Of a DNA stretch of 64,000 bases, positions 1 to 64,000 are shown piece by piece (position 1 is the stretch's first letter; every line of letters begins with the position of its first letter). The notes beneath the pieces were generated by a model. The model did no database searches. It was not told the origin of the DNA and was given only the letters and a program-made list of their open reading frames with translations. Both the position numbers and the translations under genes were made by a program. Origin of the DNA: Sphingobacteriales bacterium. GTDB lineage: Bacteria > Bacteroidota > Bacteroidia > Chitinophagales > Chitinophagaceae. Location of the stretch: positions 1-64,000 of the forward strand of contig JACQDV010000039.1 in NCBI GenBank assembly GCA_016200915.1, written 5' to 3'.

Positions 1-1
1 A

Positions 2-103
2 ACAAGACTGATAACTAAGATTGCCGCAACTACATTGCTCCAATGGATTAATTATCAGAATCAAAAACCAATTAATCATTTAAAACATGCCTTGGCGGCT
101 TAA
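2..103 (+). pseudogene. C-terminal fragment of a probable transposase, cut by the window edge
   Basis: An open frame enters from the left edge and stops at 101-103, giving a 33-residue basic tail that ends HLKHALAA. It resembles from memory the tail of IS982-type DDE transposases, which finish with a short Leu/Lys/Asn-rich helix. The motif CACAACGGGT a few bases after the stop could be the start of the element's terminal repeat. Only the tail is visible, so the gene could be intact outside the window. The family assignment is weak and rests on pattern memory. Confidence 0.35.
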
Positions 104-186
104 TCGCACAACGGGTTAGTACTGGTAAAAATGATAAAATTTTCTGCTTCATATTATTCAGTTTAAGGTAATGCAAAATACAATTT

Positions 187-1425
187 TTAATATACTAACC
201 GCACTTTTATAGTTTCTTTTACTTCCTTTAACAATTTCAATGCATTGAAAGAAATATTCTTATTTACATCCAATACCACATATCCAATTGCATCATTGGT
301 CTTTAAATACTGACCAAGAATATTGATCTTATTATTAGAAAGTGTGGTGTTAATTTCACTCAATACACCCGGTACGTTACGGTGAATATGCAAGATGCGG
401 TGTGTACCTTCCTGTAAAGGCAAAGCAAGTTCGGGCACAGTATGTGAGCCGATAGTCATACCTCTTTCAAGATACTGGAGCAACTTGTTACTTACATCTT
501 CGCCAATGTTAAGCTGAGCTTCTTCTGTCGACCCACCAATATGCGGAGTTAAGATAACATTCGGTAATCCCTGTAATGGAGTAGTAAAGCGGTCTCCGTT
601 TTTTTCCGGTTCCCACGGAAACACATCAATGGCTGCACCACCAATCTGTCCATCTTCAATAAATTGTTTCAATGCTTCCAGTTCCACTACTTCTCCCCTT
701 GCGTAGTTGATAAGGATAGATCCTTTCTTAAAATATTTAAGGTTGCTTTTATTGATGAGATTTTTCGTTTGATTGGTTTCGGGTACATGCAATGAAACAA
801 CATCTGCAGTTTGCAATACTTCTTTCAATGTATCCGTTGCAGTGGCATTACCTAATGGAAGTTTAGTCTGCACATCATAAAAGATCACTTTCATACCCAA
901 TGCCTCAGCCAATACACTCAGCTGTGAACCAATATTTCCATAACCAATAATTCCTAATGTTTTTCCTCTCAACTCATAACTTCCTTTTGCTTCTTTATTC
1001 CAGATACCTTCATGCGCTGCTTTATTTTTATCTGGTATGCGACGAATCAACATGATAGATAATCCTATCACCAACTCAGCAACTGAACGGGTATTTGAAT
1101 AGGGAGCATTAAAAACTGTTACTCCTCTTTGTGTGGCTGTCTTCAAATCAACCTGGTTAACACCAATGCAAAAACATCCAATGGCTTGTAATTTGGTGGC
1201 TGATTCCAGCACTTTTGCAGTAATCTGGGTTTTAGATCTTATTCCCAGTAAGTGAACATCTTTAACAGCTTTTGCCAATTCCTCTTCACTTAAAGCGCCA
1301 CCGATCTTTTTTACTGAACTATAACCAGCCTTCTTAAAGTTTTGAACAGCTGTGTCACTTATATTCTCCAGCAGTAAAATATTAATTTTTTCTTTAGGAT
1401 AACTTGTCTGTTTCTTGTCGCTCAT
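187..1425 (-). CDS. serA: D-3-phosphoglycerate dehydrogenase
   Basis: Oxidises 3-phosphoglycerate to 3-phosphohydroxypyruvate with NAD, the first step of serine synthesis in the cytoplasm. The 412-residue product matches the E. coli-type SerA length. The Rossmann motif GYGNIG lies at residues 161-166. Further on are the catalytic Arg in NYARGE and the His in TPHIGGST, followed by a C-terminal ACT domain (about 340-412) that usually senses serine. The frame stays open 46 codons upstream, but the ATG at 1425 (MSDKKQ) fits family starts and avoids running far into the divergent neighbour. The hydrolase at 1496 starts in the opposite direction, so the two share a short promoter region. Confident call. 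Confidence 0.93.
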   Translation of the reverse strand: MSDKKQTSYPKEKINILLLENISDTAVQNFKKAGYSSVKKIGGALSEEELAKAVKDVHLLGIRSKTQITAKVLESATKLQAIGCFCIGVNQVDLKTATQRGVTVFNAPYSNTRSVAELVIGLSIMLIRRIPDKNKAAHEGIWNKEAKGSYELRGKTLGIIGYGNIGSQLSVLAEALGMKVIFYDVQTKLPLGNATATDTLKEVLQTADVVSLHVPETNQTKNLINKSNLKYFKKGSILINYARGEVVELEALKQFIEDGQIGGAAIDVFPWEPEKNGDRFTTPLQGLPNVILTPHIGGSTEEAQLNIGEDVSNKLLQYLERGMTIGSHTVPELALPLQEGTHRILHIHRNVPGVLSEINTTLSNNKINILGQYLKTNDAIGYVVLDVNKNISFNALKLLKEVKETIKVRLVY

Positions 1426-1495
1426 CGTATTTTTGTGTAAATTGAGTGCAAAATTAAGTACTCTTAATTTAGAAACCCGTTTAAAATTCCATCTG

Positions 1496-2647
1496 TTGAA
1501 AAACCTGATAATTTTTTGCACTGCCGTGCTAACAATTGTTGGCTGCTTTAGCAATACACACAAAGAATCTGTTGAAGATTCACTTGATTTTTACCCCCCA
1601 ACTACAAAAAATGTTCCCAAGAAAGAATTTCGCCGCATCTATAATGCTGTAGAAGCATTTTATGATAGTGCTTTATTAAGAACAGGATTTAATGGCCAGT
1701 TCTTAGTAGCAAAGGGTGGAACTATAATTGTTGAGAAATATTATGGTAAGCAGTTTATCAGCTCCGGAGATTCTATCAATGTACATACTCAATTTCATAT
1801 TGCTTCTACCAGTAAAACATTAACCGGTGGCGCTATTTTAAAATTGTGGGAACAGGGAAAACTGAATATTAATGATTCACTGACAAAATATTTTCCCGGT
1901 TTTCCTTATCCATCAATTACAGTAAAAATGCTGCTTGATCAGCGCAGCGGATTGCCAGGTTACAATCGCTTCGGGAAAAAACCTGATTGGGATTTTGAAA
2001 AAATTGTAAGTAATCAGGATATGCTTAATTACATCATTAAATACAAACCTCATTGCGATCATGCACCTGATAAAGCTTTTCAATATTCCAATACCAACTT
2101 TGCATTGCTGGCATTGATCATTGAAAAAGTTAGCGGTAAACCGTATGGTGAGTTTATGAAAGAAACATTTTTTGTTCCATTGCAGATGACAGACACTTAT
2201 GTATATACCCATGCTGATTCTGCTAAAGCATTACCTTCTTTCAACTGGCGTGGACAAAAAGAGGCATATACCTTTTTAGATGAGATTTATGGTGATAAAA
2301 ATATTTACAGCACCGTTCATGATCTGTTAAAATGGGATCAGGCTTTATATTCCAATAGTTTTTTTAAACCCGAAACGCTGCAGGCTGCTTACACTCCATA
2401 CAGTAATGAAAAGAAAGGTATTAATAACTATGGTTTAGGGTGGCGAATGAAAGTTTACCCTGATGGCAAAAAGATCATTTACCATAATGGATGGTGGCAT
2501 GGAAATAACTCCTGTTTTCAAAGGGTGATACAGGATTCTGCTACAATCATCGTATTAGGCAACCGCTTTAACCGTAATATTTACCACTGCAATAAAATGG
2601 CTAACATCTTTGATGCGTATGAAGAAGAAGATGGAACTGAAGAATAA
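1496..2647 (+). CDS. Serine hydrolase of the beta-lactamase / class C PBP family, lipoprotein
   Basis: A periplasmic serine acyl-enzyme hydrolase, probably an esterase or D-Ala peptidase-like enzyme; the substrate is unknown. The proposed TTG start gives 383 residues with a hydrophobic leader and a lipobox-like IVGC (lipid Cys about residue 17). Class C motifs are in order: SxxK as S104-T-S-K107, the YSN triad, and HNG in place of KTG near the C terminus. No ATG lies upstream before serA. A TTG at 1415 would overlap serA and add a non-signal extension, so 1496 is preferred but not proven. It ends in a shared terminator with the convergent gene downstream. Confidence 0.75.
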   Translation: MKNLIIFCTAVLTIVGCFSNTHKESVEDSLDFYPPTTKNVPKKEFRRIYNAVEAFYDSALLRTGFNGQFLVAKGGTIIVEKYYGKQFISSGDSINVHTQFHIASTSKTLTGGAILKLWEQGKLNINDSLTKYFPGFPYPSITVKMLLDQRSGLPGYNRFGKKPDWDFEKIVSNQDMLNYIIKYKPHCDHAPDKAFQYSNTNFALLALIIEKVSGKPYGEFMKETFFVPLQMTDTYVYTHADSAKALPSFNWRGQKEAYTFLDEIYGDKNIYSTVHDLLKWDQALYSNSFFKPETLQAAYTPYSNEKKGINNYGLGWRMKVYPDGKKIIYHNGWWHGNNSCFQRVIQDSATIIVLGNRFNRNIYHCNKMANIFDAYEEEDGTEE

Positions 2648-2648
2648 A

Positions 2649-2683
2649 AATATGCGTTCTGCTTAAATAACAGAACGCATATT
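2649..2683. terminator. Bidirectional intrinsic terminator between convergent genes
   Basis: A perfect 13-bp stem (2649-2661 paired with 2671-2683) with a 9-nt loop lies just after the stop of the serine hydrolase and just before the stop of the convergent T9SS gene. Confidence 0.8.
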
Positions 2684-2698
2684 ATCAGGAGAAATTAA

Positions 2699-4141
2699 TT
2701 ACTGAATAACAATTTTTCCTCTTGCAGTAATTTTAGATTTATTCCTTAATGTATAAATATAAACTCCTTTCGGTTGTGCTGTAAGGTCAATGGTAATTTG
2801 CATTCCATCGGCTATTGTGGTATATACTCTTTGTCCGTACAAATTAGTTACTTCCACATCCGTTATTTTAATAGCAGAAGTAAAGTTGAATATCCCCTTC
2901 CCTGGGTTAGGGAATACTTTCGTATGCGACTCATTGATCAAATCTTGCAACCCCGTTGCCACCGATTGTGATTTAAATTTTAAATCATCCACTTTTAAAT
3001 CGCTTCCGGCATAATTTATTGTTGAATTAGTATATAAACCCGAATTAAACTGGATGATTACACTATCCGGCGCCTGTGCTAACTGAAATGGCACTTGAAC
3101 ATATTGATAAGATGGACTTCCCCCCAATTGCATTCCCCTGTAATCAAATATCACCTTATTTTTTTTAAATGCCATTGTAACCTGCGCACTATCGCTGGTT
3201 AAAGCCGGTGCATATTTATAATAAAAGCTAAGGGTATCTTTTACATTTAAGAAAGGATAGCCCCCCTGCTGATAACAGATACCCGATACACAGTTATAAT
3301 AACCTGTGCTTATTGAAGAAGGCTGGGAATAAGTGGTGCCTGCATTATTAGTGGATAATAAATTTTTTATTTCAACAGCATAATTACCACTATGCACATC
3401 GGTGGTTTGCAAAACCCCATTGCCCTGGTCATCCCCTTGCTGGTACCAGTTGTTTAAGCTTTTTAGGGTTTGTGTATTCCACAATTCAAAATCGCCGTTG
3501 AATTGTGCAGGCTGGCTGGCAACACCGGCAAAAGAAATACTGTCTAATTGAAGCATACTTCCGTTGATGGCAAAATTATTAAATACATCACTGGATGCAG
3601 CTGCAAAAATCACAGTATCGGGATTAATTGCAAGCGGCGATGAAAAAGTAAAATTAAAAGGCGTATAGGTGGAATGGGTACCGTAAAGTTTAAAAACATC
3701 AACGCCAATTACAGTACCAGCGGCTTTAAAAATAGTTATAATGGTACCTGAGTCAGTAGCGGGTATAGCAGATTTATAATAACCCCTGATACCTGTAGGT
3801 TTTTGATTATACGGTACACCGCCTTTCCAGGTGGTAGGATCACCGTTGGGGTTAGCATTTAAAAAATAACCAAAGCATGTGTCTATACCGGCCAATGTGG
3901 TAGTAAGCTTAATGGCATAGCTGCCATGATAAGAGTCTGCAACCTTTACGCAATTAGCGGCACTTTTGCATTTAAAAAATGTGGAAGGATTAGAAGTTTG
4001 TAAATAATACTGAGGTATGTCAAACACCCCGGTTGTCCAGCTTTCAAAATCGCCGTTAGGAGTTGACTGTGCCCTGCCGGAATTGGTAACTAATAAAAGT
4101 AAAACCGGTAATAATAATCGCATGTGTAAATATGATTTCAT
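2699..4141 (-). CDS. Secreted protein with two beta-sandwich modules and a T9SS sorting domain
   Basis: A 480-residue exported protein of unknown function. It has an N-terminal signal peptide ending near GRAQ. Two similar modules each begin with an NGDFExW motif (about residues 29 and 214), as in carbohydrate-binding-like or PCMD-type beta-sandwich domains. The C terminus from about residue 410 (VFPNPGKGIFNF ... GVYIYTLRNK) is a type A T9SS sorting domain, so the product should cross the outer membrane and be anchored or released. No catalytic motif was recognised. It is probably a surface adhesin or binding protein. Confidence 0.8.
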   Translation of the reverse strand: MKSYLHMRLLLPVLLLLVTNSGRAQSTPNGDFESWTTGVFDIPQYYLQTSNPSTFFKCKSAANCVKVADSYHGSYAIKLTTTLAGIDTCFGYFLNANPNGDPTTWKGGVPYNQKPTGIRGYYKSAIPATDSGTIITIFKAAGTVIGVDVFKLYGTHSTYTPFNFTFSSPLAINPDTVIFAAASSDVFNNFAINGSMLQLDSISFAGVASQPAQFNGDFELWNTQTLKSLNNWYQQGDDQGNGVLQTTDVHSGNYAVEIKNLLSTNNAGTTYSQPSSISTGYYNCVSGICYQQGGYPFLNVKDTLSFYYKYAPALTSDSAQVTMAFKKNKVIFDYRGMQLGGSPSYQYVQVPFQLAQAPDSVIIQFNSGLYTNSTINYAGSDLKVDDLKFKSQSVATGLQDLINESHTKVFPNPGKGIFNFTSAIKITDVEVTNLYGQRVYTTIADGMQITIDLTAQPKGVYIYTLRNKSKITARGKIVIQ

Positions 4142-4344
4142 CGATTATGATTTAAGTGTATAATAATTTAATAATGCCAATGAAATTAACCCTTGCTGCA
4201 CCAAATCAAACTAATATAGGGAACGGGAAAGTAAAAGAACTCATTTATTCTTCTCCAAAGTTTACATTTTTTTCCTGATAAAAATAAGGACGGATAAAAA
4301 TATCTTTTGAGGCAACTGTTAACAGGTTTTATTTGCTGCAAAAG

Positions 4345-4380
4345 AAAATCCCCATTATGAAAAACACAATGGGGATTTTT
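4345..4380 (-). terminator. Intrinsic terminator of groEL
   Basis: A perfect 12-bp stem (4345-4356 with 4368-4379) lies downstream of groEL. The minus-strand transcript reads a GC-rich stem followed by T-rich sequence. Confidence 0.8.
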
Positions 4381-4426
4381 ATCAACGAATGCAAGTCGTA
4401 CATGGTACTTCTTACATCATTACATC

Positions 4427-6064
4427 TTAGTAATCCATTCCGCCCATACCCGGGTGACCGCCTGGTGCTGGAGCAGCTTCAGGTTTTGGTTTGTCGGCAA
4501 CTACAGCTTCAGTAGTTAACAACATACCTGCAATGGAGGCAGCATTTTCCAAAGCTACACGGCTAACCTTAGTTGGGTCGATTACACCAGCCTTAAAAAG
4601 GTTTTCATACACTTCAGTTCTTGCGTTGAAACCAAAATCACCTTTTCCTTCTTTAATTTTTTGTACCACGATAGAACCATCAATACCTGCATTAGCAGTT
4701 AATATGCGGATAGGTTCTTCCAGTGCACGGCGAACGATCTGCATACCGGTTTGCTCATCAGCGATCTGGCCACGTACTTTAGCTTCCAGTGCATCAATGG
4801 CACGGATATAAGCTACACCACCACCGGGAACAATACCTTCTTCTACAGCAGCCCTTGTTGCATGTAAAGCATCATCCACACGGTCTTTCTTTTCTTTCAT
4901 TTCCATTTCAGTTGCAGCGCCTACATATAATACAGCAACACCACCTGCTAACTTAGCTAAACGTTCCTGCAATTTTTCACGATCATAATCGCTGGTTGTG
5001 TTTTCAACCTGTGCTTTTATTTGATTAACACGGGCAGTAATATCAACTTTCTTTCCTTTACCGCCAACGATGGTTGTGTTATCCTTATCAATGGTAACAG
5101 AAGCAGCCTGACCTAATGAAGTAAGATCAGCACCTTCTAATTTATGTCCTAATTCTTCGCTGATAACTGTACCTGCAGTAAGGATAGCGATATCCGTCAG
5201 CATTTCTTTACGACGGTCGCCAAAGCCAGGAGCTTTAACAGCCGCTACTTTAATAGTACCACGTAATTTGTTTACCACTAATGTTGCTAAAGCTTCTCCT
5301 TCTAAATCTTCAGAGATAATTAATAAAGGACGACCACTTTGAGCTACTTTCTCCAGTATATGAAGAATATCTTTCATTGAAGATATCTTCTTGTCATAGA
5401 TCAGGATAAATGGATTCTGTAATTCAGCTTCCATTTTTTCGCTGTTAGTAACAAAGTATGGAGAAATATAACCACGGTCAAACTGCATACCTTCTACCAC
5501 ATCAACAGTAGTATCAGTACCTTTTGCTTCTTCTACAGTAATTACACCTTCTTTACCAACTTTAGTGAAAGCTTCAGCAATTAATTTACCGATGGTTTCA
5601 TCATTGTTGGCAGAGATAGTAGCTACCTGCTGAATTTTCTTAGCATCATTACCAACAGTCTGGCTTTGTGCTTTTAAATTTTCAACTACTAAAGAAACGG
5701 CTTTATCAATACCACGTTTCAGGTCCATTGGGTTTGCACCAGCCGCTACCATTTTCAAACCCTCACTGATGATAGCCTGTGCCAATACAGTTGCAGTAGT
5801 AGTACCATCACCGGCAATATCTGCAGTTTTAGAGGCTACTTCTTTCACCATTTGAGCACCCATGTTCTCAATAGCATCTTCCAGTTCAATTTCTTTAGCT
5901 ACAGTAACACCATCTTTAGTTACAGTCGGTGCACCAAATTTCTTTTCAATAACTACGTTACGACCTTTTGGTCCTAAGGTTACTTTTACAGCGTTGGCTA
6001 ATGTGTCAACGCCACGTTTCATTTTATTTCTTGCTTCAATATCGAAGAAGATTTGCTTTGCCAT
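4427..6064 (-). CDS. groL: Chaperonin GroEL (Hsp60)
   Basis: The ATP-driven folding chamber that works with GroES in the cytoplasm. Its 545 residues are the normal length. The conserved N-terminal region ([22 protein letters not shown]) and the ATP-site motif [11 protein letters not shown] are both present. The C terminus ends in the flexible GG-M tail ([11 protein letters not shown]). It lies downstream of groES in the same direction. The 108-bp spacer between them holds short tandem repeats instead of a tight operon junction, yet co-transcription from the groES promoter remains likely. Near certain. Confidence 0.99.
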
Positions 6065-6072
6065 ATTTTTTT

Positions 6073-6172
6073 AATTTGAAGATTTGATAATTTGAAGATT
6101 TAAGCTGTGAGCCATTAGCTGTGAGTTGCGAGTTATAGTCTCGTTGCCCGTAGCTAAAAACTCGTAGCTGTA
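6073..6172. repeat. Short tandem repeats in the groES-groEL spacer
   Basis: 6073-6101 carries about three copies of an 8-bp unit (TTTGAAGA / TTTGATAA). 6104-6138 carries five degenerate 7-bp units (GCTGTGA, GCCATTA, GCTGTGA, GTTGCGA, GTTATAG). This is one of several heptamer-period arrays in the window. Confidence 0.75.
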
Positions 6173-6454
6173 TTATACTATCGCCAGGATGTCGCTCTCT
6201 CTCATGATGAGCAGGTCATCCCCATCGATAGAGATTTCAGTACCGGCGTATTTACCATATAATACGGTATCGCCACTTTTAACACTCATGGGTTCGTCTT
6301 TTTTACCGGGGCCTGCAGCAATTACCACACCACGTTGTGGTTTTTCTTTTGCTGTATCAGGAATGATAATACCACCGGCAGTTTTTTCTTCAGCAGCGGC
6401 TGGTTTTACAATAACCCTGTCATGCAAGGGTGTCACATTTACTTTCTTAGCCAT
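6173..6454 (-). CDS. groS: Co-chaperonin GroES (Hsp10)
   Basis: The lid of the GroEL chamber. Its 93 residues are the typical length. Diagnostic parts are the N-terminal [11 protein letters not shown] strand, the mobile loop [19 protein letters not shown] that docks on GroEL, and the core strand [14 protein letters not shown]. It is the first gene of the groES-groEL unit. No CIRCE inverted repeat was seen upstream. A possible Bacteroidota -7 box lies about 60 bp upstream. Confidence 0.98.
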
Positions 6455-6514
6455 AGTTGTATGGTTTTTTATTAATTAAGTGAAAGATAGAATTCCCAAT
6501 TTTCTTTGGGCGCA

Positions 6515-6522
6515 CAAAGGTA
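6515..6522 (-). promoter_or_regulatory. Candidate -7 element for groES-groEL
   Basis: On the minus strand this reads TACCTTTG, matching the Bacteroidota TAnnTTTG element about 60 bp before the groES ATG. A TTTG lies 14 bp further upstream, closer than the usual 19-21 bp, so the -33 element is not convincing. Confidence 0.45.
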
Positions 6523-6570
6523 GGCGAATATTGTTCCAAACTGGTTTTAAATGAAAAAATTTCAGGAAAG

Positions 6571-6598
6571 TGGTGAGTGGTGAGTAGTGAGTAGTGAA
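6571..6598. repeat. Heptamer tandem repeat, four units
   Basis: Four head-to-tail 7-bp units (TGGTGAG, TGGTGAG, TAGTGAG, TAGTGAA) lie in the 330-bp gap between groES and nusB. Confidence 0.85.
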
Positions 6599-6646
6599 TA
6601 TGCGGTAAAAATTTTCAGTTCGTGTGTCAAAATATCAGGTTGAAGG

Positions 6647-6734
6647 GTTTCGTGGTTTAATAGTTTAATGGTTTAGGATGCCATTCTTTTTCACCCAACT
6701 ACAAACCACAAACTACAAACCATAAACTATAAAC
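6647..6734. repeat. Inverted pair of short-period repeats upstream of nusB
   Basis: The left arm (6647-6676) is a GTTTAATG-type 8-bp period. The right arm (6699-6733) is five 7-bp units (CTACAAA, CCACAAA, CTACAAA, CCATAAA, CTATAAA). The arms are roughly complementary and could fold into a long imperfect hairpin. The rest of the 6455-6784 gap shows no gene. Confidence 0.7.
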
Positions 6735-6784
6735 GTTTTAACCCCAAATCCCCTATCTTCGCCCCCTCAATAAAGTTCTTAGGA

Positions 6785-7711
6785 ATGATTAGCAGACGAA
6801 ATATCCGGGTAAAAGTGATGCAGACGCTTTATACAGTTGAATCATCAGAAAATACCATCACCCCGGCACAGGCTACCCGCATTTTGGAAAAGCATATAGA
6901 CCAGTCACGCCAGCTTTTTATTACCCTTGTTTATTTTTTAACTGAAGTAGCCCGTTACGCTGAAACTGATGCCCGCCAGAGAGCATCCAAACATTTGCCT
7001 ACTGCCCAGGATTTGAATGTAAATACCCGTTTGGCTGGAAATATAGTATTATGGGCAATGAGAGAAAATGAGTCGTGCAAAAAAGCTATCGCTGCTTTAA
7101 AACCGGAAACTTTAATTGACACAGACTGGATACGGAAAATTTACCTGCAGTTAGTTGATACTCCCCGGTACAAGACATACATCAACATGAAAGAAAGAGA
7201 TAAAAAAGAGGAAAAGGATATCCTCGATTTTATCTTTACGGACCTGATGCTGCCTAATGAAGATTTCATCAGCATGATTGAAGAAAACTTCATTCACTGG
7301 GACGATGATGCAGATATGATGAACCTGCTGATGCCTAATTTTACTGCCAAACCTAAAACCTATAACTGCGAAGATTTTATAAGCGACGAAAAATGGCAGT
7401 TTGCCAGGAAACTCAACGAAACAGTAATTGAGAAAAGTGATTACTGCATGGAGCTGATAAAACCTAAACTGCTGAACTGGGATCCCGAACGTACTGCCAT
7501 GCTCGACATGATATTAATGAAGATGGGTATTTGTGAATTGTTATATTTTGAAACCATTCCCACAAAAGTTACCATTAACGAATATATAGACCTGGCAAAA
7601 GATTACAGCACAGCTCAAAGCGGACAGTTTGTAAACGGTATCCTCGATAACATTCACAAAGAGTTAACGGCACAAAATAAAATTCATAAAGTATCTCATA
7701 AGGCCAAATAA
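6785..7711 (+). CDS. nusB: Transcription antitermination factor NusB, long Bacteroidota form
   Basis: An RNA-binding factor that joins NusE (S10) at boxA to support rRNA antitermination. At 308 residues it is about twice the E. coli protein. The canonical NusB fold is in the C-terminal half (RTAMLDMILMKMGICELLYF ... TKVTINEYIDLAKDYSTAQSGQFVNGILDNI). The N-terminal half begins RRNIRVKVMQTLY and is an elaborated helical region, a layout common in Bacteroidota. It heads a nusB / DUF1573 / yajC run that is conserved in the phylum. Confidence 0.93.
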   Translation: MISRRNIRVKVMQTLYTVESSENTITPAQATRILEKHIDQSRQLFITLVYFLTEVARYAETDARQRASKHLPTAQDLNVNTRLAGNIVLWAMRENESCKKAIAALKPETLIDTDWIRKIYLQLVDTPRYKTYINMKERDKKEEKDILDFIFTDLMLPNEDFISMIEENFIHWDDDADMMNLLMPNFTAKPKTYNCEDFISDEKWQFARKLNETVIEKSDYCMELIKPKLLNWDPERTAMLDMILMKMGICELLYFETIPTKVTINEYIDLAKDYSTAQSGQFVNGILDNIHKELTAQNKIHKVSHKAK

Positions 7712-7721
7712 GCTTTTTACC

Positions 7722-7729
7722 TAATTTTG
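7722..7729 (+). promoter_or_regulatory. Candidate -7 element before the DUF1573 gene
   Basis: TAATTTTG matches TAnnTTTG 25 bp before the ATG at 7754. It may be an internal promoter of the nusB cluster. No clear -33 element. Confidence 0.35.
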
Positions 7730-7753
7730 GCGACTTAAAAAATCAATTCAGCT

Positions 7754-8188
7754 ATGAATAAAATTTGGGGATTAATTGTTTTAGCAGGTTTAGCATCCTG
7801 TAACGGTGCAGAAACTAATAAACAACAGGAAGACGCCCTTTCAAAAATGAATGTTGATAATTTGCCCAAAACCTCCGTACTGGTTTTAGATACGGCTATC
7901 AATTTTGGTTCAGTAAAAGAAGGCGAAAAAGTAAATAGTGAATTCAGGTTTGTAAATATTGGCAAAAACCCTTTGATTGTACAATTTGCGAGAGCTTCCT
8001 GCGGTTGTACTGTTGCAGAAAAACCTAAGCTTCCGGTTATGCCTGGTGATACTGGTATGATCAAAACAACTTTTAACAGTGAACACCGTGCCGGCGAAAC
8101 TGTTTTTAAAACTATTTGGGTTACGTCTAATGCAGATAGTACATTTAAGCCTTTAATATTACGTGGTAAAGTAGAAAAAACAAATTAA
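7754..8188 (+). CDS. DUF1573-domain lipoprotein
   Basis: A 144-residue exported lipoprotein with signal MNKIWGLIVLAGLASC (lipobox LASC, lipid Cys 16). The DUF1573 Ig-like domain follows: FGSVKEGEKVNSEFRF, then NPLIVQFARASCGCTVAE with the conserved CGCT, and MPGDTGMIKTTFNS. The function of the family is unknown. It sits 42 bp after nusB and 14 bp before yajC in a conserved arrangement, so a link to envelope biogenesis is plausible but unproven. Confidence 0.88.
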   Translation: MNKIWGLIVLAGLASCNGAETNKQQEDALSKMNVDNLPKTSVLVLDTAINFGSVKEGEKVNSEFRFVNIGKNPLIVQFARASCGCTVAEKPKLPVMPGDTGMIKTTFNSEHRAGETVFKTIWVTSNADSTFKPLILRGKVEKTN

Positions 8189-8202
8189 TAAAACAGTATA
8201 AC

Positions 8203-8547
8203 ATGAATGTATTAAACAGTCTTTTATTATTGGGTGGCGATCCTGCATCAGGTGGTGGATCTTTTCAATTGATTTTCCTTGGATTGATGATAGTGGTTTT
8301 CTGGTTGTTCATGATCCGTCCGCAATCTAAAAAAGCAAAAGATGCCAAGAAGTTCCAGGAGAATATGCAGAAGGGTGATAAAGTAGTGACCATTGCTGGC
8401 ATACACGGTACCGTAAATAAAGTAAATGATGATAACACCATCATGCTGGAAGTAAGTCCTGGTAGTTATATGAAGATAGAACGCAGTGCTATCAGTATTG
8501 AATGGACACAGCAATTAAACAAAGCTGCTACTACTGCTACTAAGTAA
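8203..8547 (+). CDS. yajC: Preprotein translocase accessory subunit YajC
   Basis: A small inner-membrane protein that joins SecDF at the SecYEG channel. It has 114 residues with one N-terminal transmembrane helix (about 22-38, FQLIFLGLMIVVFWLFMIRPQ). The family signature RPQSKKAKDAKKFQENMQKGDKV follows, then a beta-rich cytosolic domain. It is the last gene of the nusB cluster and is followed by a terminator. Confidence 0.95.
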   Translation: MNVLNSLLLLGGDPASGGGSFQLIFLGLMIVVFWLFMIRPQSKKAKDAKKFQENMQKGDKVVTIAGIHGTVNKVNDDNTIMLEVSPGSYMKIERSAISIEWTQQLNKAATTATK

Positions 8548-8551
8548 TTCA

Positions 8552-8572
8552 GTGGTGAGCTGCGAGTAACGA
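8552..8572. repeat. Heptamer tandem repeat, three degenerate units
   Basis: Three 7-bp units (GTGGTGA, GCTGCGA, GTAACGA) lie between the yajC stop and its terminator. Confidence 0.5.
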
Positions 8573-8581
8573 GAAAATATT

Positions 8582-8611
8582 ATCCCGGAGTGATGGCTTC
8601 GGGATTTTTTT
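8582..8611 (+). terminator. Intrinsic terminator of the nusB-yajC cluster
   Basis: A 9-bp stem with one mismatch (8582-8590 with 8597-8605) is followed by a run of T residues. Confidence 0.8.
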
Positions 8612-8622
8612 ATTTCCATTCC

Positions 8623-8746
8623 AAAAAATAACAAAATGAGAAATTAATAATTTGAAAGCAAATCACAACATAAAGAAAGGAGTCTTTCATGACTTGTTTG
8701 TTGTTAAAGAACTAAGCTACTTAATAATTTGAAAGCAAATCACAAC
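8623..8746 (-). CRISPR. Orphan two-repeat CRISPR relic with type II-C repeat geometry
   Basis: A full 47-bp repeat lies at 8700-8746. On the minus strand it starts GTTGTGATTTGCTTTCAAAT and ends TTTAACAAC, so the ends are inverted (GTTGT / ACAAC). A second copy ends at 8669. Its last 26 bp (8644-8669) are identical to 8721-8746, while the other half has decayed. The distance between the copies (8670-8699) is exactly 30 bp. A 47-bp repeat, 30-bp spacer and this GTTGTGATTTGCTTTCAA start match Bacteroidota type II-C arrays as I remember them. On the minus strand the decayed copy would be the terminal, leader-distal repeat. No cas gene lies nearby. Confidence 0.75.
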
Positions 8747-8993
8747 GAAAGGTTTAAAAAAATTATCTTTACAAATACAAAAAAACTATCCCGCCTTCAG
8801 CTATGCTACCACCAAATCTAAAAAAAATCACAAAAAAGAGGATTCATCTCACTTTAAATTTATCATTACCCAACTGGATGATGAAAGAGAGGTTGTTTTA
8901 TTAAGAGAAAATATTAACCGGCAAGCTTATCTTAAAGCACTCAGCAGTTACATCCATTTAAAGAGATTGTTTCGCCGCAAAAAAACAAAATAA
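8733..8993 (+). pseudogene. Unrecognised open frame without a usual start codon, possible gene remnant
   Basis: The frame is open from 8733, inside the CRISPR repeat, to a TAA at 8991-8993. It has no ATG, GTG or TTG start. The last 60 codons look protein-like: a charged helix around HFKFIITQLDDEREVVLL, then a basic tail ending LFRRKKTK. I do not recognise the family. It could be the 3' end of a decayed gene, perhaps connected with the CRISPR relic, or chance coding-like sequence. No other gene is apparent in 8548-9008. Confidence 0.3.
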
Positions 8994-9008
8994 TACTGTT
9001 TTTATTAC

Positions 9009-9641
9009 TTATATCCGTTCTGTCACCACTTCCACCTCATACAAGGCATTAAACAAATAAACAGTGCCGGTTCTTAGTTCAATACATTTATAACGTTTAC
9101 GCAATTTCTCCATCCGTTTAAACACTCTTCCGTCTTTGGTGCGGAATAAATTTCCATCCATCAGTTCTTCCACCAGCTTTACACCATTCTTCCGTTCGGT
9201 TACATCATATTTGCGCAGCACCCTTGTCAAATGTTCTTCGCCACAGGTGGTGGCTGCAGGGTTTTGTAATGATTTAAGCAAAGCCTTTTCTATATCGGCA
9301 GGAAATAATTTATGCAATAAGAATTGTGCCAGCAGTTTGCTGTATTCATTCTTCCATTCTTTACCATGTGCGGCTGCCAGGTAACCATAATTATCAAACG
9401 TGAGCAGGTGAGCCAACTCATGCAGTAACGTAACTAAAAATGCATAGGGGTTTAAATTACCATTTACACTAATGCGGTGATTTTTTCCATCCACTGCATT
9501 ACGGTAATCGCCTAATAATGTTTCCCGCTGACGGGTAATGGTGAGATGAACTTTGTACTGAACCAGGTATTGTACTACAGGTTGGTAGGCACCCGGGGGT
9601 AAAAATTGCTGTAAAGCATTAAGAGGAGTTTCTTTCTTCAC
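9009..9641 (-). CDS. SprT-like zinc metalloprotease-domain protein
   Basis: A putative zinc peptidase of the SprT/Spartan-like family, cytoplasmic, target unknown. HELAH, followed by a second His in HGKEW, forms the HExxH-type zinc site about residues 75-100. The C-terminal part carries the basic segment KRYKCIELRTG, resembling the zinc-ribbon position of SprT proteins but without Cys pairs. A GTG at 9641 (VKKETPLNALQ) is chosen over the ATG at 9683 because family proteins begin with this helix. Even so it overlaps the upstream gene by 23 bp. The four genes upstream run in the same direction. Confidence 0.75.
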   Translation of the reverse strand: MKKETPLNALQQFLPPGAYQPVVQYLVQYKVHLTITRQRETLLGDYRNAVDGKNHRISVNGNLNPYAFLVTLLHELAHLLTFDNYGYLAAAHGKEWKNEYSKLLAQFLLHKLFPADIEKALLKSLQNPAATTCGEEHLTRVLRKYDVTERKNGVKLVEELMDGNLFRTKDGRVFKRMEKLRKRYKCIELRTGTVYLFNALYEVEVVTERI

Positions 9642-10014
9642 TTTTTTGTTGTTTAACCGTACGCATAGCGTACTTAACATCAATAACAGTATATATCACA
9701 TACAATAGCAGGCAGGTAATAACAGCTTCTTTATTAAATGGTTTTATAATTAAAGCATACAATATAACTGCTGCCATTATTACAAACATCTTCAGCATGG
9801 TACCGGCATAAACACTCCGTACAAATGCATTAGGATTTTTATCAGCAGCGCCTTTTGCATGAAACCATGAACTTAATAAAGTAACTAAGAATAAAAGCAG
9901 GTTACCGGCAAATAAAATGATTACATCAAAACCCCGGGCTTCCAATTGATTTCTTAATGTAAAAATGATGAGGGTAATGATTGCAAATAAAAAAAGCAGT
10001 AATCGTACCGGCAT
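9619..10014 (-). CDS. Small four-helix membrane protein, AtpI-like
   Basis: A 131-residue integral membrane protein with four predicted helices (about 4-20, 28-50, 72-92, 96-116) and a charged C-terminal tail. I do not recognise a named family. It lies 3 bp after an AtpZ/AtpI-family gene. In many Bacteroidota a similar pair precedes the F0 genes of ATP synthase, but here no atp gene follows; the SprT-like gene does. A role in ATP synthase assembly is an inference from context only. Confidence 0.65.
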   Translation of the reverse strand: MPVRLLLFLFAIITLIIFTLRNQLEARGFDVIILFAGNLLLFLVTLLSSWFHAKGAADKNPNAFVRSVYAGTMLKMFVIMAAVILYALIIKPFNKEAVITCLLLYVIYTVIDVKYAMRTVKQQKSEERNSS

Positions 10015-10017
10015 AAA

Positions 10018-10248
10018 TTATTTTTTGGGGGCTGTGTCTTTTACAATTTTATACAATATAACGGTTAGTACTGCTAATGGTAATAACCAGCCCAGCAAAG
10101 GAAAGGAAATTTTCAACCATTTATTTGCTTTAATGCCGGCAAATACTGCCAGCCCTAAAGAAACAATTAACTGCCCCCCAAGCGAAGCATATTTCAGCAA
10201 TAAATATGAATTGTTCTGTTGTTTATCCTTTTTATCCGGCAAGGACAT
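10018..10248 (-). CDS. AtpZ/AtpI family protein
   Basis: A 76-residue membrane protein with two helices (about 23-40 and 50-68). The first contains the family pattern YASLGGQLIVSLGLAVFAGIKANKWL. Relatives help assemble the c-ring or supply magnesium to the F0 sector. It overlaps the bactofilin gene by 17 bp, so the two are probably translated together. It is separated from any atp operon in this window. Confidence 0.8.
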   Translation of the reverse strand: MSLPDKKDKQQNNSYLLLKYASLGGQLIVSLGLAVFAGIKANKWLKISFPLLGWLLPLAVLTVILYKIVKDTAPKK

Positions 10249-10699
10249 TTTCTGGTGGTTTATTTACATAAGGTGTGCTGCCCGGTTCGTTTTTAAGTGC
10301 ATTACTGCCGCTTTTGGCTACCGCTGCTTTACCCATATGGCAACTACCATTAAATGAGGCAGAAGGTTCAACCTGTAACTGACCGGTATAAATATCGCCA
10401 TCTACTTCAGCTTTACCTTTCAGGTTCAGCAGATCGGTTACTACTATCTTTCCGGAAACTTTGCCCATTACATCGGCCTGTTTTGCTTCAATATCGCCCT
10501 GGATTTTTCCATCAGGACCTAATATTACTTTAGAACCCGAATGAACATTGCCTTTAAGCAATCCATCAATACGAATGTCGCCATCGCATTTAATGTTGCC
10601 GGTAATTTCTGTGCCTGCTGCAATAATGCTGGCTGTGCCGCCATTTGTTTTTGTTGTTGGCTCCATAGGTGTTTCTTTAGTTTTAGAAGATGAAAACAT
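10232..10699 (-). CDS. Bactofilin (polymer-forming cytoskeletal protein)
   Basis: A 155-residue cytoskeletal protein that self-assembles into filaments and often recruits cell-wall enzymes. The central domain (about 22-120) shows the beta-helix rhythm GTEITGNIKCDGDIRIDG, LKGNVHSGSKVILGPDG and IQGDIEAKQADVMGKVSGKI. Flexible tails rich in Pro, Thr and Asn flank it. The neighbouring upstream gene encodes an M23-type membrane anchor, fitting the common bactofilin and peptidase pairing in cell-shape modules. Confidence 0.92.
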   Translation of the reverse strand: MFSSSKTKETPMEPTTKTNGGTASIIAAGTEITGNIKCDGDIRIDGLLKGNVHSGSKVILGPDGKIQGDIEAKQADVMGKVSGKIVVTDLLNLKGKAEVDGDIYTGQLQVEPSASFNGSCHMGKAAVAKSGSNALKNEPGSTPYVNKPPENVLAG

Positions 10700-10718
10700 A
10701 AGCTACGTTTTATATTGG

Positions 10719-11114
10719 TTATTCGTTTGTTTTCTCTACCTCCGGCACTTTAAGCTGCGTTGTATCCAGCTTAGCATTGCTTTGTCCGCTTAATACGGTT
10801 TTCAAACTGGTGAGGTACTGGTCTTTCTGTTTGGCCGACTGTTCTAATGAATCTACTCTTATTTTCAACTGTTGCAATTCCTTTCGCTGCGTTTGTGTTC
10901 CATAGCCGGGCATATAGTATTTTAAATCGGTAAATACGATCAATGCCACCGTCAGGCCCACTAACAACACAAATATTGTGCAAAAAGCTACATAGACACT
11001 AAGTCTTGATAATTTAAACGTAACAACTTCCTCGTAAGTATCATCGTTCATAATTACCAGCCGGTACCGGTTCCGCAGGCGTTTCCATGTTTTTGAAGGA
11101 TCAAATAGTGCCAT
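10719..11114 (-). CDS. Membrane anchor and coiled coil of an M23-type protein, no peptidase domain
   Basis: 131 residues. A cytosolic segment (WKRLRNRYRLVIMNDDTYEE, about 10-30) leads into one transmembrane helix (about 42-64), then YYMPGYG, then a coiled coil (about 75-115). From memory this is the N-terminal portion of Bacteroidota M23 family metallopeptidases, which normally continue into a LytM domain. Here the frame stops after the coiled coil. It may be a naturally short scaffold that positions bactofilin (19 bp downstream), or a truncated gene. The start codon abuts a heptamer repeat. Confidence 0.7.
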   Translation of the reverse strand: MALFDPSKTWKRLRNRYRLVIMNDDTYEEVVTFKLSRLSVYVAFCTIFVLLVGLTVALIVFTDLKYYMPGYGTQTQRKELQQLKIRVDSLEQSAKQKDQYLTSLKTVLSGQSNAKLDTTQLKVPEVEKTNE

Positions 11115-11160
11115 ACTGGTTGCTTGTTACTGGTTACTGGATACTGGTTGCAGGTTATTT
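11112..11160. repeat. Heptamer tandem repeat abutting the start codon of the M23-type anchor gene
   Basis: Seven consecutive 7-bp units (CATACTG, GTTGCTT, GTTACTG, GTTACTG, GATACTG, GTTGCAG, GTTATTT). The first contains the complement of the ATG at 11114, so the array is the 5' untranslated leader of the minus-strand gene. Confidence 0.8.
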
Positions 11161-11303
11161 AATTAATTACCCATTAAACCTTTAAACCTTAAACTTCACT
11201 AAAATTAGCCATTTTGTAAATGCCGGACTGTAAGGGGATAAAAATAACCGTATTTTTAAAATATTTTTGTTGAAATTCAGTTATTAAGAGAGATTTTTCA
11301 GGC

Positions 11304-14300
11304 ATGTCCATAACGACCCGGAACATTATCGTCAGCTTACTGCTTATTATCCTCTCCATACATGGTTTACAAGCCAGTGCACAGGAAGGTGTGCCTATTG
11401 AAGTAAAGAAGCCCAAAAAGTTTGAAGACAAAATTTTAAAGTCTGAAAAAACCGGTGAAAAAAAGTTTACCCTGCCCCGCCGTTTTATGAATAACCTTGG
11501 CAGTCATTATAACTTTTATTTTAATGCCCAAAACAAATTCAACGCCATTATTGACCGGGCTAAAGAATCACAACGGGACGATTACAACAAACTTCTTTCC
11601 TTTTATGGCTATTCATTAGACAATACTGCTAACGACAGAACTGAAATAGATTCTATCCTTCTTAAATGTACTGCCGGCATTTTATTACATGACCTGCGCA
11701 GCGACTGGGTGGATAACTTATACCTGCTTATTGGTAAAGCTTATTTGCTGAGAAAAGATTTTGACTCGGCCGGAATGACCTTTCAATACATTAACTATAA
11801 TTTTCATCCGAGCAGAAAAGAGACCGATAAAGTTTATATCGGTTCCAATACCAATGGCAATACAGGATCAACCAATGTGGTAAACAAAGAGAAAACAGAT
11901 ATATACCATAAAGTATTTACCACTGCGCCCAGCCGTAATGATGCATTATTGTGGCAGGCAAGAAATTTTATTGAACAGGATCAACTGATCAATGCTTCTG
12001 CCCTGCTTTCTTTACTGAAAACGGATGTAAACTTTCCTTCCAGACTTAATCCTTTTTATAATGAACAGCAGGCTTACATGTTCTATAAACAGGAGCTGTG
12101 GGACAGTGCCTCCATCTATTTTGAAAAAGCATTGGATAATGCTGATAACCGCCAGGATCTTGCCCGTCGTGAATATTTGCTGGCACAGATGCTGACAAAA
12201 GCAAACAAAAACAAGGAGGCTTCCAAATATTATAATAAAGCCAGTAGCCATACCACTAATTTGCTGATGGCAATCTTTGCTGATCTCAACGAAGCACAGT
12301 TAGTTCGTGGAACCGATGAAAAAGATATCAAATCCACAATTGATGATCTGTTGAAGATGGCACGCCGGGATAAGTATGATGCTTACCGTGACCTGCTTTA
12401 CTATTCAGCAGCACAGCTTCAGCTTAAGATAAAAGACACTGCAGGCGCTGTTAAATCGTATCAAAAATCTATTGACAAATCAGTACCTCCGGCATTTGAA
12501 TATCATAATAAATCCTTTTTACAGCTGTCTGATATTGCCTTTTCACAAAAACAATACAGGCTTGCTGCTTCTTTAATTGATAGTGTGCAACTGACTGATG
12601 AATCATTAGCTGATAAGCAGGAAGAGATTGAAAGAAGAAAACTTATCCTGCATCAAATAGCAAGACGTGCAGGTATGGTTGACCGTGAGGATAGCTTGCA
12701 AAAATTGGCTAAAATACCGGAAGCTGATTTAGAAGCATATTTAAAAAAATTAGTCAGGCGTTTAAGAAAGGAACAAGGTTTAAAAGAAGAACCGGCAGTG
12801 CTTACGCCCATCAACCCTGCCGTAACAAAGTTCGGCGGCGTTAATACAACAGGTGACTTGTTTGGTGGAGGAGGAATTACTGACAGAAGCGGTGAATGGT
12901 ATTTCTATAATGCAGCAGCCAAAGCAAGAGGGTTTACTGAATTTAAAACCAAGTGGGGTAAACGCCCCAATATTGATAACTGGCGCAGAATGGGTGCCGT
13001 TAACAGCAGCATTTCATCCTTTGCCGGCGGGCAGGAAGAAAGCAAAGAAGATTCAGCATATGATAAATCAAATGGTGAATTATCAGTTGATGCATTAAAG
13101 GCAAATATTCCGTTTACTCCCGAAAAATTAAAAGTATCAAACGATACTATCTCTTCTTCTTTGTTTGATTTAGGAAGCATTTATGAAAATTCATTGGAAG
13201 ATTATAGTGCAGCGGCTGAAACTTATGAGCAACTGTACAATCGTTTCCCTAATGATTCAAATATCAGCGCTACGCTTTTCAATCTTTATTACTGTTATTT
13301 AAAAGCTGGTAATAAAGAGAAAAGCGATTATTATAAAAAATTATTGCAAAGTCAGCATGGCGAAAGTGTTTACAATAAAACTATAACTGCATACGAAAGT
13401 GGCGCCAATCAATCGCAACCACAAAAAAGCCCGGTTACTCAAAAATATGAGGAGATATACGACCTGATGCTATCGGGTAAATTTGACCAGGCATTGGAAG
13501 AAAAGAAAAAAGTACAGGAAGAATATCCTAATAATAAATGGAATCCACAGTTGCTTTATATTGAAGCGATCTATCATATCAAAAACCGTCATGATAGTTT
13601 AGCCAATGAAGTGCTGGATAATATCATCACTAATTTCCCTACTTCACCCCTGTTTGAAAAAGCACAAACAATGAAAGAAGTGCTGAGCAAAAGAAGGGAA
13701 ATTGAAGGTTACTTAACCAATCTGCAGGTAACCCGAAATGAAGAAGAACAGGTAGTTATTCCTGAAGAAGTAAAGAATTTATCTACAGCCAAAAATCAAA
13801 ACGATCTTGCTGCAAAACCTAAACAACAGGTAACCACTCAGCAGGATAAACCTAAAGTTGCACAGCCCGTAACTGTACAGGCAAAGAAAGACAGTGTAGC
13901 AGTAAAACCTGTTGAAGCAGTAAAGGCTTATGTTTTCAACCCTCAATCACAATACCTGGTATTAATGATACTGGAAAATGTAGATGGAATTTATGTTAAC
14001 GAAAGCCGCAATGCATTTAACCGCTACAACAGTTCGTACCATGGAGCACAGGACATACAGGTTAGCGGTATTAAATTAAATGATACTACCGCTTTAAATA
14101 TTTTCAGCCAGTTTCCCGATGTATTAAAAGCCACCGATTATGCTTTGGAACTGAGAGACCGTACCAAACAAATTGTTCCCTGGCTCAAAGGTGGTAAGTA
14201 TAGTTATATCATTATATCTGCTGAGAATCTTGACCTGTTAAAATCAAGAAAAGATATGCCGGAATACCGTCGTTTCCTGGAACAATACCTGCCTGGTAAA

Positions 14301-14306
14301 TTTTAA
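11304..14306 (+). CDS. porW: TPR protein of the PorW/SprE family (type IX secretion / gliding)
   Basis: A 1000-residue exported tetratricopeptide protein. In the family these are periplasmic T9SS components needed for secretion and gliding, joining the PorKN ring to the translocon. The N-terminal block (HYNFYFNAQNKFNAIIDRAK, then HDLRSDWVDNLYLLIGKAYLLRKDFDSAGMTFQYINY) is the characteristic SprE-like start. TPR-like helices run through about 800. A low-complexity Lys/Gln/Val linker (about 805-865) precedes a conserved C-terminal domain ending RRFLEQYLPGKF. The signal peptide ends ASAQ without a lipobox Cys, unlike the lipoproteins usual in the family. The T9SS substrates in the window fit this role. 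Confidence 0.75.
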   Translation: MSITTRNIIVSLLLIILSIHGLQASAQEGVPIEVKKPKKFEDKILKSEKTGEKKFTLPRRFMNNLGSHYNFYFNAQNKFNAIIDRAKESQRDDYNKLLSFYGYSLDNTANDRTEIDSILLKCTAGILLHDLRSDWVDNLYLLIGKAYLLRKDFDSAGMTFQYINYNFHPSRKETDKVYIGSNTNGNTGSTNVVNKEKTDIYHKVFTTAPSRNDALLWQARNFIEQDQLINASALLSLLKTDVNFPSRLNPFYNEQQAYMFYKQELWDSASIYFEKALDNADNRQDLARREYLLAQMLTKANKNKEASKYYNKASSHTTNLLMAIFADLNEAQLVRGTDEKDIKSTIDDLLKMARRDKYDAYRDLLYYSAAQLQLKIKDTAGAVKSYQKSIDKSVPPAFEYHNKSFLQLSDIAFSQKQYRLAASLIDSVQLTDESLADKQEEIERRKLILHQIARRAGMVDREDSLQKLAKIPEADLEAYLKKLVRRLRKEQGLKEEPAVLTPINPAVTKFGGVNTTGDLFGGGGITDRSGEWYFYNAAAKARGFTEFKTKWGKRPNIDNWRRMGAVNSSISSFAGGQEESKEDSAYDKSNGELSVDALKANIPFTPEKLKVSNDTISSSLFDLGSIYENSLEDYSAAAETYEQLYNRFPNDSNISATLFNLYYCYLKAGNKEKSDYYKKLLQSQHGESVYNKTITAYESGANQSQPQKSPVTQKYEEIYDLMLSGKFDQALEEKKKVQEEYPNNKWNPQLLYIEAIYHIKNRHDSLANEVLDNIITNFPTSPLFEKAQTMKEVLSKRREIEGYLTNLQVTRNEEEQVVIPEEVKNLSTAKNQNDLAAKPKQQVTTQQDKPKVAQPVTVQAKKDSVAVKPVEAVKAYVFNPQSQYLVLMILENVDGIYVNESRNAFNRYNSSYHGAQDIQVSGIKLNDTTALNIFSQFPDVLKATDYALELRDRTKQIVPWLKGGKYSYIIISAENLDLLKSRKDMPEYRRFLEQYLPGKF

Positions 14307-14400
14307 CGTAATCGCATCTTATTACAGCAATTCTTTTTCATAGTTTTGGCCCTATATTGGCTATTAAAATTGATTGTCAAAAGTCTTTTTTTGCGAAAGT

Positions 14401-14496
14401 TTAACCACAAAGCACACAATGAAAAGAAAAGCATTAAGTTCACAAAGAAGTATAACTTGTGTTCTTTGTGCCAAACTTTGTGAACCTTGTGGTTAA
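14401..14496. repeat. Dispersed palindromic intergenic repeat (CACAAAG type)
   Basis: A 96-bp imperfect inverted repeat begins TTAACCACAAAG and ends CTTGTGGTTAA, with CACAAAG / CTTTGTG blocks inside. This repeat type is widespread between genes of environmental bacteria and gives spurious His-Lys-rich frames. It lies in the gap before the PBP gene. Confidence 0.75.
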
Positions 14497-14540
14497 TCAC
14501 ATTAATTTTAAATGGCGGACAAAACCCTCAACTCATTATT

Positions 14541-16931
14541 ATGAAAAATTCAGTTCGATACCTGTGGCGGATATTCTTTATAGGATGGGGAGCAATTGTA
14601 TTACTGATTTTACTCATCAATTTTGGGCTGTTTGGCAAACTTCCTTCATTAGAAGAATTAGAGAATCCTTCTGCATCATTAGCCAGCGAAGTAATTGCTT
14701 CCGATGGTACGGTGATGGGTAAATATTATTTCCAGGATCGCTCCAATGTTGAATACAAAGACATCTCCCCTACTGTCATCAATGCATTGATCGCAACAGA
14801 AGACGAACGTTTTTATGAGCATAGCGGAATTGATGGAAAAAGTATTGCCCGTGCAATTGTAAGATTGGGAAGTGATGGTGGAGGCAGTACCATTACACAG
14901 CAATTAGCAAAAAATTTATTAGAGCAGGGTAACAAGAATATTGTAAAAAGGGTAATCGAAAAAATAAAAGAATGGATTGTAGCGGTTAAGCTGGAAAGAA
15001 ATTTCACTAAAGAAGAAATACTGGCTTTATATCTTAATACCGTTCCATACGGAAATGAAATTTATGGAATACGCAATGCTGCCAAAACTTATTTTCAGAA
15101 AGAACCTGATCGGTTATCAGTGGAAGAAGCTGCGGTATTGGTAGGTATGCTCAAGGGCAATACACTATATAATCCATTGCGTAATCCTGAAAGAGCGTTT
15201 AACCGCCGCAATACAGTGTTAGATCAAATGGTGAAAGCAAATAAATTAGCTGCGCCTGAAGCAGAACGGTTAAAAGGCAAACCCATTCAGCTTAATTATA
15301 AAAAATTAGATGAGAATACAGGTTTTGCTCCCTACTTCCGTGATGTGCTGAGAGATGAAATGAAAAAATGGTGTGCCGATCATAAAAAACAAAATGACAA
15401 ACCCTATAATTTATATACTGATGGCTTAAAAATATACACTACCATCAATCCCCGCATGCAGATGTATGCTGAGGAAGCAGTGGCCCGCCACGTAAGTGCT
15501 TTGCAGCAATCCTACAATCAGAGAGCTGATGTAAGAAACGGATCTGTATGGGATGGACATGAATCAATATTGGAACGAGCAATGAAGGATAGTGATCGTT
15601 ATAATAAAATGAAAGAAGATGGCGCCAGTGAGGCAGAAATAAAAAAAGCTTTCCATACCAAAGTAAAGATGAAAGTGTTTGCGTGGAATCAAAAAAGGGA
15701 GAAGGATACTATTATGACGCCGATGGATTCCATCAAATATCACCGTACCATGATACAATCTTCCTTTATGGCAATGGATCCAATCACCGGTGAAGTAAAA
15801 GCATGGGTTGGTGGTATTAACTTTAAAACATATAAACTCGATCATGCTAATCCAAGAGTAAGAAGACAAGTAGGCTCTACCTTCAAACCAATTTTATATA
15901 CACTCGCTGTTGAAAATGGTTTTACGCCTGACCAGGAATTACCACCAGGTCCAATCAATTTAGGGGGTAAAATAATTACGGGTGGCGGTGGGCCGATGTA
16001 TGTGTGCTTAGCTAAATCATTAAACCCGGGTGCTGCTTATTTAATGAATCAATTTGGAGTAAATGCCACTATTGATTTTGCAAAGAAATGTGGTATCACT
16101 GCTGATCTTCCTCCTTATCCTTCTATCGCATTAGGTGCCGGTGATATTTCTTTATATGAAATGATGAGAGCTTATACGATGTTCCCCGGTGGAAGTTTTA
16201 ATACCAAACCCTATTACATTACTCGCATTGAAGACAGAAACGGAAATGTGTTAGCAGCCTTTGCTCCTGAACGTAAACAAGTGATCAGTGAAGTGAGTGC
16301 TTATACAATGGTGAAGATGATGGGTGGCGCCACACAAATTGGTACAGCCCGTCGTTTGCCCGGCTTATTGGGAAGAACAGTAGAGATGGGATGTAAAACC
16401 GGAACAACCAATGATAATCAGGATTGCTGGTTTATGGGTTATACTCCGCAATTGTTAGCTGGCTCATGGGTGGGTTGTGATGATCCATTTTTAAAAATGC
16501 AGGGTGATGGTGCCAGAATTGCCATGCCTGAGTGGGCTTATTTCTTTGACAAAGTTTATAATGATAAAACATTAGGAATTGATCCCGAAGCAAGATTTGT
16601 AAAACCTGCAGCAGCTGATAATCCTGCAATATTAGACTGGTCAAATCCAGACTTAAATAAAATACCCGATGCTGAAGGTGAATATGTAGGTAATGGAAGT
16701 GAAGATGATTTTAGTAATCTTGCCCCTGTTAATAATATCGGGCCTGAATCGCAACAGTTGACAGATGAAGAAAAATCTGTTGTAAATGAGGCGAAGAAGG
16801 ATAATAAAGAAAAAGACAAACCATCCGTAGAGAAAAACCCGGCAACTGTTCCTGCAGATACAGTACCAAAGAAAAAGAAAGGGTTCTTCCAGCGTTTATT
16901 TGAAAGAAGGGATAAGAAGAAGAATGAGTAA
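14541..16931 (+). CDS. mrcA: Bifunctional class A penicillin-binding protein (PBP1A-like)
   Basis: A peptidoglycan polymerase and cross-linker with 796 residues, a short cytosolic tail and one transmembrane helix (about 12-32). The GT51 domain carries the catalytic Glu in TEDERFYEHSG (E87) and GGGSTITQQLAKNL. The transpeptidase has S446-T-F-K449, a later SLN motif and K619-T-G621. The C terminus is a Lys/Glu/Asp/Pro-rich tail of about 60 residues. The ATG at 14541 is chosen because earlier in-frame codons are repeat DNA. It stands alone and is closed by a strong terminator. Confidence 0.95.
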   Translation: MKNSVRYLWRIFFIGWGAIVLLILLINFGLFGKLPSLEELENPSASLASEVIASDGTVMGKYYFQDRSNVEYKDISPTVINALIATEDERFYEHSGIDGKSIARAIVRLGSDGGGSTITQQLAKNLLEQGNKNIVKRVIEKIKEWIVAVKLERNFTKEEILALYLNTVPYGNEIYGIRNAAKTYFQKEPDRLSVEEAAVLVGMLKGNTLYNPLRNPERAFNRRNTVLDQMVKANKLAAPEAERLKGKPIQLNYKKLDENTGFAPYFRDVLRDEMKKWCADHKKQNDKPYNLYTDGLKIYTTINPRMQMYAEEAVARHVSALQQSYNQRADVRNGSVWDGHESILERAMKDSDRYNKMKEDGASEAEIKKAFHTKVKMKVFAWNQKREKDTIMTPMDSIKYHRTMIQSSFMAMDPITGEVKAWVGGINFKTYKLDHANPRVRRQVGSTFKPILYTLAVENGFTPDQELPPGPINLGGKIITGGGGPMYVCLAKSLNPGAAYLMNQFGVNATIDFAKKCGITADLPPYPSIALGAGDISLYEMMRAYTMFPGGSFNTKPYYITRIEDRNGNVLAAFAPERKQVISEVSAYTMVKMMGGATQIGTARRLPGLLGRTVEMGCKTGTTNDNQDCWFMGYTPQLLAGSWVGCDDPFLKMQGDGARIAMPEWAYFFDKVYNDKTLGIDPEARFVKPAAADNPAILDWSNPDLNKIPDAEGEYVGNGSEDDFSNLAPVNNIGPESQQLTDEEKSVVNEAKKDNKEKDKPSVEKNPATVPADTVPKKKKGFFQRLFERRDKKKNE

Positions 16932-16942
16932 AAACATAGTTT

Positions 16943-16984
16943 AAAGAAAAGACCTCACCTGTTACAGATGAGGTCTTTTCTTTT
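16943..16984 (+). terminator. Intrinsic terminator of the PBP gene
   Basis: A perfect 15-bp stem (16943-16957 with 16969-16983) with an 11-nt loop and a T-rich 3' arm. Confidence 0.85.
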
Positions 16985-17027
16985 GAGATAATGTTGAGAT
17001 AGATTTATTTTGAATAGCACTATTTAA

Positions 17028-18452
17028 ATGCGGCATATAATTAAACTAAAGGATGTATCGGTTAAACGAAATGGGAATACTATACTATCTCACATAAACC
17101 TGTCGCTAAATCAGGATGAACACTGGGCAATAACCGGGCAATCAGGAAGCGGTAAAACTACACTGGCACATGTATTAACCGGTAAAATATTTTTCAATGG
17201 AGAAATTAATTCACACATAAACAATACGGAAGATAAAAAATCAATTATCCTGGTAGAACAACAGCATCATTTCAAAAATCTTTCCAATACCGGCGATCTT
17301 TATTACCAGCAACGTTTTAATTCTTTTGACTCGGAAGACACGATCACTGTTGAAACGGCTTTACAAACATTAAAGAATAAAGAAACATGGATTGAGCTGC
17401 TTCACCTGACTCCTCTCCTATCCAAACCACTTATTCAATTATCAAATGGCGAAAACAAAAGATTGCAGTTAGTAAAAGCATTATCTGCCAATCCGGTTTT
17501 ACTGATTTTAGATAATCCATTTATTGGATTGGATACGGAAGGAAGAGCTACACTGCATTCCATTGTTGCTTCCATCATTAAAGAAGGAATTCATTTGCTG
17601 CTCATCACCTCCTCCCATGAAATTCCTGAATGTATTACACATATTGCTGTACTGGAAAATGGAAAGATGATCTGGCAGGGAGCAAAAAAAGATTATCAGC
17701 CGGATAAATTTCATCATCCCCAAAAAATAACTTCATTAACTGCCATAAAAGAAATCACCGCTCCATCTTATCCAGATTTCGACTATGCGGTTAAAATGAA
17801 AAACGTTACGGTAAAGTATGGAGAGAAAACTATCTTGGACAATATCAACTGGTCAATAAAAAAAGGGGAATGCTGGAACCTATCCGGACCCAATGGTGCA
17901 GGTAAATCAACTTTACTAAGTTTAATTAATGCAGATAATCCGCAAGCATACGCTAACGAAATTTATTTATTTGATAAACGAAGAGGAAAAGGTGAAAGCA
18001 TTTGGGATATTAAAAAACTAATTGGCTATGTTTCTCCGGAACTTCATTTATTTTTTGAACAACATAACACCTGTTCCCGGGTAATCGCCTCGGGCTTATT
18101 TGATACCATTGGTTTATTTCGTCAATTAACTGCTGCACAGGAACAACAGGTTCAGCAATGGATTAAATTATTCAGCTTAGAAAAATTTCAGCACAAAGCA
18201 ATGTTTACGCTTTCTAACAGTGAACAAAGAATTGTTTTACTCGCCAGGGCATTGATAAAAAATCCTCCGCTACTGATATTGGATGAACCCTGCCAGGGAT
18301 TAGATGAAGATCAAACCAGCTACTTTATTCAATTTGTAAATGAAATATGTAAACAATTTGGCACCACACTCATCTTTGTAAGTCATTATAAAAAAGATAT
18401 TCCTGTGTGTGTAACAAATTTCTTTCAGCTGGCCAATGGCAAACAGCAATAA
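17028..18452 (+). CDS. Tandem ABC ATPase, ModF-like
   Basis: 474 residues with two ABC nucleotide-binding domains and no membrane segments. Domain 1 has Walker A GQSGSGKTTL (about 38-47), signature LSNGENKRLQL and Walker B LLILDNPF. Domain 2 has Walker A GPNGAGKSTL (about 284-293), signature LSNSEQRIVLL and Walker B LLILDEP. Domain 1 carries Asn where the catalytic Glu is expected, so one ATP site may bind without fast hydrolysis. The layout resembles ModF/YlmA-type proteins, whose role (molybdate-related or translation-related) is not settled. No permease gene is adjacent. Confidence 0.8.
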   Translation: MRHIIKLKDVSVKRNGNTILSHINLSLNQDEHWAITGQSGSGKTTLAHVLTGKIFFNGEINSHINNTEDKKSIILVEQQHHFKNLSNTGDLYYQQRFNSFDSEDTITVETALQTLKNKETWIELLHLTPLLSKPLIQLSNGENKRLQLVKALSANPVLLILDNPFIGLDTEGRATLHSIVASIIKEGIHLLLITSSHEIPECITHIAVLENGKMIWQGAKKDYQPDKFHHPQKITSLTAIKEITAPSYPDFDYAVKMKNVTVKYGEKTILDNINWSIKKGECWNLSGPNGAGKSTLLSLINADNPQAYANEIYLFDKRRGKGESIWDIKKLIGYVSPELHLFFEQHNTCSRVIASGLFDTIGLFRQLTAAQEQQVQQWIKLFSLEKFQHKAMFTLSNSEQRIVLLARALIKNPPLLILDEPCQGLDEDQTSYFIQFVNEICKQFGTTLIFVSHYKKDIPVCVTNFFQLANGKQQ

Positions 18453-18456
18453 AAAT

Positions 18457-18486
18457 GCCCCCGCTATGCAAGCAACAAGCAGGGGC
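18457..18486 (-). terminator. Intrinsic terminator of the lipoprotein gene at 18509
   Basis: A 9-bp stem with one mismatch (18457-18465 with 18478-18486). The minus strand continues into a T run, so it serves the minus-strand gene. Confidence 0.65.
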
Positions 18487-18508
18487 GAAAATTGACCATT
18501 AACCAAAA

Positions 18509-18967
18509 CTACTTTTTACTAAGGGTCAGGTGTTCGTCTTCAATAGGTTCTTTGTTGTCCAGGTGGATATTGGAATTATTTTCAGAAGCAACGTTCCAGG
18601 TTTTGCTTATTTTATCAAAAGGTGTTGAAGTGAAACTTATTGTTAAAGCAGCAACAGTAGGTGCTGAACCATAATAGGTGACTCCGCCTTTGGATGATGA
18701 CCATGAGCCGGAAGCTGATTTACTTCCATCAGTTGCACTCACAGTACCATTACTGCTGAAGGTAAGTGTTACACCAGAGAAAGCCAAAGTCTTATCTTCA
18801 GTTCTTTGCGTAAGTGAACTTACAAACCATGTTCCTTTTGTAATAATGGTGGAAGGATCATTGGGATCGGTAGTAGTTGTTGTAGCAGTACTGTTATCTT
18901 TTTTGCAGGAAGCCAACAAAACAAACAATGACAATGCAACTGGTACAAAACGGGTAATCTTTTTCAT
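18509..18967 (-). CDS. Small lipoprotein, lipocalin-like domain possible
   Basis: 152 residues. Signal MKKITRFVPVALSLFVLLASC has a clear lipobox (LASC). A Thr/Asp linker follows, then a beta-rich domain (GTWFVSSLTQRTEDKTLAFSGVTLTFSSNG ... ASGSWSSSKGGVTYY) that resembles the lipocalin-like DUF common in Bacteroidota lipoproteins. Function unknown. The ATG at 18967 is chosen over the longer frame from 19009 because it begins the signal peptide. Confidence 0.75.
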   Translation of the reverse strand: MKKITRFVPVALSLFVLLASCKKDNSTATTTTTDPNDPSTIITKGTWFVSSLTQRTEDKTLAFSGVTLTFSSNGTVSATDGSKSASGSWSSSKGGVTYYGSAPTVAALTISFTSTPFDKISKTWNVASENNSNIHLDNKEPIEDEHLTLSKK

Positions 18968-19139
18968 AAGTGTTATTTTGATAGTGTTGTTAATGTTTAA
19001 TGACAACACAAAGATGTAATGAGTACTCTTAGAAAAATAATCAGTTTGCTCCGTTGGGAATTTTAAATGACTGAACCGGATTAAAAGAATATTGAAGGTT
19101 AACCGGATTACCGTAATTTTAAAACTATATCATTCCATT

Positions 19140-20666
19140 ATGAAGAAATCATTCGTCTTATTGTTTCTGTTATTTGCAACAAAAGCTTTCAATCAAACAA
19201 CTCAGCAAAAGATAAGTAACTACATAGCAGATCAGCAACATGCCATGCTGAAAGAATATGCTGAGTTCATCAGCATTCCAAATGTATTAGGTGATTCTCT
19301 CAACATCTATCGTAATGCAGATTATATTAAAAATTTGTTAGGCAAATTGGGAGTTAAAACTCAATTACTCACATTAGATAAACCCGGTGCAGCACCAGTT
19401 GTATTCGGAGAAGTAATTACTCCCGGTGCAACCAAGACTATCGCTTTTTATGCGCATTACGATGGGCAACCTGTCAATCCAAAACAATGGGCTGCAGGAT
19501 TAGAACCATTCAAACCAGCATTGCTTACTGATCGTATTGATAAAGGCGGGCAGTTTATTTCTTTTCCAAACGATAATGAACCCATCAATCCTGACTGGAG
19601 ATTGTATGGCAGAGGAAGTTCTGATGATAAAGCCGGTGTATATGCTATCATCAAAGCTTATGAAGCGATCATTAAAAACAATTTTACTCCTGGCATCAAT
19701 ATCAAATTCTTTTTTGAAGGAGAAGAAGAAGCCGGCTCTGTAAATCTTGGTGATATAATGGATAAATACAAAGCGGAGTTAAAAGCTGATTGCTGGGTCA
19801 TTTGTGATGGCCCACGTCATCAATCTGGAAGAAAACAAATTGCATTTGGCGTAAGAGGCGATGTAAATGTTGACTTGATTGTATATGGCGGTAAACGTCC
19901 TTTGCATAGTGGTAACTATGGTAACTGGGCGCCTAATCCTGCCATGCGTTTAGCTCAATTACTGGCATCAATGAAAGATAAAAATGGCATGGTTACTATT
20001 AAAGGCTTTTATGATGATGTAACACCTTTATCAGCTTCGGAAAAAGAAGCTATTAAAAAAGTTCCTGCTATAGAAGGAATATTAAAAGATGAATTAGGCA
20101 TTGCCGTTCCTGATGGTGGTGGCAAATCTTTTTTAGAACTCATTAATTTGCCCACACTCAACATCAATGGCATGCAAAGTATGAATGTGGGTGCTATGGC
20201 AAGTAATATTATTCCATCAACTGCTACTGCTGTGTTAGACTTACGATTAGTATTGGGTAATGATGTTGACAGGCAGGTAAACAAACTCATCAATCATATT
20301 AAATCGCAGGGCTATTATGTAACAGACAAAGCTCCTACAGATGAAGAAAGAAAAAAGTATGGATGGATTGCACAGGTAAATAAAAGAGGTACCGGTTATA
20401 ATGCGCAAAGAACACCGATGGATATGCCCATAGCAAAAAATATTATTACTGCTGTTCAAACTACTACCAAAGATCCGGTAGTATTGTTGCCGGGCATTGG
20501 AGGAAGTTTGCCATTATATCTTTTTGAGAAAAAATTGGGCACCAAACCAATTACTATGAACTTAGTTAACTACGATAATAATCAACATGCCGAAAATGAA
20601 AATATAAGATTGGGTTATTTATGGCAGGGAATTGAAACAGTAGCTGCTACTATGCTGATCAAATAA
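19140..20666 (+). CDS. M20 family dipeptidase, exported
   Basis: A zinc-dependent carboxypeptidase or dipeptidase of 508 residues with a signal peptide (MKKSFVLLFLLFATKAFNQ), so it acts in the periplasm or outside. Metal ligands are visible in order: His and Asp in FYAHYDGQ, Asp in GRGSSDDKAG, the general base and ligand pair in FEGEEEAGS, and the late His in NNQHAENEN. A dimerisation domain (about 230-390) sits between. It resembles CNDP-type peptidases. The ATG at 19140 is used because 16 in-frame codons upstream lack signal-peptide character. Confidence 0.9.
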   Translation: MKKSFVLLFLLFATKAFNQTTQQKISNYIADQQHAMLKEYAEFISIPNVLGDSLNIYRNADYIKNLLGKLGVKTQLLTLDKPGAAPVVFGEVITPGATKTIAFYAHYDGQPVNPKQWAAGLEPFKPALLTDRIDKGGQFISFPNDNEPINPDWRLYGRGSSDDKAGVYAIIKAYEAIIKNNFTPGINIKFFFEGEEEAGSVNLGDIMDKYKAELKADCWVICDGPRHQSGRKQIAFGVRGDVNVDLIVYGGKRPLHSGNYGNWAPNPAMRLAQLLASMKDKNGMVTIKGFYDDVTPLSASEKEAIKKVPAIEGILKDELGIAVPDGGGKSFLELINLPTLNINGMQSMNVGAMASNIIPSTATAVLDLRLVLGNDVDRQVNKLINHIKSQGYYVTDKAPTDEERKKYGWIAQVNKRGTGYNAQRTPMDMPIAKNIITAVQTTTKDPVVLLPGIGGSLPLYLFEKKLGTKPITMNLVNYDNNQHAENENIRLGYLWQGIETVAATMLIK

Positions 20667-20712
20667 TTTATTCTGTTTCTTTTCTTAACTTAGGTAATAA
20701 TAACTTCTGCAT

Positions 20713-22380
20713 ATGAAACTCCGACTGTTCATTCCGGTATTATTGCTAACATCCATAATTGTTTTTGCCTTTCGCATGAAAGAAAGAGCAAAACAAAAAA
20801 CAGCTGATATAAAAAAGCAAATGCTTTCTAAAAAACAGTTGGCATTGCGTTGCACACCAGACTGGAATGAATTTACCATAACAGCAGATGAAGTAAACAA
20901 CTTTGGCCCCTTACCGGGCTTTGGTAAGTACAGCTGGAAAATCTCCACTAAAAACGACAGTGCACAATTTTATTTTAACCAGGGCATCAACATGTATTAT
21001 GGCTTTCATATAATTGAAGCATTAGCTTCGTTCAAAAAAGCACAGGAATTTGATGCCAATTGTGCTATGCTTTACTGGGCGGAAGCTCTCTCCCATGGCC
21101 CTAATATTAATGATCTTGCTTATGCACAGGCGCCTGATGCATTAGCCGCCATACAAAAAGCCTCCTCACTTTCAGCCAATGCTTTACTATTAGAAAAAAA
21201 ATTAATTGAAGCACAACAACAGCATTATTCAAGTGATACTACCATCAAACGTTCCATATTAAATGCAAACTATACGGCTGCTATGAAACTGTTGTTTAAC
21301 TCTGATGGCAACAATGCAGATGTAGCTGCTTTATATGCTGACGCAATGATGAATGAACATCCATGGGATTACTGGTATCATGATGGCAAGCCAAAAGAAT
21401 GGACACCACATATACTGGAAGTAGTAGCAAAAGGATTACAGGATAATTCCAATCATCCCGGATTGAATCATTATAATGTTCATATGTGGGAAGCTTCTTT
21501 AACTCCCGGCAAGGCATTAACCAGTGCTGATAAATTAGGAACGATTACTCCCGGCTTATCACATATGGTGCATATGCCTTCACATATATACATACGAACC
21601 GGTTACTTTAAAAAAGGAACAATAGTAAATGAACAAGCGGTAAGTCAGTATAATAATTATAAAGGCTTGATGCCTTCGGTAACCAACGGTGCTTTCCTGT
21701 ATGAATGGCATAACCTGCATATGCAGGCTGCCAACGCATTGTTTGTTGAGAATTATACGTATGCACTTAAATCAGCCATTGCCTGCAGAAACAGTTTGGA
21801 TACATCCGCATTAGGATTGGAAGCACCGGTTGGTGATTATGTTCAGTATTTATGGAGTACACCTATGTTCACCATGGTTTATTACAAACAATGGGATGAT
21901 ATATTAAAAGAACCTCAGCCAAACAGCAATCATCATTTTTCAACTGCTATCTGGCATTATGCACAGGGAATGGCGAATGCAGCTAAAGGAAATTTATCCG
22001 CAGCCAAAACATCTGTGGAAGCATTAAAACATTTAATACAGGAAGCTGATATGAAAATTCCCAATGGAGTTTTTAATGCACCTGATGCAGCAGGGAATGT
22101 TGCCATCAATATTTTACAGGCAATGATAGCTGATAAAGAAAATAATCAGACAGAAGCTATTCGCTTATTAAAAGTGGCGGTGCAAAAAGAAGATGATATG
22201 GTATATGATGAACCAAAGGATTGGTTAACTCCAGCAAGGTCATACTTAGGTTATATGCATCTTAAATACGGACAGTTTAAAGAAGCTGCTGCTGCATTTT
22301 CTTCTTCACTTAAAAAAGATCCCGGCGAACCATTAGCCATTAAAGGATTGAAACTCGCTATCGCTAAGAAGAAAGCTTAA
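20713..22380 (+). CDS. Exported tetratricopeptide-repeat protein
   Basis: 555 residues with an N-terminal hydrophobic segment (about 4-20). TPR helices around 85-140 (FYFNQGINMYYGFHIIEALASFKKAQEFDANCAMLYWAEALSHGPN) and near the C terminus (YLGYMHLKYGQFKEAAAAFSSSLKKDPGEPLAIKG) enclose a His-rich middle (GLSHMVHMPSHIYIRTG). The His-rich motif recurs in relatives and could bind metal, but no activity is known. It follows the dipeptidase by 46 bp on the same strand and may be co-transcribed. Confidence 0.75.
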   Translation: MKLRLFIPVLLLTSIIVFAFRMKERAKQKTADIKKQMLSKKQLALRCTPDWNEFTITADEVNNFGPLPGFGKYSWKISTKNDSAQFYFNQGINMYYGFHIIEALASFKKAQEFDANCAMLYWAEALSHGPNINDLAYAQAPDALAAIQKASSLSANALLLEKKLIEAQQQHYSSDTTIKRSILNANYTAAMKLLFNSDGNNADVAALYADAMMNEHPWDYWYHDGKPKEWTPHILEVVAKGLQDNSNHPGLNHYNVHMWEASLTPGKALTSADKLGTITPGLSHMVHMPSHIYIRTGYFKKGTIVNEQAVSQYNNYKGLMPSVTNGAFLYEWHNLHMQAANALFVENYTYALKSAIACRNSLDTSALGLEAPVGDYVQYLWSTPMFTMVYYKQWDDILKEPQPNSNHHFSTAIWHYAQGMANAAKGNLSAAKTSVEALKHLIQEADMKIPNGVFNAPDAAGNVAINILQAMIADKENNQTEAIRLLKVAVQKEDDMVYDEPKDWLTPARSYLGYMHLKYGQFKEAAAAFSSSLKKDPGEPLAIKGLKLAIAKKKA

Positions 22381-22411
22381 TAACTTACTTGTGCTTAAAC
22401 CAAAATACTTT

Positions 22412-22511
22412 ATTACACTGTGTAGCTCTGTGAATATCTCTGTGGTTACTCTGTGGTTACTTTTTTTACAACAGAGGTACCTGAGGCAATCACAGAAAGC
22501 ACAGAGAATAG
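22412..22511. repeat. Dispersed palindromic repeat (CACAGAG / CTCTGTG type)
   Basis: CTCTGTGGTTACTCTGTGGT-type units on the left face CACAGAAAGCACAGAG on the right, an imperfect inverted repeat in the 313-bp gap after the TPR gene. Confidence 0.6.
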
Positions 22512-22568
22512 AATTGCTAACGGAATTCCTATAATGATACACATTAATTATCAATATTGCCCTGCCAC

Positions 22569-22665
22569 ATTGGGCTAAAGCCCACAGTCGTTGGAATTCA
22601 ACTTTATTACCCCGACCTTAAGGTCGGGGCTATGGAAGCGATACCCTTAAAGGCTTCAGCCCAAT
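22569..22665. repeat. REP-like nested palindrome
   Basis: The outer arms ATTGGGCTAAAGCC (22569-22582) and GGCTTCAGCCCAAT (22652-22665) enclose a perfect 20-bp palindrome at 22610-22629 (CCCCGACCTT / AAGGTCGGGG). No gene is visible in 22381-22693. Confidence 0.8.
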
Positions 22666-22693
22666 ACAATAAAACTTAGTCGGACAACAATCA

Positions 22694-23398
22694 TTAATTA
22701 TAATTGTTGAAATGATTCTGATGATTCACCCGGGAAGTTTCCTGGTGCTTATTAATCGCTTTTTTAGATAATCGTAAGGCAATAATAAATGAGACTAATG
22801 CACCAATAGAAAGCAACGGTACATCATTCAGGAAAAGAAAGAAATCAAATGCTCCATGAAATAGGATTGCCCAAAACAATCCGCTCACTAAATATTGTAA
22901 TCGCTTTTCAGGATTGAATTTTGCCAGCCCCACAAAATAGCCCATCAGCACCGCAAAAGTTCCATGTGCCGGAACTGAAAGAAACATTCTTATAACACCG
23001 GTTGCCACACCATGCTCTGTTACATATAATATGTTTTCGAGTGTAGCAAAGCCCATTCCCACCATAACGGCATAAACTATTCCATCCAATGGTTCATCAA
23101 ATGCTTTGCGGCGATATGCATAAAAACGCAGCATAAGATATTTGCTTCCCTCTTCACTAAATCCCACAATACAAAAAGCAAAGAAAGCTTTATAAATAGC
23201 TGAAGATTTGTCAGCGAAAAGTTGTTCACTTGGTTTGGTAGTCAGTAATTGAAATATGACAGCAGGGAAAGCACTCAATACTCCCAAGAAAAAACTGATG
23301 ATGAGATTTTTTAATGGCTCAGCATTATACCGGTCTTTATAAATAATAAATAAACAAATAGCCAAACCGGGAGCAATTGCCAGTGCCAGTAAACCCAT
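22694..23398 (-). CDS. PrsW family intramembrane metalloprotease
   Basis: A 234-residue polytopic membrane protein with about seven helices. It carries the family active-site motifs in helices: EE in VGFSEEGSKYLML, His in PAHGTFAVLMGYF and HGAFDFFLFL. Relatives cleave anti-sigma factors within the membrane (PrsW/RsiW in Bacillus). No anti-sigma gene is adjacent, so the substrate is unknown. Confidence 0.9.
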   Translation of the reverse strand: MGLLALAIAPGLAICLFIIYKDRYNAEPLKNLIISFFLGVLSAFPAVIFQLLTTKPSEQLFADKSSAIYKAFFAFCIVGFSEEGSKYLMLRFYAYRRKAFDEPLDGIVYAVMVGMGFATLENILYVTEHGVATGVIRMFLSVPAHGTFAVLMGYFVGLAKFNPEKRLQYLVSGLFWAILFHGAFDFFLFLNDVPLLSIGALVSFIIALRLSKKAINKHQETSRVNHQNHFNNYN

Positions 23399-23462
23399 TG
23401 ATAATTTTAATTTGAAATCAAATTAGGAAAAACAATTGAAAGTGGAGACCGCTGTTTACTTA

Positions 23463-23606
23463 GGTGCATTTTAAATTTTCCCATCCTGACCCACCCCTAT
23501 TAAAAAGTCTTTTATTTTAAAACACTACGGCCCCTCCGTGGAGGGGATAAAAAGACTGCTATTTAAAATTAAAAAAGCCATACTTTACGGGAATTTGAAA
23601 TGCACC
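23463..23606. repeat. 144-bp nested palindrome, MITE-like
   Basis: The terminal arms GGTGCATTTTAAATTTTCCC (23463-23482) and GGGAATTTGAAATGCACC (23589-23606) are complementary with few mismatches. Inside lie AAAAGTCTTTT / AAAAGAC segments and a GGCCCCTCC / GGAGGGG hairpin. It sits between prsW and the AraC gene and ends 4 bp before the AraC stop codon. Confidence 0.7.
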
Positions 23607-23609
23607 CAT

Positions 23610-24572
23610 TTACTTCTCCATCATGCATTCCTTATAAGCACCGGGAGTAATGCCTTCTGTTTTCTTAAATAAACGAATAAAGTAGTTCACATCTGTAAAA
23701 CCACATTCATAAGCTACTTCGGAAATGGAGCTGTTTTTATTGGAGAGTAATTGCTTGGAAAGCTTGATGCGTTCACGGTTGATATAATCGAGTGGTGTTA
23801 CACCAAACTGTTCTTTAAACCATTTAAAGAACTGGTTGCGTCCCATATATGCTTTTCGGCAAAGTGTATTCACTTCTATTTTGTTCACTAATTGCTCGTG
23901 GATATAGTTGAGTATAAAATGTAGCCTGGTATGATTGCTGTTGGCATCCGCTTCCGTACTCACCTGCAGCAAATGCTGACTTTGTACCAATCTTATCAAT
24001 AATTCTTTCAGGTTTAAATCAGCATAAATATTCTTTGCTATATCTCCACTGCTGCATACACGGATGAGTTTGTTGATGAGGTCAGTTACCTCAGTGTCAT
24101 TGTCAAAATGATATTGATTAAACTGGAGCTTCCAGCTATGTTCATTTTCTTTATCGCTGTTATAATAAGTGTTCAGGTAATTAACGGTATCCGTAATATA
24201 ACGGCCATCAACTGCCAGTGCAATACATTGTGTTGGGTTGTCTGCCTGTGCCTCAGGAAAATCAATTACCATCGTTTCATCTGCCGGAACAATTACTGTT
24301 TCACCCGGTAAATAATCAAAGGCAGGTTTATCAAACAAATGCATCACCTTCTTCCCTCTCACCATACTCGTAATAACAAAATCATTAAACGTTAAAGGTA
24401 CACGGTATGTTTCCTGGTAACTCTCAAATACATTCAGTTCACAATTATTTAAATTGAATACACGACGGTTTTCTACCAGCGTTTGCAGGTACTTGGGGTG
24501 AGTGAGATCAATCTTATTTAAATGATTCCGCACAGGCAAAACATGTGTTTTATGTAAGGGAAAATTAGGCAA
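23610..24572 (-). CDS. AraC family transcriptional regulator
   Basis: 320 residues. The N-terminal cupin-like sensing domain (about 30-190) includes [20 protein letters not shown]. The C-terminal pair of helix-turn-helix motifs (about 220-316) includes [36 protein letters not shown] and [35 protein letters not shown]. It diverges from the aldehyde dehydrogenase gene with about 120 bp between the starts, the usual layout for a local activator. Regulation of the dehydrogenase is an inference. Confidence 0.92.
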
Positions 24573-24693
24573 AAATCCTATGATGGCAAATGATCAGGTA
24601 CAATTGTGCTATCTAAAAATACAATGCTCCTCTCCTTTATCTATCCAAAAATTGAACTTGGTGTATTACTTCACTCTAAAAAGCTTGCAAAAT

Positions 24694-26226
24694 ATGAGTA
24701 CAACAACTGTTGCTGCGCCAAAAACAAATGTGGCCGCCCGCCCGAAATTCAAAGTCCGTTACGATCATTACATTGGAGGAGAATGGGTAGCTCCTTCCAG
24801 CGGGGAATATTTTGATAATATTTCTCCTGTTGATGGAAAACCTTTTACTCAAGCCGCCCGTGGAAACGCAAAAGACATTGATAAAGCAATTGATGCGGCT
24901 ACCGAAGCTTTTAAAAGCTGGAGCAAAACTGCCGCCAGTTACCGCAGCAATATTTTATTACGTATTGCGCAGGTAATTGAAGATAACCTGGAATACTTAG
25001 CCGTTGTTGAAACCATTGATAATGGAAAAGCACTGAGAGAAACCAAAGCAGCCGATCTTCCGCTGGTGGTTGATCACTTCCGCTATTTCGCAGGAGTAAT
25101 ACGCAGTGAAGAAGGTACGGTTAGCGAACATGATGAAACAACCGTAAGCATTAACCTGCATGAACCCATTGGCGTTGTAGGACAAATTATCCCCTGGAAT
25201 TTTCCTTTGCTGATGGCCGCATGGAAAATTGCACCGGCCTTGGCAGCAGGATGTACCGTTGTTGTTAAACCTGCTGAACAAACACCCACCGGTATTATGT
25301 GTATGATGGAGTTGATTGGTGATTTGTTACCAAAAGGTGTGTTGAATGTGGTAACTGGTTTTGGTCCTGAAGCTGGTAAACCATTGGCTTCTTCACCAAG
25401 AATTAATAAGGTTGCTTTTACCGGTGAAACAACTACCGGAAGATTGATTATGCAATATGCATCTGAAAATCTTATTCCGGTTACTATGGAGTTGGGTGGT
25501 AAGAGTCCGAACATATTCTTTGAATCTGTTGCCGATGCAGATGATGATTATTTTGATAAAGCTGTGGAAGGTGCTGTGATGTTTGCCTTAAACCAGGGAG
25601 AAGTTTGTACTTGTCCATCGAGAATATTAGTGCATGAAAATATCTATGAAAAATTTATGGACAGAGTGGTACAACGAACTAAAGCCATCAAATTGGGTAA
25701 TCCATTAGATGCTACCGTAATGATGGGTGCACAGGCAAGTGAAGACCAGTATAAAAAGATATTGAGTTATATGGATATTGGTAAGCAGGAAGGTGCGCAA
25801 GTGCTTTGTGGTGGTGAAGCGTTTCATCAGAACAGTGGATTAGAACACGGTTACTACATTCAGCCAACCATTTTTAAAGGCAATAACAAGATGCGCATTT
25901 TCCAGGAAGAAATTTTTGGGCCCGTTACATCCGTTACCACTTTCAAAACAACTGAAGAAGCGATTGCTATTGCCAATGATACCTTGTATGGTTTAGGAGC
26001 CGGTGTGTGGACAAGAGATGCACATGAACTATACCAGGTGCCCAGAGCCATACAGGCAGGACGTGTATGGGTGAATTGTTATCATGCTTATCCGGCACAT
26101 GCTCCGTTTGGTGGTTATAAAAAATCCGGTTTTGGGAGAGAAACACATAAGATGATGCTCAACCATTATCGTCAAACGAAGAACATGCTGATCTCTTACA
26201 GCAAAAATAAATTAGGCTTCTTTTAG
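24694..26226 (+). CDS. NAD-dependent aldehyde dehydrogenase, ExaC/AldB-like
   Basis: Oxidises an aldehyde, probably acetaldehyde or a similar small one, to the acid. 510 residues. The catalytic Cys305 lies in [11 protein letters not shown] and the general base Glu266 in [11 protein letters not shown], with the NAD-binding motif [11 protein letters not shown] before them. The second Cys after the catalytic one (CTC) is typical of the ExaC/AcoD subgroup. Those enzymes are usually encoded next to a DUF779 gene, as here. The ATG at 24694 ([10 protein letters not shown]) is chosen; the longer frame from 24580 would run into the promoter region. Confidence 0.93.
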
Positions 26227-26245
26227 TAGTTGGGTCAAAACTACG

Positions 26246-26275
26246 GGCAACGGTGATGAGCCGTTGCCTTTTTAT
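26246..26275 (+). terminator. Intrinsic terminator between aldehyde dehydrogenase and DUF779 genes
   Basis: A perfect 8-bp GC-rich stem (26246-26253 with 26261-26268) is followed by a T-rich tract. It lies inside a presumed two-gene operon. Confidence 0.75.
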
Positions 26276-26291
26276 TTTTAAAACGATTGTT

Positions 26292-26672
26292 ATGCCAGTT
26301 TCAAGAGTTATTTGTACCGATGCAGCCAAAGTATTGATTGAAAAATTAAAATCAATGCATGGACCGCTAATGTTTCATCAGAGTGGAGGTTGCTGTGATG
26401 GAAGCCAGCCGATGTGTTTTGCAGAAGGTGAATTTAAAATTGGAGGAAGCGATGTTTGCCTCGCTGAAATTGAAGGCTGCAAATTTTATATGAGTAAAGA
26501 CCAGTTTGAATACTGGCAGCATACCCAGTTAATTTTAAATGTTACTCCCGGCCGTGGCAGCAGTTTTTCATTAGAGATTCCGTTGGGCGTTCGTTTCTTT
26601 ATCGAATCCCGGATTTATACAGACGAGGAAATTGAGCAATTAGAACCATTGCTGGCTATAGAGACAGTATGA
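26292..26672 (+). CDS. DUF779 protein
   Basis: A 126-residue cytoplasmic protein. The family signature is clear: MFHQSGGCCDGSQPMCF with three Cys (about 37-50), then FYMSKDQFEYWQHTQLILNVTPGRGSSFSLEIPLGVRF. The family is almost always encoded next to ExaC-type aldehyde dehydrogenases and is thought to help them, possibly through the Cys cluster, but no biochemical role is known to me. The ATG at 26292 (MPVSRV) is chosen over one inside the terminator at 26253. Confidence 0.92.
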   Translation: MPVSRVICTDAAKVLIEKLKSMHGPLMFHQSGGCCDGSQPMCFAEGEFKIGGSDVCLAEIEGCKFYMSKDQFEYWQHTQLILNVTPGRGSSFSLEIPLGVRFFIESRIYTDEEIEQLEPLLAIETV

Positions 26673-26718
26673 GCATAAAATAGTCTTTATAATGACATCA
26701 AATTATTTTCAGATCGGG

Positions 26719-26726
26719 TAACTTTG
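26719..26726 (+). promoter_or_regulatory. Candidate -7 element before the rhodanese-thioredoxin gene
   Basis: TAACTTTG matches TAnnTTTG 15 bp before the ATG. The very short leader is unusual but possible. No -33 element is clear. Confidence 0.35.
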
Positions 26727-26740
26727 CAAAAAAATCGTTC

Positions 26741-27457
26741 ATGAAAATGTTGAAGTATCCCGTTTACCCGGTTGCCCTTTTATTTTCTTTGTTTGTTCTT
26801 GCCTGTAATGCACAGGAAAAATCAGCACAAAAAGAAAAATTAGATGCCAATGAATTTGCTACGGGCATCAGCAAAGATTCCATTCAATTATTAGATGTCC
26901 GTTCTCCCGGTGAATATGCCAGCGGACATTTAAAAGGTTCATTACTCGCCAACTGGAATGACAAAGCTGAATTTGAAAGAAGAACTTCTTACCTCGATAA
27001 AAACAAACCGCTTTATGTGTATTGTTTAAGTGGAGGAAGAAGTGCTGCCGCTGCTGATAAATTCCGTAAGAACGGTTTTGCTCAGGTATATGAATTAAAA
27101 GGTGGAATTAATGCCTGGAAGCAAGCCAGTCTGCCTGTAGAAGGAATGATTAATGAAAAGCAGATGACCATAGAAGAATTTGATGTGGCTATTAAAAGTT
27201 CATCATTGGTATTGGTTGATTTTGGTGCGGAGTGGTGCCCTCCCTGTAAAAAAATGGAACCAGCTATTAAAGCCATCACCGAAAAAAATGCCGGTAAATT
27301 AACACTGGTAAAAGTTGATGGCGGTCGTGATTTGGATTTGCTTAAGAAATATAATGTAGAAGCATTACCTGTTTTACTGATATTTAAAGATGGCAAACAG
27401 GTTTGGAGAAAAGACGGTATTGCTGATGAAAAAGAGATTACGGAACAGCTTCAATAA
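26741..27457 (+). CDS. Rhodanese-thioredoxin fusion lipoprotein
   Basis: 238 residues: lipoprotein signal (lipobox LACN), rhodanese domain (about 40-132) and thioredoxin domain (about 137-238). The rhodanese part has LLDVRSPGEYASGHLKGS and the active Cys loop CLSGGRS. The thioredoxin part has DFGAEWCPPCKKMEP and the cis-Pro motif EALPVLLIF. It is predicted to act in the periplasm, anchored in a membrane, moving sulfane sulfur or disulfides. The fusion suggests the thioredoxin domain reduces the rhodanese persulfide, which is an inference. Confidence 0.9.
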   Translation: MKMLKYPVYPVALLFSLFVLACNAQEKSAQKEKLDANEFATGISKDSIQLLDVRSPGEYASGHLKGSLLANWNDKAEFERRTSYLDKNKPLYVYCLSGGRSAAAADKFRKNGFAQVYELKGGINAWKQASLPVEGMINEKQMTIEEFDVAIKSSSLVLVDFGAEWCPPCKKMEPAIKAITEKNAGKLTLVKVDGGRDLDLLKKYNVEALPVLLIFKDGKQVWRKDGIADEKEITEQLQ

Positions 27458-27474
27458 TAAAATTGTTAACACAG

Positions 27475-27508
27475 AAAAAGTCAGTAAACATATTGCTGAC
27501 TTTTTTTT
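27475..27508 (+). terminator. Intrinsic terminator after the rhodanese-thioredoxin gene
   Basis: A 10-bp stem AAAAAGTCAG / CTGACTTTTT (27475-27484 with 27496-27505) followed by more T residues. Confidence 0.8.
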
Positions 27509-27608
27509 ATCTTGTTACATCTTGATACGATTAGTACATTTTTTCAAGACTAAACTTATAACTACTGGTAAAAAGTATCATTATTAAAAACTTTATATAT
27601 ACTCTGCT

Positions 27609-30600
27609 ATGAGAAAAAACTTTAGTCATACCCTAACCTTAAGAACTGCCTTAGTTACCCTTTGCACTGTTACTTTTTTTGCAATAAATGCACAACCAGT
27701 TATTAATTCCTTTAGCCCCACTTCTGGGCCTGTTGGAACAACAGTAACTATCAGTGGCAGTAATTTCAGTTCAACTGCTGCTAATAACATCGTTTACTTC
27801 GGTGCAGTAAAAGCTAATGTAACTGCTGCAACCACCACATCTTTAACAGTAAATGTTCCGGCGGGAGCAACATATACTCCTTTTAATGTAACAACAAATA
27901 ACGCAACAGCCTTTTCTGCAAAACCTTTTAGCGTAACTTTTTCTGGCGCCGCATCTGAATTTACCTCTCAATCTTTTCAATACGCATCCCGTATTGATTC
28001 TGTTAGTTCATCTGTAGAAACAACAAAATATAGCATGGGCGATATAGATAACGACGGCCTTATTGATATTGTGACGATTGACAGGCTTAATAACACAATG
28101 TCCGTATATAAGAATACCACAGCAAACGGTATTATTTCATTCGCCCAAAAAATTGATTTTACAACCAATCAAAGTCCAAGAGCGGTAACGGTGGCCGATG
28201 TAGATGGCGACGGAAAACTTGATGTAGTTGTATCCAATTTCAATGCGAATACAGTTGCTGTTTATAAGAATACAACAAGTGGTGGAATAATATCTTTCGC
28301 ATCAAAGGTGGAATTTTCAACAGCTACCCAACCTGCTGTAATTTCAGTAACTGATCTTGACAAAGATGGCAAATTAGATTTGGTTGTCAATACCGTTAAT
28401 ATAGATGGATTTGTATCTGTATTAAGAAATACAAGCACTGGCGGTACAATTTCTTTTGCTCCAAAAATTGATTTGCAATCTGTGGGGGGGTCAATAGAAG
28501 AAATAAGAACAGCTGACTTTGATGGAGATGGCAAACCAGATATTGCCTTGCCAAATTTCTTTGCCGGTACCATCACCATTTTCAGAAATACGAGTACCGT
28601 TGGATCTTTATCTTTTGCTCCTAAAACAGATATCCCAAATGGCGGTTCATTGCCATCTTTAATAGAGATCGGTGATTTTAATGATGACGGAAAACCAGAT
28701 ATTGCTCTACGACTTAATTCATCTTACTGCAGGCTCTTTCGTAACACCAGTACCACAGGTAATATATCATTTAATTTTGATGCCAGCAATTGGATAGCAG
28801 GATCTAAAGTAGATGGAATATGTATAAATGATTTTGACGGTGATGGCAAACCCGACCTGGCATTGAATAATGGAGTTGATCAGGCCATTCTTTATAAAAA
28901 TGGAAGTTCTTCCGGAGGCAATATCAGTTTTACTTCTTCTGTCCTGTATCAATTTCCATGGAACTATCCGGTTCTTAGTGCAGATTTTGACAATGATGGT
29001 AAACCAGATTTAGCCTACCGGAGTGGAATTTACAGAGTCACTATCTGGAAAAACTGTGTCACCAAACCCCAGGTTATTTCATTTTCTCCAACAAAAGCCG
29101 GACAGGGAAACACTGTAACCATCAGTGGATTTAATTTTTCAGATGTAAATAAAGTAAGTTTTGGTGAGGTGTCTGCATCTTCATTCGCCATTGTAAATAG
29201 TAATACCATAACAGCTGTGGTAGGAACCGGTGCAACAGGTGATGTTAAGGTTAATACACCAGCTGATTCAGGATCATTGTCTGGCTTTGTTTTTTTAGGA
29301 CCACCTCTCGTACTTTCCTTTACGCCAACTTCAGCTACCACTAATGACATGGTTGAAATCAAAGGTCAAAACTTTAATGAAGCTACTGATGTCAAATTGG
29401 GTGGAATATCCGCAAGTTTTACTATCGTTGATCCAAATACAATTGATGCCTATGTTGGAACCGGTGCTACGGGAAGTGTTAGTGTTACTACTCCTGCCGG
29501 TACTTCATCCCTGCCCGGCTTTACATATATACCCAAACCACTCATTACCTCATTCACGCCCAATCCCGGATTTAATAATTCAGTAATAACCATCAAGGGG
29601 CTAAACTTTACCGGAACAACATCCGTAAGTTTTGGTGGCACACCAGCAGCTTCGTTCACTATTGTTGATTCTGTAACAATAACTGCCGTTATTAATAATG
29701 GATCTTCAGGAGATATTAGTGTTACAAATGCTTATGGAACAGCCAAGTTAGCTGGTTTTGTTTATTATCCTCCGCCAGTTATAACCTCCTTCTCTCCTGT
29801 GGCAGCAGCTATCGGAGATACGGTAACTATTAATGGGAACTATTTTACTGAATATAATGGAATAAGTGCTGTAAAATTTGGTGGAGTTAATGCCGCAGAG
29901 ATTATTTCAGTTACACAAACACAGATTAAAGCAAGAGTTGCGTATTCAGCATCAGGGTCTGTAAGTGTTGAAAGCAATCGTGGTAATACTTCATTAGCTG
30001 GTTTCACATTCATTCCGCCTCCTGTTATTACTTCGGTAAGCCCCACCGTTATTGGGCCGGGTGCTGAAGTAACTATTATTGGTGCTAACCTGTTGCCAAC
30101 TACGTCCATTACATTTGGCGGAGTGCAGGCCAGTTCATTCACTGTAATAGCTGCAGATACAGTTAAAGCCATTGTGGGTAGCGGAACGACTGGTTATATA
30201 AACTTAACAACATCAAAGTATTCAACCAGTTCATCCTGGATGGAATTCATTAATACTCCGCATATTTATCGTATATCACCAACTATTGGTCCGGTAGGAA
30301 CAACAGTTACTATTTCAGGGATTAATTTTCAACCAGGAGCAGTTAATAATGCCGTTTATTTTGGAGGTGTAAGAGCATCCATTGTTTCAGCCACTGCAAA
30401 TAAAGTTATTGTTACCGTTCCGGCAGGTGCAGGGTACAAACCAATAACCGTAACATCATTAACCACTCATCTTACTGCAGCATCTGATCAAAGATTTACT
30501 GTTACTTTCCCGGTTGATCCAAATGCATTCGATCAAAATTCATTTGCCGGCAAAACCGATTTTACAACTGGCAGTGCACCTTATGATGTAAAACATACTG

Positions 30601-32159
30601 ATATAGACGGTGATGGTAAACCGGATATGGTAATTATAAATAACGGATCTACTTTTATTTCAATTTATCGTAATCTGAGTGTTCCCGGACGACTGACATT
30701 TTCTTCAAGAATTGACAAGGAGATTGGATTTAATGCCAAAGCCATAGCCATTGCAGATATGGATGGTGATGGCAAACAAGACCTGGTTATTTCCAGTGCA
30801 GGCAGTACTCCCAAAATTTATATTTTCCGGAATCAAAGTACTCCGGGTAATATTAGCTTTATTAAAGCTTATGAAATCGGGGGAATGTATAACAACGCCG
30901 GATTTATTGAAACAGCCGATTTTGATTTAGATGGCAGGATGGATATTGTTTATTTATGTACAGAATGTGCTGTGGACAATGGAGGAATTTATGTTGTTCA
31001 AAATCAGAGCAGCAACGGAACACTTTCATTTCCTACACCAACACTCTGGAACTTTGGAAATCCCTTTTATAACAGGGGGGTCACATCAGGAATGACAGTT
31101 AGTGATGTTAATAATGATGGTAAGCCAGATGTTATAGTAGGACTATACCAGGCATCTTCTTTATATGTTTTTAAAAACACTACTAACCTTGGACAATTTA
31201 TTTTCTTTACAGTAAACTTAATTGGCTACGATCCCTATCTGTATGATGGATACGACAGCTACACTCCCTTTACCGGAAATTTTAGTTCGCCTGATGTATC
31301 TGATTTTGCTTCCAGCAAGTATGTTTATAAAAATTCCAATGGCTCGTTTTCACAACTACTACAAACCAGCGCTATTGCAGTTAATGTATGTGATTTGAAT
31401 GGAGATGGCAAACAGGATATTATAGGAAGAGATATTGGTTACAATAATTTTTCACTGATTAAAAACATCAGCGATGTAAACGGAGTTGCCTTTGCGCCTG
31501 CGTATAAAATGGATTTTGCTCCCGACAGGATAACAACTATTGGAGATTTGGATGGAGATTCAAAACCAGAAATCTGCCTCGTTTATACTGGCTTAAACAT
31601 TGTTAGAGTATTGCGTAACCGCATGAATGAAGCTACTCCTCCTCCACCAACAATTATTTCTTTTGTTGCAACAGTAGCAGGATATGGTGACCAGGTAATT
31701 ATTACCGGAACTAATTTTAATGAAACAACAAATGTTTCTTTTGGTGGTACACCGGCCTTATCTTTTACAATTGTTTCGCAGGACAGCATCATTGCTGTAG
31801 TGGGTACGGGAAACAGTGGAGCGGTTACTGTTACCACAACAGGAGGCACTGCTTCAAAAGATGGTTTTATTTATAGTGCTACTGCCGTTAATGACCCGCT
31901 TTACCAAGACAATAAACAACTATTCCTTTATCCTAATCCAACCCGTGATATTGTAAACATAAAACATCCGGCCACGGTTAATGCAGCACAAATAAAAATA
32001 GTTAACATAAGTGGTAAAGTAGTACTTCAGGCCAATGTGCAAAGAAATACGAAACAAACTTCCCTGCTGATTAAAAATATACCATCAGGAATGTATGAAG
32101 TGATATGGATAAGTGAAAAAGGAATACTGAGAAAAAACCTGGTGATAATAGCTCATTAA
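27609..32159 (+). CDS. Giant secreted IPT/TIG and FG-GAP repeat protein with T9SS sorting domain
   Basis: A 1516-residue surface or secreted protein. Order: signal peptide ending NAQP (about 30); one IPT/TIG domain (about 30-115); a first block of FG-GAP/VCBS repeats with calcium-loop motifs such as DVDGDGKLD and DFDGDGKPD (about 135-480); five to six IPT/TIG domains (about 485-975); a second FG-GAP block (about 985-1340); one more IPT domain (about 1350-1430); and a type A T9SS sorting domain (LFLYPNPTRDIVNI to the end). The FG-GAP blocks are probably beta-propellers. No enzyme motif is seen, so adhesion or matrix binding is the best guess. Confidence 0.88.
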   Translation: MRKNFSHTLTLRTALVTLCTVTFFAINAQPVINSFSPTSGPVGTTVTISGSNFSSTAANNIVYFGAVKANVTAATTTSLTVNVPAGATYTPFNVTTNNATAFSAKPFSVTFSGAASEFTSQSFQYASRIDSVSSSVETTKYSMGDIDNDGLIDIVTIDRLNNTMSVYKNTTANGIISFAQKIDFTTNQSPRAVTVADVDGDGKLDVVVSNFNANTVAVYKNTTSGGIISFASKVEFSTATQPAVISVTDLDKDGKLDLVVNTVNIDGFVSVLRNTSTGGTISFAPKIDLQSVGGSIEEIRTADFDGDGKPDIALPNFFAGTITIFRNTSTVGSLSFAPKTDIPNGGSLPSLIEIGDFNDDGKPDIALRLNSSYCRLFRNTSTTGNISFNFDASNWIAGSKVDGICINDFDGDGKPDLALNNGVDQAILYKNGSSSGGNISFTSSVLYQFPWNYPVLSADFDNDGKPDLAYRSGIYRVTIWKNCVTKPQVISFSPTKAGQGNTVTISGFNFSDVNKVSFGEVSASSFAIVNSNTITAVVGTGATGDVKVNTPADSGSLSGFVFLGPPLVLSFTPTSATTNDMVEIKGQNFNEATDVKLGGISASFTIVDPNTIDAYVGTGATGSVSVTTPAGTSSLPGFTYIPKPLITSFTPNPGFNNSVITIKGLNFTGTTSVSFGGTPAASFTIVDSVTITAVINNGSSGDISVTNAYGTAKLAGFVYYPPPVITSFSPVAAAIGDTVTINGNYFTEYNGISAVKFGGVNAAEIISVTQTQIKARVAYSASGSVSVESNRGNTSLAGFTFIPPPVITSVSPTVIGPGAEVTIIGANLLPTTSITFGGVQASSFTVIAADTVKAIVGSGTTGYINLTTSKYSTSSSWMEFINTPHIYRISPTIGPVGTTVTISGINFQPGAVNNAVYFGGVRASIVSATANKVIVTVPAGAGYKPITVTSLTTHLTAASDQRFTVTFPVDPNAFDQNSFAGKTDFTTGSAPYDVKHTDIDGDGKPDMVIINNGSTFISIYRNLSVPGRLTFSSRIDKEIGFNAKAIAIADMDGDGKQDLVISSAGSTPKIYIFRNQSTPGNISFIKAYEIGGMYNNAGFIETADFDLDGRMDIVYLCTECAVDNGGIYVVQNQSSNGTLSFPTPTLWNFGNPFYNRGVTSGMTVSDVNNDGKPDVIVGLYQASSLYVFKNTTNLGQFIFFTVNLIGYDPYLYDGYDSYTPFTGNFSSPDVSDFASSKYVYKNSNGSFSQLLQTSAIAVNVCDLNGDGKQDIIGRDIGYNNFSLIKNISDVNGVAFAPAYKMDFAPDRITTIGDLDGDSKPEICLVYTGLNIVRVLRNRMNEATPPPPTIISFVATVAGYGDQVIITGTNFNETTNVSFGGTPALSFTIVSQDSIIAVVGTGNSGAVTVTTTGGTASKDGFIYSATAVNDPLYQDNKQLFLYPNPTRDIVNIKHPATVNAAQIKIVNISGKVVLQANVQRNTKQTSLLIKNIPSGMYEVIWISEKGILRKNLVIIAH

Positions 32160-32167
32160 ATATATAA

Positions 32168-33217
32168 TCACTGTTTGTGTGCTTTGATGAAATCAGTTAC
32201 CAAATAACTGATCAGTTTACCCGTTGATTCATCTTTTCTTCCATCACTTAATTGTGTAGCGCCTTCACAAATATGTACATAGGCTACTTTGCTGTCTATA
32301 GCAACAAAATTAATGTACTGCCGTGCATGTAATGGTGAAATACCAGACGGGGTAATAGCACTGCTCAACACATGTTCAACAGCATCAAGGTCGAGTTCAA
32401 CACCGGTATAATTATCTTCTGTAAAACCGGTGGCGTGTGCTACGGCCTGTATAAAGTTTCTTTTTTCGTGAATGAAAATATCTTCATAAGTAATAAAATC
32501 AAGAAAAGGATTGTTTACAATATCCAGCCATACGTTCTGCGGTAAATAATTTTCATGAATACCAATAGCACAATACTTCTGTAAATAACCATCTTCTTCT
32601 GCATAACGAAATCCATTACCACTATGTCTTCCTTCAGATGGGCGATAATCCGTATGTGCATCTAAATTGATAGCATTGATTTGAGCCATTGGCAATAAAC
32701 CTGCTTTATGCAATCCTTTGGCCGAACCTTTTATAAGTGGATAAGCGTTATTATGTCCGCCACCAATAACAATAGGAATTTTATTAAAAGAAGTAATAAT
32801 CTTAACTAAGTTTTCCACTTCATCATCAATCGTAATTACTGCATGACGATAGGCCTCAATTTTTTCTTCCTGTCCATGAGCATTGTTATCAATCAGCCAT
32901 TTCATATCGCCAAAATCAAAATGACCGAGCATCAGTATATCATCGCCGCTAAAAAAATCATTACTCTGCACATTAAAGAATGATTGCAGAAAAGGAATCC
33001 AGGCCGTTTCAGTTCCGCCATTACCCTGGTTAGCCTTAACACCAATTTCTTCAGGAATACCAAATAATACATATTTAGCCGGTGACTGATCAATTGATTC
33101 TTCCAGTTGAGAAACATCTTTGATAGTATAAAGCCGCTCTCCCACTTTTGTTTCAAACCGCCTGATCGTTGTAAGACTGAGAATATCCTGTTTGGTGTAA
33201 ACTTTTAAATGCTTCAT
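32168..33217 (-). CDS. hutG: Formimidoylglutamase-like protein, arginase family
   Basis: Predicted to hydrolyse N-formimidoyl-L-glutamate to glutamate and formamide, the last step of one histidine degradation route. 349 residues. Binuclear manganese ligands are visible in GGGHNNAYP, NLDAHTDYRP (DxHxD) and VELDLDAVE (DxD). It lies 9 bp after hutI on the same strand, which supports the assignment over other arginase-family enzymes. hutH and hutU are not in the window. Confidence 0.85.
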   Translation of the reverse strand: MKHLKVYTKQDILSLTTIRRFETKVGERLYTIKDVSQLEESIDQSPAKYVLFGIPEEIGVKANQGNGGTETAWIPFLQSFFNVQSNDFFSGDDILMLGHFDFGDMKWLIDNNAHGQEEKIEAYRHAVITIDDEVENLVKIITSFNKIPIVIGGGHNNAYPLIKGSAKGLHKAGLLPMAQINAINLDAHTDYRPSEGRHSGNGFRYAEEDGYLQKYCAIGIHENYLPQNVWLDIVNNPFLDFITYEDIFIHEKRNFIQAVAHATGFTEDNYTGVELDLDAVEHVLSSAITPSGISPLHARQYINFVAIDSKVAYVHICEGATQLSDGRKDESTGKLISYLVTDFIKAHKQ

Positions 33218-33226
33218 TGGTGGAAG

Positions 33227-34465
33227 TTAAATAAATTCTCCGTTTATCATTACTTTATCAATCAAATTTGTACCAAAAGAATAAGGTAAGTAAGCTAATG
33301 ATGGAATAGGCTTAGTAAAGATGAGATTTGCTTTTTTACCAACAGATATACTTCCTAATTCTTTTTCCATCTCCATTGCATATGCTCCGTTGATGGTAGC
33401 TGCATTGATGGCTTCTTCCGGTAACATCTTCATTTGAATACAACTCATCGCTACAACCAAATTCACATTATAGCTTGGTGAAGAGCCGGGATTAAAATCT
33501 GTTGCCAGTGCAATACCGCAACCAGCATCAATTAATTGCCTTGCCGGTTGAAAAGGCATTCTTAAAAAGAAAGCAGCAGTTGGCAATAATGTGCCTATAG
33601 TGTTAGATGTAGCTAATGTTTTAATAGTTGATTCATCCATTGTTTCTAAATGGTCAACAGATACTGCATTTAACTTTACACCAACTTCTACTCCACCGGA
33701 TAAATTCAATTGATTGGCATGAATCTTTGGTTTCAATCCATAACGCATTCCGGCTTTGCATATCTCTTCCGTTTCTTCAGGTGAAAAGAAACCCGTTTCG
33801 CAAAACACATCAATATAATCAGCCAATTTTTCTGCAGCAATCACCGGCAGCATTTTATTCTTTATTAAATCAATATAGCCACGATGATTTTCTTTATACT
33901 CAATCGGGTAACTATGTGCACCGAGGAAAGTAGCTTTAATAGTTAGGTTTGATTTTTCTTTCAACCGCTTAATCACCCGAAGCATTTTCAATTCTCCTTC
34001 CACGGTTAATCCATAACCACTTTTTATTTCAATAGCACCGGTGCCGAGTTTGGCTGCTTCTTCTAATCTTTTCCAGGCAAGATTGAATAATTCATCTTCG
34101 CATGTTTCATTCAACTTTCTTGCTGAGTTTAATATTCCACCACCTTTCGCTGCAATTTCCGCATAGCTTAATCCCTTTATTTTATCTACAAACTCTTCTT
34201 CTCTGCTGGCAGCAAATACTAAATGGGTATGGCTATCACACCAGGCAGGAAGAATGAATTGTCCGGAAGCGTCTATAGTTGACAGTTGACGGTTGACAGT
34301 TGACAGTTGCTCCATCTTGCCATACTCAGCAATGATTCCATCTTCAATAATGAGCCAGGCATCTTCAATAGAAGGAAGTACAGAAAGTTCTTTTCCTTTT
34401 ACTAAATGATTTTCTTTCCTAACATTAATCAGTTGCTTAATGTTGGTAATAAGCAGGGGTGACAT
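33227..34465 (-). CDS. hutI: Imidazolonepropionase
   Basis: Hydrolyses 4-imidazolone-5-propionate to N-formimidoyl-glutamate in histidine degradation. 412 residues. The amidohydrolase metal site is present: HxH in WCDSHTHLVF (about 78-81), EIKSGYGL, His in KIHANQLN and Asp in ALATDFNPGSSP. A 35-bp heptamer repeat lies within the N-terminal region and encodes the seven-residue-periodic stretch QLSTVNRQLSTID before the first metal motif. The frame remains open, so the enzyme is probably intact. Confidence 0.93.
   Translation of the reverse strand: MSPLLITNIKQLINVRKENHLVKGKELSVLPSIEDAWLIIEDGIIAEYGKMEQLSTVNRQLSTIDASGQFILPAWCDSHTHLVFAASREEEFVDKIKGLSYAEIAAKGGGILNSARKLNETCEDELFNLAWKRLEEAAKLGTGAIEIKSGYGLTVEGELKMLRVIKRLKEKSNLTIKATFLGAHSYPIEYKENHRGYIDLIKNKMLPVIAAEKLADYIDVFCETGFFSPEETEEICKAGMRYGLKPKIHANQLNLSGGVEVGVKLNAVSVDHLETMDESTIKTLATSNTIGTLLPTAAFFLRMPFQPARQLIDAGCGIALATDFNPGSSPSYNVNLVVAMSCIQMKMLPEEAINAATINGAYAMEMEKELGSISVGKKANLIFTKPIPSLAYLPYSFGTNLIDKVMINGEFI
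34278..34312. repeat. Heptamer tandem repeat inside hutI
   Basis: Five 7-bp units (GTTGACA, GTTGACG, GTTGACA, GTTGACA, GTTGCTC) lie inside the coding region. Seven bases per unit means three units equal seven codons. Confidence 0.9.
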
Positions 34466-34474
34466 GCTGCAAAT

Positions 34475-35377
34475 CTAATTGCTTTTAAACACTTTTACCC
34501 AATCAACCTGCATGGTGCCCGGCTGAATTTGTGAAGGGTCCAAATTAGTAAAGAAAGCCCCGCCTACTGCAGCATTTAAAGTGATTTTTTCTTTTTTACC
34601 GAAGAGGTTGGAAACATAACCACCGGTTTTCGTATCCACAATTTGTCCATCTAACAAAAAGGTCAAACTGTTTTGTGCCCATATCAATTCATACACATGC
34701 CAGCAGGTTTGCAGGTTTACATTGGAAATAATAACTGTGCTGGCGTTACGAACTAAATTTCTGTTGGCTGCTCTTCCGTAAAAATAATTGGTTTGGTATT
34801 GAAATGGTTCTTGTCCTCTTGCTTCCAATATGTCAATTTCGCCCTGCGTAGGCCAGGGATCACCATAACTCCAGAAAGCCGGCCACATACCATAACCTGG
34901 TGGTAATTTAATTCTTGAGATCATTCTCACTTTTGGTGAAGTGGATGAAGCGGAGTACAATATTTTACTTTCAATTCTTCCGGAAGTATAGTTGAATGTT
35001 TGGGGAGTTGCATCAAATGGTGTGGTAGCTCCTGTTACCGTTTCTTTTTTGGCAACGATATTCAGAACACCATTGCTCAATACTAAGTTTGGTGCCTGGT
35101 AATATTGAAGTTCATTATTAAAAGCACCACCCGTCCAGATGTTCCAGTTGCTTAGATCGGTTGAGAAATTATCTTCAAAAATTTTTGACCAGCCAGTTGA
35201 AGTCAATGTTGTTTCATCTAAATCATAATCACAAATGCCGGTTGCACTAACTGTAGCTGTAACTGCCCCACTATTAGTATTGGTAATACTTTCACCTGAT
35301 AATTCTTCGGACTTTAATTGTTTGTTACATGAAATAAGATATAAAATAGCAGCAAGGGATAAGAGTGTCTTTTGCAT
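34475..35377 (-). CDS. Glycoside hydrolase family 16 lipoprotein
   Basis: A beta-glucanase or related enzyme (laminarinase or agarase-like) of 300 residues with a lipoprotein signal (lipobox LISC, Cys 17). The GH16 catalytic motif is intact: GEIDILEARG, with nucleophile Glu, assisting Asp and acid/base Glu. The jelly-roll strands WSKIFEDNFSTDLSNWNIW and MQVDWVKVF frame the domain. It ends 9 bp before hutI on the same strand, an odd operon partner. The substrate cannot be told from sequence. Confidence 0.92.
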   Translation of the reverse strand: MQKTLLSLAAILYLISCNKQLKSEELSGESITNTNSGAVTATVSATGICDYDLDETTLTSTGWSKIFEDNFSTDLSNWNIWTGGAFNNELQYYQAPNLVLSNGVLNIVAKKETVTGATTPFDATPQTFNYTSGRIESKILYSASSTSPKVRMISRIKLPPGYGMWPAFWSYGDPWPTQGEIDILEARGQEPFQYQTNYFYGRAANRNLVRNASTVIISNVNLQTCWHVYELIWAQNSLTFLLDGQIVDTKTGGYVSNLFGKKEKITLNAAVGGAFFTNLDPSQIQPGTMQVDWVKVFKSN

Positions 35378-35446
35378 AATGTAAAATTGTTTAATGAATA
35401 TACAAAAGAAAGTCTTTTATCAGCAATTGTATTTTTTCCATAAAAA

Positions 35447-35472
35447 ACGAGTCCGGCGGAAGCCGGACTCGT
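35447..35472 (-). terminator. Intrinsic terminator of the gene at 35547
   Basis: A perfect 11-bp stem (35447-35457 with 35462-35472) with a 4-nt loop. The minus strand continues into a run of T. Confidence 0.85.
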
Positions 35473-35546
35473 CAATTGTCCAATTATAAACCACGTTTTA
35501 GTTTAGCATATCAGACAAGTGTGTATTATATCGCTTATACAAAATT

Positions 35547-36047
35547 CTATTCTTTTGCATTTCCCAGTTCTTTTACCAGCTCAACTTCACCATCTTCTAT
35601 TCTTATAAACAATAATTTTTCTTCATTCTCCATATTTATTACCCAAATTACTCTTTCGTTTTCTTCAACCATAAGTGCCAGTTTAATACTAAAGCCTTTA
35701 AATTGATTTTTCAACCGGGTGCTGATAGTAACGGGTACTTCATGTTCTTCAAAATAAGAGATATGATATATCTGCTGACCATTTTTGTTATACAATACTT
35801 TCTGGGCAATATCATTCATTACAAACTTAATGAGGTAATCTTTATCAACTTTATACCAGGTTACATTGGTTGCACCCCTGAACTCATCCTGGAAAGTATT
35901 CCATACTCTTTCATTCATTTTTACAATAGTAGAAGTAACTTTTACATCAGGCAGGTTTTTACTGTCGGTTTGCTGTGCCATTAATAAGTTTGTTATACAT
36001 GCGAACAAAGTAATTGCAGTAATGCGGAAGATAATTTGCTTTTTCAT
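35547..36047 (-). CDS. Exported PepSY-like (BLIP-like) protein
   Basis: 166 residues with a signal peptide ending LMAQQ. Two short alpha-beta modules, WNTFQDEFRGATNVTWYKVDKDYLIKFVMND and the NGQQIYHISYFEE region, fit the PepSY-like, beta-lactamase-inhibitor-like fold found in many Bacteroidota periplasmic proteins. Such proteins often accompany two-component genes, and a histidine kinase cluster lies 3 kb away. Its upstream region shares an 11-bp motif with that of the kinase operon. Function unknown. Confidence 0.7.
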   Translation of the reverse strand: MKKQIIFRITAITLFACITNLLMAQQTDSKNLPDVKVTSTIVKMNERVWNTFQDEFRGATNVTWYKVDKDYLIKFVMNDIAQKVLYNKNGQQIYHISYFEEHEVPVTISTRLKNQFKGFSIKLALMVEENERVIWVINMENEEKLLFIRIEDGEVELVKELGNAKE

Positions 36048-36444
36048 GATTGTAGTTTTTAGTGGTTAATTTTTGATTGACAACCCAAAACTACTTTACA
36101 GAAACGCCGTTAATTTTCTTATTCGACCACAGTATGCATTCATAATATATTTAACCTGTAAATAAAACTTTTCATCTTCTGTCATATAAAAAGCTCATCA
36201 ATCATCTGCCGGTTTCATTCGTCGCCCATTACCGGTAAATTACTACGGTCACAAAAAAAACCTGCACAAAGTTTTAAGCTTTATGACCCCCCGGTCAACT
36301 GCTCTTATAAGCAACTTTATGCAGACTTTTTTATAAACGGTTTTGAAGGAAAATAAACTACACTACTCTTTTAAAAACTTTATAGAGTTTAAAATATTCT
36401 CTCCTGCTTTTCCTGCAGCCAATTCATTTTCACAAAAAATATCA
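36048..36444. other. 397-bp non-coding gap
   Basis: The upstream region of the PepSY-like gene and the downstream region of the next minus-strand gene. It is AT-rich with no convincing reading frame or hairpin. It holds the motif CATTCGTCGCC at 36216-36226, which recurs upstream of the histidine kinase operon. Confidence 0.6.
36216..36226. promoter_or_regulatory. Candidate shared operator, copy 1
   Basis: CATTCGTCGCC is identical to 38918-38928 in the region before the kinase operon. It lies about 170 bp upstream of the PepSY-like gene. Its identity as a LytTR site is conjecture. Confidence 0.25.
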
Positions 36445-37242
36445 TTACCTCCAAACAAAATCACTAAGCGTTACATAGTGCCGGTTTTTGTCATCTTCAT
36501 ATATATTATACTTTGTAGGATAGTACCCATGTTGGGCAAAGTATTGCGGCTGTGCATAAGGCAGCGATACCGATACGCCACTTGCCAGCGTTGTTCTTGT
36601 CACGATTGGAGAAACAAAAGTAAAGCTGCCATTATAGGAACCCAGTATCAGCGTGTGATTTATAGTAGAACCCGATGTAAAATTATTGGGCGCCCAGTGT
36701 ACTCCCAATTGTGGTATAGCAGCATCGGCAATATAATTAGCGGGCATAAATCCTGCAGGTGGCAGCAACAAAATTGATGGCGCCGGAGGAGCCGGAATAG
36801 CAAGTCTGTCTTCAAGACTCATCATAAAAAAACGAATATCGAAATGAGAGGGAATGAATGCACCACCGGGCAGCGGGTGACCATTAGCACTCCAACCCAT
36901 TGCAAGATGCTTAAAAGGAGTTGACTCCAATGCTTTGGGATGAAAATCCAAAACATAAGGAGCATTGGTAGTTGGCAAACCAGACAATGCTTCGTCCGTA
37001 AATACAATTCCTAATTCCTTTGGTACTCCTGTATGGCTCTGTGTTACAAAAGTGTGGGCATAACCGTTTCCCACTATAATCTCATCGCCATTGAACGTGT
37101 TGTACTTTGATTTCTGGACAGCAGATGAACTGGCAATGGAGGTTTCAAAAGTTTCATTTTTTAGATTTTGTTCTTTTTGACAGGAGGATAATAATACTAT
37201 GGCAGTTGCTGCCATTAGTAATTTGTTTTTTACTTGTTTCAT
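36445..37242 (-). CDS. Lipoprotein, possibly with a TTHB210-like (DUF5602) domain
   Basis: 265 residues with a lipoprotein signal (lipobox LSSC, Cys about 21). The region FNGDEIIVGNGYAHTFVTQSHTGVPKELGIVFTDEALSGLP and the later HLAMGWSANGHPLPGGAFIPSHFDIRFFMMSLEDR, with several His, resemble the TTHB210-like domain as I remember it. The conserved His could bind a metal. Function unknown. The domain call is tentative. Confidence 0.65.
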   Translation of the reverse strand: MKQVKNKLLMAATAIVLLSSCQKEQNLKNETFETSIASSSAVQKSKYNTFNGDEIIVGNGYAHTFVTQSHTGVPKELGIVFTDEALSGLPTTNAPYVLDFHPKALESTPFKHLAMGWSANGHPLPGGAFIPSHFDIRFFMMSLEDRLAIPAPPAPSILLLPPAGFMPANYIADAAIPQLGVHWAPNNFTSGSTINHTLILGSYNGSFTFVSPIVTRTTLASGVSVSLPYAQPQYFAQHGYYPTKYNIYEDDKNRHYVTLSDFVWR

Positions 37243-37297
37243 TGTTGTAGATTTAAATGATTATTGATAATTGATTTGCTTTTCGTTTTGATATTTC

Positions 37298-38770
37298 TTA
37301 TTTGATACGTCTGACCCTGTAATTGATTGAAAATGGAAAAGAATCAGTTGTAGCTACGGGAAAGTTTTTAACCCAGCCAGATGCACTACCATTAATATAT
37401 TGCCCCACCCCGCCATATTGTGTAACTTCTGTGTTAAGATTATCCTGAACATAAGTGTTATAAGAAGTGGTGTTATTTATTATTGTATAAAGACTGAAAG
37501 TGTAATTGCCGGGTGAAGTATTAGCAGACCATATAACACCCTGAACATAAGGTAAACTATCTGTTCTGCCACCAATAATACTTGTTGTAGTATCTCCATG
37601 TGAACCAGAAGTGGAAGCGTAATACCATGAGTAATTAACTCCATTCAGCGTAAGGTTAATGTATTGAGTTGAATCACCGCAATTACCGGCGGTAACATTT
37701 ATATTTGGCAAAATAGTGTCTGCACCAAACGGGCCAATATTTTTTGAATACACAATAACACCACAGGTATCAAGCACCTGCATTTTCAAAACTTCATTAA
37801 CTGGTACCAGGCCACTTATAGTTCCAGAACTATTGGTAAAATCACTTTTACTGGTTGAATCAGACCTTGTGATAGTAACCTTTCTATTTGCAAACGGGGT
37901 TCTGTTGATGGAATCAATAAATGTAGCAGTAAGATTTACACTGCCTGCAAGGTCACCTGCATTCCAAAAAGTAAAATGTTTAACAGTGCCAACATAATTA
38001 TTGCCTTGTTTTGTTGCAGTGCCTTCCCGTTTCCATGCACCATTAGTGTTATCAAAATACCAAAGAGGTATGGATGATGGTGCTTTATTTTGTAATGCTG
38101 AAGAAATGGGAATGGTAATAGCAGCGGTGTTCCCACTGGCCAATTGCAGTTTGTTTCCCGAAGCATCATTCATTTCAACTGCAATAACTCCGAAGGATTG
38201 AAGAGCTCCCGATTGATTAGTATTACCGGCACTCTTTAAATTGCCAGGTGCACTTGTGCTGAAAGCCTGGTCAGTAGGATTTAAGTAGTGAACCGAAACA
38301 GAAACATTTCCGGAATATGCATTGCCATTAGATGCTGTGATAAATCCTGCACCAAAATTAACTGCACTGCCGCCTGTAATAGAAACATTACCCCCGGAAG
38401 AGGCTGTAAATGTTCCCGAAACAGATTTTGGTATTAGCTGAATGCTTGCATTACTAACAGCATTGTTACTTGCTCCAAATTTTTTTGTGCCATCAAAGAA
38501 TCCATCTTTAGTTGCTGTCACCACTACGGAATCTAAATTGAACTGCACCTTCGTAAGAGAAAATTTGCCATTGGCATCTGTTGTTGCAGTAGCCGTTCCA
38601 CCTTTAACGGTTGCATTGCTCACAGGATTATTATTAAGGTCTGTAACCACACCCGTAACACTACTCTGAGGAGTGACATCTTGAATGTGATCCTTTTTTT
38701 TGCAGGCTGATAAAATAATTATCGTTGCGATAATTAAAGTAATGCTGGTTATTTTACTGCCGGGTTTCAT
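37298..38770 (-). CDS. Lipoprotein with carboxypeptidase-regulatory-like domain
   Basis: 490 residues. Lipobox LSAC (about 20-23) and a charged KKKDH tail after it. An N-terminal carboxypeptidase-regulatory-like beta-sandwich (SSVTGVVTDLNNNPVSNATVKGGTATATTDANGKFSL, about 37-110) is followed by a domain with GNAYSGNVSVSVHYLNPTDQ and PLWYFDNTNGAWKREGTATKQ, a pattern seen in large surface lipoproteins. No enzyme motif. It probably sits on the cell surface and binds or scaffolds. Confidence 0.8.
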   Translation of the reverse strand: MKPGSKITSITLIIATIIILSACKKKDHIQDVTPQSSVTGVVTDLNNNPVSNATVKGGTATATTDANGKFSLTKVQFNLDSVVVTATKDGFFDGTKKFGASNNAVSNASIQLIPKSVSGTFTASSGGNVSITGGSAVNFGAGFITASNGNAYSGNVSVSVHYLNPTDQAFSTSAPGNLKSAGNTNQSGALQSFGVIAVEMNDASGNKLQLASGNTAAITIPISSALQNKAPSSIPLWYFDNTNGAWKREGTATKQGNNYVGTVKHFTFWNAGDLAGSVNLTATFIDSINRTPFANRKVTITRSDSTSKSDFTNSSGTISGLVPVNEVLKMQVLDTCGVIVYSKNIGPFGADTILPNINVTAGNCGDSTQYINLTLNGVNYSWYYASTSGSHGDTTTSIIGGRTDSLPYVQGVIWSANTSPGNYTFSLYTIINNTTSYNTYVQDNLNTEVTQYGGVGQYINGSASGWVKNFPVATTDSFPFSINYRVRRIK

Positions 38771-38917
38771 TTTTATAAAGTTTAGCGGTTAGAAAATGAT
38801 TCTTCAGTTAAGTTAATTTCCTTTTTAGCTGTAAGAATTGAATAGAGACCGAAGAGGCATTAACAAAAATATTTAGCACAGAAAGGAGGTAATTAAGCAG
38901 CAATTGTCGCTATTTGC

Positions 38918-38928
38918 CATTCGTCGCC
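38918..38928. promoter_or_regulatory. Candidate shared operator, copy 2
   Basis: CATTCGTCGCC lies about 75 bp upstream of the first kinase gene. A related AATTGTCGC lies at 38902-38910, 17 bp earlier, suggesting a degenerate direct repeat. Confidence 0.3.
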
Positions 38929-39001
38929 GAAGAAATGCAACAGGCTAAAATTTTATTTCGGCCTCAATATGTTACCTAACTTTAAGCAAGAAGCCAACTG
39001 C

Positions 39002-40147
39002 ATGACTACCCAGGAGCTTATATTTTCAAACAACAAGGTTCACCGCATCAGCAGGCACATAATTTTATGGTTGGTATTTTGTGTACACTTTATTATTCAA
39101 AACCTCATTGTAGGCTCTACCAATGAAGCACTGAAAACAAGAACATTTGCTGAGGCCGCTTTCAATCTTATTCATTTTCTTCCTGTATATATAATATCAG
39201 TGTACGTTTTTATTTTATGGATAATACCAGGGTTTTTATATCGCAGCAAACTCTCTGTATTTATGATGTTAACTGCATCCCTGCTGATAATTGATTTTGT
39301 GCTTTGTTACACTGCCGGTTTATTATATGTTCATTCGCAAACCGGCATTCCGGTACAGCAAATAACCTTAAGTATGAATAAATACAATGCTGTGGTAAAT
39401 AGTATTTTTCTGCCACTTACTTTATTGGGTATTACCGGCGGTATTAAAGCAATGAAAACTTGGTATCTGAAACAACGAGAAAATGAACAGTTGGCCGCTA
39501 AAAAAATTTGGGCTGAATTACAATTGCTCAAGATTCAAATTAATCCCCGCTTTCTTTTTCATGCACTGGCTACTATAAAAGCAAACATCAGGGAAGGTTC
39601 GGTCAACTCTCCTTTATTAATCTTAAAGATATCGGATATGCTGAGTTATGTATTGTATGAAAGTGAAAAGGAAAGAGTATTGCTTAGCAAGGAAACAGAT
39701 ATTATAAAAGACTACCTGGCACTGGAAGAAAAAAGTACTGCACAAAGAGTAAAAAGTAATTTGATTACCGACAATAGCCTGGCTGATGTTCACATTCCTC
39801 CACTTATTTTTTTATCACTTTGTGAAGTGGTAATTGAATACCTGCTTGCCACAAATGACTACAAGCTTTATGCTGATATTCTATTTAAAAGGAAAACGGA
39901 TCATCAATTACTTTTTCAATTAACCATTATGCCGGAAGAAAACAATTTTACTGTCAGCCATCTCCCCAATGAAATATTAGCAGCTACCCGTATGCAGTTA
40001 CAAAATCATTATGCCGGTACGCATAATATCGAAATTTTTACTCATCCTGATAAAGTTACCATTACCATAAATCTTTTCCTTGCTGATTTGCCAGCAAAAA
40101 ATGTAAACACAAACAGTATATCACTAAAAATATATGAAGCTGTATGA
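39002..40147 (+). CDS. LytS-type membrane pseudo-histidine kinase A
   Basis: 381 residues starting MTTQELIFSN, which aligns with the starts of the three other kinases here. Four N-terminal membrane helices (about 20-40, 55-75, 85-110, 130-148) lead into a coiled-coil linker and a His_kinase-type core. The family motif HPHFLFN reads NPRFLFH, so the phospho-acceptor His is Arg183. The N-box ENxFKHG (replaced by SLCEVVIEYL) and the glycine-rich GIGLxNVKKRL are both missing. It should neither phosphorylate nor bind ATP. It overlaps the active kinase gene by 14 bp, so a heteromeric partner role is inferred. Confidence 0.85.
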   Translation: MTTQELIFSNNKVHRISRHIILWLVFCVHFIIQNLIVGSTNEALKTRTFAEAAFNLIHFLPVYIISVYVFILWIIPGFLYRSKLSVFMMLTASLLIIDFVLCYTAGLLYVHSQTGIPVQQITLSMNKYNAVVNSIFLPLTLLGITGGIKAMKTWYLKQRENEQLAAKKIWAELQLLKIQINPRFLFHALATIKANIREGSVNSPLLILKISDMLSYVLYESEKERVLLSKETDIIKDYLALEEKSTAQRVKSNLITDNSLADVHIPPLIFLSLCEVVIEYLLATNDYKLYADILFKRKTDHQLLFQLTIMPEENNFTVSHLPNEILAATRMQLQNHYAGTHNIEIFTHPDKVTITINLFLADLPAKNVNTNSISLKIYEAV

Positions 40148-41267
40148 TTTAATTTTTGCCAGTGATCGGGTTAACCGGTTCAAACGCCATTTCATCTTCT
40201 GGCTGGCTGTTTATATTTACCATTGGGTAAGAATTAGCTTTTTATTTCCACAAACATTAACTACAGGTACAATTCTTACTATCAGTTCAAATGCACTAAT
40301 ATGGGGGGTGTTGACAAACATGTTGATTTCCTATTCAATCATTTATTACCTCGTACCCCGATTTTTTTATACTAAGAAATATGGTTGGTTTGTTCTGGGG
40401 CTTGTGCTGCTACTGGCAGTCACTATCCTATTTAGCATTGCAAATGCTTTTATAAGTCCCGGTATGAAAACAGCCATCGGATTTACCAAAGAACATCCTT
40501 TCCTTTTTATGCGGGGTACTCTTATCCGCATTTTTGGCAACCCACCCTTAATATGTGCTATGTTATTATCGCTAAAAACTTTTAAAAGATGGCACCTCAA
40601 ACAAAAAGAAAATGAAATGCTGGTTAGAGAAAATGCTAATGCTGAACTGCAATTACTCAAAGCACAGGTACACCCGCACTTCCTGTTTAATACACTTAAT
40701 AATATCTACTCTTTCACTCTGAGTAAATCGGCACAGGCAGAAGAATTAGTGGAAAAATTATCGGATATGCTCAGGTATATGATCACTGATTGCAACGTGG
40801 AGCTTGTTCCGCTGGAGAAAGAAATAAAAATGCTGGGAGATTATATTGGCCTGGAAAAAGTAAGATATGGAGACAGGTTGGATCTGTGGGTTGATATAAA
40901 TAACACTAAGAATAATTTATTAATTGCGCCACTTGTCATGATCCCTTTTGTTGAAAACTCATTTAAGCATGGTACCAGTATGATGCGGGGTAAACAATGG
41001 ATTCAGTTGAGTATAAAAACTGAAGACAATGTTCTTGATTTTACATTAATAAACAGTAAACCACCTGCGCCTGTGCAAAATAAAAATAAAACAGGCATAG
41101 GGCTGATGAATGTGAAAAAAAGGCTGGCATTGCTTTACCCGGGAAAACATGAACTGACGGTAACTTCTAACGAAAGTATTTTTAGTGTACGGCTAACATT
41201 ACAATTACAATTTGCTAATGAAGCTGTTTTAACCAATTTTATTAATCATCAATTTATTTACTCATAA
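40134..41267 (+). CDS. LytS-type sensor histidine kinase A
   Basis: 377 residues with four membrane helices, a linker helix and a complete His_kinase/HATPase core. The phospho-acceptor is His182 in AQVHPHFLFNTLNN. The N-box is VENSFKHG (Asn275) and the glycine box is TGIGLMNVKKRL (about 320-331). There is no extracytoplasmic domain, so sensing is probably within the membrane or through a partner. It starts 14 bp inside the end of the preceding pseudokinase gene, which points to coupled translation. The likely phospho-target is the LytTR regulator at the end of the cluster. Confidence 0.93.
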   Translation: MKLYDLIFASDRVNRFKRHFIFWLAVYIYHWVRISFLFPQTLTTGTILTISSNALIWGVLTNMLISYSIIYYLVPRFFYTKKYGWFVLGLVLLLAVTILFSIANAFISPGMKTAIGFTKEHPFLFMRGTLIRIFGNPPLICAMLLSLKTFKRWHLKQKENEMLVRENANAELQLLKAQVHPHFLFNTLNNIYSFTLSKSAQAEELVEKLSDMLRYMITDCNVELVPLEKEIKMLGDYIGLEKVRYGDRLDLWVDINNTKNNLLIAPLVMIPFVENSFKHGTSMMRGKQWIQLSIKTEDNVLDFTLINSKPPAPVQNKNKTGIGLMNVKKRLALLYPGKHELTVTSNESIFSVRLTLQLQFANEAVLTNFINHQFIYS

Positions 41268-41298
41268 ACCAACTACATTAATCATTAAACGCAACACA

Positions 41299-42375
41299 AT
41301 GAAAAAGATTATTATCAGCCTTTTATTGATCACAGTCAATCATCTCTGTTATGCACAGGGTTGTGTGGCTATAAGAAGCATTAATGGCTTTGGCCAGTAC
41401 CTGCACGGCACCAATGCTTTTTCAAGTGATAACTGGCAAATCAACATTAACCAGCGTTACTTCAAGGCATTTCGTGATTTTAAGGGAACTACCGATCAAA
41501 AAACCCCTTCACAAAATGAATCCGTAACAAAAAGTTATACGATGGAGATTTTGCTCACCCGTATTTTCAATAAAGGCTGGTCGGTTGCCTTATCATTACC
41601 CTACCTTGTAAACAGCAGGGAAACAAATGGCGAGCATGGTGGCCCTAACACAACAAAACACACTACCCATTCTTCCGGTATTGGTGATATTAGAATTACT
41701 GCTTACAAATGGTTGATTACTCCAAGAGTTAATCAAAATTTTAATATTGAAGCAGGTCTCGGTATTAAATTACCTACTGGTGATTATAAATACCAGGATA
41801 ATTTTTACAGGAATGATACGACCTATGTATCCGCACCGGTTAATCCTGCTATACAATTAGGTGATGGCGGTTCCGGAATTGTTGCAGAGCTAAATACGTT
41901 TTACTTTCTAACTAAAAGCATCAGCCTCTATGGAAATTTCTATTACCTGAGTAATCCACGGGAGCAAAACGGCAGTTCAACTTTGTTTGGCAGAACTGCT
42001 ACCTCACTTCAGTTAAAAACATACAATACAGTTGCCAGCGTTACGGATCAGTATGCAATAAGAATAGGTGCAAATGCGGTAGCCGGTGATTGGGTATTTT
42101 CAGGTGGATTAAGAGAAGAAGGGATACCGGTGAAAGATCTGATTGGGGGTAGCAACGGAACGAGAAGAGCTGGTTACAACATTTCAGTGGAACCCGGAAT
42201 TACATACCGAACAAAAAAAGTGGATATATACGCATACGTTCCTGTAGTGATAAAAAGAAAAATAAAACAAAATATACCCGACCAGTTAGCAACGCAAATC
42301 ACAGGCACTTATACGCATAGTCCAGGCGGCTCAGGTAATTATCTTTTATTCGCAGGAATTGCTTTCAGATTATAA
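41299..42375 (+). CDS. Outer-membrane beta-barrel protein between the kinase pairs
   Basis: 358 residues with a signal peptide ending CYAQG. Alternating amphipathic strands run from about residue 40 to the end, and the last residues FAGIAFRL form a typical closing strand for BAM-dependent insertion. It resembles MetA-type transporter-like outer-membrane proteins. Residues 100-115 (GGPNTTKHTTHSSGIG) are a His-rich loop. It lies between the two kinase pairs on the same strand (31 bp after the first, 60 bp before the second), so it may be a sensor accessory or the pathway's target. Its function is unknown. Confidence 0.75.
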   Translation: MKKIIISLLLITVNHLCYAQGCVAIRSINGFGQYLHGTNAFSSDNWQININQRYFKAFRDFKGTTDQKTPSQNESVTKSYTMEILLTRIFNKGWSVALSLPYLVNSRETNGEHGGPNTTKHTTHSSGIGDIRITAYKWLITPRVNQNFNIEAGLGIKLPTGDYKYQDNFYRNDTTYVSAPVNPAIQLGDGGSGIVAELNTFYFLTKSISLYGNFYYLSNPREQNGSSTLFGRTATSLQLKTYNTVASVTDQYAIRIGANAVAGDWVFSGGLREEGIPVKDLIGGSNGTRRAGYNISVEPGITYRTKKVDIYAYVPVVIKRKIKQNIPDQLATQITGTYTHSPGGSGNYLLFAGIAFRL

Positions 42376-42435
42376 GAGATTGTATAAATTTAATATAGTT
42401 ATCTCAAAGAGTTTCTTAATGACGTCGTTTCAGTA

Positions 42436-43575
42436 ATGACCAAACAGGAGTTCATATTCAGCAACCAGCCGGTACACCGGGTTAGCAGGCATTTAACCAT
42501 GTGGCTGTGTATAGCTTGCTACATAGTACTGATCAACTTCTTTTTTAGAACACCGGAAGAATTTTTTTCAGCTAAAATGAGGATACAGGCAGTACAAAAG
42601 ATGATTTATCTTCCTGTAAGTATCTTGTCTGTTTATTTTTCGATATATTTTTTACTACCCCGGTTCCTGTTGAAAGGGAAATATCTTGCCTTTGCAGTTT
42701 TAATGATTTTCCTGCTGTTATTAAATATTATTCATGCCTGGTTGCTTACAAGACTGCTCGCTATACTTACTCAACCTTTGCCCTTTGAACAATTGCCCGT
42801 TCAATACAGGATATACCAGCCAGTTACAAACGGATTGGGAATAAGCTTTGCCACCAGTGGCCTGGCTACTATTATTAAACTTTTTAAAATAGATTATCTA
42901 AAACAAAAAGAAAATGAAAATCTAAAGCGCAAAAAAGCCACGACCGAGTTGCAACGCATAAAGGCTAATTTTCATCCGGCTTTTCTGTCTGATGCACTTA
43001 AAAAAATTTCCTTCCTCCTCCGTACAGGTTCACCGGAGTCTCCTGTTGTTATTTTAAGTCTGTCTGATTTGCTGAGTTATAGTTTATACGATAATGATAA
43101 GGAGTATGTGTCATTACCCCAGGAAATACAAATGATAAAAGAATACACCTCACTCGAAATGAAAATGATGACCGGAAAACTGGATATAACAGTAGATGAC
43201 AATACCCAGAAATTTACGCATCTCAAAATCCCACCGCTGCTCTTATTATCTGTGGTGCAAAATATTTATGAGCATGTGCAGGGGAAACAACAGGAGGCTT
43301 TGGAATTAAAAATAAAAATCGCCTGCGAGCAAAATATGCTACTCTTTCAGCTGAACTTTAAAGGAATTTTTTATACGAAAGAAAACAATGAAAGCCTGCC
43401 AGGCATTTTAAAAAATTCCCTTCACCGTATTCAATTATTATATCCAGATAAATATCGTCTGGACAGTTACCTCGAAAATAATTTTCTCAGCCTGTTGCTG
43501 TCAATAGAAACCGATGAACAACCTATTCATACACATCAATTAAACAAAACCGAACCTTTTTATGCGTCTGCATGA
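42436..43575 (+). CDS. LytS-type membrane pseudo-histidine kinase B
   Basis: 379 residues with the same N-terminal signature (FIFSNQPVHRVSRHL) and four membrane helices. The phospho-acceptor motif reads HPAFLSDAL, so His is replaced by Ala182. The N-box is degraded (VVQNIYEHVQG keeps an Asn and a His but not the KHG), and the glycine box is absent. It is predicted inactive. Its 14-bp overlap with the next gene repeats the arrangement of the first pair, which supports duplication of a pseudokinase-kinase unit. Confidence 0.85.
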   Translation: MTKQEFIFSNQPVHRVSRHLTMWLCIACYIVLINFFFRTPEEFFSAKMRIQAVQKMIYLPVSILSVYFSIYFLLPRFLLKGKYLAFAVLMIFLLLLNIIHAWLLTRLLAILTQPLPFEQLPVQYRIYQPVTNGLGISFATSGLATIIKLFKIDYLKQKENENLKRKKATTELQRIKANFHPAFLSDALKKISFLLRTGSPESPVVILSLSDLLSYSLYDNDKEYVSLPQEIQMIKEYTSLEMKMMTGKLDITVDDNTQKFTHLKIPPLLLLSVVQNIYEHVQGKQQEALELKIKIACEQNMLLFQLNFKGIFYTKENNESLPGILKNSLHRIQLLYPDKYRLDSYLENNFLSLLLSIETDEQPIHTHQLNKTEPFYASA

Positions 43576-44731
43576 TTTTATATTTTCCGGCAAAAAAAAT
43601 TATCGTATCAGCAGACATATTGCCTTCTGGATTGCGTGGTATGTTATTGCCATGACTATTCAGTTGAACTTTCCCGGCTTTCAGTTAAAAAGTATGATTG
43701 CATACAATGCAGTTCGTTCTACTAACAGGCTTCTCCCTATTTTATTTTTTTGTTACACGTCCGTATATTTTATTATTCCAAGATTCATTGCTCTCAATAA
43801 ATTCAGGGATTTCTTTATCGCTATGTTTTTACTCATCATCGTCTCCTATTTTTTTACTTTCGCATCCCTGTATTTTATGATGAATATTGTTCAGTCAGAA
43901 AACTGGGCAGCACATACAAGTACACGCATAAATACGCCAAACTTTACTCTTTTTATCTTTAGCTACTATTCCAATATTAATTTTAGCGGGGCATTGCCCA
44001 CCACTTGCGCCATGTTATCCATAAAATATTATAAGGACTGGTATAAAAAACAACGGGAAACAGAACTGCTGATACAGGAAAATACACAAGCTGAACTTCA
44101 GTTATTAAAAGCACAGGTACATCCGCATTTTCTTTTTAATACACTCAATAATATTTATGCCTTTTCATTGAAAGAACCTATGGTAGCTGCAGGTTTGGTT
44201 GATAAATTAACCGGAATGATTGATTACATGCGTACTGAAGGTGAAAAATCATTGGTAACTCTTGAAAAAGAAATTAAGCTGATCAAAGATTATATTGGCC
44301 TGGAAAAAGTTCGCTATGGCAACCGGCTGGAAATGAAAATTCAAATTACAGGTGACTTTAAAAATAAACTGGTAGCCCCTTTATTAATGATACCTTTTGT
44401 AGAAAATGCCTTTAAACATGGAGCCGGAAAAATCAGGGGAAACCAATGGATAGATCTTTTAATTGAAACAAAAAATAATCAGCTTATTTTTAACCTTAGT
44501 AACAGCAAAGAGTTAATAGAAACATCACCCTCTGCAAAACACGGGATTGGTTTATCGAATGTAAAAAAGAGACTGGGATTGCTTTACCCCGGGAATCATA
44601 CACTTGAAATCACCTCCACTGAGGATACTTATTCTGTAAAGATGCAGGTACTGCTTTATGAGAACTCAACCATTGAAAACACACAGGATAAAATAAATTA
44701 TTCAGCCATTCAAAACATTTCATATGCCTGA
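43562..44731 (+). CDS. LytS-type sensor histidine kinase B
   Basis: 389 residues, four membrane helices and a complete catalytic core: His189 in AQVHPHFLFNTLNN, N-box VENAFKHG and glycine box HGIGLSNVKKRL. Close in sequence to kinase A (LEKEIKLIKDYIGLEKVRYGNRLEM is nearly shared). It overlaps the response regulator gene by 8 bp (ATGCCTGA), so this kinase is the clearest cognate of the regulator. Confidence 0.94.
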   Translation: MRLHDFIFSGKKNYRISRHIAFWIAWYVIAMTIQLNFPGFQLKSMIAYNAVRSTNRLLPILFFCYTSVYFIIPRFIALNKFRDFFIAMFLLIIVSYFFTFASLYFMMNIVQSENWAAHTSTRINTPNFTLFIFSYYSNINFSGALPTTCAMLSIKYYKDWYKKQRETELLIQENTQAELQLLKAQVHPHFLFNTLNNIYAFSLKEPMVAAGLVDKLTGMIDYMRTEGEKSLVTLEKEIKLIKDYIGLEKVRYGNRLEMKIQITGDFKNKLVAPLLMIPFVENAFKHGAGKIRGNQWIDLLIETKNNQLIFNLSNSKELIETSPSAKHGIGLSNVKKRLGLLYPGNHTLEITSTEDTYSVKMQVLLYENSTIENTQDKINYSAIQNISYA

Positions 44732-45452
44732 TAAAAAAATTATTTGTTTAGCAGTGGATGATGAACCGCCTGCACTGGAGGTATTAAAAAAATATATCAA
44801 CTCCGTTCAGCACCTGGAATTAGCCGGTACATGTGCGGATGCTATCGAGGCATTAACCTTTTTACAAAATCATGCAGTTGATTTGTTGTTCCTGGATATA
44901 CAAATGCCGCAATTGCTCGGCACAGATTTAATAAGAACATTAAAGAAACCACCTAAAGTAATTTTCACCACTGCCTTCAGAAAATTTGCCGTGGAAGGTT
45001 TTGAACTGGATGCGGTGGATTATTTATTAAAACCGATTTCATTTGAAAGGTTTCTGAAAGCAGTTAATAAGGTAATGGATACATCGCTGCAGGTAAGTGA
45101 AAATAATTTCAATGGCAATAACAAAACAAATAACCTTACAGATGCTTTCATTAGTCTGAGGGCCGATCGCAAAAATTTAAAAGTATCATTGAATGATATT
45201 CTTTATATCGAAAGTTTGAAAGATTATATAAAAGTGATCACTGTAAATAAAACCATTATCACCAAACAATCCATTTCTTCTATTGAAGAAATGCTGCCAA
45301 AAGAAAATTTTATCCGCATTCACCGCTCTTATATCGTTGCATTAAATAAAATTGAATCTTATACCAACGAATTAATTGGTATCGCCAAAACAGAACTGCC
45401 CATCAGCCGCATGTATAAACTGGAAGTAAGTAAAGTATTAAAGATTGAGTGA
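44724..45452 (+). CDS. LytTR family response regulator
   Basis: 242 residues. The receiver domain (about 1-125) has the acidic pair D12-D13, phospho-acceptor Asp58 in LFLDIQMP, TTA at about 82-84 and Lys103 in DYLLKP. The C-terminal LytTR DNA-binding domain (about 140-242) has FISLRADRKNLKVSLNDILYIESLKDYIKV and FIRIHRSYIVALNKIE. It is the only regulator in the cluster and should take phosphate from one or both active kinases. LytTR proteins bind direct repeats upstream of targets, often including their own operon. Confidence 0.95.
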   Translation: MPDKKIICLAVDDEPPALEVLKKYINSVQHLELAGTCADAIEALTFLQNHAVDLLFLDIQMPQLLGTDLIRTLKKPPKVIFTTAFRKFAVEGFELDAVDYLLKPISFERFLKAVNKVMDTSLQVSENNFNGNNKTNNLTDAFISLRADRKNLKVSLNDILYIESLKDYIKVITVNKTIITKQSISSIEEMLPKENFIRIHRSYIVALNKIESYTNELIGIAKTELPISRMYKLEVSKVLKIE

Positions 45453-45454
45453 TT

Positions 45455-46711
45455 TTACCGTTTCTCTTTTTTAGTCAATGCTTCCTTATGTGCCAGGTAT
45501 TTTTCGTGACGTAACGCATAGAAAGCCACTGCAGCACTTGCCAGCATTAACACTGCTCCCAGCAAAAACGGCGCACCCGGAAATAACACAGGAGCCCTTT
45601 CATGAGTAAAATAATAAAAGAGATTATTCATTATCAATGGACCAAAAATAGAAGTAGCACTCATTATACTGGTTAAAGCTCCTTGTAATTCACCCTGCTC
45701 ATTTGGTGGAACATGACCAGCCAATATTGCCTGTAAAGCAGGGCCTGCAATACCACCTAAACAATAAGGAACTAAAAATACAAACATCATCCATCCCTGT
45801 GTGGCAAACGCAAACAATAACATTCCCAAAGAATAAAACACAAGCCCAGTATATACACTTTTTTCATTCCCTATTTTAGGATTAACTATTCTTACCAGTA
45901 CAACCTGAACTAATGCCACGAGAATACCTACCATTCCCAACGAACGGCCTACCATTTCTTCGCTCCATTTAAAACGATAAATGGTAAAGTAATTCCAATT
46001 ACTCTGTACAGCATGAGCAGCTATATAAATAAATACAAATGAAAATATCAATCCGCTTATAGCCGGATACTTCTTTAGGTGCAATAAAGAACCAACCGGA
46101 TTTGCTCTCTTCCATTCAAATGGTCGCCGGTGATCTTTGCTTAATGATTCAGGCAATATAAAATATCCATATAACCAGTTCAATAGCGTTAAGCCCGCCG
46201 CAAAATAAAATGGAGCTCTTAATCCAAACTTACTTAACTCACCTCCTATCACGGGACCAATGATAAATCCTAAACCAAATGCTGCTCCTATCATTCCAAA
46301 GTTTTTTGCTCTTGACTCAGGAGTTGTGCTTACATCCGCTATATATGCAGAAGCGGTAGTAAAACTGGCGCCTGTAATACCGGCTACTACCCTTCCAAAA
46401 AACAACCATCCATAAGATGGAGCAAATGATAAAAACAAATAATCAACACCAAAACCAAATAAGGAGAACAACAACACTGGTCTTCTTCCATATTTATCAC
46501 TCAGGTTACCAATAATAGGGGCACAAATAAATTGCATAACCGCATATACGGAAGTAAGAAAACTTCCGTAAGGCGCTGCTTCACTAATGCTAACATGTTT
46601 TAATTCCGCTATAAGCCTCGGCATCACTGGTATGATGATACCAAAACCAATTACGTCTAATAAAAGTGTGATGAAAATAAAACCTATTGCAGCGTTTTTC
46701 TTTCCGGCCAT
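45455..46711 (-). CDS. MFS transporter, TCR/Tet family
   Basis: A 418-residue proton-coupled drug exporter with twelve predicted membrane helices. The MFS motif A is clear in [16 protein letters not shown] (about 63-78), and the N-terminal [19 protein letters not shown] resembles TetA-type proteins. Substrate unknown; resistance to tetracycline should not be assumed. It is convergent with the response regulator, with stop codons 2 bp apart and no terminator between. Confidence 0.9.
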
Positions 46712-46800
46712 GAGTTAGTTGTTTTAGTTGGTGACTCAAAGGTGTAGAAAAAACTTTGATGTTTACCAGCAGAACAAGTTTATTTTTTATTGCAAACTTT

Positions 46801-48966
46801 CTATTTCTTTTTATTGTTATACAATAAATACCGGGAAGTTTCAAAAGCTGCCTGTGTTAACGAACTCAATCTTCCCCTTACAGAGTCAGTAGCACCATTT
46901 ACAGGAACAGGTAAATTATTTTTTATAGAAACTAATTTCTCTTTGGATGAATTAAGCTGATGAACAAAATAATAATCGCCGCTTACCACTCCTATCTGTC
47001 TTTCATCATGATCAATAACAAATGCAAAATCTTTTTGCGCAAAGGATATATCAAATAAATTTCTTCCTAATGTATTGTCATAATAAGATTGCTTTAGCAA
47101 ACCTGCAATGCTGGGCATTATGTCAACCTGAGAACATATCCTGCTGATCCGTTGCGGTTGTAATAATTTAGGCGAATAGAATAATAAGGGTACATGTTCA
47201 CACGTTAACCCTTCATCTGTCCAGCTTTGCGGCAACATATTTCCTGCACTTCCTCTTATTCCATGATCGCCTACAAAAACAAAAATGGTATTTTCAAAAT
47301 ACTTTTCTTTTTTAGCAGATTCGATAAATTGCTGGTAACAAAAATCAGTATAACGAAAAGCATTGTATTCATCCAGCGATTCAAAGCCATGCTGTTTTAA
47401 TGAATCGGCCGTAATATTTTCAATCCGTTTAAAAGCTCCCATGTCTTCGCTGGGTATTGTATAAGGACGATGGTTGTCGGCGGTTTGAATGATGGCAAAG
47501 AAAGGTTTGTTTTGTTGTGATAACTTTTTATTTGCTTCCAAAAAAAGATTCTTATCACTGATGCCCCACACATCTACTTTCTTCGCATCAAAATTTTCTT
47601 CTTCAAATAAATTCAACCCTTTAATATTATTGGTAAGCACACCACGGATATTTGCCCAACTGGTGCTTCCTCCAAGAAAATAAAATTTTTCATAGCCATT
47701 AAGGTTATTAATGATAGTATGCTGATCAACGGCCGCAGGATTACGGCTGGCTGTTTTATCTAACTGCACATCCGGCGTACCGGTAACTACTGCCCACACT
47801 CCTCTTGCAGTACCGTAATGCGGCGTAAAACAATGATCAAAGAAAATACCGTTGTTACAAAGCTGGTTGAAGTATGGCGTAGTATTTAACGGATTGCCCC
47901 ACATAGAACTTTTGTAAGCACTGAAGCTTTCACATATCACTAATACAACATTCGGTTTAGAGGGAAAACTATCTTTTGTAAAATTGTATTGTCTCCCAAA
48001 GTTTAGTTGATTGACATCAGGATTTTGAATACCGAGATAATCGCTCATCAATGGATAATATTCTTTTACTTTCTTCACATCATATGTATCATGCCGAAAA
48101 GTAAGAGAACTGAAAAAACTTTGAAAGGGATTTAAGGAAAGATTGGCTTTGTAATCACTACCCAGTGCAAATGCATCACTCCATCTTAATGGATACTGAC
48201 CAATTCGTCCAAAAATCGACAAAGCGAGAATGAATAACATTACAGTAAAAGCAATCGACCGGTGAAACATTTCCGAAACCTTCTGCTTTGCACTCAGCTT
48301 ATATAATTTCTTCACCACCCACATCAGCAATATCACTGCTACTATAATGCCGAGTAATATCCTGGTGATGGGATAGGACTCCCACATCATATTAAAAGAT
48401 ATACTGGCATCTTCCAGGAAATTTAATACACTGGCATTTAACCGCTGTGATAAATATGAATAATGTGCAAAATCAAAACCATAAAATACTACCCAAACAG
48501 TGATAAAAATGCCGAGATACCAAAGCCAGAAACGTTTTGCCTTTGTTGATTCAAAAGGATTCATCACTCTCAACTGCAACAATAATAACAACACCAAGCT
48601 AATACCAAAAGCAAACCCTATTTGTTTAAATATTTTAACCAGCACACCGGTATTGGCAGTAATGATGAGTATAGCGGCAACTGGTATAAAACAAACTAAA
48701 AAAGTAAATAACTTTCTTGCCGCAGAAAATTCAGAGAACTTCTTTTTGAATTCAATACTTCCGAATAATAATAATGGCAACAGCACTATGGCAACTATTC
48801 TTGCATCAAACCGTACACCCATCCACATGGCATCGATATTCGCTGATAGCAACTGATGCTGCGGATTGAAATAATAAAAGAATACCAACCTGAGTATTGT
48901 CATCAGCAATACAAACAGTACGAATAACTGAAGAACCCATTTTATGATGCGGGGAATTTTTATCAT
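46801..48966 (-). CDS. LTA synthase-like sulfatase-family membrane enzyme
   Basis: 721 residues. Five N-terminal membrane helices (to about 245) precede an extracytoplasmic alkaline-phosphatase-fold domain. Metal and nucleophile sites appear as VLVICESFS (Glu) and HYGTARGVWAVVTG (Thr nucleophile), then FVGDHGIRG (Asp-His) and CEHVPLLFYSP. In Gram-negative bacteria such enzymes transfer phosphoglycerol or phosphoethanolamine to glycans or lipids. The ATG at 48966 is chosen because earlier codons lack membrane character. It diverges from the PAP2 gene. Confidence 0.9.
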   Translation of the reverse strand: MIKIPRIIKWVLQLFVLFVLLMTILRLVFFYYFNPQHQLLSANIDAMWMGVRFDARIVAIVLLPLLLFGSIEFKKKFSEFSAARKLFTFLVCFIPVAAILIITANTGVLVKIFKQIGFAFGISLVLLLLLQLRVMNPFESTKAKRFWLWYLGIFITVWVVFYGFDFAHYSYLSQRLNASVLNFLEDASISFNMMWESYPITRILLGIIVAVILLMWVVKKLYKLSAKQKVSEMFHRSIAFTVMLFILALSIFGRIGQYPLRWSDAFALGSDYKANLSLNPFQSFFSSLTFRHDTYDVKKVKEYYPLMSDYLGIQNPDVNQLNFGRQYNFTKDSFPSKPNVVLVICESFSAYKSSMWGNPLNTTPYFNQLCNNGIFFDHCFTPHYGTARGVWAVVTGTPDVQLDKTASRNPAAVDQHTIINNLNGYEKFYFLGGSTSWANIRGVLTNNIKGLNLFEEENFDAKKVDVWGISDKNLFLEANKKLSQQNKPFFAIIQTADNHRPYTIPSEDMGAFKRIENITADSLKQHGFESLDEYNAFRYTDFCYQQFIESAKKEKYFENTIFVFVGDHGIRGSAGNMLPQSWTDEGLTCEHVPLLFYSPKLLQPQRISRICSQVDIMPSIAGLLKQSYYDNTLGRNLFDISFAQKDFAFVIDHDERQIGVVSGDYYFVHQLNSSKEKLVSIKNNLPVPVNGATDSVRGRLSSLTQAAFETSRYLLYNNKKK

Positions 48967-48985
48967 ATATCCGGTAAAAGTGGTG

Positions 48986-48993
48986 CAAAAATA
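48986..48993 (-). promoter_or_regulatory. Candidate -7 element of the LTA synthase-like gene
   Basis: Reads TATTTTTG on the minus strand, matching TAnnTTTG about 20 bp before the ATG. A mirror-image candidate serves the divergent gene. No -33 element is clear. Confidence 0.4.
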
Positions 48994-49022
48994 CCGTTTT
49001 CTGATAGTGTTACAGATAATGT

Positions 49023-49030
49023 TATTTTTG
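49023..49030 (+). promoter_or_regulatory. Candidate -7 element of the PAP2 gene
   Basis: TATTTTTG matches TAnnTTTG 31 bp before the ATG at 49061. It is the same octamer as the divergent candidate at 48986. Confidence 0.4.
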
Positions 49031-49060
49031 CGTGGCTGAATTAACAGCCACATAACATAC

Positions 49061-49648
49061 ATGACGCTACCGGCTCCCTTACAACAATTCGACTACCGAC
49101 TGTTTCATATAATAAATTCAGAGTGGAATAATTCATTATTTGATTCTGTATTGCCCTTTCTTCGGGAAGCAAGTTTCTGGCTACCCTTCTATCTCTTTTT
49201 ATTACTCTTTGTCGCTTTTAATTTTGGCAAACAAAGTTTTTGGTGGGTGCTGATGATCATTCTCACAGCAATTATGTCTGATTTACTGAGCAGCTCGGTT
49301 TTAAAAGTAAATTTGTTTCGCTTACGTCCCTGCCAGGATCCATCCATAAATAGTATGATTCGCATATTAGTTAGCTATTGTCCGCAAAGCTCTTCTTTCC
49401 CTTCTTCCCATGCTGTTAATCATTTTGCGGCAGCTACCTTTATTTATCAAACTTTAAAATTCAGCAGTAAGTGGTGGCGGCTCATTTTTGTGTGGGCTTT
49501 TGCCATCATTTATGCGCAGGTATATGTGGGTGTGCATTATCCAATTGATGTATTTTGCGGAGCTATAATTGGCATGGCAATAGGCTGGATAACAAGTTAT
49601 ATATTTAATTCAAGAATCGGTTTGCAACCGTTATCAAAGCATGCATAA
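49061..49648 (+). CDS. PAP2 family lipid phosphatase
   Basis: A 195-residue membrane phosphatase with about five helices. Motif 1 is KVNLFRLRP, motif 2 is PSSHAVN and motif 3 is AQVYVGVHYPID. The Arg of motif 3 is replaced by Gln, a variant I recall from other Bacteroidota members. Substrates could be undecaprenyl pyrophosphate or phosphatidylglycerol phosphate. It overlaps the next gene by 8 bp, and the divergent LTA synthase-like gene also handles membrane phospholipid groups. Confidence 0.9.
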   Translation: MTLPAPLQQFDYRLFHIINSEWNNSLFDSVLPFLREASFWLPFYLFLLLFVAFNFGKQSFWWVLMIILTAIMSDLLSSSVLKVNLFRLRPCQDPSINSMIRILVSYCPQSSSFPSSHAVNHFAAATFIYQTLKFSSKWWRLIFVWAFAIIYAQVYVGVHYPIDVFCGAIIGMAIGWITSYIFNSRIGLQPLSKHA

Positions 49649-50951
49649 CATGACGGCAGTTTTTATATTGATCGGTTTAATTTTACTGAACGGCTTATTT
49701 GTAATGAGTGAGATTGCACTTGTCTCGGCAAGAAAGACCAGATTGGAAAGCATGGCAAAGCAGGGTGATGATGCCGCCAGAACTGCCTTAGAGTTGAGTG
49801 AGAATCCCGAAATATTTTTATCCGCTGCACAAATTGGCATTACCCTCATCGCTATTTTAACGGGTGTGTACTCAGCTGAAAAATTTAATGTGTATCTGGA
49901 GCCGGTTATTGAAAAGATTTCCCTTTTAAAACCATATGCTCAAACTGTTTCTACTGTAATTATTGTAGTAATTGTAACCTTTCTTTCGATCATCTTTGGA
50001 GAATTACTTCCTAAACGTTTTGGTTTATTAAGAGCAGAAAAGATTGCCATTATAGTAGCAACTCCTATGAAGCTTTTTGCCAAAGCCACCTATCCAATTG
50101 TTTGGCTGCTGAACAGCGTAACCAATTTAGTTTTCAGAATATTTAATGTTCATCCGTCGCAGGATAATATTGTTACCGAAGATGAAATTAAAGCGATGAT
50201 CACTGAAGGAACAGAAGGTGGCACGATTGAAGCAGAAGAAAAAGAAATTATTGAACGTGTTTTTCATTTGGGCGACAGAAATATCACTTCTTTAATGACA
50301 CACCGCAGCGATATCATTTGGTTTGAGGCAGATGATAATGAAGAAAAGATAATTGAAAAGATAAAACAGGAGCCACATTCTGTTTACCCAATTTGCGAAG
50401 GCGGTGTTGACAATATAAAAGGAATTGTCTCCATAAAAGATTTGTATGTAACGCCAGATACTGTTTCGTTTAAAGAAATTATGCAGCCGGTATTATTTGT
50501 ACCGGAAAACAATACACCTTACCAGGTACTGGAGAAATTCAAACAAACCAAAATACACAGCTGCTTTATTGTGGATGAATATGGAAGTATGCTTGGCCTG
50601 ATCACATTAAAAGATATCCTGGAAGCTATTGTAGGTGAGTTGCCACAGGAAGACATAGAAGAATATAGTATCACCGAAAGAGAAGATGGCTCTTATCTGG
50701 TAGATGGACAGATACCTTTCTTTGATTTCCTCGCTAAGTTTGATAAAACCGAATGGATTGATCAGGACGAACATCAATTTGATACATTAGCCGGCTTTAT
50801 ACTTCATGTACTGGAGCATATACCGCAAGCCGGTGAAAAATTAGAATGGAAAGGATTTGATATTGAAATATTAGATATGGACGGGCATCGTATTGATAAA
50901 GTGCTTGTCAATATAAGTGATAAGATAAAAGAAGATATGGAAAATGAATAA
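49641..50951 (+). CDS. Hemolysin-family CNNM / CorC-type transporter
   Basis: 436 residues: DUF21 membrane domain (about 1-180, four helices), a CBS pair (about 200-335) and a C-terminal CorC_HlyC domain (about 350-430). The family is linked with magnesium or cobalt efflux rather than haemolysis. The ATG at 49641 overlaps the PAP2 stop; a second ATG at 49650 (MTAVFILIG) just after that stop is an equally likely start. Confidence 0.92.
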   Translation: MHNMTAVFILIGLILLNGLFVMSEIALVSARKTRLESMAKQGDDAARTALELSENPEIFLSAAQIGITLIAILTGVYSAEKFNVYLEPVIEKISLLKPYAQTVSTVIIVVIVTFLSIIFGELLPKRFGLLRAEKIAIIVATPMKLFAKATYPIVWLLNSVTNLVFRIFNVHPSQDNIVTEDEIKAMITEGTEGGTIEAEEKEIIERVFHLGDRNITSLMTHRSDIIWFEADDNEEKIIEKIKQEPHSVYPICEGGVDNIKGIVSIKDLYVTPDTVSFKEIMQPVLFVPENNTPYQVLEKFKQTKIHSCFIVDEYGSMLGLITLKDILEAIVGELPQEDIEEYSITEREDGSYLVDGQIPFFDFLAKFDKTEWIDQDEHQFDTLAGFILHVLEHIPQAGEKLEWKGFDIEILDMDGHRIDKVLVNISDKIKEDMENE

Positions 50952-50981
50952 TTGATACTGGAAAGTTGATAATAAAAATTT

Positions 50982-51794
50982 ATGAAATCATCCTTCACTC
51001 TATTATTTCTTTTGTTTTTTATCGTTGCTTCCGCTTCCTCTGTTGATACCGTTTCTATTTACAGTAATGCTATGCACCGCAATATTAAATGTGTGGTAAT
51101 AAAACCAGATTCATACAAAGCAAAAAAGAACCACTACCCTGTTGTGTATCTTTTACACGGGCACAGTGATTATTATTGGGGTTGGGTTACTAAAGTACCT
51201 GATATAAAAAAATATGCGGATCAACTACAGATAATTATCGTTAATCCTGATGGTGGCTGGAATAGCTGGTATTTTGACAGTCCGCTTGATTCCAATTCGC
51301 AATATGAAACGCATGTAAGCAAAGAAGTAGTTAGTTATGTTGATAAACATTACCACACTATTGCCAACAGAAAGCACAGAGCCATTACCGGTTTAAGCAT
51401 GGGTGGTCATGGAGCGTTTTATTTAGCATTACGACATCCGGATATTTTTGGAGCCATTGGAAGTATGAGTGGTGGTGTTGATATACGTCCCTTTCCGGAT
51501 AACTGGCAGATAAAAGAAAAAATTGGCGATATAAAAACGCATAAAGATGAATGGAGCAACCGAAGCATTATAAATATGCTCGATGCATGTCCCAAAGATT
51601 CTTTTTCTATTATCATTGATTGTGGTATTAAAGATTTTTTCTTCCCCGTTAATCAGCAACTCCATGAAAAAATGTTACAGTTAAAAATTGATCATGACTT
51701 TATTCAGCGTCCCGGCGAACACAACTGGGATTATTGGGCCAATGCAATTCAATACCAGCTTATCTTCTTTAGAAAATATTTCAATAAGCAATAA
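50982..51794 (+). CDS. Exported esterase of the alpha/beta hydrolase fold (esterase D / Ag85-like)
   Basis: 270 residues with a signal peptide (about 1-20). The nucleophile elbow is GLSMGGHGA with Ser about residue 138. The acid is probably Asp in DCGIKDFF and the catalytic His is in PGEHNWDYW. The oxyanion region is YLLHGHSDYYWGW. Relatives are feruloyl or acetyl-xylan esterases and S-formylglutathione hydrolase-like enzymes. It is 30 bp downstream of the CNNM gene and may share its transcript. Confidence 0.9.
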   Translation: MKSSFTLLFLLFFIVASASSVDTVSIYSNAMHRNIKCVVIKPDSYKAKKNHYPVVYLLHGHSDYYWGWVTKVPDIKKYADQLQIIIVNPDGGWNSWYFDSPLDSNSQYETHVSKEVVSYVDKHYHTIANRKHRAITGLSMGGHGAFYLALRHPDIFGAIGSMSGGVDIRPFPDNWQIKEKIGDIKTHKDEWSNRSIINMLDACPKDSFSIIIDCGIKDFFFPVNQQLHEKMLQLKIDHDFIQRPGEHNWDYWANAIQYQLIFFRKYFNKQ

Positions 51795-51810
51795 TCACTA
51801 ATCACTAAGC

Positions 51811-51865
51811 CATTCGTGAGGACACGAATGCGTACGCTTTGTGGTGGGCTGTGTCCTCACAGCCC
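51811..51865. repeat. Double hairpin, REP-like
   Basis: Hairpin one is CATTCGTGAGGACACGAATG (51811-51830). Hairpin two is GGGCTGTGTCCTCACAGCCC (51846-51865). GTGAGGACAC in the first can pair with GTGTCCTCAC in the second, so two folds compete. The same modules recur inside the element at 52278-52419. Confidence 0.75.
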
Positions 51866-51977
51866 GGCTCAGGCTCAATGGAAAATTCAGGTACTCATTT
51901 TAAACAGTTTCAAGGGTCAAAATAAATTTTCATCAAAATGAATAATTTCAGTAACATTATACTCTAAACAAAACGCT

Positions 51978-52178
51978 ATGCTTATTAAAAAATCAAAACT
52001 CGCTTTAGCCGGCATTGCTTTGTTTGCAGCAATTGCAATAGCAAGCTGTAACAACGAACCTGCCAAAGACACAACAACAGCTGCACCTGTTCCTGTTCCC
52101 GCTGACACAACACCTAAACAAGCAGACACTACTAAAATAGATACTGCAAAGCCCCGGCCTATCAAAAATCCCGGATAA
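51978..52178 (+). CDS. Small lipoprotein
   Basis: 66 residues: signal with lipobox IASC (Cys about 24) and a disordered Pro/Thr/Ala/Asp tail that repeats the DTT/TTPK theme. It resembles the many short tail-only lipoproteins of Bacteroidota, perhaps spacers for the outer membrane. The well-formed signal peptide and complete frame make it credible despite its size. No function is known. Confidence 0.7.
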   Translation: MLIKKSKLALAGIALFAAIAIASCNNEPAKDTTTAAPVPVPADTTPKQADTTKIDTAKPRPIKNPG

Positions 52179-52277
52179 TCCCGCTAAATAGAATTTGCTG
52201 TGTTATTCAGCAGTTGTAAAAACCTTCCTGTTAGCCAGAAGCCTGCCGGAAGGTTTTATGCTTTTCCCAAAATCTTA

Positions 52278-52419
52278 GAGGCTGTCTAAAAATGATTGGT
52301 TGAATTTCTTATTGAGCTTAAAGTGGGCTGTGTTCCCACAGCCCACTACAGTGTGCAGCCATTCGTGTCCCCACGAATGGCTTGCCTGATGAATCAAAAT
52401 TTTATTTTTAGACAGCCTC
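52278..52419. mobile_element. 142-bp MITE-like element with 16-bp perfect terminal inverted repeats
   Basis: The ends are GAGGCTGTCTAAAAAT (52278-52293) and its exact complement at 52404-52419. A direct TTA flanks each end (52275-52277 and 52420-52422), a probable 3-bp target duplication. There is no coding frame inside, only two hairpins: 52323-52346 and 52359-52380. TNA duplications are typical of some IS5-family groups, so such a transposase may move it in trans. Confidence 0.75.
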
Positions 52420-52474
52420 TTACATTGGTTAACATTTATATTTTGTAATTTGATTATTCAGAAAACCAATCACC

Positions 52475-53809
52475 ATGCGATTAAAAATTGTACTTGCCAT
52501 CTTATTGACTCTTTTTATTAGAGTAAGCAGTAACGCACAATCCATCTATTACTTTAAATATCATTTCCCTTCTGCTGGTGACACCGTAACTTACCAGGCA
52601 TTTATGGTTAGGTATGATGATGGAACAGGTTTTATAAGGGTACATTATACTGATGATTCAACACACCAGGAAGAATTAGTGGAGATGCTGATGCAGGAAG
52701 GTTATGATGTAAACAAAAAAGGCAAAGTTGACAGCACTAAATTATATTTCCAGGGATATGATCCCATTTTTTTGAGAGGTGATACCGAACTGGGGTATAA
52801 TCCTGATGTATTCTGGTTTCAATATGATAAAAAAACAGGTTACTATAATCCATGGGGAATTGTTTCACCGGATAGCATTGACAATGTAGTTGACCAGGGA
52901 GAATATTTAGATGTAAGATTATTAAATCAGCAAGATATTACTCCTGATTTTGTAAATCAGTTTTTTGATAAAGGAGAAGACTTTTTTCAAAATGTAACAG
53001 AAGTAGCCACTGGCAGAGGTCTGACAAACGAAGAGAAAAAAACAAAAATGTATTTACTGATTGCCGCTAATACATTAGACATTGATATTGGTTCTACCTG
53101 CGAAGAAGACCGGAAACAAACTGAAAAAGTTTTTGGAGACCTTGCTGAATTTTTGGGAATACAATTAGTAAAAAAATCTATTTACGGGCAGGAATACAAT
53201 AAGCAAAATGTTGAAACAGCTATTCAATCATTAAATCCATCCCCTAAAGACATAGTAGTGTTTTATTATACCGGTCATGGGTTTAGCCAGAACGATAATT
53301 ACCAGTTTCCGCATATAGCGCTTACTTCAAAAACATTTGAATCAGCAAGAGCAAACTCATTGAATATGGAAGACGTTTATGCAAGAATAAAAAGTAAAGG
53401 AGCCAGATTTAATCTGGTGCTGAGTGATTGTTGCAACAATTCTATTGAAGGAGCCAGTGCAATTATACCAGTGAACCTTGCCCGTACAAGAAGTTCCAAT
53501 CTTCCATGGGATCCTGATAATTGCAAAACACTTTTCATGAATCCAAAACCAACTTCTATTTTAATGACAGCAGCTTCCCGTGATGAATTATCCTGTGGTA
53601 TTTCATCAGGAGGATTATTTACCACAGCATTGCGATCATCATTAATGGATTTCTTCAGCAAGTTTCGTAATAACGTTACATGGGCAGAATTATTAACAGC
53701 AGCAAAAAACGATACTATAAAAAAAGCAGATAAAACAGCTATGCAGGATGATAAAGGAGTTTATACAAGATGTAAACAACATCCGATATTTAAAATACAG
53801 GTTGATTAA
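52475..53809 (+). CDS. Exported caspase-like (C14) protein
   Basis: 444 residues with a signal peptide ending SNAQS. The N-terminal part (about 25-190) is of unknown fold. A caspase-like domain follows: TLDIDIGSTCEEDRKQTEKVFGDLAEFLG, the catalytic His268 in YYTGHGF and Cys319/Cys320 in VLSDCCNN. Bacterial metacaspase-like enzymes usually cleave after Arg or Lys. Export to the periplasm or outside is less usual than a cytoplasmic location. Neighbours do not reveal a target. It is not linked to a defence gene cluster here. Confidence 0.88.
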   Translation: MRLKIVLAILLTLFIRVSSNAQSIYYFKYHFPSAGDTVTYQAFMVRYDDGTGFIRVHYTDDSTHQEELVEMLMQEGYDVNKKGKVDSTKLYFQGYDPIFLRGDTELGYNPDVFWFQYDKKTGYYNPWGIVSPDSIDNVVDQGEYLDVRLLNQQDITPDFVNQFFDKGEDFFQNVTEVATGRGLTNEEKKTKMYLLIAANTLDIDIGSTCEEDRKQTEKVFGDLAEFLGIQLVKKSIYGQEYNKQNVETAIQSLNPSPKDIVVFYYTGHGFSQNDNYQFPHIALTSKTFESARANSLNMEDVYARIKSKGARFNLVLSDCCNNSIEGASAIIPVNLARTRSSNLPWDPDNCKTLFMNPKPTSILMTAASRDELSCGISSGGLFTTALRSSLMDFFSKFRNNVTWAELLTAAKNDTIKKADKTAMQDDKGVYTRCKQHPIFKIQVD

Positions 53810-53813
53810 GTTA

Positions 53814-53844
53814 GTTGCTGGTTGTTTGTTACTGGTTGCTCGTT
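53814..53844. repeat. Heptamer tandem repeat
   Basis: Four 7-bp units (GTTGCTG, GTTGTTT, GTTACTG, GTTGCTC) plus a partial fifth follow the caspase-like gene. It resembles the array at 11112-11160. Confidence 0.8.
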
Positions 53845-53960
53845 AAAACATTTTAAGTTTATCTCTTTGCAATTAATTATTGTTAACTGAACTTTAATCA
53901 AAATTTCTTTATTCACAGCATGTGTATAATTAACTTTAGGTAATTACAATCGTTATAATT

Positions 53961-53968
53961 TATATTTG
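53961..53968 (+). promoter_or_regulatory. Candidate -7 element for phoH
   Basis: TATATTTG matches TAnnTTTG about 69 bp before the TTG start. Confidence 0.3.
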
Positions 53969-54036
53969 ATAAGGATGGTCCAATAAAAGTTAGTTCGTAC
54001 AACTGGTACCTTATTGCTAATAAAAATTAATGCCCA

Positions 54037-55005
54037 TTGACAGAAACTATCATCAACTTAGAAACCGTTAACCCAATTGAGTTCTTTGGAGTAAACAACG
54101 GTAAGCTTGACATTTTAAAAAAGAAGTTCCCCCTGTTAAAGATCCTCTCCCGTGGCACACAATTAAAACTCAGCGGTTCACCTGAGCAGGTGGAAAACGC
54201 CAGGGAAAAAATTGATCTCATTATTTCTTACTTAGAAAGGAACGGTCACCTCAGTGAAAATTATTATGAACAAATTTTAGGTGGCGACGACCAGGAAGTG
54301 ATTGATCACTTTGCTGAACGTCATCCTAATGAAGTACTCGTATTCGGTCCCAATGGAAAAACTGTAAGAGCCCGTACTGCCAATCAAAAGAGACTGGTGC
54401 AGGCAGCTGATAAAAACGATATCGTTTTTGCTATCGGTCCTGCAGGTACCGGTAAAACTTATACAGCTGTTGCCATGGCTGTAAGAGCATTAAAAAATAA
54501 AGCGGTGAAGAAGATCATCTTAACCCGCCCTGCTGTTGAGGCTGGTGAAAGTTTGGGTTTTCTTCCCGGCGATCTTAAAGAAAAGATTGATCCATATTTA
54601 CGTCCGCTTTATGATGCACTGGATGATATGATACCGGCAGATAAACTTGGTTATTACATGAGTACCCGTGTAATTGAAATTGCACCGTTAGCTTATATGC
54701 GTGGCCGTACATTAGATAATGCATTTATTATTCTGGATGAAGCGCAAAATGCTACTGATCTCCAGATAAAAATGTTTTTAACCCGTATCGGCGCCAATGC
54801 AAAAGCTATCATCACCGGTGATTTAACACAGGTTGACTTACCAAAGAACCAACGCAGTGGTTTGGAAAAAGCCAGCCGCATTTTAAGAAACATTGATGGC
54901 ATATCGCATATTGAATTAGATGAAGAAGACGTGGTACGTCACAAATTGGTAAAAGCTATTATTAAAGCTTACGACAGAGACAATAACCAAAACCCGGTTC
55001 AATAG
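54037..55005 (+). CDS. phoH: PhoH family ATPase
   Basis: 322 residues with the superfamily 1 helicase-like core. Walker A is GPAGTGKTYTA (about 139-149) and Walker B is NAFIILDEAQNAT. The N-terminal small domain fits the PhoH/YbeZ group, which usually pairs with YbeY in RNA processing; no ybeY lies in the window. The start is the TTG at 54037. An in-frame TAA at 54028 rules out anything further upstream, while the ATG at 54030 is in another frame. Confidence 0.94.
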   Translation: MTETIINLETVNPIEFFGVNNGKLDILKKKFPLLKILSRGTQLKLSGSPEQVENAREKIDLIISYLERNGHLSENYYEQILGGDDQEVIDHFAERHPNEVLVFGPNGKTVRARTANQKRLVQAADKNDIVFAIGPAGTGKTYTAVAMAVRALKNKAVKKIILTRPAVEAGESLGFLPGDLKEKIDPYLRPLYDALDDMIPADKLGYYMSTRVIEIAPLAYMRGRTLDNAFIILDEAQNATDLQIKMFLTRIGANAKAIITGDLTQVDLPKNQRSGLEKASRILRNIDGISHIELDEEDVVRHKLVKAIIKAYDRDNNQNPVQ

Positions 55006-55040
55006 ATTACCCTACTAACCCGTCACACTATCAAAAAACT

Positions 55041-55080
55041 ATCCCGTCCTCAACCTGTTGGAGACGGGATTTTTATTTTT
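55041..55080 (+). terminator. Intrinsic terminator of phoH
   Basis: A 14-bp stem with two mismatches (55041-55054 with 55057-55070) is followed by a T-rich tract. Confidence 0.8.
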
Positions 55081-55102
55081 TGTTTCTTTTGATAAATTAT
55101 TT

Positions 55103-56284
55103 CTAATTGAGCGTTACATCAATTGTATTATTAAAATCCACATCACTATAATCCTTCACCACATTATAAAGCGTATCCCGTTCTACAGGAGTTCTTTTTA
55201 CTTGTTTAATTAGTGTAACCAGTTCTTCTGTACTCATAGCCGGGTTTTGTTCTTCACTGCCGGCCATTGAATATATCTTGGTTGAATCGTCGATTGTGCC
55301 ATCAACATCATTCACCCCAAAAGATAAAGTTAGCTGAGCATTGTGACGGCCAAGCATAGGCCAGTAAGCTTTTAAGTGAGGGAAGTTGTCCATAAACAAC
55401 CTGCTCACCGCATACATCTTCATATCTTCTGTAACACTCACTTCAGGGATATGACTCATCTCATTATCATGATTGCGAAACTTAAGCGGAATAAAAGTGT
55501 TGAAGCCACCCGTTTTATCCTGCAAATCTCTCAGTCGTTTCATATGATCAATACGATGCCAGTACTGTTCAACATGACCATACAATAATGTAGCGTTACT
55601 ATGCATTCCTAATTTGTGTGCCGCTTCATGTATAGCTAACCAGCCATCAGCATCTACTTTGTCATCACAAATTTGTTTTCTTACATCGGGATGAAAAATT
55701 TCTGCACCACCACCAGGTAAAGAATCTAATCCGGCTTCATGAAAATATTTCATTCCTTCATCAATCGTCATCTTTGCCTTGCGGAACATATAATCCAGTT
55801 CTACTGCAGTAAAACCCTTGATGTGTAATTCAGGACGATGTGCTTTTATCTTTCTCAATACCTCTGCAAAAAATTCAAGATTCATTTTTGGATGAACGCC
55901 ACCAACAATATGTACTTCGGTAACAGGTTTACCATCGTAGCCTTTTACAATATTGAGCATTTGTTCCATGCTCATTTCCCATCCTTCTTCTTTATGTGCA
56001 TATAAGCGGGAATAAGAACAGAATTTACAGGCGAATACGCATACATTGGTTGGTTCAATATGAAAATTACGGTTGAAATAAACAATGTCGCCGTGTTTCT
56101 TTTCTCTTACAAAATTGGCCAATGCCCCAGCAAATGACAGACTTCCTTTTTCGAATAATAAAACACCTTCTTCCTCATTGATTCTTTCACCGGCAATTAT
56201 TTTTTCTCCAACAGTTTGTAATGCATTATCTGAAGTAAGATCAAGTATAGTTTCAGTGGCGGTAATAGTTCCCATAGTAATCAA
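55103..56284 (-). CDS. mqnE: Aminofutalosine synthase
   Basis: A radical SAM enzyme that joins 3-(1-carboxyvinyl)oxybenzoate and SAM to make 6-amino-6-deoxyfutalosine in the futalosine route to menaquinone. 393 residues. The iron-sulfur motif CxxxCxxC is in NVCVFACKFCSYSR (about 83-92). Further family motifs are EVHIVGGVHPK and PGGGAEIFHPDVR. It starts immediately after the stop of the upstream M43 gene. The start at 56284 (MITMGT) or 56275 (MGTITA) cannot be separated. Confidence 0.92.
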   Translation of the reverse strand: MITMGTITATETILDLTSDNALQTVGEKIIAGERINEEEGVLLFEKGSLSFAGALANFVREKKHGDIVYFNRNFHIEPTNVCVFACKFCSYSRLYAHKEEGWEMSMEQMLNIVKGYDGKPVTEVHIVGGVHPKMNLEFFAEVLRKIKAHRPELHIKGFTAVELDYMFRKAKMTIDEGMKYFHEAGLDSLPGGGAEIFHPDVRKQICDDKVDADGWLAIHEAAHKLGMHSNATLLYGHVEQYWHRIDHMKRLRDLQDKTGGFNTFIPLKFRNHDNEMSHIPEVSVTEDMKMYAVSRLFMDNFPHLKAYWPMLGRHNAQLTLSFGVNDVDGTIDDSTKIYSMAGSEEQNPAMSTEELVTLIKQVKRTPVERDTLYNVVKDYSDVDFNNTIDVTLN

Positions 56285-58477
56285 TTAATTTGTCTTCAAT
56301 ATTTTTTGTGTAACCGTTTTATCAGTATAAAATACCTTAACGTAATACATTCCGGTCTGCAATCCGCCAAGATTAAATTCAATATTGGTTGAAGCCTGAC
56401 CAACTGCAAAGGTACGCTGCATTATTAACTGACCAAGAGAATTATAAACTGCTATACCTTTTAAAGTAGTTGGGTTGGGATAATGCTGTACATAAAAACT
56501 ACTGCTGAAAGGATTGGGTGTAATCAATAACCCTTTTTCTTTTAAAATAGGGTTGATAAAATAATTGTACAGGTTTATATCATCCAGGTAAACATTATTT
56601 TCATAATTGCAAATATTTTTAAACACTACCTGCAAATTAGAAACATTATTCAAATACGGAGTCAGGTATATAGAATCTTTTCTCCATTCATCAGATAGCG
56701 GAATAAATTCAGCCTGGTAACCATCCGCTTTTGACGGGGATGTAATTAATGCAGCACCTCCTTTTTTATATACACTCTGGTAAGTAACGCCACAATCACT
56801 GGTTACCAGAACCTCAAGCGTATCAAATGAAACACCCGGTGATGATGGTGAACTGAATGTTACGGCTGCCAATTGAAAAGTAAGGAATGTAGAGTCAGCA
56901 TTATTAACCGGGAAGATGGGTGTTATTAAATAATCTTTTTCATCAATAGCAGGATAATCAAAATTATGCACTCTTACAGAGGCATTGCCTGTTTTAGCAG
57001 CTAAGGTTGTTCTTTCCCAGGTAAGACTATTATCAGGATTATCAATAGCCCAGCCATTGGGAGGAAATACAGTGCTCTCAAAACCTTCTTTAAGTGTGTT
57101 ACCTGTTGTGGAAGGATAAACAAAGCTGGATTTTATAGTATCATTTTTTACAAATTCATCTGAAGCTCCGTTGGGCTGAGAAGTATAGATGATTAAATTA
57201 TGCGTTCCTGATGTAATACCGGTAATACTACTGAGCGTAACGGATGTTTCTGACAGGGAAGCTACAGAACCCGTCCAGTTGGTAGTAACAACAGTACCAC
57301 CATCAACGGATGCGGATATTTGCAAAGAGGTTAATACCGTGCTTGCCAGGTTCCTGATTTTTATAACAGGTTGAAAACTGGAAGCACAAATAACTGCTGT
57401 TGGAGAAATGATTTGTTGTGCTTTTACATTCCTGGTTAATAAAGTTACAGGGGTGCCACCATTAGAAGTTAATAAGCCTGGTCTGTAAAGTGATAGAGCA
57501 GCTTCCATCCGTGTTTGTTGCCCTTTTGAAAACATCACCATACAGGCATCATCTGTAAAATCCATATAGTTTTCGTACATAATGCCGGGGGCAACCGGGC
57601 TACACGCATCAGTAACCACACCTGAAGGGCACCCACTTGTTGAATTTGCCTGGTTAGGCGTATCATCCATAGCCGGAGCATCGGGAAAATCAGAACCAGC
57701 ACAAGTGCCATTATCATCTCCCCAAATATGTAACAACCGGAAGTAATGCCCTACTTCATGTACACCTGTACGACCAAGATTATATGGAGTAAAGCTTGTA
57801 CCGGGTAAAGTTTGATAAAGAATAACTACTCCATCTTCATCTGTTGGTATATCATTTACGTCCGGTAGTTTTGCATAACCTAAAATTCCTCCGGGAATAT
57901 TAGTAACCCAAATATTAAGATAGCGGGAAGGATCCCATATATCAGCTCCTCCTTTATTTCTATGTTTCACAGGATCCCCAACGTTAAAGGTTGATGATAC
58001 AGCCGATTCAGTTCTGTCAATTCCTGTTGTTGGCTCATCATCCGGTGTACGCTGAGCTAATGTAAACCGGATATTTGTTTTTGCAAATAAAGGTTTGAAG
58101 GCCGCAGGTATTTTGGTACTGTCAGCATTGGAACCCGAATAATCAGTATTCAAAACATTGAGTTGCGCATTAATAGCTGCGTCTGTTACAACAGAAGTGT
58201 TAGGCAGCACTATATGAAAAACTACCGGCACTGTAACCACAGCCTGTTCTCTGCCAGCCAGTTTTCTTTGTTGTATCTCCAGCATTTTAGCTGCAATACG
58301 CTTTTCTGATAAATGAAAATTTTTAACGGCTTCAGCGCCTCTTTTTAAATACGCTTTTAAAAGTGCCTCATTCGCACATCGGTTAGCAGCCTGTTTTTTT
58401 TGAGCAAAAGTTTTATTAACTGAAAATAAAACCAGCAGAAAAAGAATGTTTTTCAAGATGTATAGTTTAGTTAACAA
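56285..58477 (-). CDS. Secreted M43 family zinc metallopeptidase with T9SS sorting domain
   Basis: 730 residues. A signal peptide (about 1-25) and a pro-region precede a cytophagalysin/pappalysin-like domain starting TVPVVFHIVLPN. The zinc motif is HEVGHYFRLLHIWGD: it keeps all three His and the Glu, but the usual Gly of HExxHxxGxxH is Arg. A calcium-type DxNGTC follows. The middle has an immunoglobulin-like fold and a MAM-like beta-sandwich (GFESTVFPPNGWAIDNPDNSLTWERT, about 480-650). The end is a type A T9SS domain (GIAVYNSLGQLIMQ ... QKILKTN). It is a likely extracellular protease. Confidence 0.9.
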   Translation of the reverse strand: MLTKLYILKNILFLLVLFSVNKTFAQKKQAANRCANEALLKAYLKRGAEAVKNFHLSEKRIAAKMLEIQQRKLAGREQAVVTVPVVFHIVLPNTSVVTDAAINAQLNVLNTDYSGSNADSTKIPAAFKPLFAKTNIRFTLAQRTPDDEPTTGIDRTESAVSSTFNVGDPVKHRNKGGADIWDPSRYLNIWVTNIPGGILGYAKLPDVNDIPTDEDGVVILYQTLPGTSFTPYNLGRTGVHEVGHYFRLLHIWGDDNGTCAGSDFPDAPAMDDTPNQANSTSGCPSGVVTDACSPVAPGIMYENYMDFTDDACMVMFSKGQQTRMEAALSLYRPGLLTSNGGTPVTLLTRNVKAQQIISPTAVICASSFQPVIKIRNLASTVLTSLQISASVDGGTVVTTNWTGSVASLSETSVTLSSITGITSGTHNLIIYTSQPNGASDEFVKNDTIKSSFVYPSTTGNTLKEGFESTVFPPNGWAIDNPDNSLTWERTTLAAKTGNASVRVHNFDYPAIDEKDYLITPIFPVNNADSTFLTFQLAAVTFSSPSSPGVSFDTLEVLVTSDCGVTYQSVYKKGGAALITSPSKADGYQAEFIPLSDEWRKDSIYLTPYLNNVSNLQVVFKNICNYENNVYLDDINLYNYFINPILKEKGLLITPNPFSSSFYVQHYPNPTTLKGIAVYNSLGQLIMQRTFAVGQASTNIEFNLGGLQTGMYYVKVFYTDKTVTQKILKTN

Positions 58478-58581
58478 AGATAATGCTTTGAAAGACCCGG
58501 ATTACCACTGTAACGATACTTTTTACCTGCGTAACTGTTTATAAATTAGGATAAAAAGATTACAGATAAAAAAACATCTGC

Positions 58582-58589
58582 TACATTTG
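58582..58589 (+). promoter_or_regulatory. Candidate -7 element of the gmd-fcl operon
   Basis: TACATTTG matches TAnnTTTG 20 bp before the gmd ATG. The -33 element is not clear. Confidence 0.4.
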
Positions 58590-58608
58590 CTCAAATTTTT
58601 ACCGTTAA

Positions 58609-59721
58609 ATGAAAAAAGCACTTATTACCGGTGTTACAGGACAGGATGGAGCCTACCTTTCTGAACTGCTGTTAAAAAAAGGGTACGAAGTTCATGGAAT
58701 TAAAAGAAGAGCGTCTTTGATCAACACTGACCGTATTGATCATTTGTATCAGGATCCTCATGAAAAAAACCTGCGTTTAATTTTGCATTATGGTGATCTT
58801 ACCGATTCTACTAATCTCATCCGCATAATTCAGCAGGTACAGCCCGATGAAATTTATAACCTGGCCGCCATGAGCCATGTACATGTAAGTTTTGAAACTC
58901 CTGAATATACTGCTAATACCGATGCTCTTGGCACATTAAGAATTTTGGAGGCTGTTAGAATATTAGGATTAACTGAAAAAACAAAAATATACCAGGCTTC
59001 CACATCTGAGTTATATGGTAAAGTGCAGGAAATTCCACAAAGTGAAAAAACACCCTTCTATCCCCGTTCACCTTATGGCGTGGCAAAAATGTATGCTTTC
59101 TGGATTACCGTTAACTACCGGGAAGCATATAACATGTTTGCTTCTAATGGTATTTTATTCAATCATGAAAGTCCATTGCGTGGTGAAACATTTGTAACCA
59201 GAAAGATCACCCGTGGCGTTTCTGAAATTGTTTTAGGATTAAAAGACAAATTGTTCCTGGGCAATCTAAATGCAAAACGTGACTGGGGACACGCCAAAGA
59301 TTATGTAGAAGCAATGTACCTTATTCTTCAGCAGGATATTGCCGAAGATTTTGTAATTGCCACAGGTATAACTACAACAGTAAGAGATTTTGTAAAAATG
59401 AGTTTTGCTTATTGTGGTATTGAAATAGCATTTAAAGGTTCAGAAGAAAATGAAGTGGGTTATATAGTAAAATGCAATCATCCCGATTTTCAGGTGGAAG
59501 AAGGAAAAGAAGTGGTATTTGTTGATAAGCATTACTACCGTCCAACGGAAGTGGATATATTAATTGGGGATGCCACCAAAGCCAGAACAAAACTTGGCTG
59601 GAAACCTAAATATGATTTAGCAGGATTAGTGGAAGACATGATGAGCAGCGATATAGAACTCTTCCGCCGCCGTATAGTATTACATGAGAGTGGATACAAA
59701 ACACTCAATCAATTTGAGTAA
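58609..59721 (+). CDS. gmd: GDP-mannose 4,6-dehydratase
   Basis: Converts GDP-D-mannose to GDP-4-keto-6-deoxymannose in the cytoplasm, the first step toward GDP-L-fucose. 370 residues, family length. The NADP motif [10 protein letters not shown] is at 8-17. The catalytic region holds [14 protein letters not shown] and [12 protein letters not shown] (YxxxK), then the [12 protein letters not shown] substrate loop. The stop overlaps the fcl start by one base (TAATG). Confidence 0.97.
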
Positions 59722-60653
59722 TGGATAAGCAAAGTAAAATTTATATTGCCGGCCACAGAGGAATGGTTGGCTCAGCCATACACCGTAACCTTTTAAAAAA
59801 AGGTTATACCAATTTTTGTTTACGCACTTCCGAAGAACTTGATCTTAGAAATCAGCAGGCTGTTGCTGATTTTTTTGAACAGGAAAAACCAGCTTATGTT
59901 TTCCTTGCTGCAGCAAGGGTGGGTGGTATTATTGCTAATAATACTTACAGAGCCGAGTTCATTTATGATAACCTGATGATTGAAAGCAATATCATTCATT
60001 CATCATACAAAGCTGGCGTAAAGAAATTAATGTTCCTTGGTAGTTCTTGCATTTATCCTAAACTGGCTCCGCAACCTTTGAAAGAAGAATATTTATTAAC
60101 CGGGTTACTTGAACATACTAATGAACCTTATGCTATCTCAAAAATTGCCGGTATAAAATTATGTGATGCTTATCGTAGCCAGTATGGCTGTAATTTTATT
60201 TCTGCAATGCCTACAAACTTATATGGGCCCAATGATAACTATCATCCGCAAAACTCACATGTTATACCGGGATTGATCCGCAAGTTTCATGAAGCTATTC
60301 TGCAAAACAAACCGACTGTTGAAATTTGGGGCAGCGGTTCACCCCGCCGTGAATTTTTATATGCAGATGATTTAGCAGAAGCCTGCTATTACCTGATACT
60401 AAACTACAATGAAGCTGGTCTTATCAATATCGGAGCAGGTGAAGACATCACAATAAAAGAGTTAGCTGAGTTAATAAAAGATATTACAGGATTTACAGGA
60501 ACACTTTCTTTTGATGCCAGTAAACCCGATGGCACTCCACGAAAATTAATGGATGTTTCCAAATTACATGCAACCGGCTGGAAGCATACTATTAACCTTA
60601 AAGAAGGATTACAATTAGCTTACCAGGATTTTAAAAGCAGGTATAAAGGATAG
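59721..60653 (+). CDS. fcl: GDP-L-fucose synthase
   Basis: Epimerises and reduces the Gmd product to GDP-L-fucose for surface glycans. 310 residues. The NADPH motif is [11 protein letters not shown] (about 8-18). The catalytic triad sits in [10 protein letters not shown] and [10 protein letters not shown] (YxxxK). It is translationally coupled to gmd, as in many capsule or glycan loci, but no glycosyltransferase follows. Confidence 0.97.
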
Positions 60654-60700
60654 GTTTATTTTCCTATCTTCCGTTTTAGTAAAAACTAAAACAACTGCAA

Positions 60701-61963
60701 ATGAATATTAAGACCCGTCTTACTGTTATGAACTTTTTACAATTCTTTGTATGGGGTTCATGGCTTATTTCTTTAGGAGGTTATATGTTCGTAAACCTCA
60801 AATTCAAAGGAAGTGAAGTTGGAGATATTTATGGAACTATGGGATTAGCCTCTCTTTTTATGCCTGCCCTGTTAGGTATTGTGGCTGACAGATGGATTAA
60901 TGCTGAAAGAGTATTAGGCATTAGTCATTTAATCGGTGCAGGACTATTGTTATACGCTTCTGCAGTTAAAGATCCGGGAACAATGTATAAGGTTATGTTG
61001 TTCAATTCTATGGCTTATATGCCTACTATTGCGCTCAATAATACAGTTTCTTACATCAATCTTGAACAAAAAGGATTTAATGTGGTAAAGGATTTTCCCC
61101 CAATACGTGTTTGGGGTACTATTGGTTTTATTGTGGCCATGTGGATGGTTGATTTGAGCGGATGGGCTTTTAGTCCTTTACAACTTTATATTAGTGCCGC
61201 TTCGGGGATTATTTTAGGGCTGTATGCATTTTCAATGCCTGCATGCCCGCCATTAAATAAAGGAAGCAAAGGTTCCGTTGTTTCTGCTTTAGGGTTAGAT
61301 GCGTTTGTATTGTTTAAACAAACTAAAATGGCGGTCTTTTTCTTTTTTGCCATGCTGTTAGGTGCTGCATTGCAAATCACCAACACTTTTGGCAGCTCTT
61401 TCCTCGATAGTTTTAAAGATACTTATCCAGATGCATTTGGTGTTAAACATCCCAACATCTTAATCTCAATTTCACAGATATCAGAAACACTTTTTATTTT
61501 AACCATCCCATTCTTCCTCAAAAAATTTGGTATTAAAAAAGTAATGCTAATAAGCATGTTTGCATGGGTGCTGAGATTTGGATTGTTTGGCGTTGGTAAC
61601 CCGGGGAGTGGCTTAACGCTTCTTATTTTATCAATGATTGTTTATGGTATGGCTTTCGACTTCTTTAATATTTCAGGTTCTTTATTTGTAGAAAAAGAAG
61701 CTGATGTAAATATTCGTGCCAGTGCACAAGGTTTATTTATGCTGATGACAAATGGTATTGGTGCTTATCTTGGTGGTTTCTTCAGTGGAAGAGTTGTAGA
61801 TTATTTTACTAAAGTGGATGCAGCTACCGGTAATGTTATCTCAAGAGACTGGTCAAGCATATGGTTCACCTTTGCTGGTTATGCTTTAGTACTTGGATTA
61901 ATATTTCCGTTTGTTTTTAAATACAAACATGAGCCTGCAGCATTAGAAGAAATAAAACATTAA
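60701..61963 (+). CDS. MFS nucleoside permease-like transporter (NupG/XapB type)
   Basis: 420 residues with twelve predicted membrane helices. The N-terminal MNFLQFFVWGSWLISLGGYMF and the core FPPIRVWGTIGFIVAMW match the nucleoside:H+ symporter group, though many Bacteroidota members carry other ligands such as sugars. It follows the fucose genes by 47 bp on the same strand, but I see no reason to tie it to GDP-fucose. The C terminus is a short charged tail. Confidence 0.85.
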   Translation: MNIKTRLTVMNFLQFFVWGSWLISLGGYMFVNLKFKGSEVGDIYGTMGLASLFMPALLGIVADRWINAERVLGISHLIGAGLLLYASAVKDPGTMYKVMLFNSMAYMPTIALNNTVSYINLEQKGFNVVKDFPPIRVWGTIGFIVAMWMVDLSGWAFSPLQLYISAASGIILGLYAFSMPACPPLNKGSKGSVVSALGLDAFVLFKQTKMAVFFFFAMLLGAALQITNTFGSSFLDSFKDTYPDAFGVKHPNILISISQISETLFILTIPFFLKKFGIKKVMLISMFAWVLRFGLFGVGNPGSGLTLLILSMIVYGMAFDFFNISGSLFVEKEADVNIRASAQGLFMLMTNGIGAYLGGFFSGRVVDYFTKVDAATGNVISRDWSSIWFTFAGYALVLGLIFPFVFKYKHEPAALEEIKH

Positions 61964-61985
61964 CGATACCTGATGAAACAAAAAA

Positions 61986-62010
61986 AAACGGGCTTAAATA
62001 AAGCCCGTTT
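61986..62010. terminator. Bidirectional intrinsic terminator
   Basis: A perfect 10-bp stem (61986-61995 with 62001-62010) is flanked by A and T runs and lies between convergent genes. Confidence 0.85.
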
Positions 62011-62062
62011 TTATAAATGAAATTTGTACTTATTTATAATCTCATTTGAAACAGATTAAATG

Positions 62063-62962
62063 CTATTTTTTAGCAGCCTCCATATCTTTTACTGTCAAAA
62101 GGTTAATATCAAAAATAAGGTTATCAAATGGTTTAATAACATCACCTCTTCCGTCTGCACCATACCCTTCTTTAGCCGGAATAAAAACCCGTATCTGTGC
62201 TCCTTCTTTTTGTCCTTTAATACCCAGGTCAAATCCCTTGATCATTTGACCTAACGGGTAGGTTAACGTGTCTTTTCTGTCAGGCCCAATGTTGGTATCA
62301 AATAAAGTACCGCTTAACAGGGTACCCCGGTATTTTACACCTACCATCTTGCCTAAATCTGCAATTACACCTGTTCCGGGTTGTTTAACTTCAACATAAA
62401 TGCCATCTGCTGTTTTTGTAGCATTGATTTTATTTTTGGCAATATAATCATCCAGTTCTTTCTGCGCCTTTTCGTAGCCTGCCTTGTTTTTAATTTCTTC
62501 CTTTCCTGCTGCAATTACTTTGTCTGCTTCAAAACTTTTTTGAGCTTCATCAAGCGTATTATACACCTTTACTACTTTCAGGTAGCTCTTTATTTTATCT
62601 CCTTTGTGAAAGAAAGGAGGCATACGAAAGCCCGGCATCTTTGTTAAAGTATCTACTGATTGAATCACTATCACACTATCACCTTCTCCAAAGAATTTAA
62701 GCAGTTCTGTTACATCATGGGGGCGACCAACACTATCAATAGGGGTATAGTATGGCAACCCTTCGTTGGTATTAAAAAATAATGAGTCGTGTACATAACC
62801 TATCATTTGTATTTTGGCAAACTGCCCGGGTTTCATTGGTGTTTTGCCTCCGGAAGAAACTATTTTATAGTATAATCCTGATTTCGTTTTCTTGTACCCG
62901 GATAAATTACAGCTGCTCATCGCTACGGCTGCAATCAATAAAAATAAAATTGATCTTTTCAT
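62063..62962 (-). CDS. Lipoprotein FKBP-type peptidyl-prolyl isomerase with two FKBP modules
   Basis: 299 residues with a lipoprotein signal (lipobox MSSC, Cys about 18). A first, degenerate FKBP module spans about 25-135. A helical linker follows (about 135-180), then a complete FKBP domain (about 185-295) with VGVKYRGTLLSGTLFDTN, PLGQMIKGFDLGIKGQKEGAQIRVFIPAKEGYG and LIFDINLLTV. It probably folds periplasmic or outer-membrane proteins. It starts 1 bp after the nrnA stop, so both are in one transcript. Confidence 0.92.
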   Translation of the reverse strand: MKRSILFLLIAAVAMSSCNLSGYKKTKSGLYYKIVSSGGKTPMKPGQFAKIQMIGYVHDSLFFNTNEGLPYYTPIDSVGRPHDVTELLKFFGEGDSVIVIQSVDTLTKMPGFRMPPFFHKGDKIKSYLKVVKVYNTLDEAQKSFEADKVIAAGKEEIKNKAGYEKAQKELDDYIAKNKINATKTADGIYVEVKQPGTGVIADLGKMVGVKYRGTLLSGTLFDTNIGPDRKDTLTYPLGQMIKGFDLGIKGQKEGAQIRVFIPAKEGYGADGRGDVIKPFDNLIFDINLLTVKDMEAAKK

Positions 62963-62963
62963 A

Positions 62964-63977
62964 TTATTGTTGTTGTAATTGATTTTCGTATTCTTTAATA
63001 ACTTTTTTAAACTTGCTTACTGTTTGGTCTAAACTGTCACTGCTTCTTCCGCCTGCTGCGTTAAAATGTCCGCCACCTTCAAAATGTTTACGGGCAAATG
63101 TATTACAGTCAAAATCACCTTTACTTCTAAAACTCCATTTTCTTTCTTCATCCCTGTCAATAACCAATGCTGCTAATTTAATTCCCTGGATAGTGAGCGG
63201 ATAATTTACGAGACCTTCGGTATCGCCGGTTTTCATTTCGTAGCGAAGCAGGTCTTGTTTGGATATGGAGATCAAAGCAGCATTGTATTCGTAAAATATT
63301 TCCATCCGGTTCAACAGCATGTGACCGATGAAACGAAGACGGTTCTCTAAAAAGTTATCATAAATATTTTCGTGAACCTGTGAGTGCTTCAAGCCTCTTC
63401 TTTTGAGATCAGCCACCATCAGGTGAACAGTTTCATTGGCAGAATTAAAACGAAATGAGCCAGTATCTGTCATTGCACCTGCATATAAACATTCAGCAAT
63501 GCTTTCATTGATCATATCATCATGACCACTTTCCACAATCACATCGTACACCATTTCACTGGTGGAGCTTTTGCTGGTAAGGCTATAACCGTAATCAAAA
63601 ACTTCTACCTGTGGTTCTATATGATGATCAATTAAAATCTTAACGCAGTTGAGCTGAGTAAGTGTATTGGTCATATTTTTAGTGCGGTGCAGTGCGTTGA
63701 AATCCAAACAAAAAAGCCATTCTGCTTCTTTTAAAATTTTAATGGATTTATCAATCGTTTTTTCGTAGTCCAGCACTTCTTTACATCCCGGCATCCAGTT
63801 TAAAAATGCCGCCCAGTTAGTGGGAGAAATAACCGTAACTGAATGACCAAACTGTTTTAAAAAATTAGCCAGCGCCAAAGACGATCCCATTGCATCAGCA
63901 TCGGGTTTTTGGTGTGTAGTGATCACCACCTTTTTAGGCTGCCTGAGTAACGGAAATATTTCCTGTATTGGTTTCAT
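62964..63977 (-). CDS. nrnA: Bifunctional oligoribonuclease / PAP phosphatase NrnA-like
   Basis: A DHH/DHHA1 family enzyme of 337 residues that degrades nano-RNA and, in relatives, dephosphorylates 3'-phosphoadenosine-5'-phosphate. Motifs: THQKPDADAMGSSLALANFL (about 21-40), LFCLDFNA, LIDHHIEP (the DHH triad) and a C-terminal GGGHFNAAGGRS that binds the substrate backbone. It heads the two-gene transcript with the FKBP gene. The start at 63977 is 23 bp from the window edge. Confidence 0.93.
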   Translation of the reverse strand: MKPIQEIFPLLRQPKKVVITTHQKPDADAMGSSLALANFLKQFGHSVTVISPTNWAAFLNWMPGCKEVLDYEKTIDKSIKILKEAEWLFCLDFNALHRTKNMTNTLTQLNCVKILIDHHIEPQVEVFDYGYSLTSKSSTSEMVYDVIVESGHDDMINESIAECLYAGAMTDTGSFRFNSANETVHLMVADLKRRGLKHSQVHENIYDNFLENRLRFIGHMLLNRMEIFYEYNAALISISKQDLLRYEMKTGDTEGLVNYPLTIQGIKLAALVIDRDEERKWSFRSKGDFDCNTFARKHFEGGGHFNAAGGRSSDSLDQTVSKFKKVIKEYENQLQQQ

Positions 63978-64000
63978 TTTAAACGGCAGCGAAGGTAAGG

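Follow-up and report, generated by a model that had tools for sequence, protein, structure and literature searches.

Sensor kinases of the LytS family usually act alone on their regulator: BtsS/BtsR and YpdA/YpdB of Escherichia coli and LytSR of Staphylococcus aureus have one kinase per regulator, and bacterial histidine kinases are usually regarded as homodimers. The window analysed here, a stretch of 64,000 nucleotides from a genome of 4.5 Mb in 96 contigs, departs from the usual single kinase per regulator, with four kinase-family genes and one LytTR regulator gene at 39002-45452. Two of the four kinase-family proteins appear to be catalytically dead, each encoded directly before a live one. 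What does a dead kinase contribute beside a live one, and do two such pairs serve the same regulator?

The layout given in a sequence-only reading of this DNA, pseudokinase-kinase-barrel-pseudokinase-kinase-regulator, was confirmed, all six open reading frames being intact and on the plus strand. Pseudokinase A (39002-40147) comprises a four-helix membrane region and a DHp domain without the phospho-accepting histidine (R183), followed by degenerate N and G boxes; its frame opens at 38969, and the start at 39002 matches the N-terminus of the family. Its gene is overlapped by 14 nt by that of the active LytS-type kinase A (40134-41267; H182, N box VENSFKH, G box TGIGLMN). An outer-membrane beta-barrel protein with weak Pfam matches is encoded at 41299-42375, and its model (mean pLDDT 70) resembles FapF and COG4313 channels. 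Pseudokinase B (42436-43575) carries A182 in place of the phospho-histidine, and its gene again shares 14 nt with that of its active LytS-type partner, kinase B (43562-44731; H189). The LytTR-type response regulator (44724-45452; Response_reg and LytTR domains in Pfam) completes the series, so that a receiver and DNA-binding regulator is present in the kinases' own operon. One operon is likely for the six genes, since the only intergenic gaps measure 31 and 60 nt and the remaining junctions overlap. NCBIfam gave no useful name for the kinases, the barrel or the neighbouring genes.

The four residues named in the earlier reading (R183, A182, H182 and H189) were correct, and both active members are intact PF06580 proteins with phospho-histidine, N box and G box, as had been stated. 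The further claim that both inactive members lack the ATP-binding boxes held for pseudokinase A (N box CEVVIEY, G box PNEILAA) but only partly for pseudokinase B, in which the G box is gone and the N box VQNIYEH retains Asn and His, Glu being replaced by Gln. Pfam His_kinase scores were 55.5 and 44.3 bits for the pseudokinases and 95.7 and 82.6 bits for the active kinases, and among the 15 His_kinase matches of the whole genome the two pseudokinases score lowest. Fold evidence, which among the four proteins covers pseudokinase A, comes from a model (mean pLDDT 90.3) with four long membrane helices followed by the DHp helices and then by a domain in which strands and helices alternate, of the kind found in GHKL kinases; the best fold match was the GanS kinase domain (6swk), with DivL and RetS among other matches. 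Pseudokinase A thus appears as a histidine pseudokinase, with the fold kept in the model and the catalytic residues lost.

A check of related genomes for conserved inactive-active pairs had been proposed, and such pairs were found. Tandem kinase-family neighbours were collected from the matches listed in two surveys, one of 147 genomes of the family Chitinophagaceae with pseudokinase B as query and one of 394 genomes with a pseudokinase profile, with scores taken for the best few candidates of each genome; the tandem loci of both were taken, together with some single-kinase loci for comparison, and a pseudokinase-motif scan of named genomes covered the best 80 of 113 relatives. At least 48 non-redundant adjacent-kinase entries resulted, of which three are no true pairs (the adjacency of kinase A and pseudokinase B in the window, a fragment at L075, and L135, which represents two separate systems), three are both-active (L038, L062, L063) and 42 are pseudo-active. 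Because the searches were seeded with pseudokinases, both-active tandem pairs are under-counted, and these numbers give no estimate of their frequency. Forty of the 42 were comparable and were analysed, L129, in which a frame break divides the live kinase, and L153, of separate origin, being excluded. The pseudokinase gene comes first in 29 of them (class I, including the window pairs) and the kinase gene in 11 (class II). Pairs from the two surveys occur in at least 13 of 101 genus codes. Outside the family, where three tandem matches from 395 genomes of the class were followed, L102/L151 and L107/L152 are of the same type, and L153, an active-inactive pair, has a different place in the tree. 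The double layout was seen in none of the 40 systems besides the window; of two further genomes covered from the window's genus, the one that carries a pair (G173) has a contig ending within kinase A.

Throughout these pairs the loss of the phospho-histidine is one-sided: it is absent from 37 of 40 pseudokinases, where R, D, E, G, A, T, N or P replaces it, and present in all 40 partner kinases. The N-box Asn occurs in all 39 partners covering it and is retained in 9/29 class I and 7/11 class II pseudokinases. The three exceptions, L032 and the two nearest relatives of pseudokinase B (L053 and L073), keep the phospho-histidine with a degenerate ATP-binding part, so that its loss in pseudokinase B is a trait of that protein's own lineage. 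As called, six of the pseudokinases (L032, L035, L055, L065, L075, L085) fall short of 340 aa, owing to a contig end, start choice or a split frame.

The pairs had also been described as duplicated, which proved misleading, because A and B derive from different old subclades. A tree built from 66 proteins united the 24 active partners in a single clade (98/85) and separated the pseudokinases of class I (16 rows) from those of class II (7 rows), both groups with 100/100; the active partners divide into the same two groups. Window pair A groups in both halves with L056, from the same genus, L033 and L051, and pair B in both halves with L053; sister placement of the two window pseudokinases and of the two window kinases was rejected (p 1.6e-5 and 7e-9), and with it a recent tandem duplication of the pair within the window. 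A single origin of all pseudokinases is favoured without being proven: tested against the 66-row tree with its two groups it gave an AU p of 0.19, and a quick tree of 107 rows, long branches included, placed them on one branch with support of 91. In that quick tree pseudokinase and kinase have the nearest neighbour in common in 22 of 37 systems.

The joint history of the three proteins was followed in 37 systems, L056, L091 and L095 having no regulator within reach. Distances correlated at 0.81 between pseudokinase and kinase (permutation p 0.0002; maximum of 5000 permutations 0.20), 0.51 between pseudokinase and regulator and 0.58 between kinase and regulator, values to be read with the reservation that operon genes travel together, that samples are small and that both window pairs share one regulator row. 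Given the regulator, pseudokinase and kinase still correlated at 0.74; given the kinase, pseudokinase and regulator at 0.07. Out of 34 tree splits, pseudokinase and kinase share 14 (0.26 by chance), pseudokinase and regulator 9, kinase and regulator 11. That pseudokinases do not track the regulator holds for all 37 systems and for the 26 of class I, in which the partial correlation given the kinase is -0.08, but fails in class II. Class I pseudokinases follow the membrane part of the kinase (0.61; 0.59 given the regulator) more closely than its CA part (0.27; 0.13), and the kinase parts correlate with the regulator at 0.59 (DHp), 0.62 (CA) and 0.17 (membrane). This class I pattern would be expected of a receptor whose dead and live subunits meet in the membrane and whose live subunit faces the regulator. 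In the 11 class II systems the pseudokinase correlates with the regulator at 0.84 and with the kinase at 0.67; its membrane part tracks that of the kinase (0.83), but for the DHp and CA parts the agreement is with the regulator (0.78 and 0.56; given the kinase 0.80 and 0.60). Class II pseudokinases may therefore touch the regulator too. Genes of a pair overlap, as called from open reading frames, in 33 of 40 cases, by exactly 14 nt in 16, including both window junctions, and by 4 nt in six; this suggests that the two genes are translated in a coupled manner, and such coupling would favour assembly of their products together.

These observations are best accommodated, at a probability of roughly 0.57, if the pseudokinase-kinase pairs are heteromeric LytS receptors, two of which converge on one regulator. 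Each gene pair would encode a single two-subunit membrane receptor. In it the dead subunit would contact the live kinase by way of the DHp helices and the four-helix membrane region, and would presumably sense a signal or gate its partner; the live kinase would make the phosphate bond and pass the phosphate to the LytTR regulator; in the window, receptors A and B, from different old subclades, would converge on one regulator from one operon. The earlier idea of inactive members as membrane-level partners gains from their conservation and co-divergence, and its heteromer part is the step we infer. Several findings pull the other way: three pseudokinases keep the phospho-histidine, the N-box Asn is often retained, three tandem pairs are both-active, operon genes co-diverge anyway, class II pseudokinases track the regulator, and some pseudokinase genes are split between frames.

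The last point would be expected if the inactive genes were functionless, decaying duplicates, and such decay could also account for the variable residue at the phospho-histidine position and the poorly conserved CA part in class I. Mean identities for pseudokinase versus partner were 0.29/0.26 (membrane), 0.40/0.65 (DHp) and 0.19/0.47 (CA) in class I, and 0.42/0.42, 0.58/0.68 and 0.39/0.51 in class II, so that membrane and DHp regions are conserved. In three pairs of related genomes dN/dS was 0.075, 0.111 and 0.086 for the pseudokinases and 0.099, 0.087 and 0.068 for their partners, rough values because dS was near saturation (14 comparisons: 1.1-3.3 in ten, not computable in four); a fourth such pair gave no ratio. 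With the same reservation, values near 0.1 indicate purifying selection and led us to reject decay. Moreover, 13 aligned class I pseudokinases have in common a motif in the second DHp helix, LSDLLSYxLY, of which L, S, Y, L and Y of LSYxLY are invariant; the pseudokinases form one old group in the larger tree; and 37 of 40 are unsplit, the frame breaks in the assemblies concerning L065, L075 and L085 and likewise one live kinase (L052). Relatives with histidine and boxes, or random decay, had been named beforehand as evidence against the proposal. For the most part conserved inactive forms under partner-like selection were seen instead, the contrary cases being the three with phospho-histidine and the three with split frames. 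Decay is accordingly a highly improbable account, and the pseudokinases look like conserved receptor subunits because of purifying selection, the kept membrane and dimerisation regions and co-divergence with the kinase. A conserved subunit might equally be an inhibitor: if autophosphorylation in trans needs two live subunits, heterodimers would be silent, and a signal would free live homodimers. Anatomy and conservation would be the same as for a sensing or gating subunit, and a class I pseudokinase has no working CA domain with which to serve its partner; we nevertheless hold this role to be unlikely.

Somewhat less credible still is that the pseudokinase acts on the regulator, by reading, holding or dephosphorylating it. 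The model for this is DivL, which binds phosphorylated DivK and is described as a dead kinase core turned regulator sensor (PMC4211667). The DivL core is among the fold matches of the pseudokinase A model, and the class II DHp and CA parts track the regulator even when the kinase is accounted for. The window pairs, however, belong to class I, where that partial correlation is the -0.08 given above, and class I pseudokinases have not kept FLFNTLNNIY, a stretch that hardly varies among the kinases. As to the regulator itself, those of the pair type form one clade (21 rows, 96/98), apart from the regulators of single-kinase and both-active systems. At least 28 other proteins of the genome match the operon's regulator, the best with 48% identity among the matches listed, and three of the four best, when added to the tree, fell outside the pair-type group (88/97) on long branches. 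Since these most similar in-genome regulators lie outside the pair-type clade, two inputs to one regulator are the simplest reading. That pair A is instead a bystander, pair B alone feeding the regulator, appears very unlikely. It draws on the fact that relatives of pair A (L033, L051), like relatives of pair B, possess their own regulators and window pair A has none of its own; it is opposed by the intact kinase A, by the close spacing of six genes on one strand and by the same three regulators outside the clade.

A conserved element upstream of the operon offers a candidate for the regulator's target. Upstream regions of pair operons, read side by side, share an element of roughly TTATCGNCGACRAAYKGCATTYGTC, often in inverted arrangement; a direct-repeat scan of these regions gave little. 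It scores at least 15 bits upstream of 29/37 pair operons (20/22 used in building the motif, 9/15 held out) and at 3/53 single or both-active loci, and the top score among 440 shuffled regions was 15.1. The element's half-site, GGCATTYGTC, is similar to the site GGCATTTCAT of YpdB (PMC4847170). The element is probably the binding site of the regulator, a predicted LytTR-like operator. In the window the candidate operator lies at 38909-38933 on the minus strand (core 38915-38930), with an overlapping copy on the opposite strand (38924-38939, two mismatches). The 16-base core has one exact match in the 4.5 Mb genome, at this operon; with two mismatches allowed there were 12 matches, fewer than the 58 of a reversed control. 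The regulator would probably bind at 38909-38939 and control its own operon, and it may control divergent genes as well. By position, a possible target is the divergent gene of a secreted protein with a carboxypeptidase-regulatory-like domain (37298-38770, minus strand). A weaker candidate operator (36213-36228, minus strand) with three mismatches, alone no rarer than chance, lies upstream of a small secreted-protein gene, and of the four copies of the 11-mer CATTCGTCGCC in the genome (the reversed control has 11), two lie here, in the main operator and upstream of that gene.

Further minus-strand genes of this neighbourhood recur at pair loci. A TTHB210-like protein (36445-37242) has homologues near L056 and L073, and a small protein (35547-36047), itself without Pfam match, belongs to a cluster found near 9/39 pair and 0/31 single-kinase loci; two members of this cluster have weak PepSY_like matches. 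At the same 39 and 31 loci a barrel was found 13 versus 0 times and a PAP2/vanadium-haloperoxidase-like protein 15 versus 2 times, such names resting on weak Pfam matches; the enrichment is suggestive, because the controls take in more distant taxa and contigs are unequal in size.

A wider proposal, to which we give slightly less than even odds, is that Chitinophagaceae and their neighbours hold a family of obligate two-subunit LytS receptors, in which the dead subunit arose by kinase duplication, kept its membrane and DHp regions as the half that senses or gates, and evolved jointly with a single live kinase; the two subclades sharing operon and regulator in the window would then be a built-in signal integrator. 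With about 40 natural dead-live pairs encoded in operons, in either gene order, and a few both-active ones for comparison, there is now a family on which ideas about the function of a pseudokinase can be put to the test, and the window adds two receptors whose common target may be a single regulator.

We know of few well-studied dead-live kinase couples, and of these DivL-CckA of Caulobacter is to our knowledge neither of the LytS family nor an operon pair. The components are already known separately: LytS/LytTR systems, dead kinases such as DivL that steer a live one, and heterodimers of kinases, as in RetS-GacS and ChrS-HrrS. Searches of an open-licence library yielded no description of a conserved family of dead-live LytS pairs encoded in operons, nor of a regulator shared by two such pairs, and the similar dead-plus-live pairs in related bacteria suggest an undescribed type of two-part receptor. 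Like the proposed pairs, DivL-CckA has a pseudo-histidine kinase that steers a live one, according to PMC9491836 and PMC12189002. In RetS-GacS of Pseudomonas a kinase-kinase heterodimer controls one output (PMC12189002); these, however, are hybrid kinases, RetS affects GacS in several ways including phosphate removal, and no dead-live operon pair is involved. In Corynebacterium glutamicum a truncated kinase, ChrS, boosts signalling through its live paralogue HrrS, and the native proteins heterodimerise; unlike the window's pseudokinases, this one stems from a frameshift in laboratory evolution, and heterodimers of the truncated form were not seen in the assay reported there (PMC9491836). The LytTR Regulatory Systems of Streptococcus likewise join a membrane protein to a LytTR regulator and autoregulate via upstream repeats (PMC6193735), but they have no kinase, and their membrane inhibitor acts on the regulator, whereas the inner-membrane proteins of the window operon belong to the kinase family. 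There is a likeness too with BtsS/BtsR, YpdA/YpdB and LytSR, which also combine a His_kinase (PF06580) sensor with a LytTR regulator; from these the window differs in the number of membrane helices, four in the modelled pseudokinase A against seven reported for BtsS (PMC10653868), in the dead partner that accompanies each live kinase, and in the two pairs that share one regulator.

A conserved LytTR-like element was found 5' of 29 of the 37 operons in which a LytS-family pseudokinase and a live kinase are paired, as opposed to 3 of the 53 loci with a single kinase or two active ones. In the window it lies at 38909-38939, upstream of the pair operon, and it likewise precedes the pair operons of the related-genome loci L033, L035, L073 and L060, among others. 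At L057 a second operator-like site is present at 2838.

PAP2/vanadium-haloperoxidase-like genes adjoin 15 of 39 pair loci (L031, L033, L039, L052-L054, L057, L058, L065, L082, L085, L095, L101-L103), compared with 2 of 31 single-kinase loci; L057 carries three copies. The kinase-first arrangement, class II, comprises L036, L039, L054, L057-L059, L061, L085, L094, L101 and L103. Seven of these 11 systems retain the N-box Asn in the pseudokinase, and co-divergence across all 11 shows that the cytoplasmic parts of the pseudokinases follow the regulator. In the assemblies as read, the live kinase is split between frames at L052 (8145-9231) and L129 (7111 onward), and the pseudokinase at L065, L075 and L085.

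The active-inactive LytS pair of L153 (5923-8095), whose host stands outside the family, does not group with the remaining pairs, which suggests a separate origin. Tandem LytS pairs with two active members each occur at L038, L062 and L063; their partners are placed together in the tree, and as duplicates these pairs could reveal the starting state.
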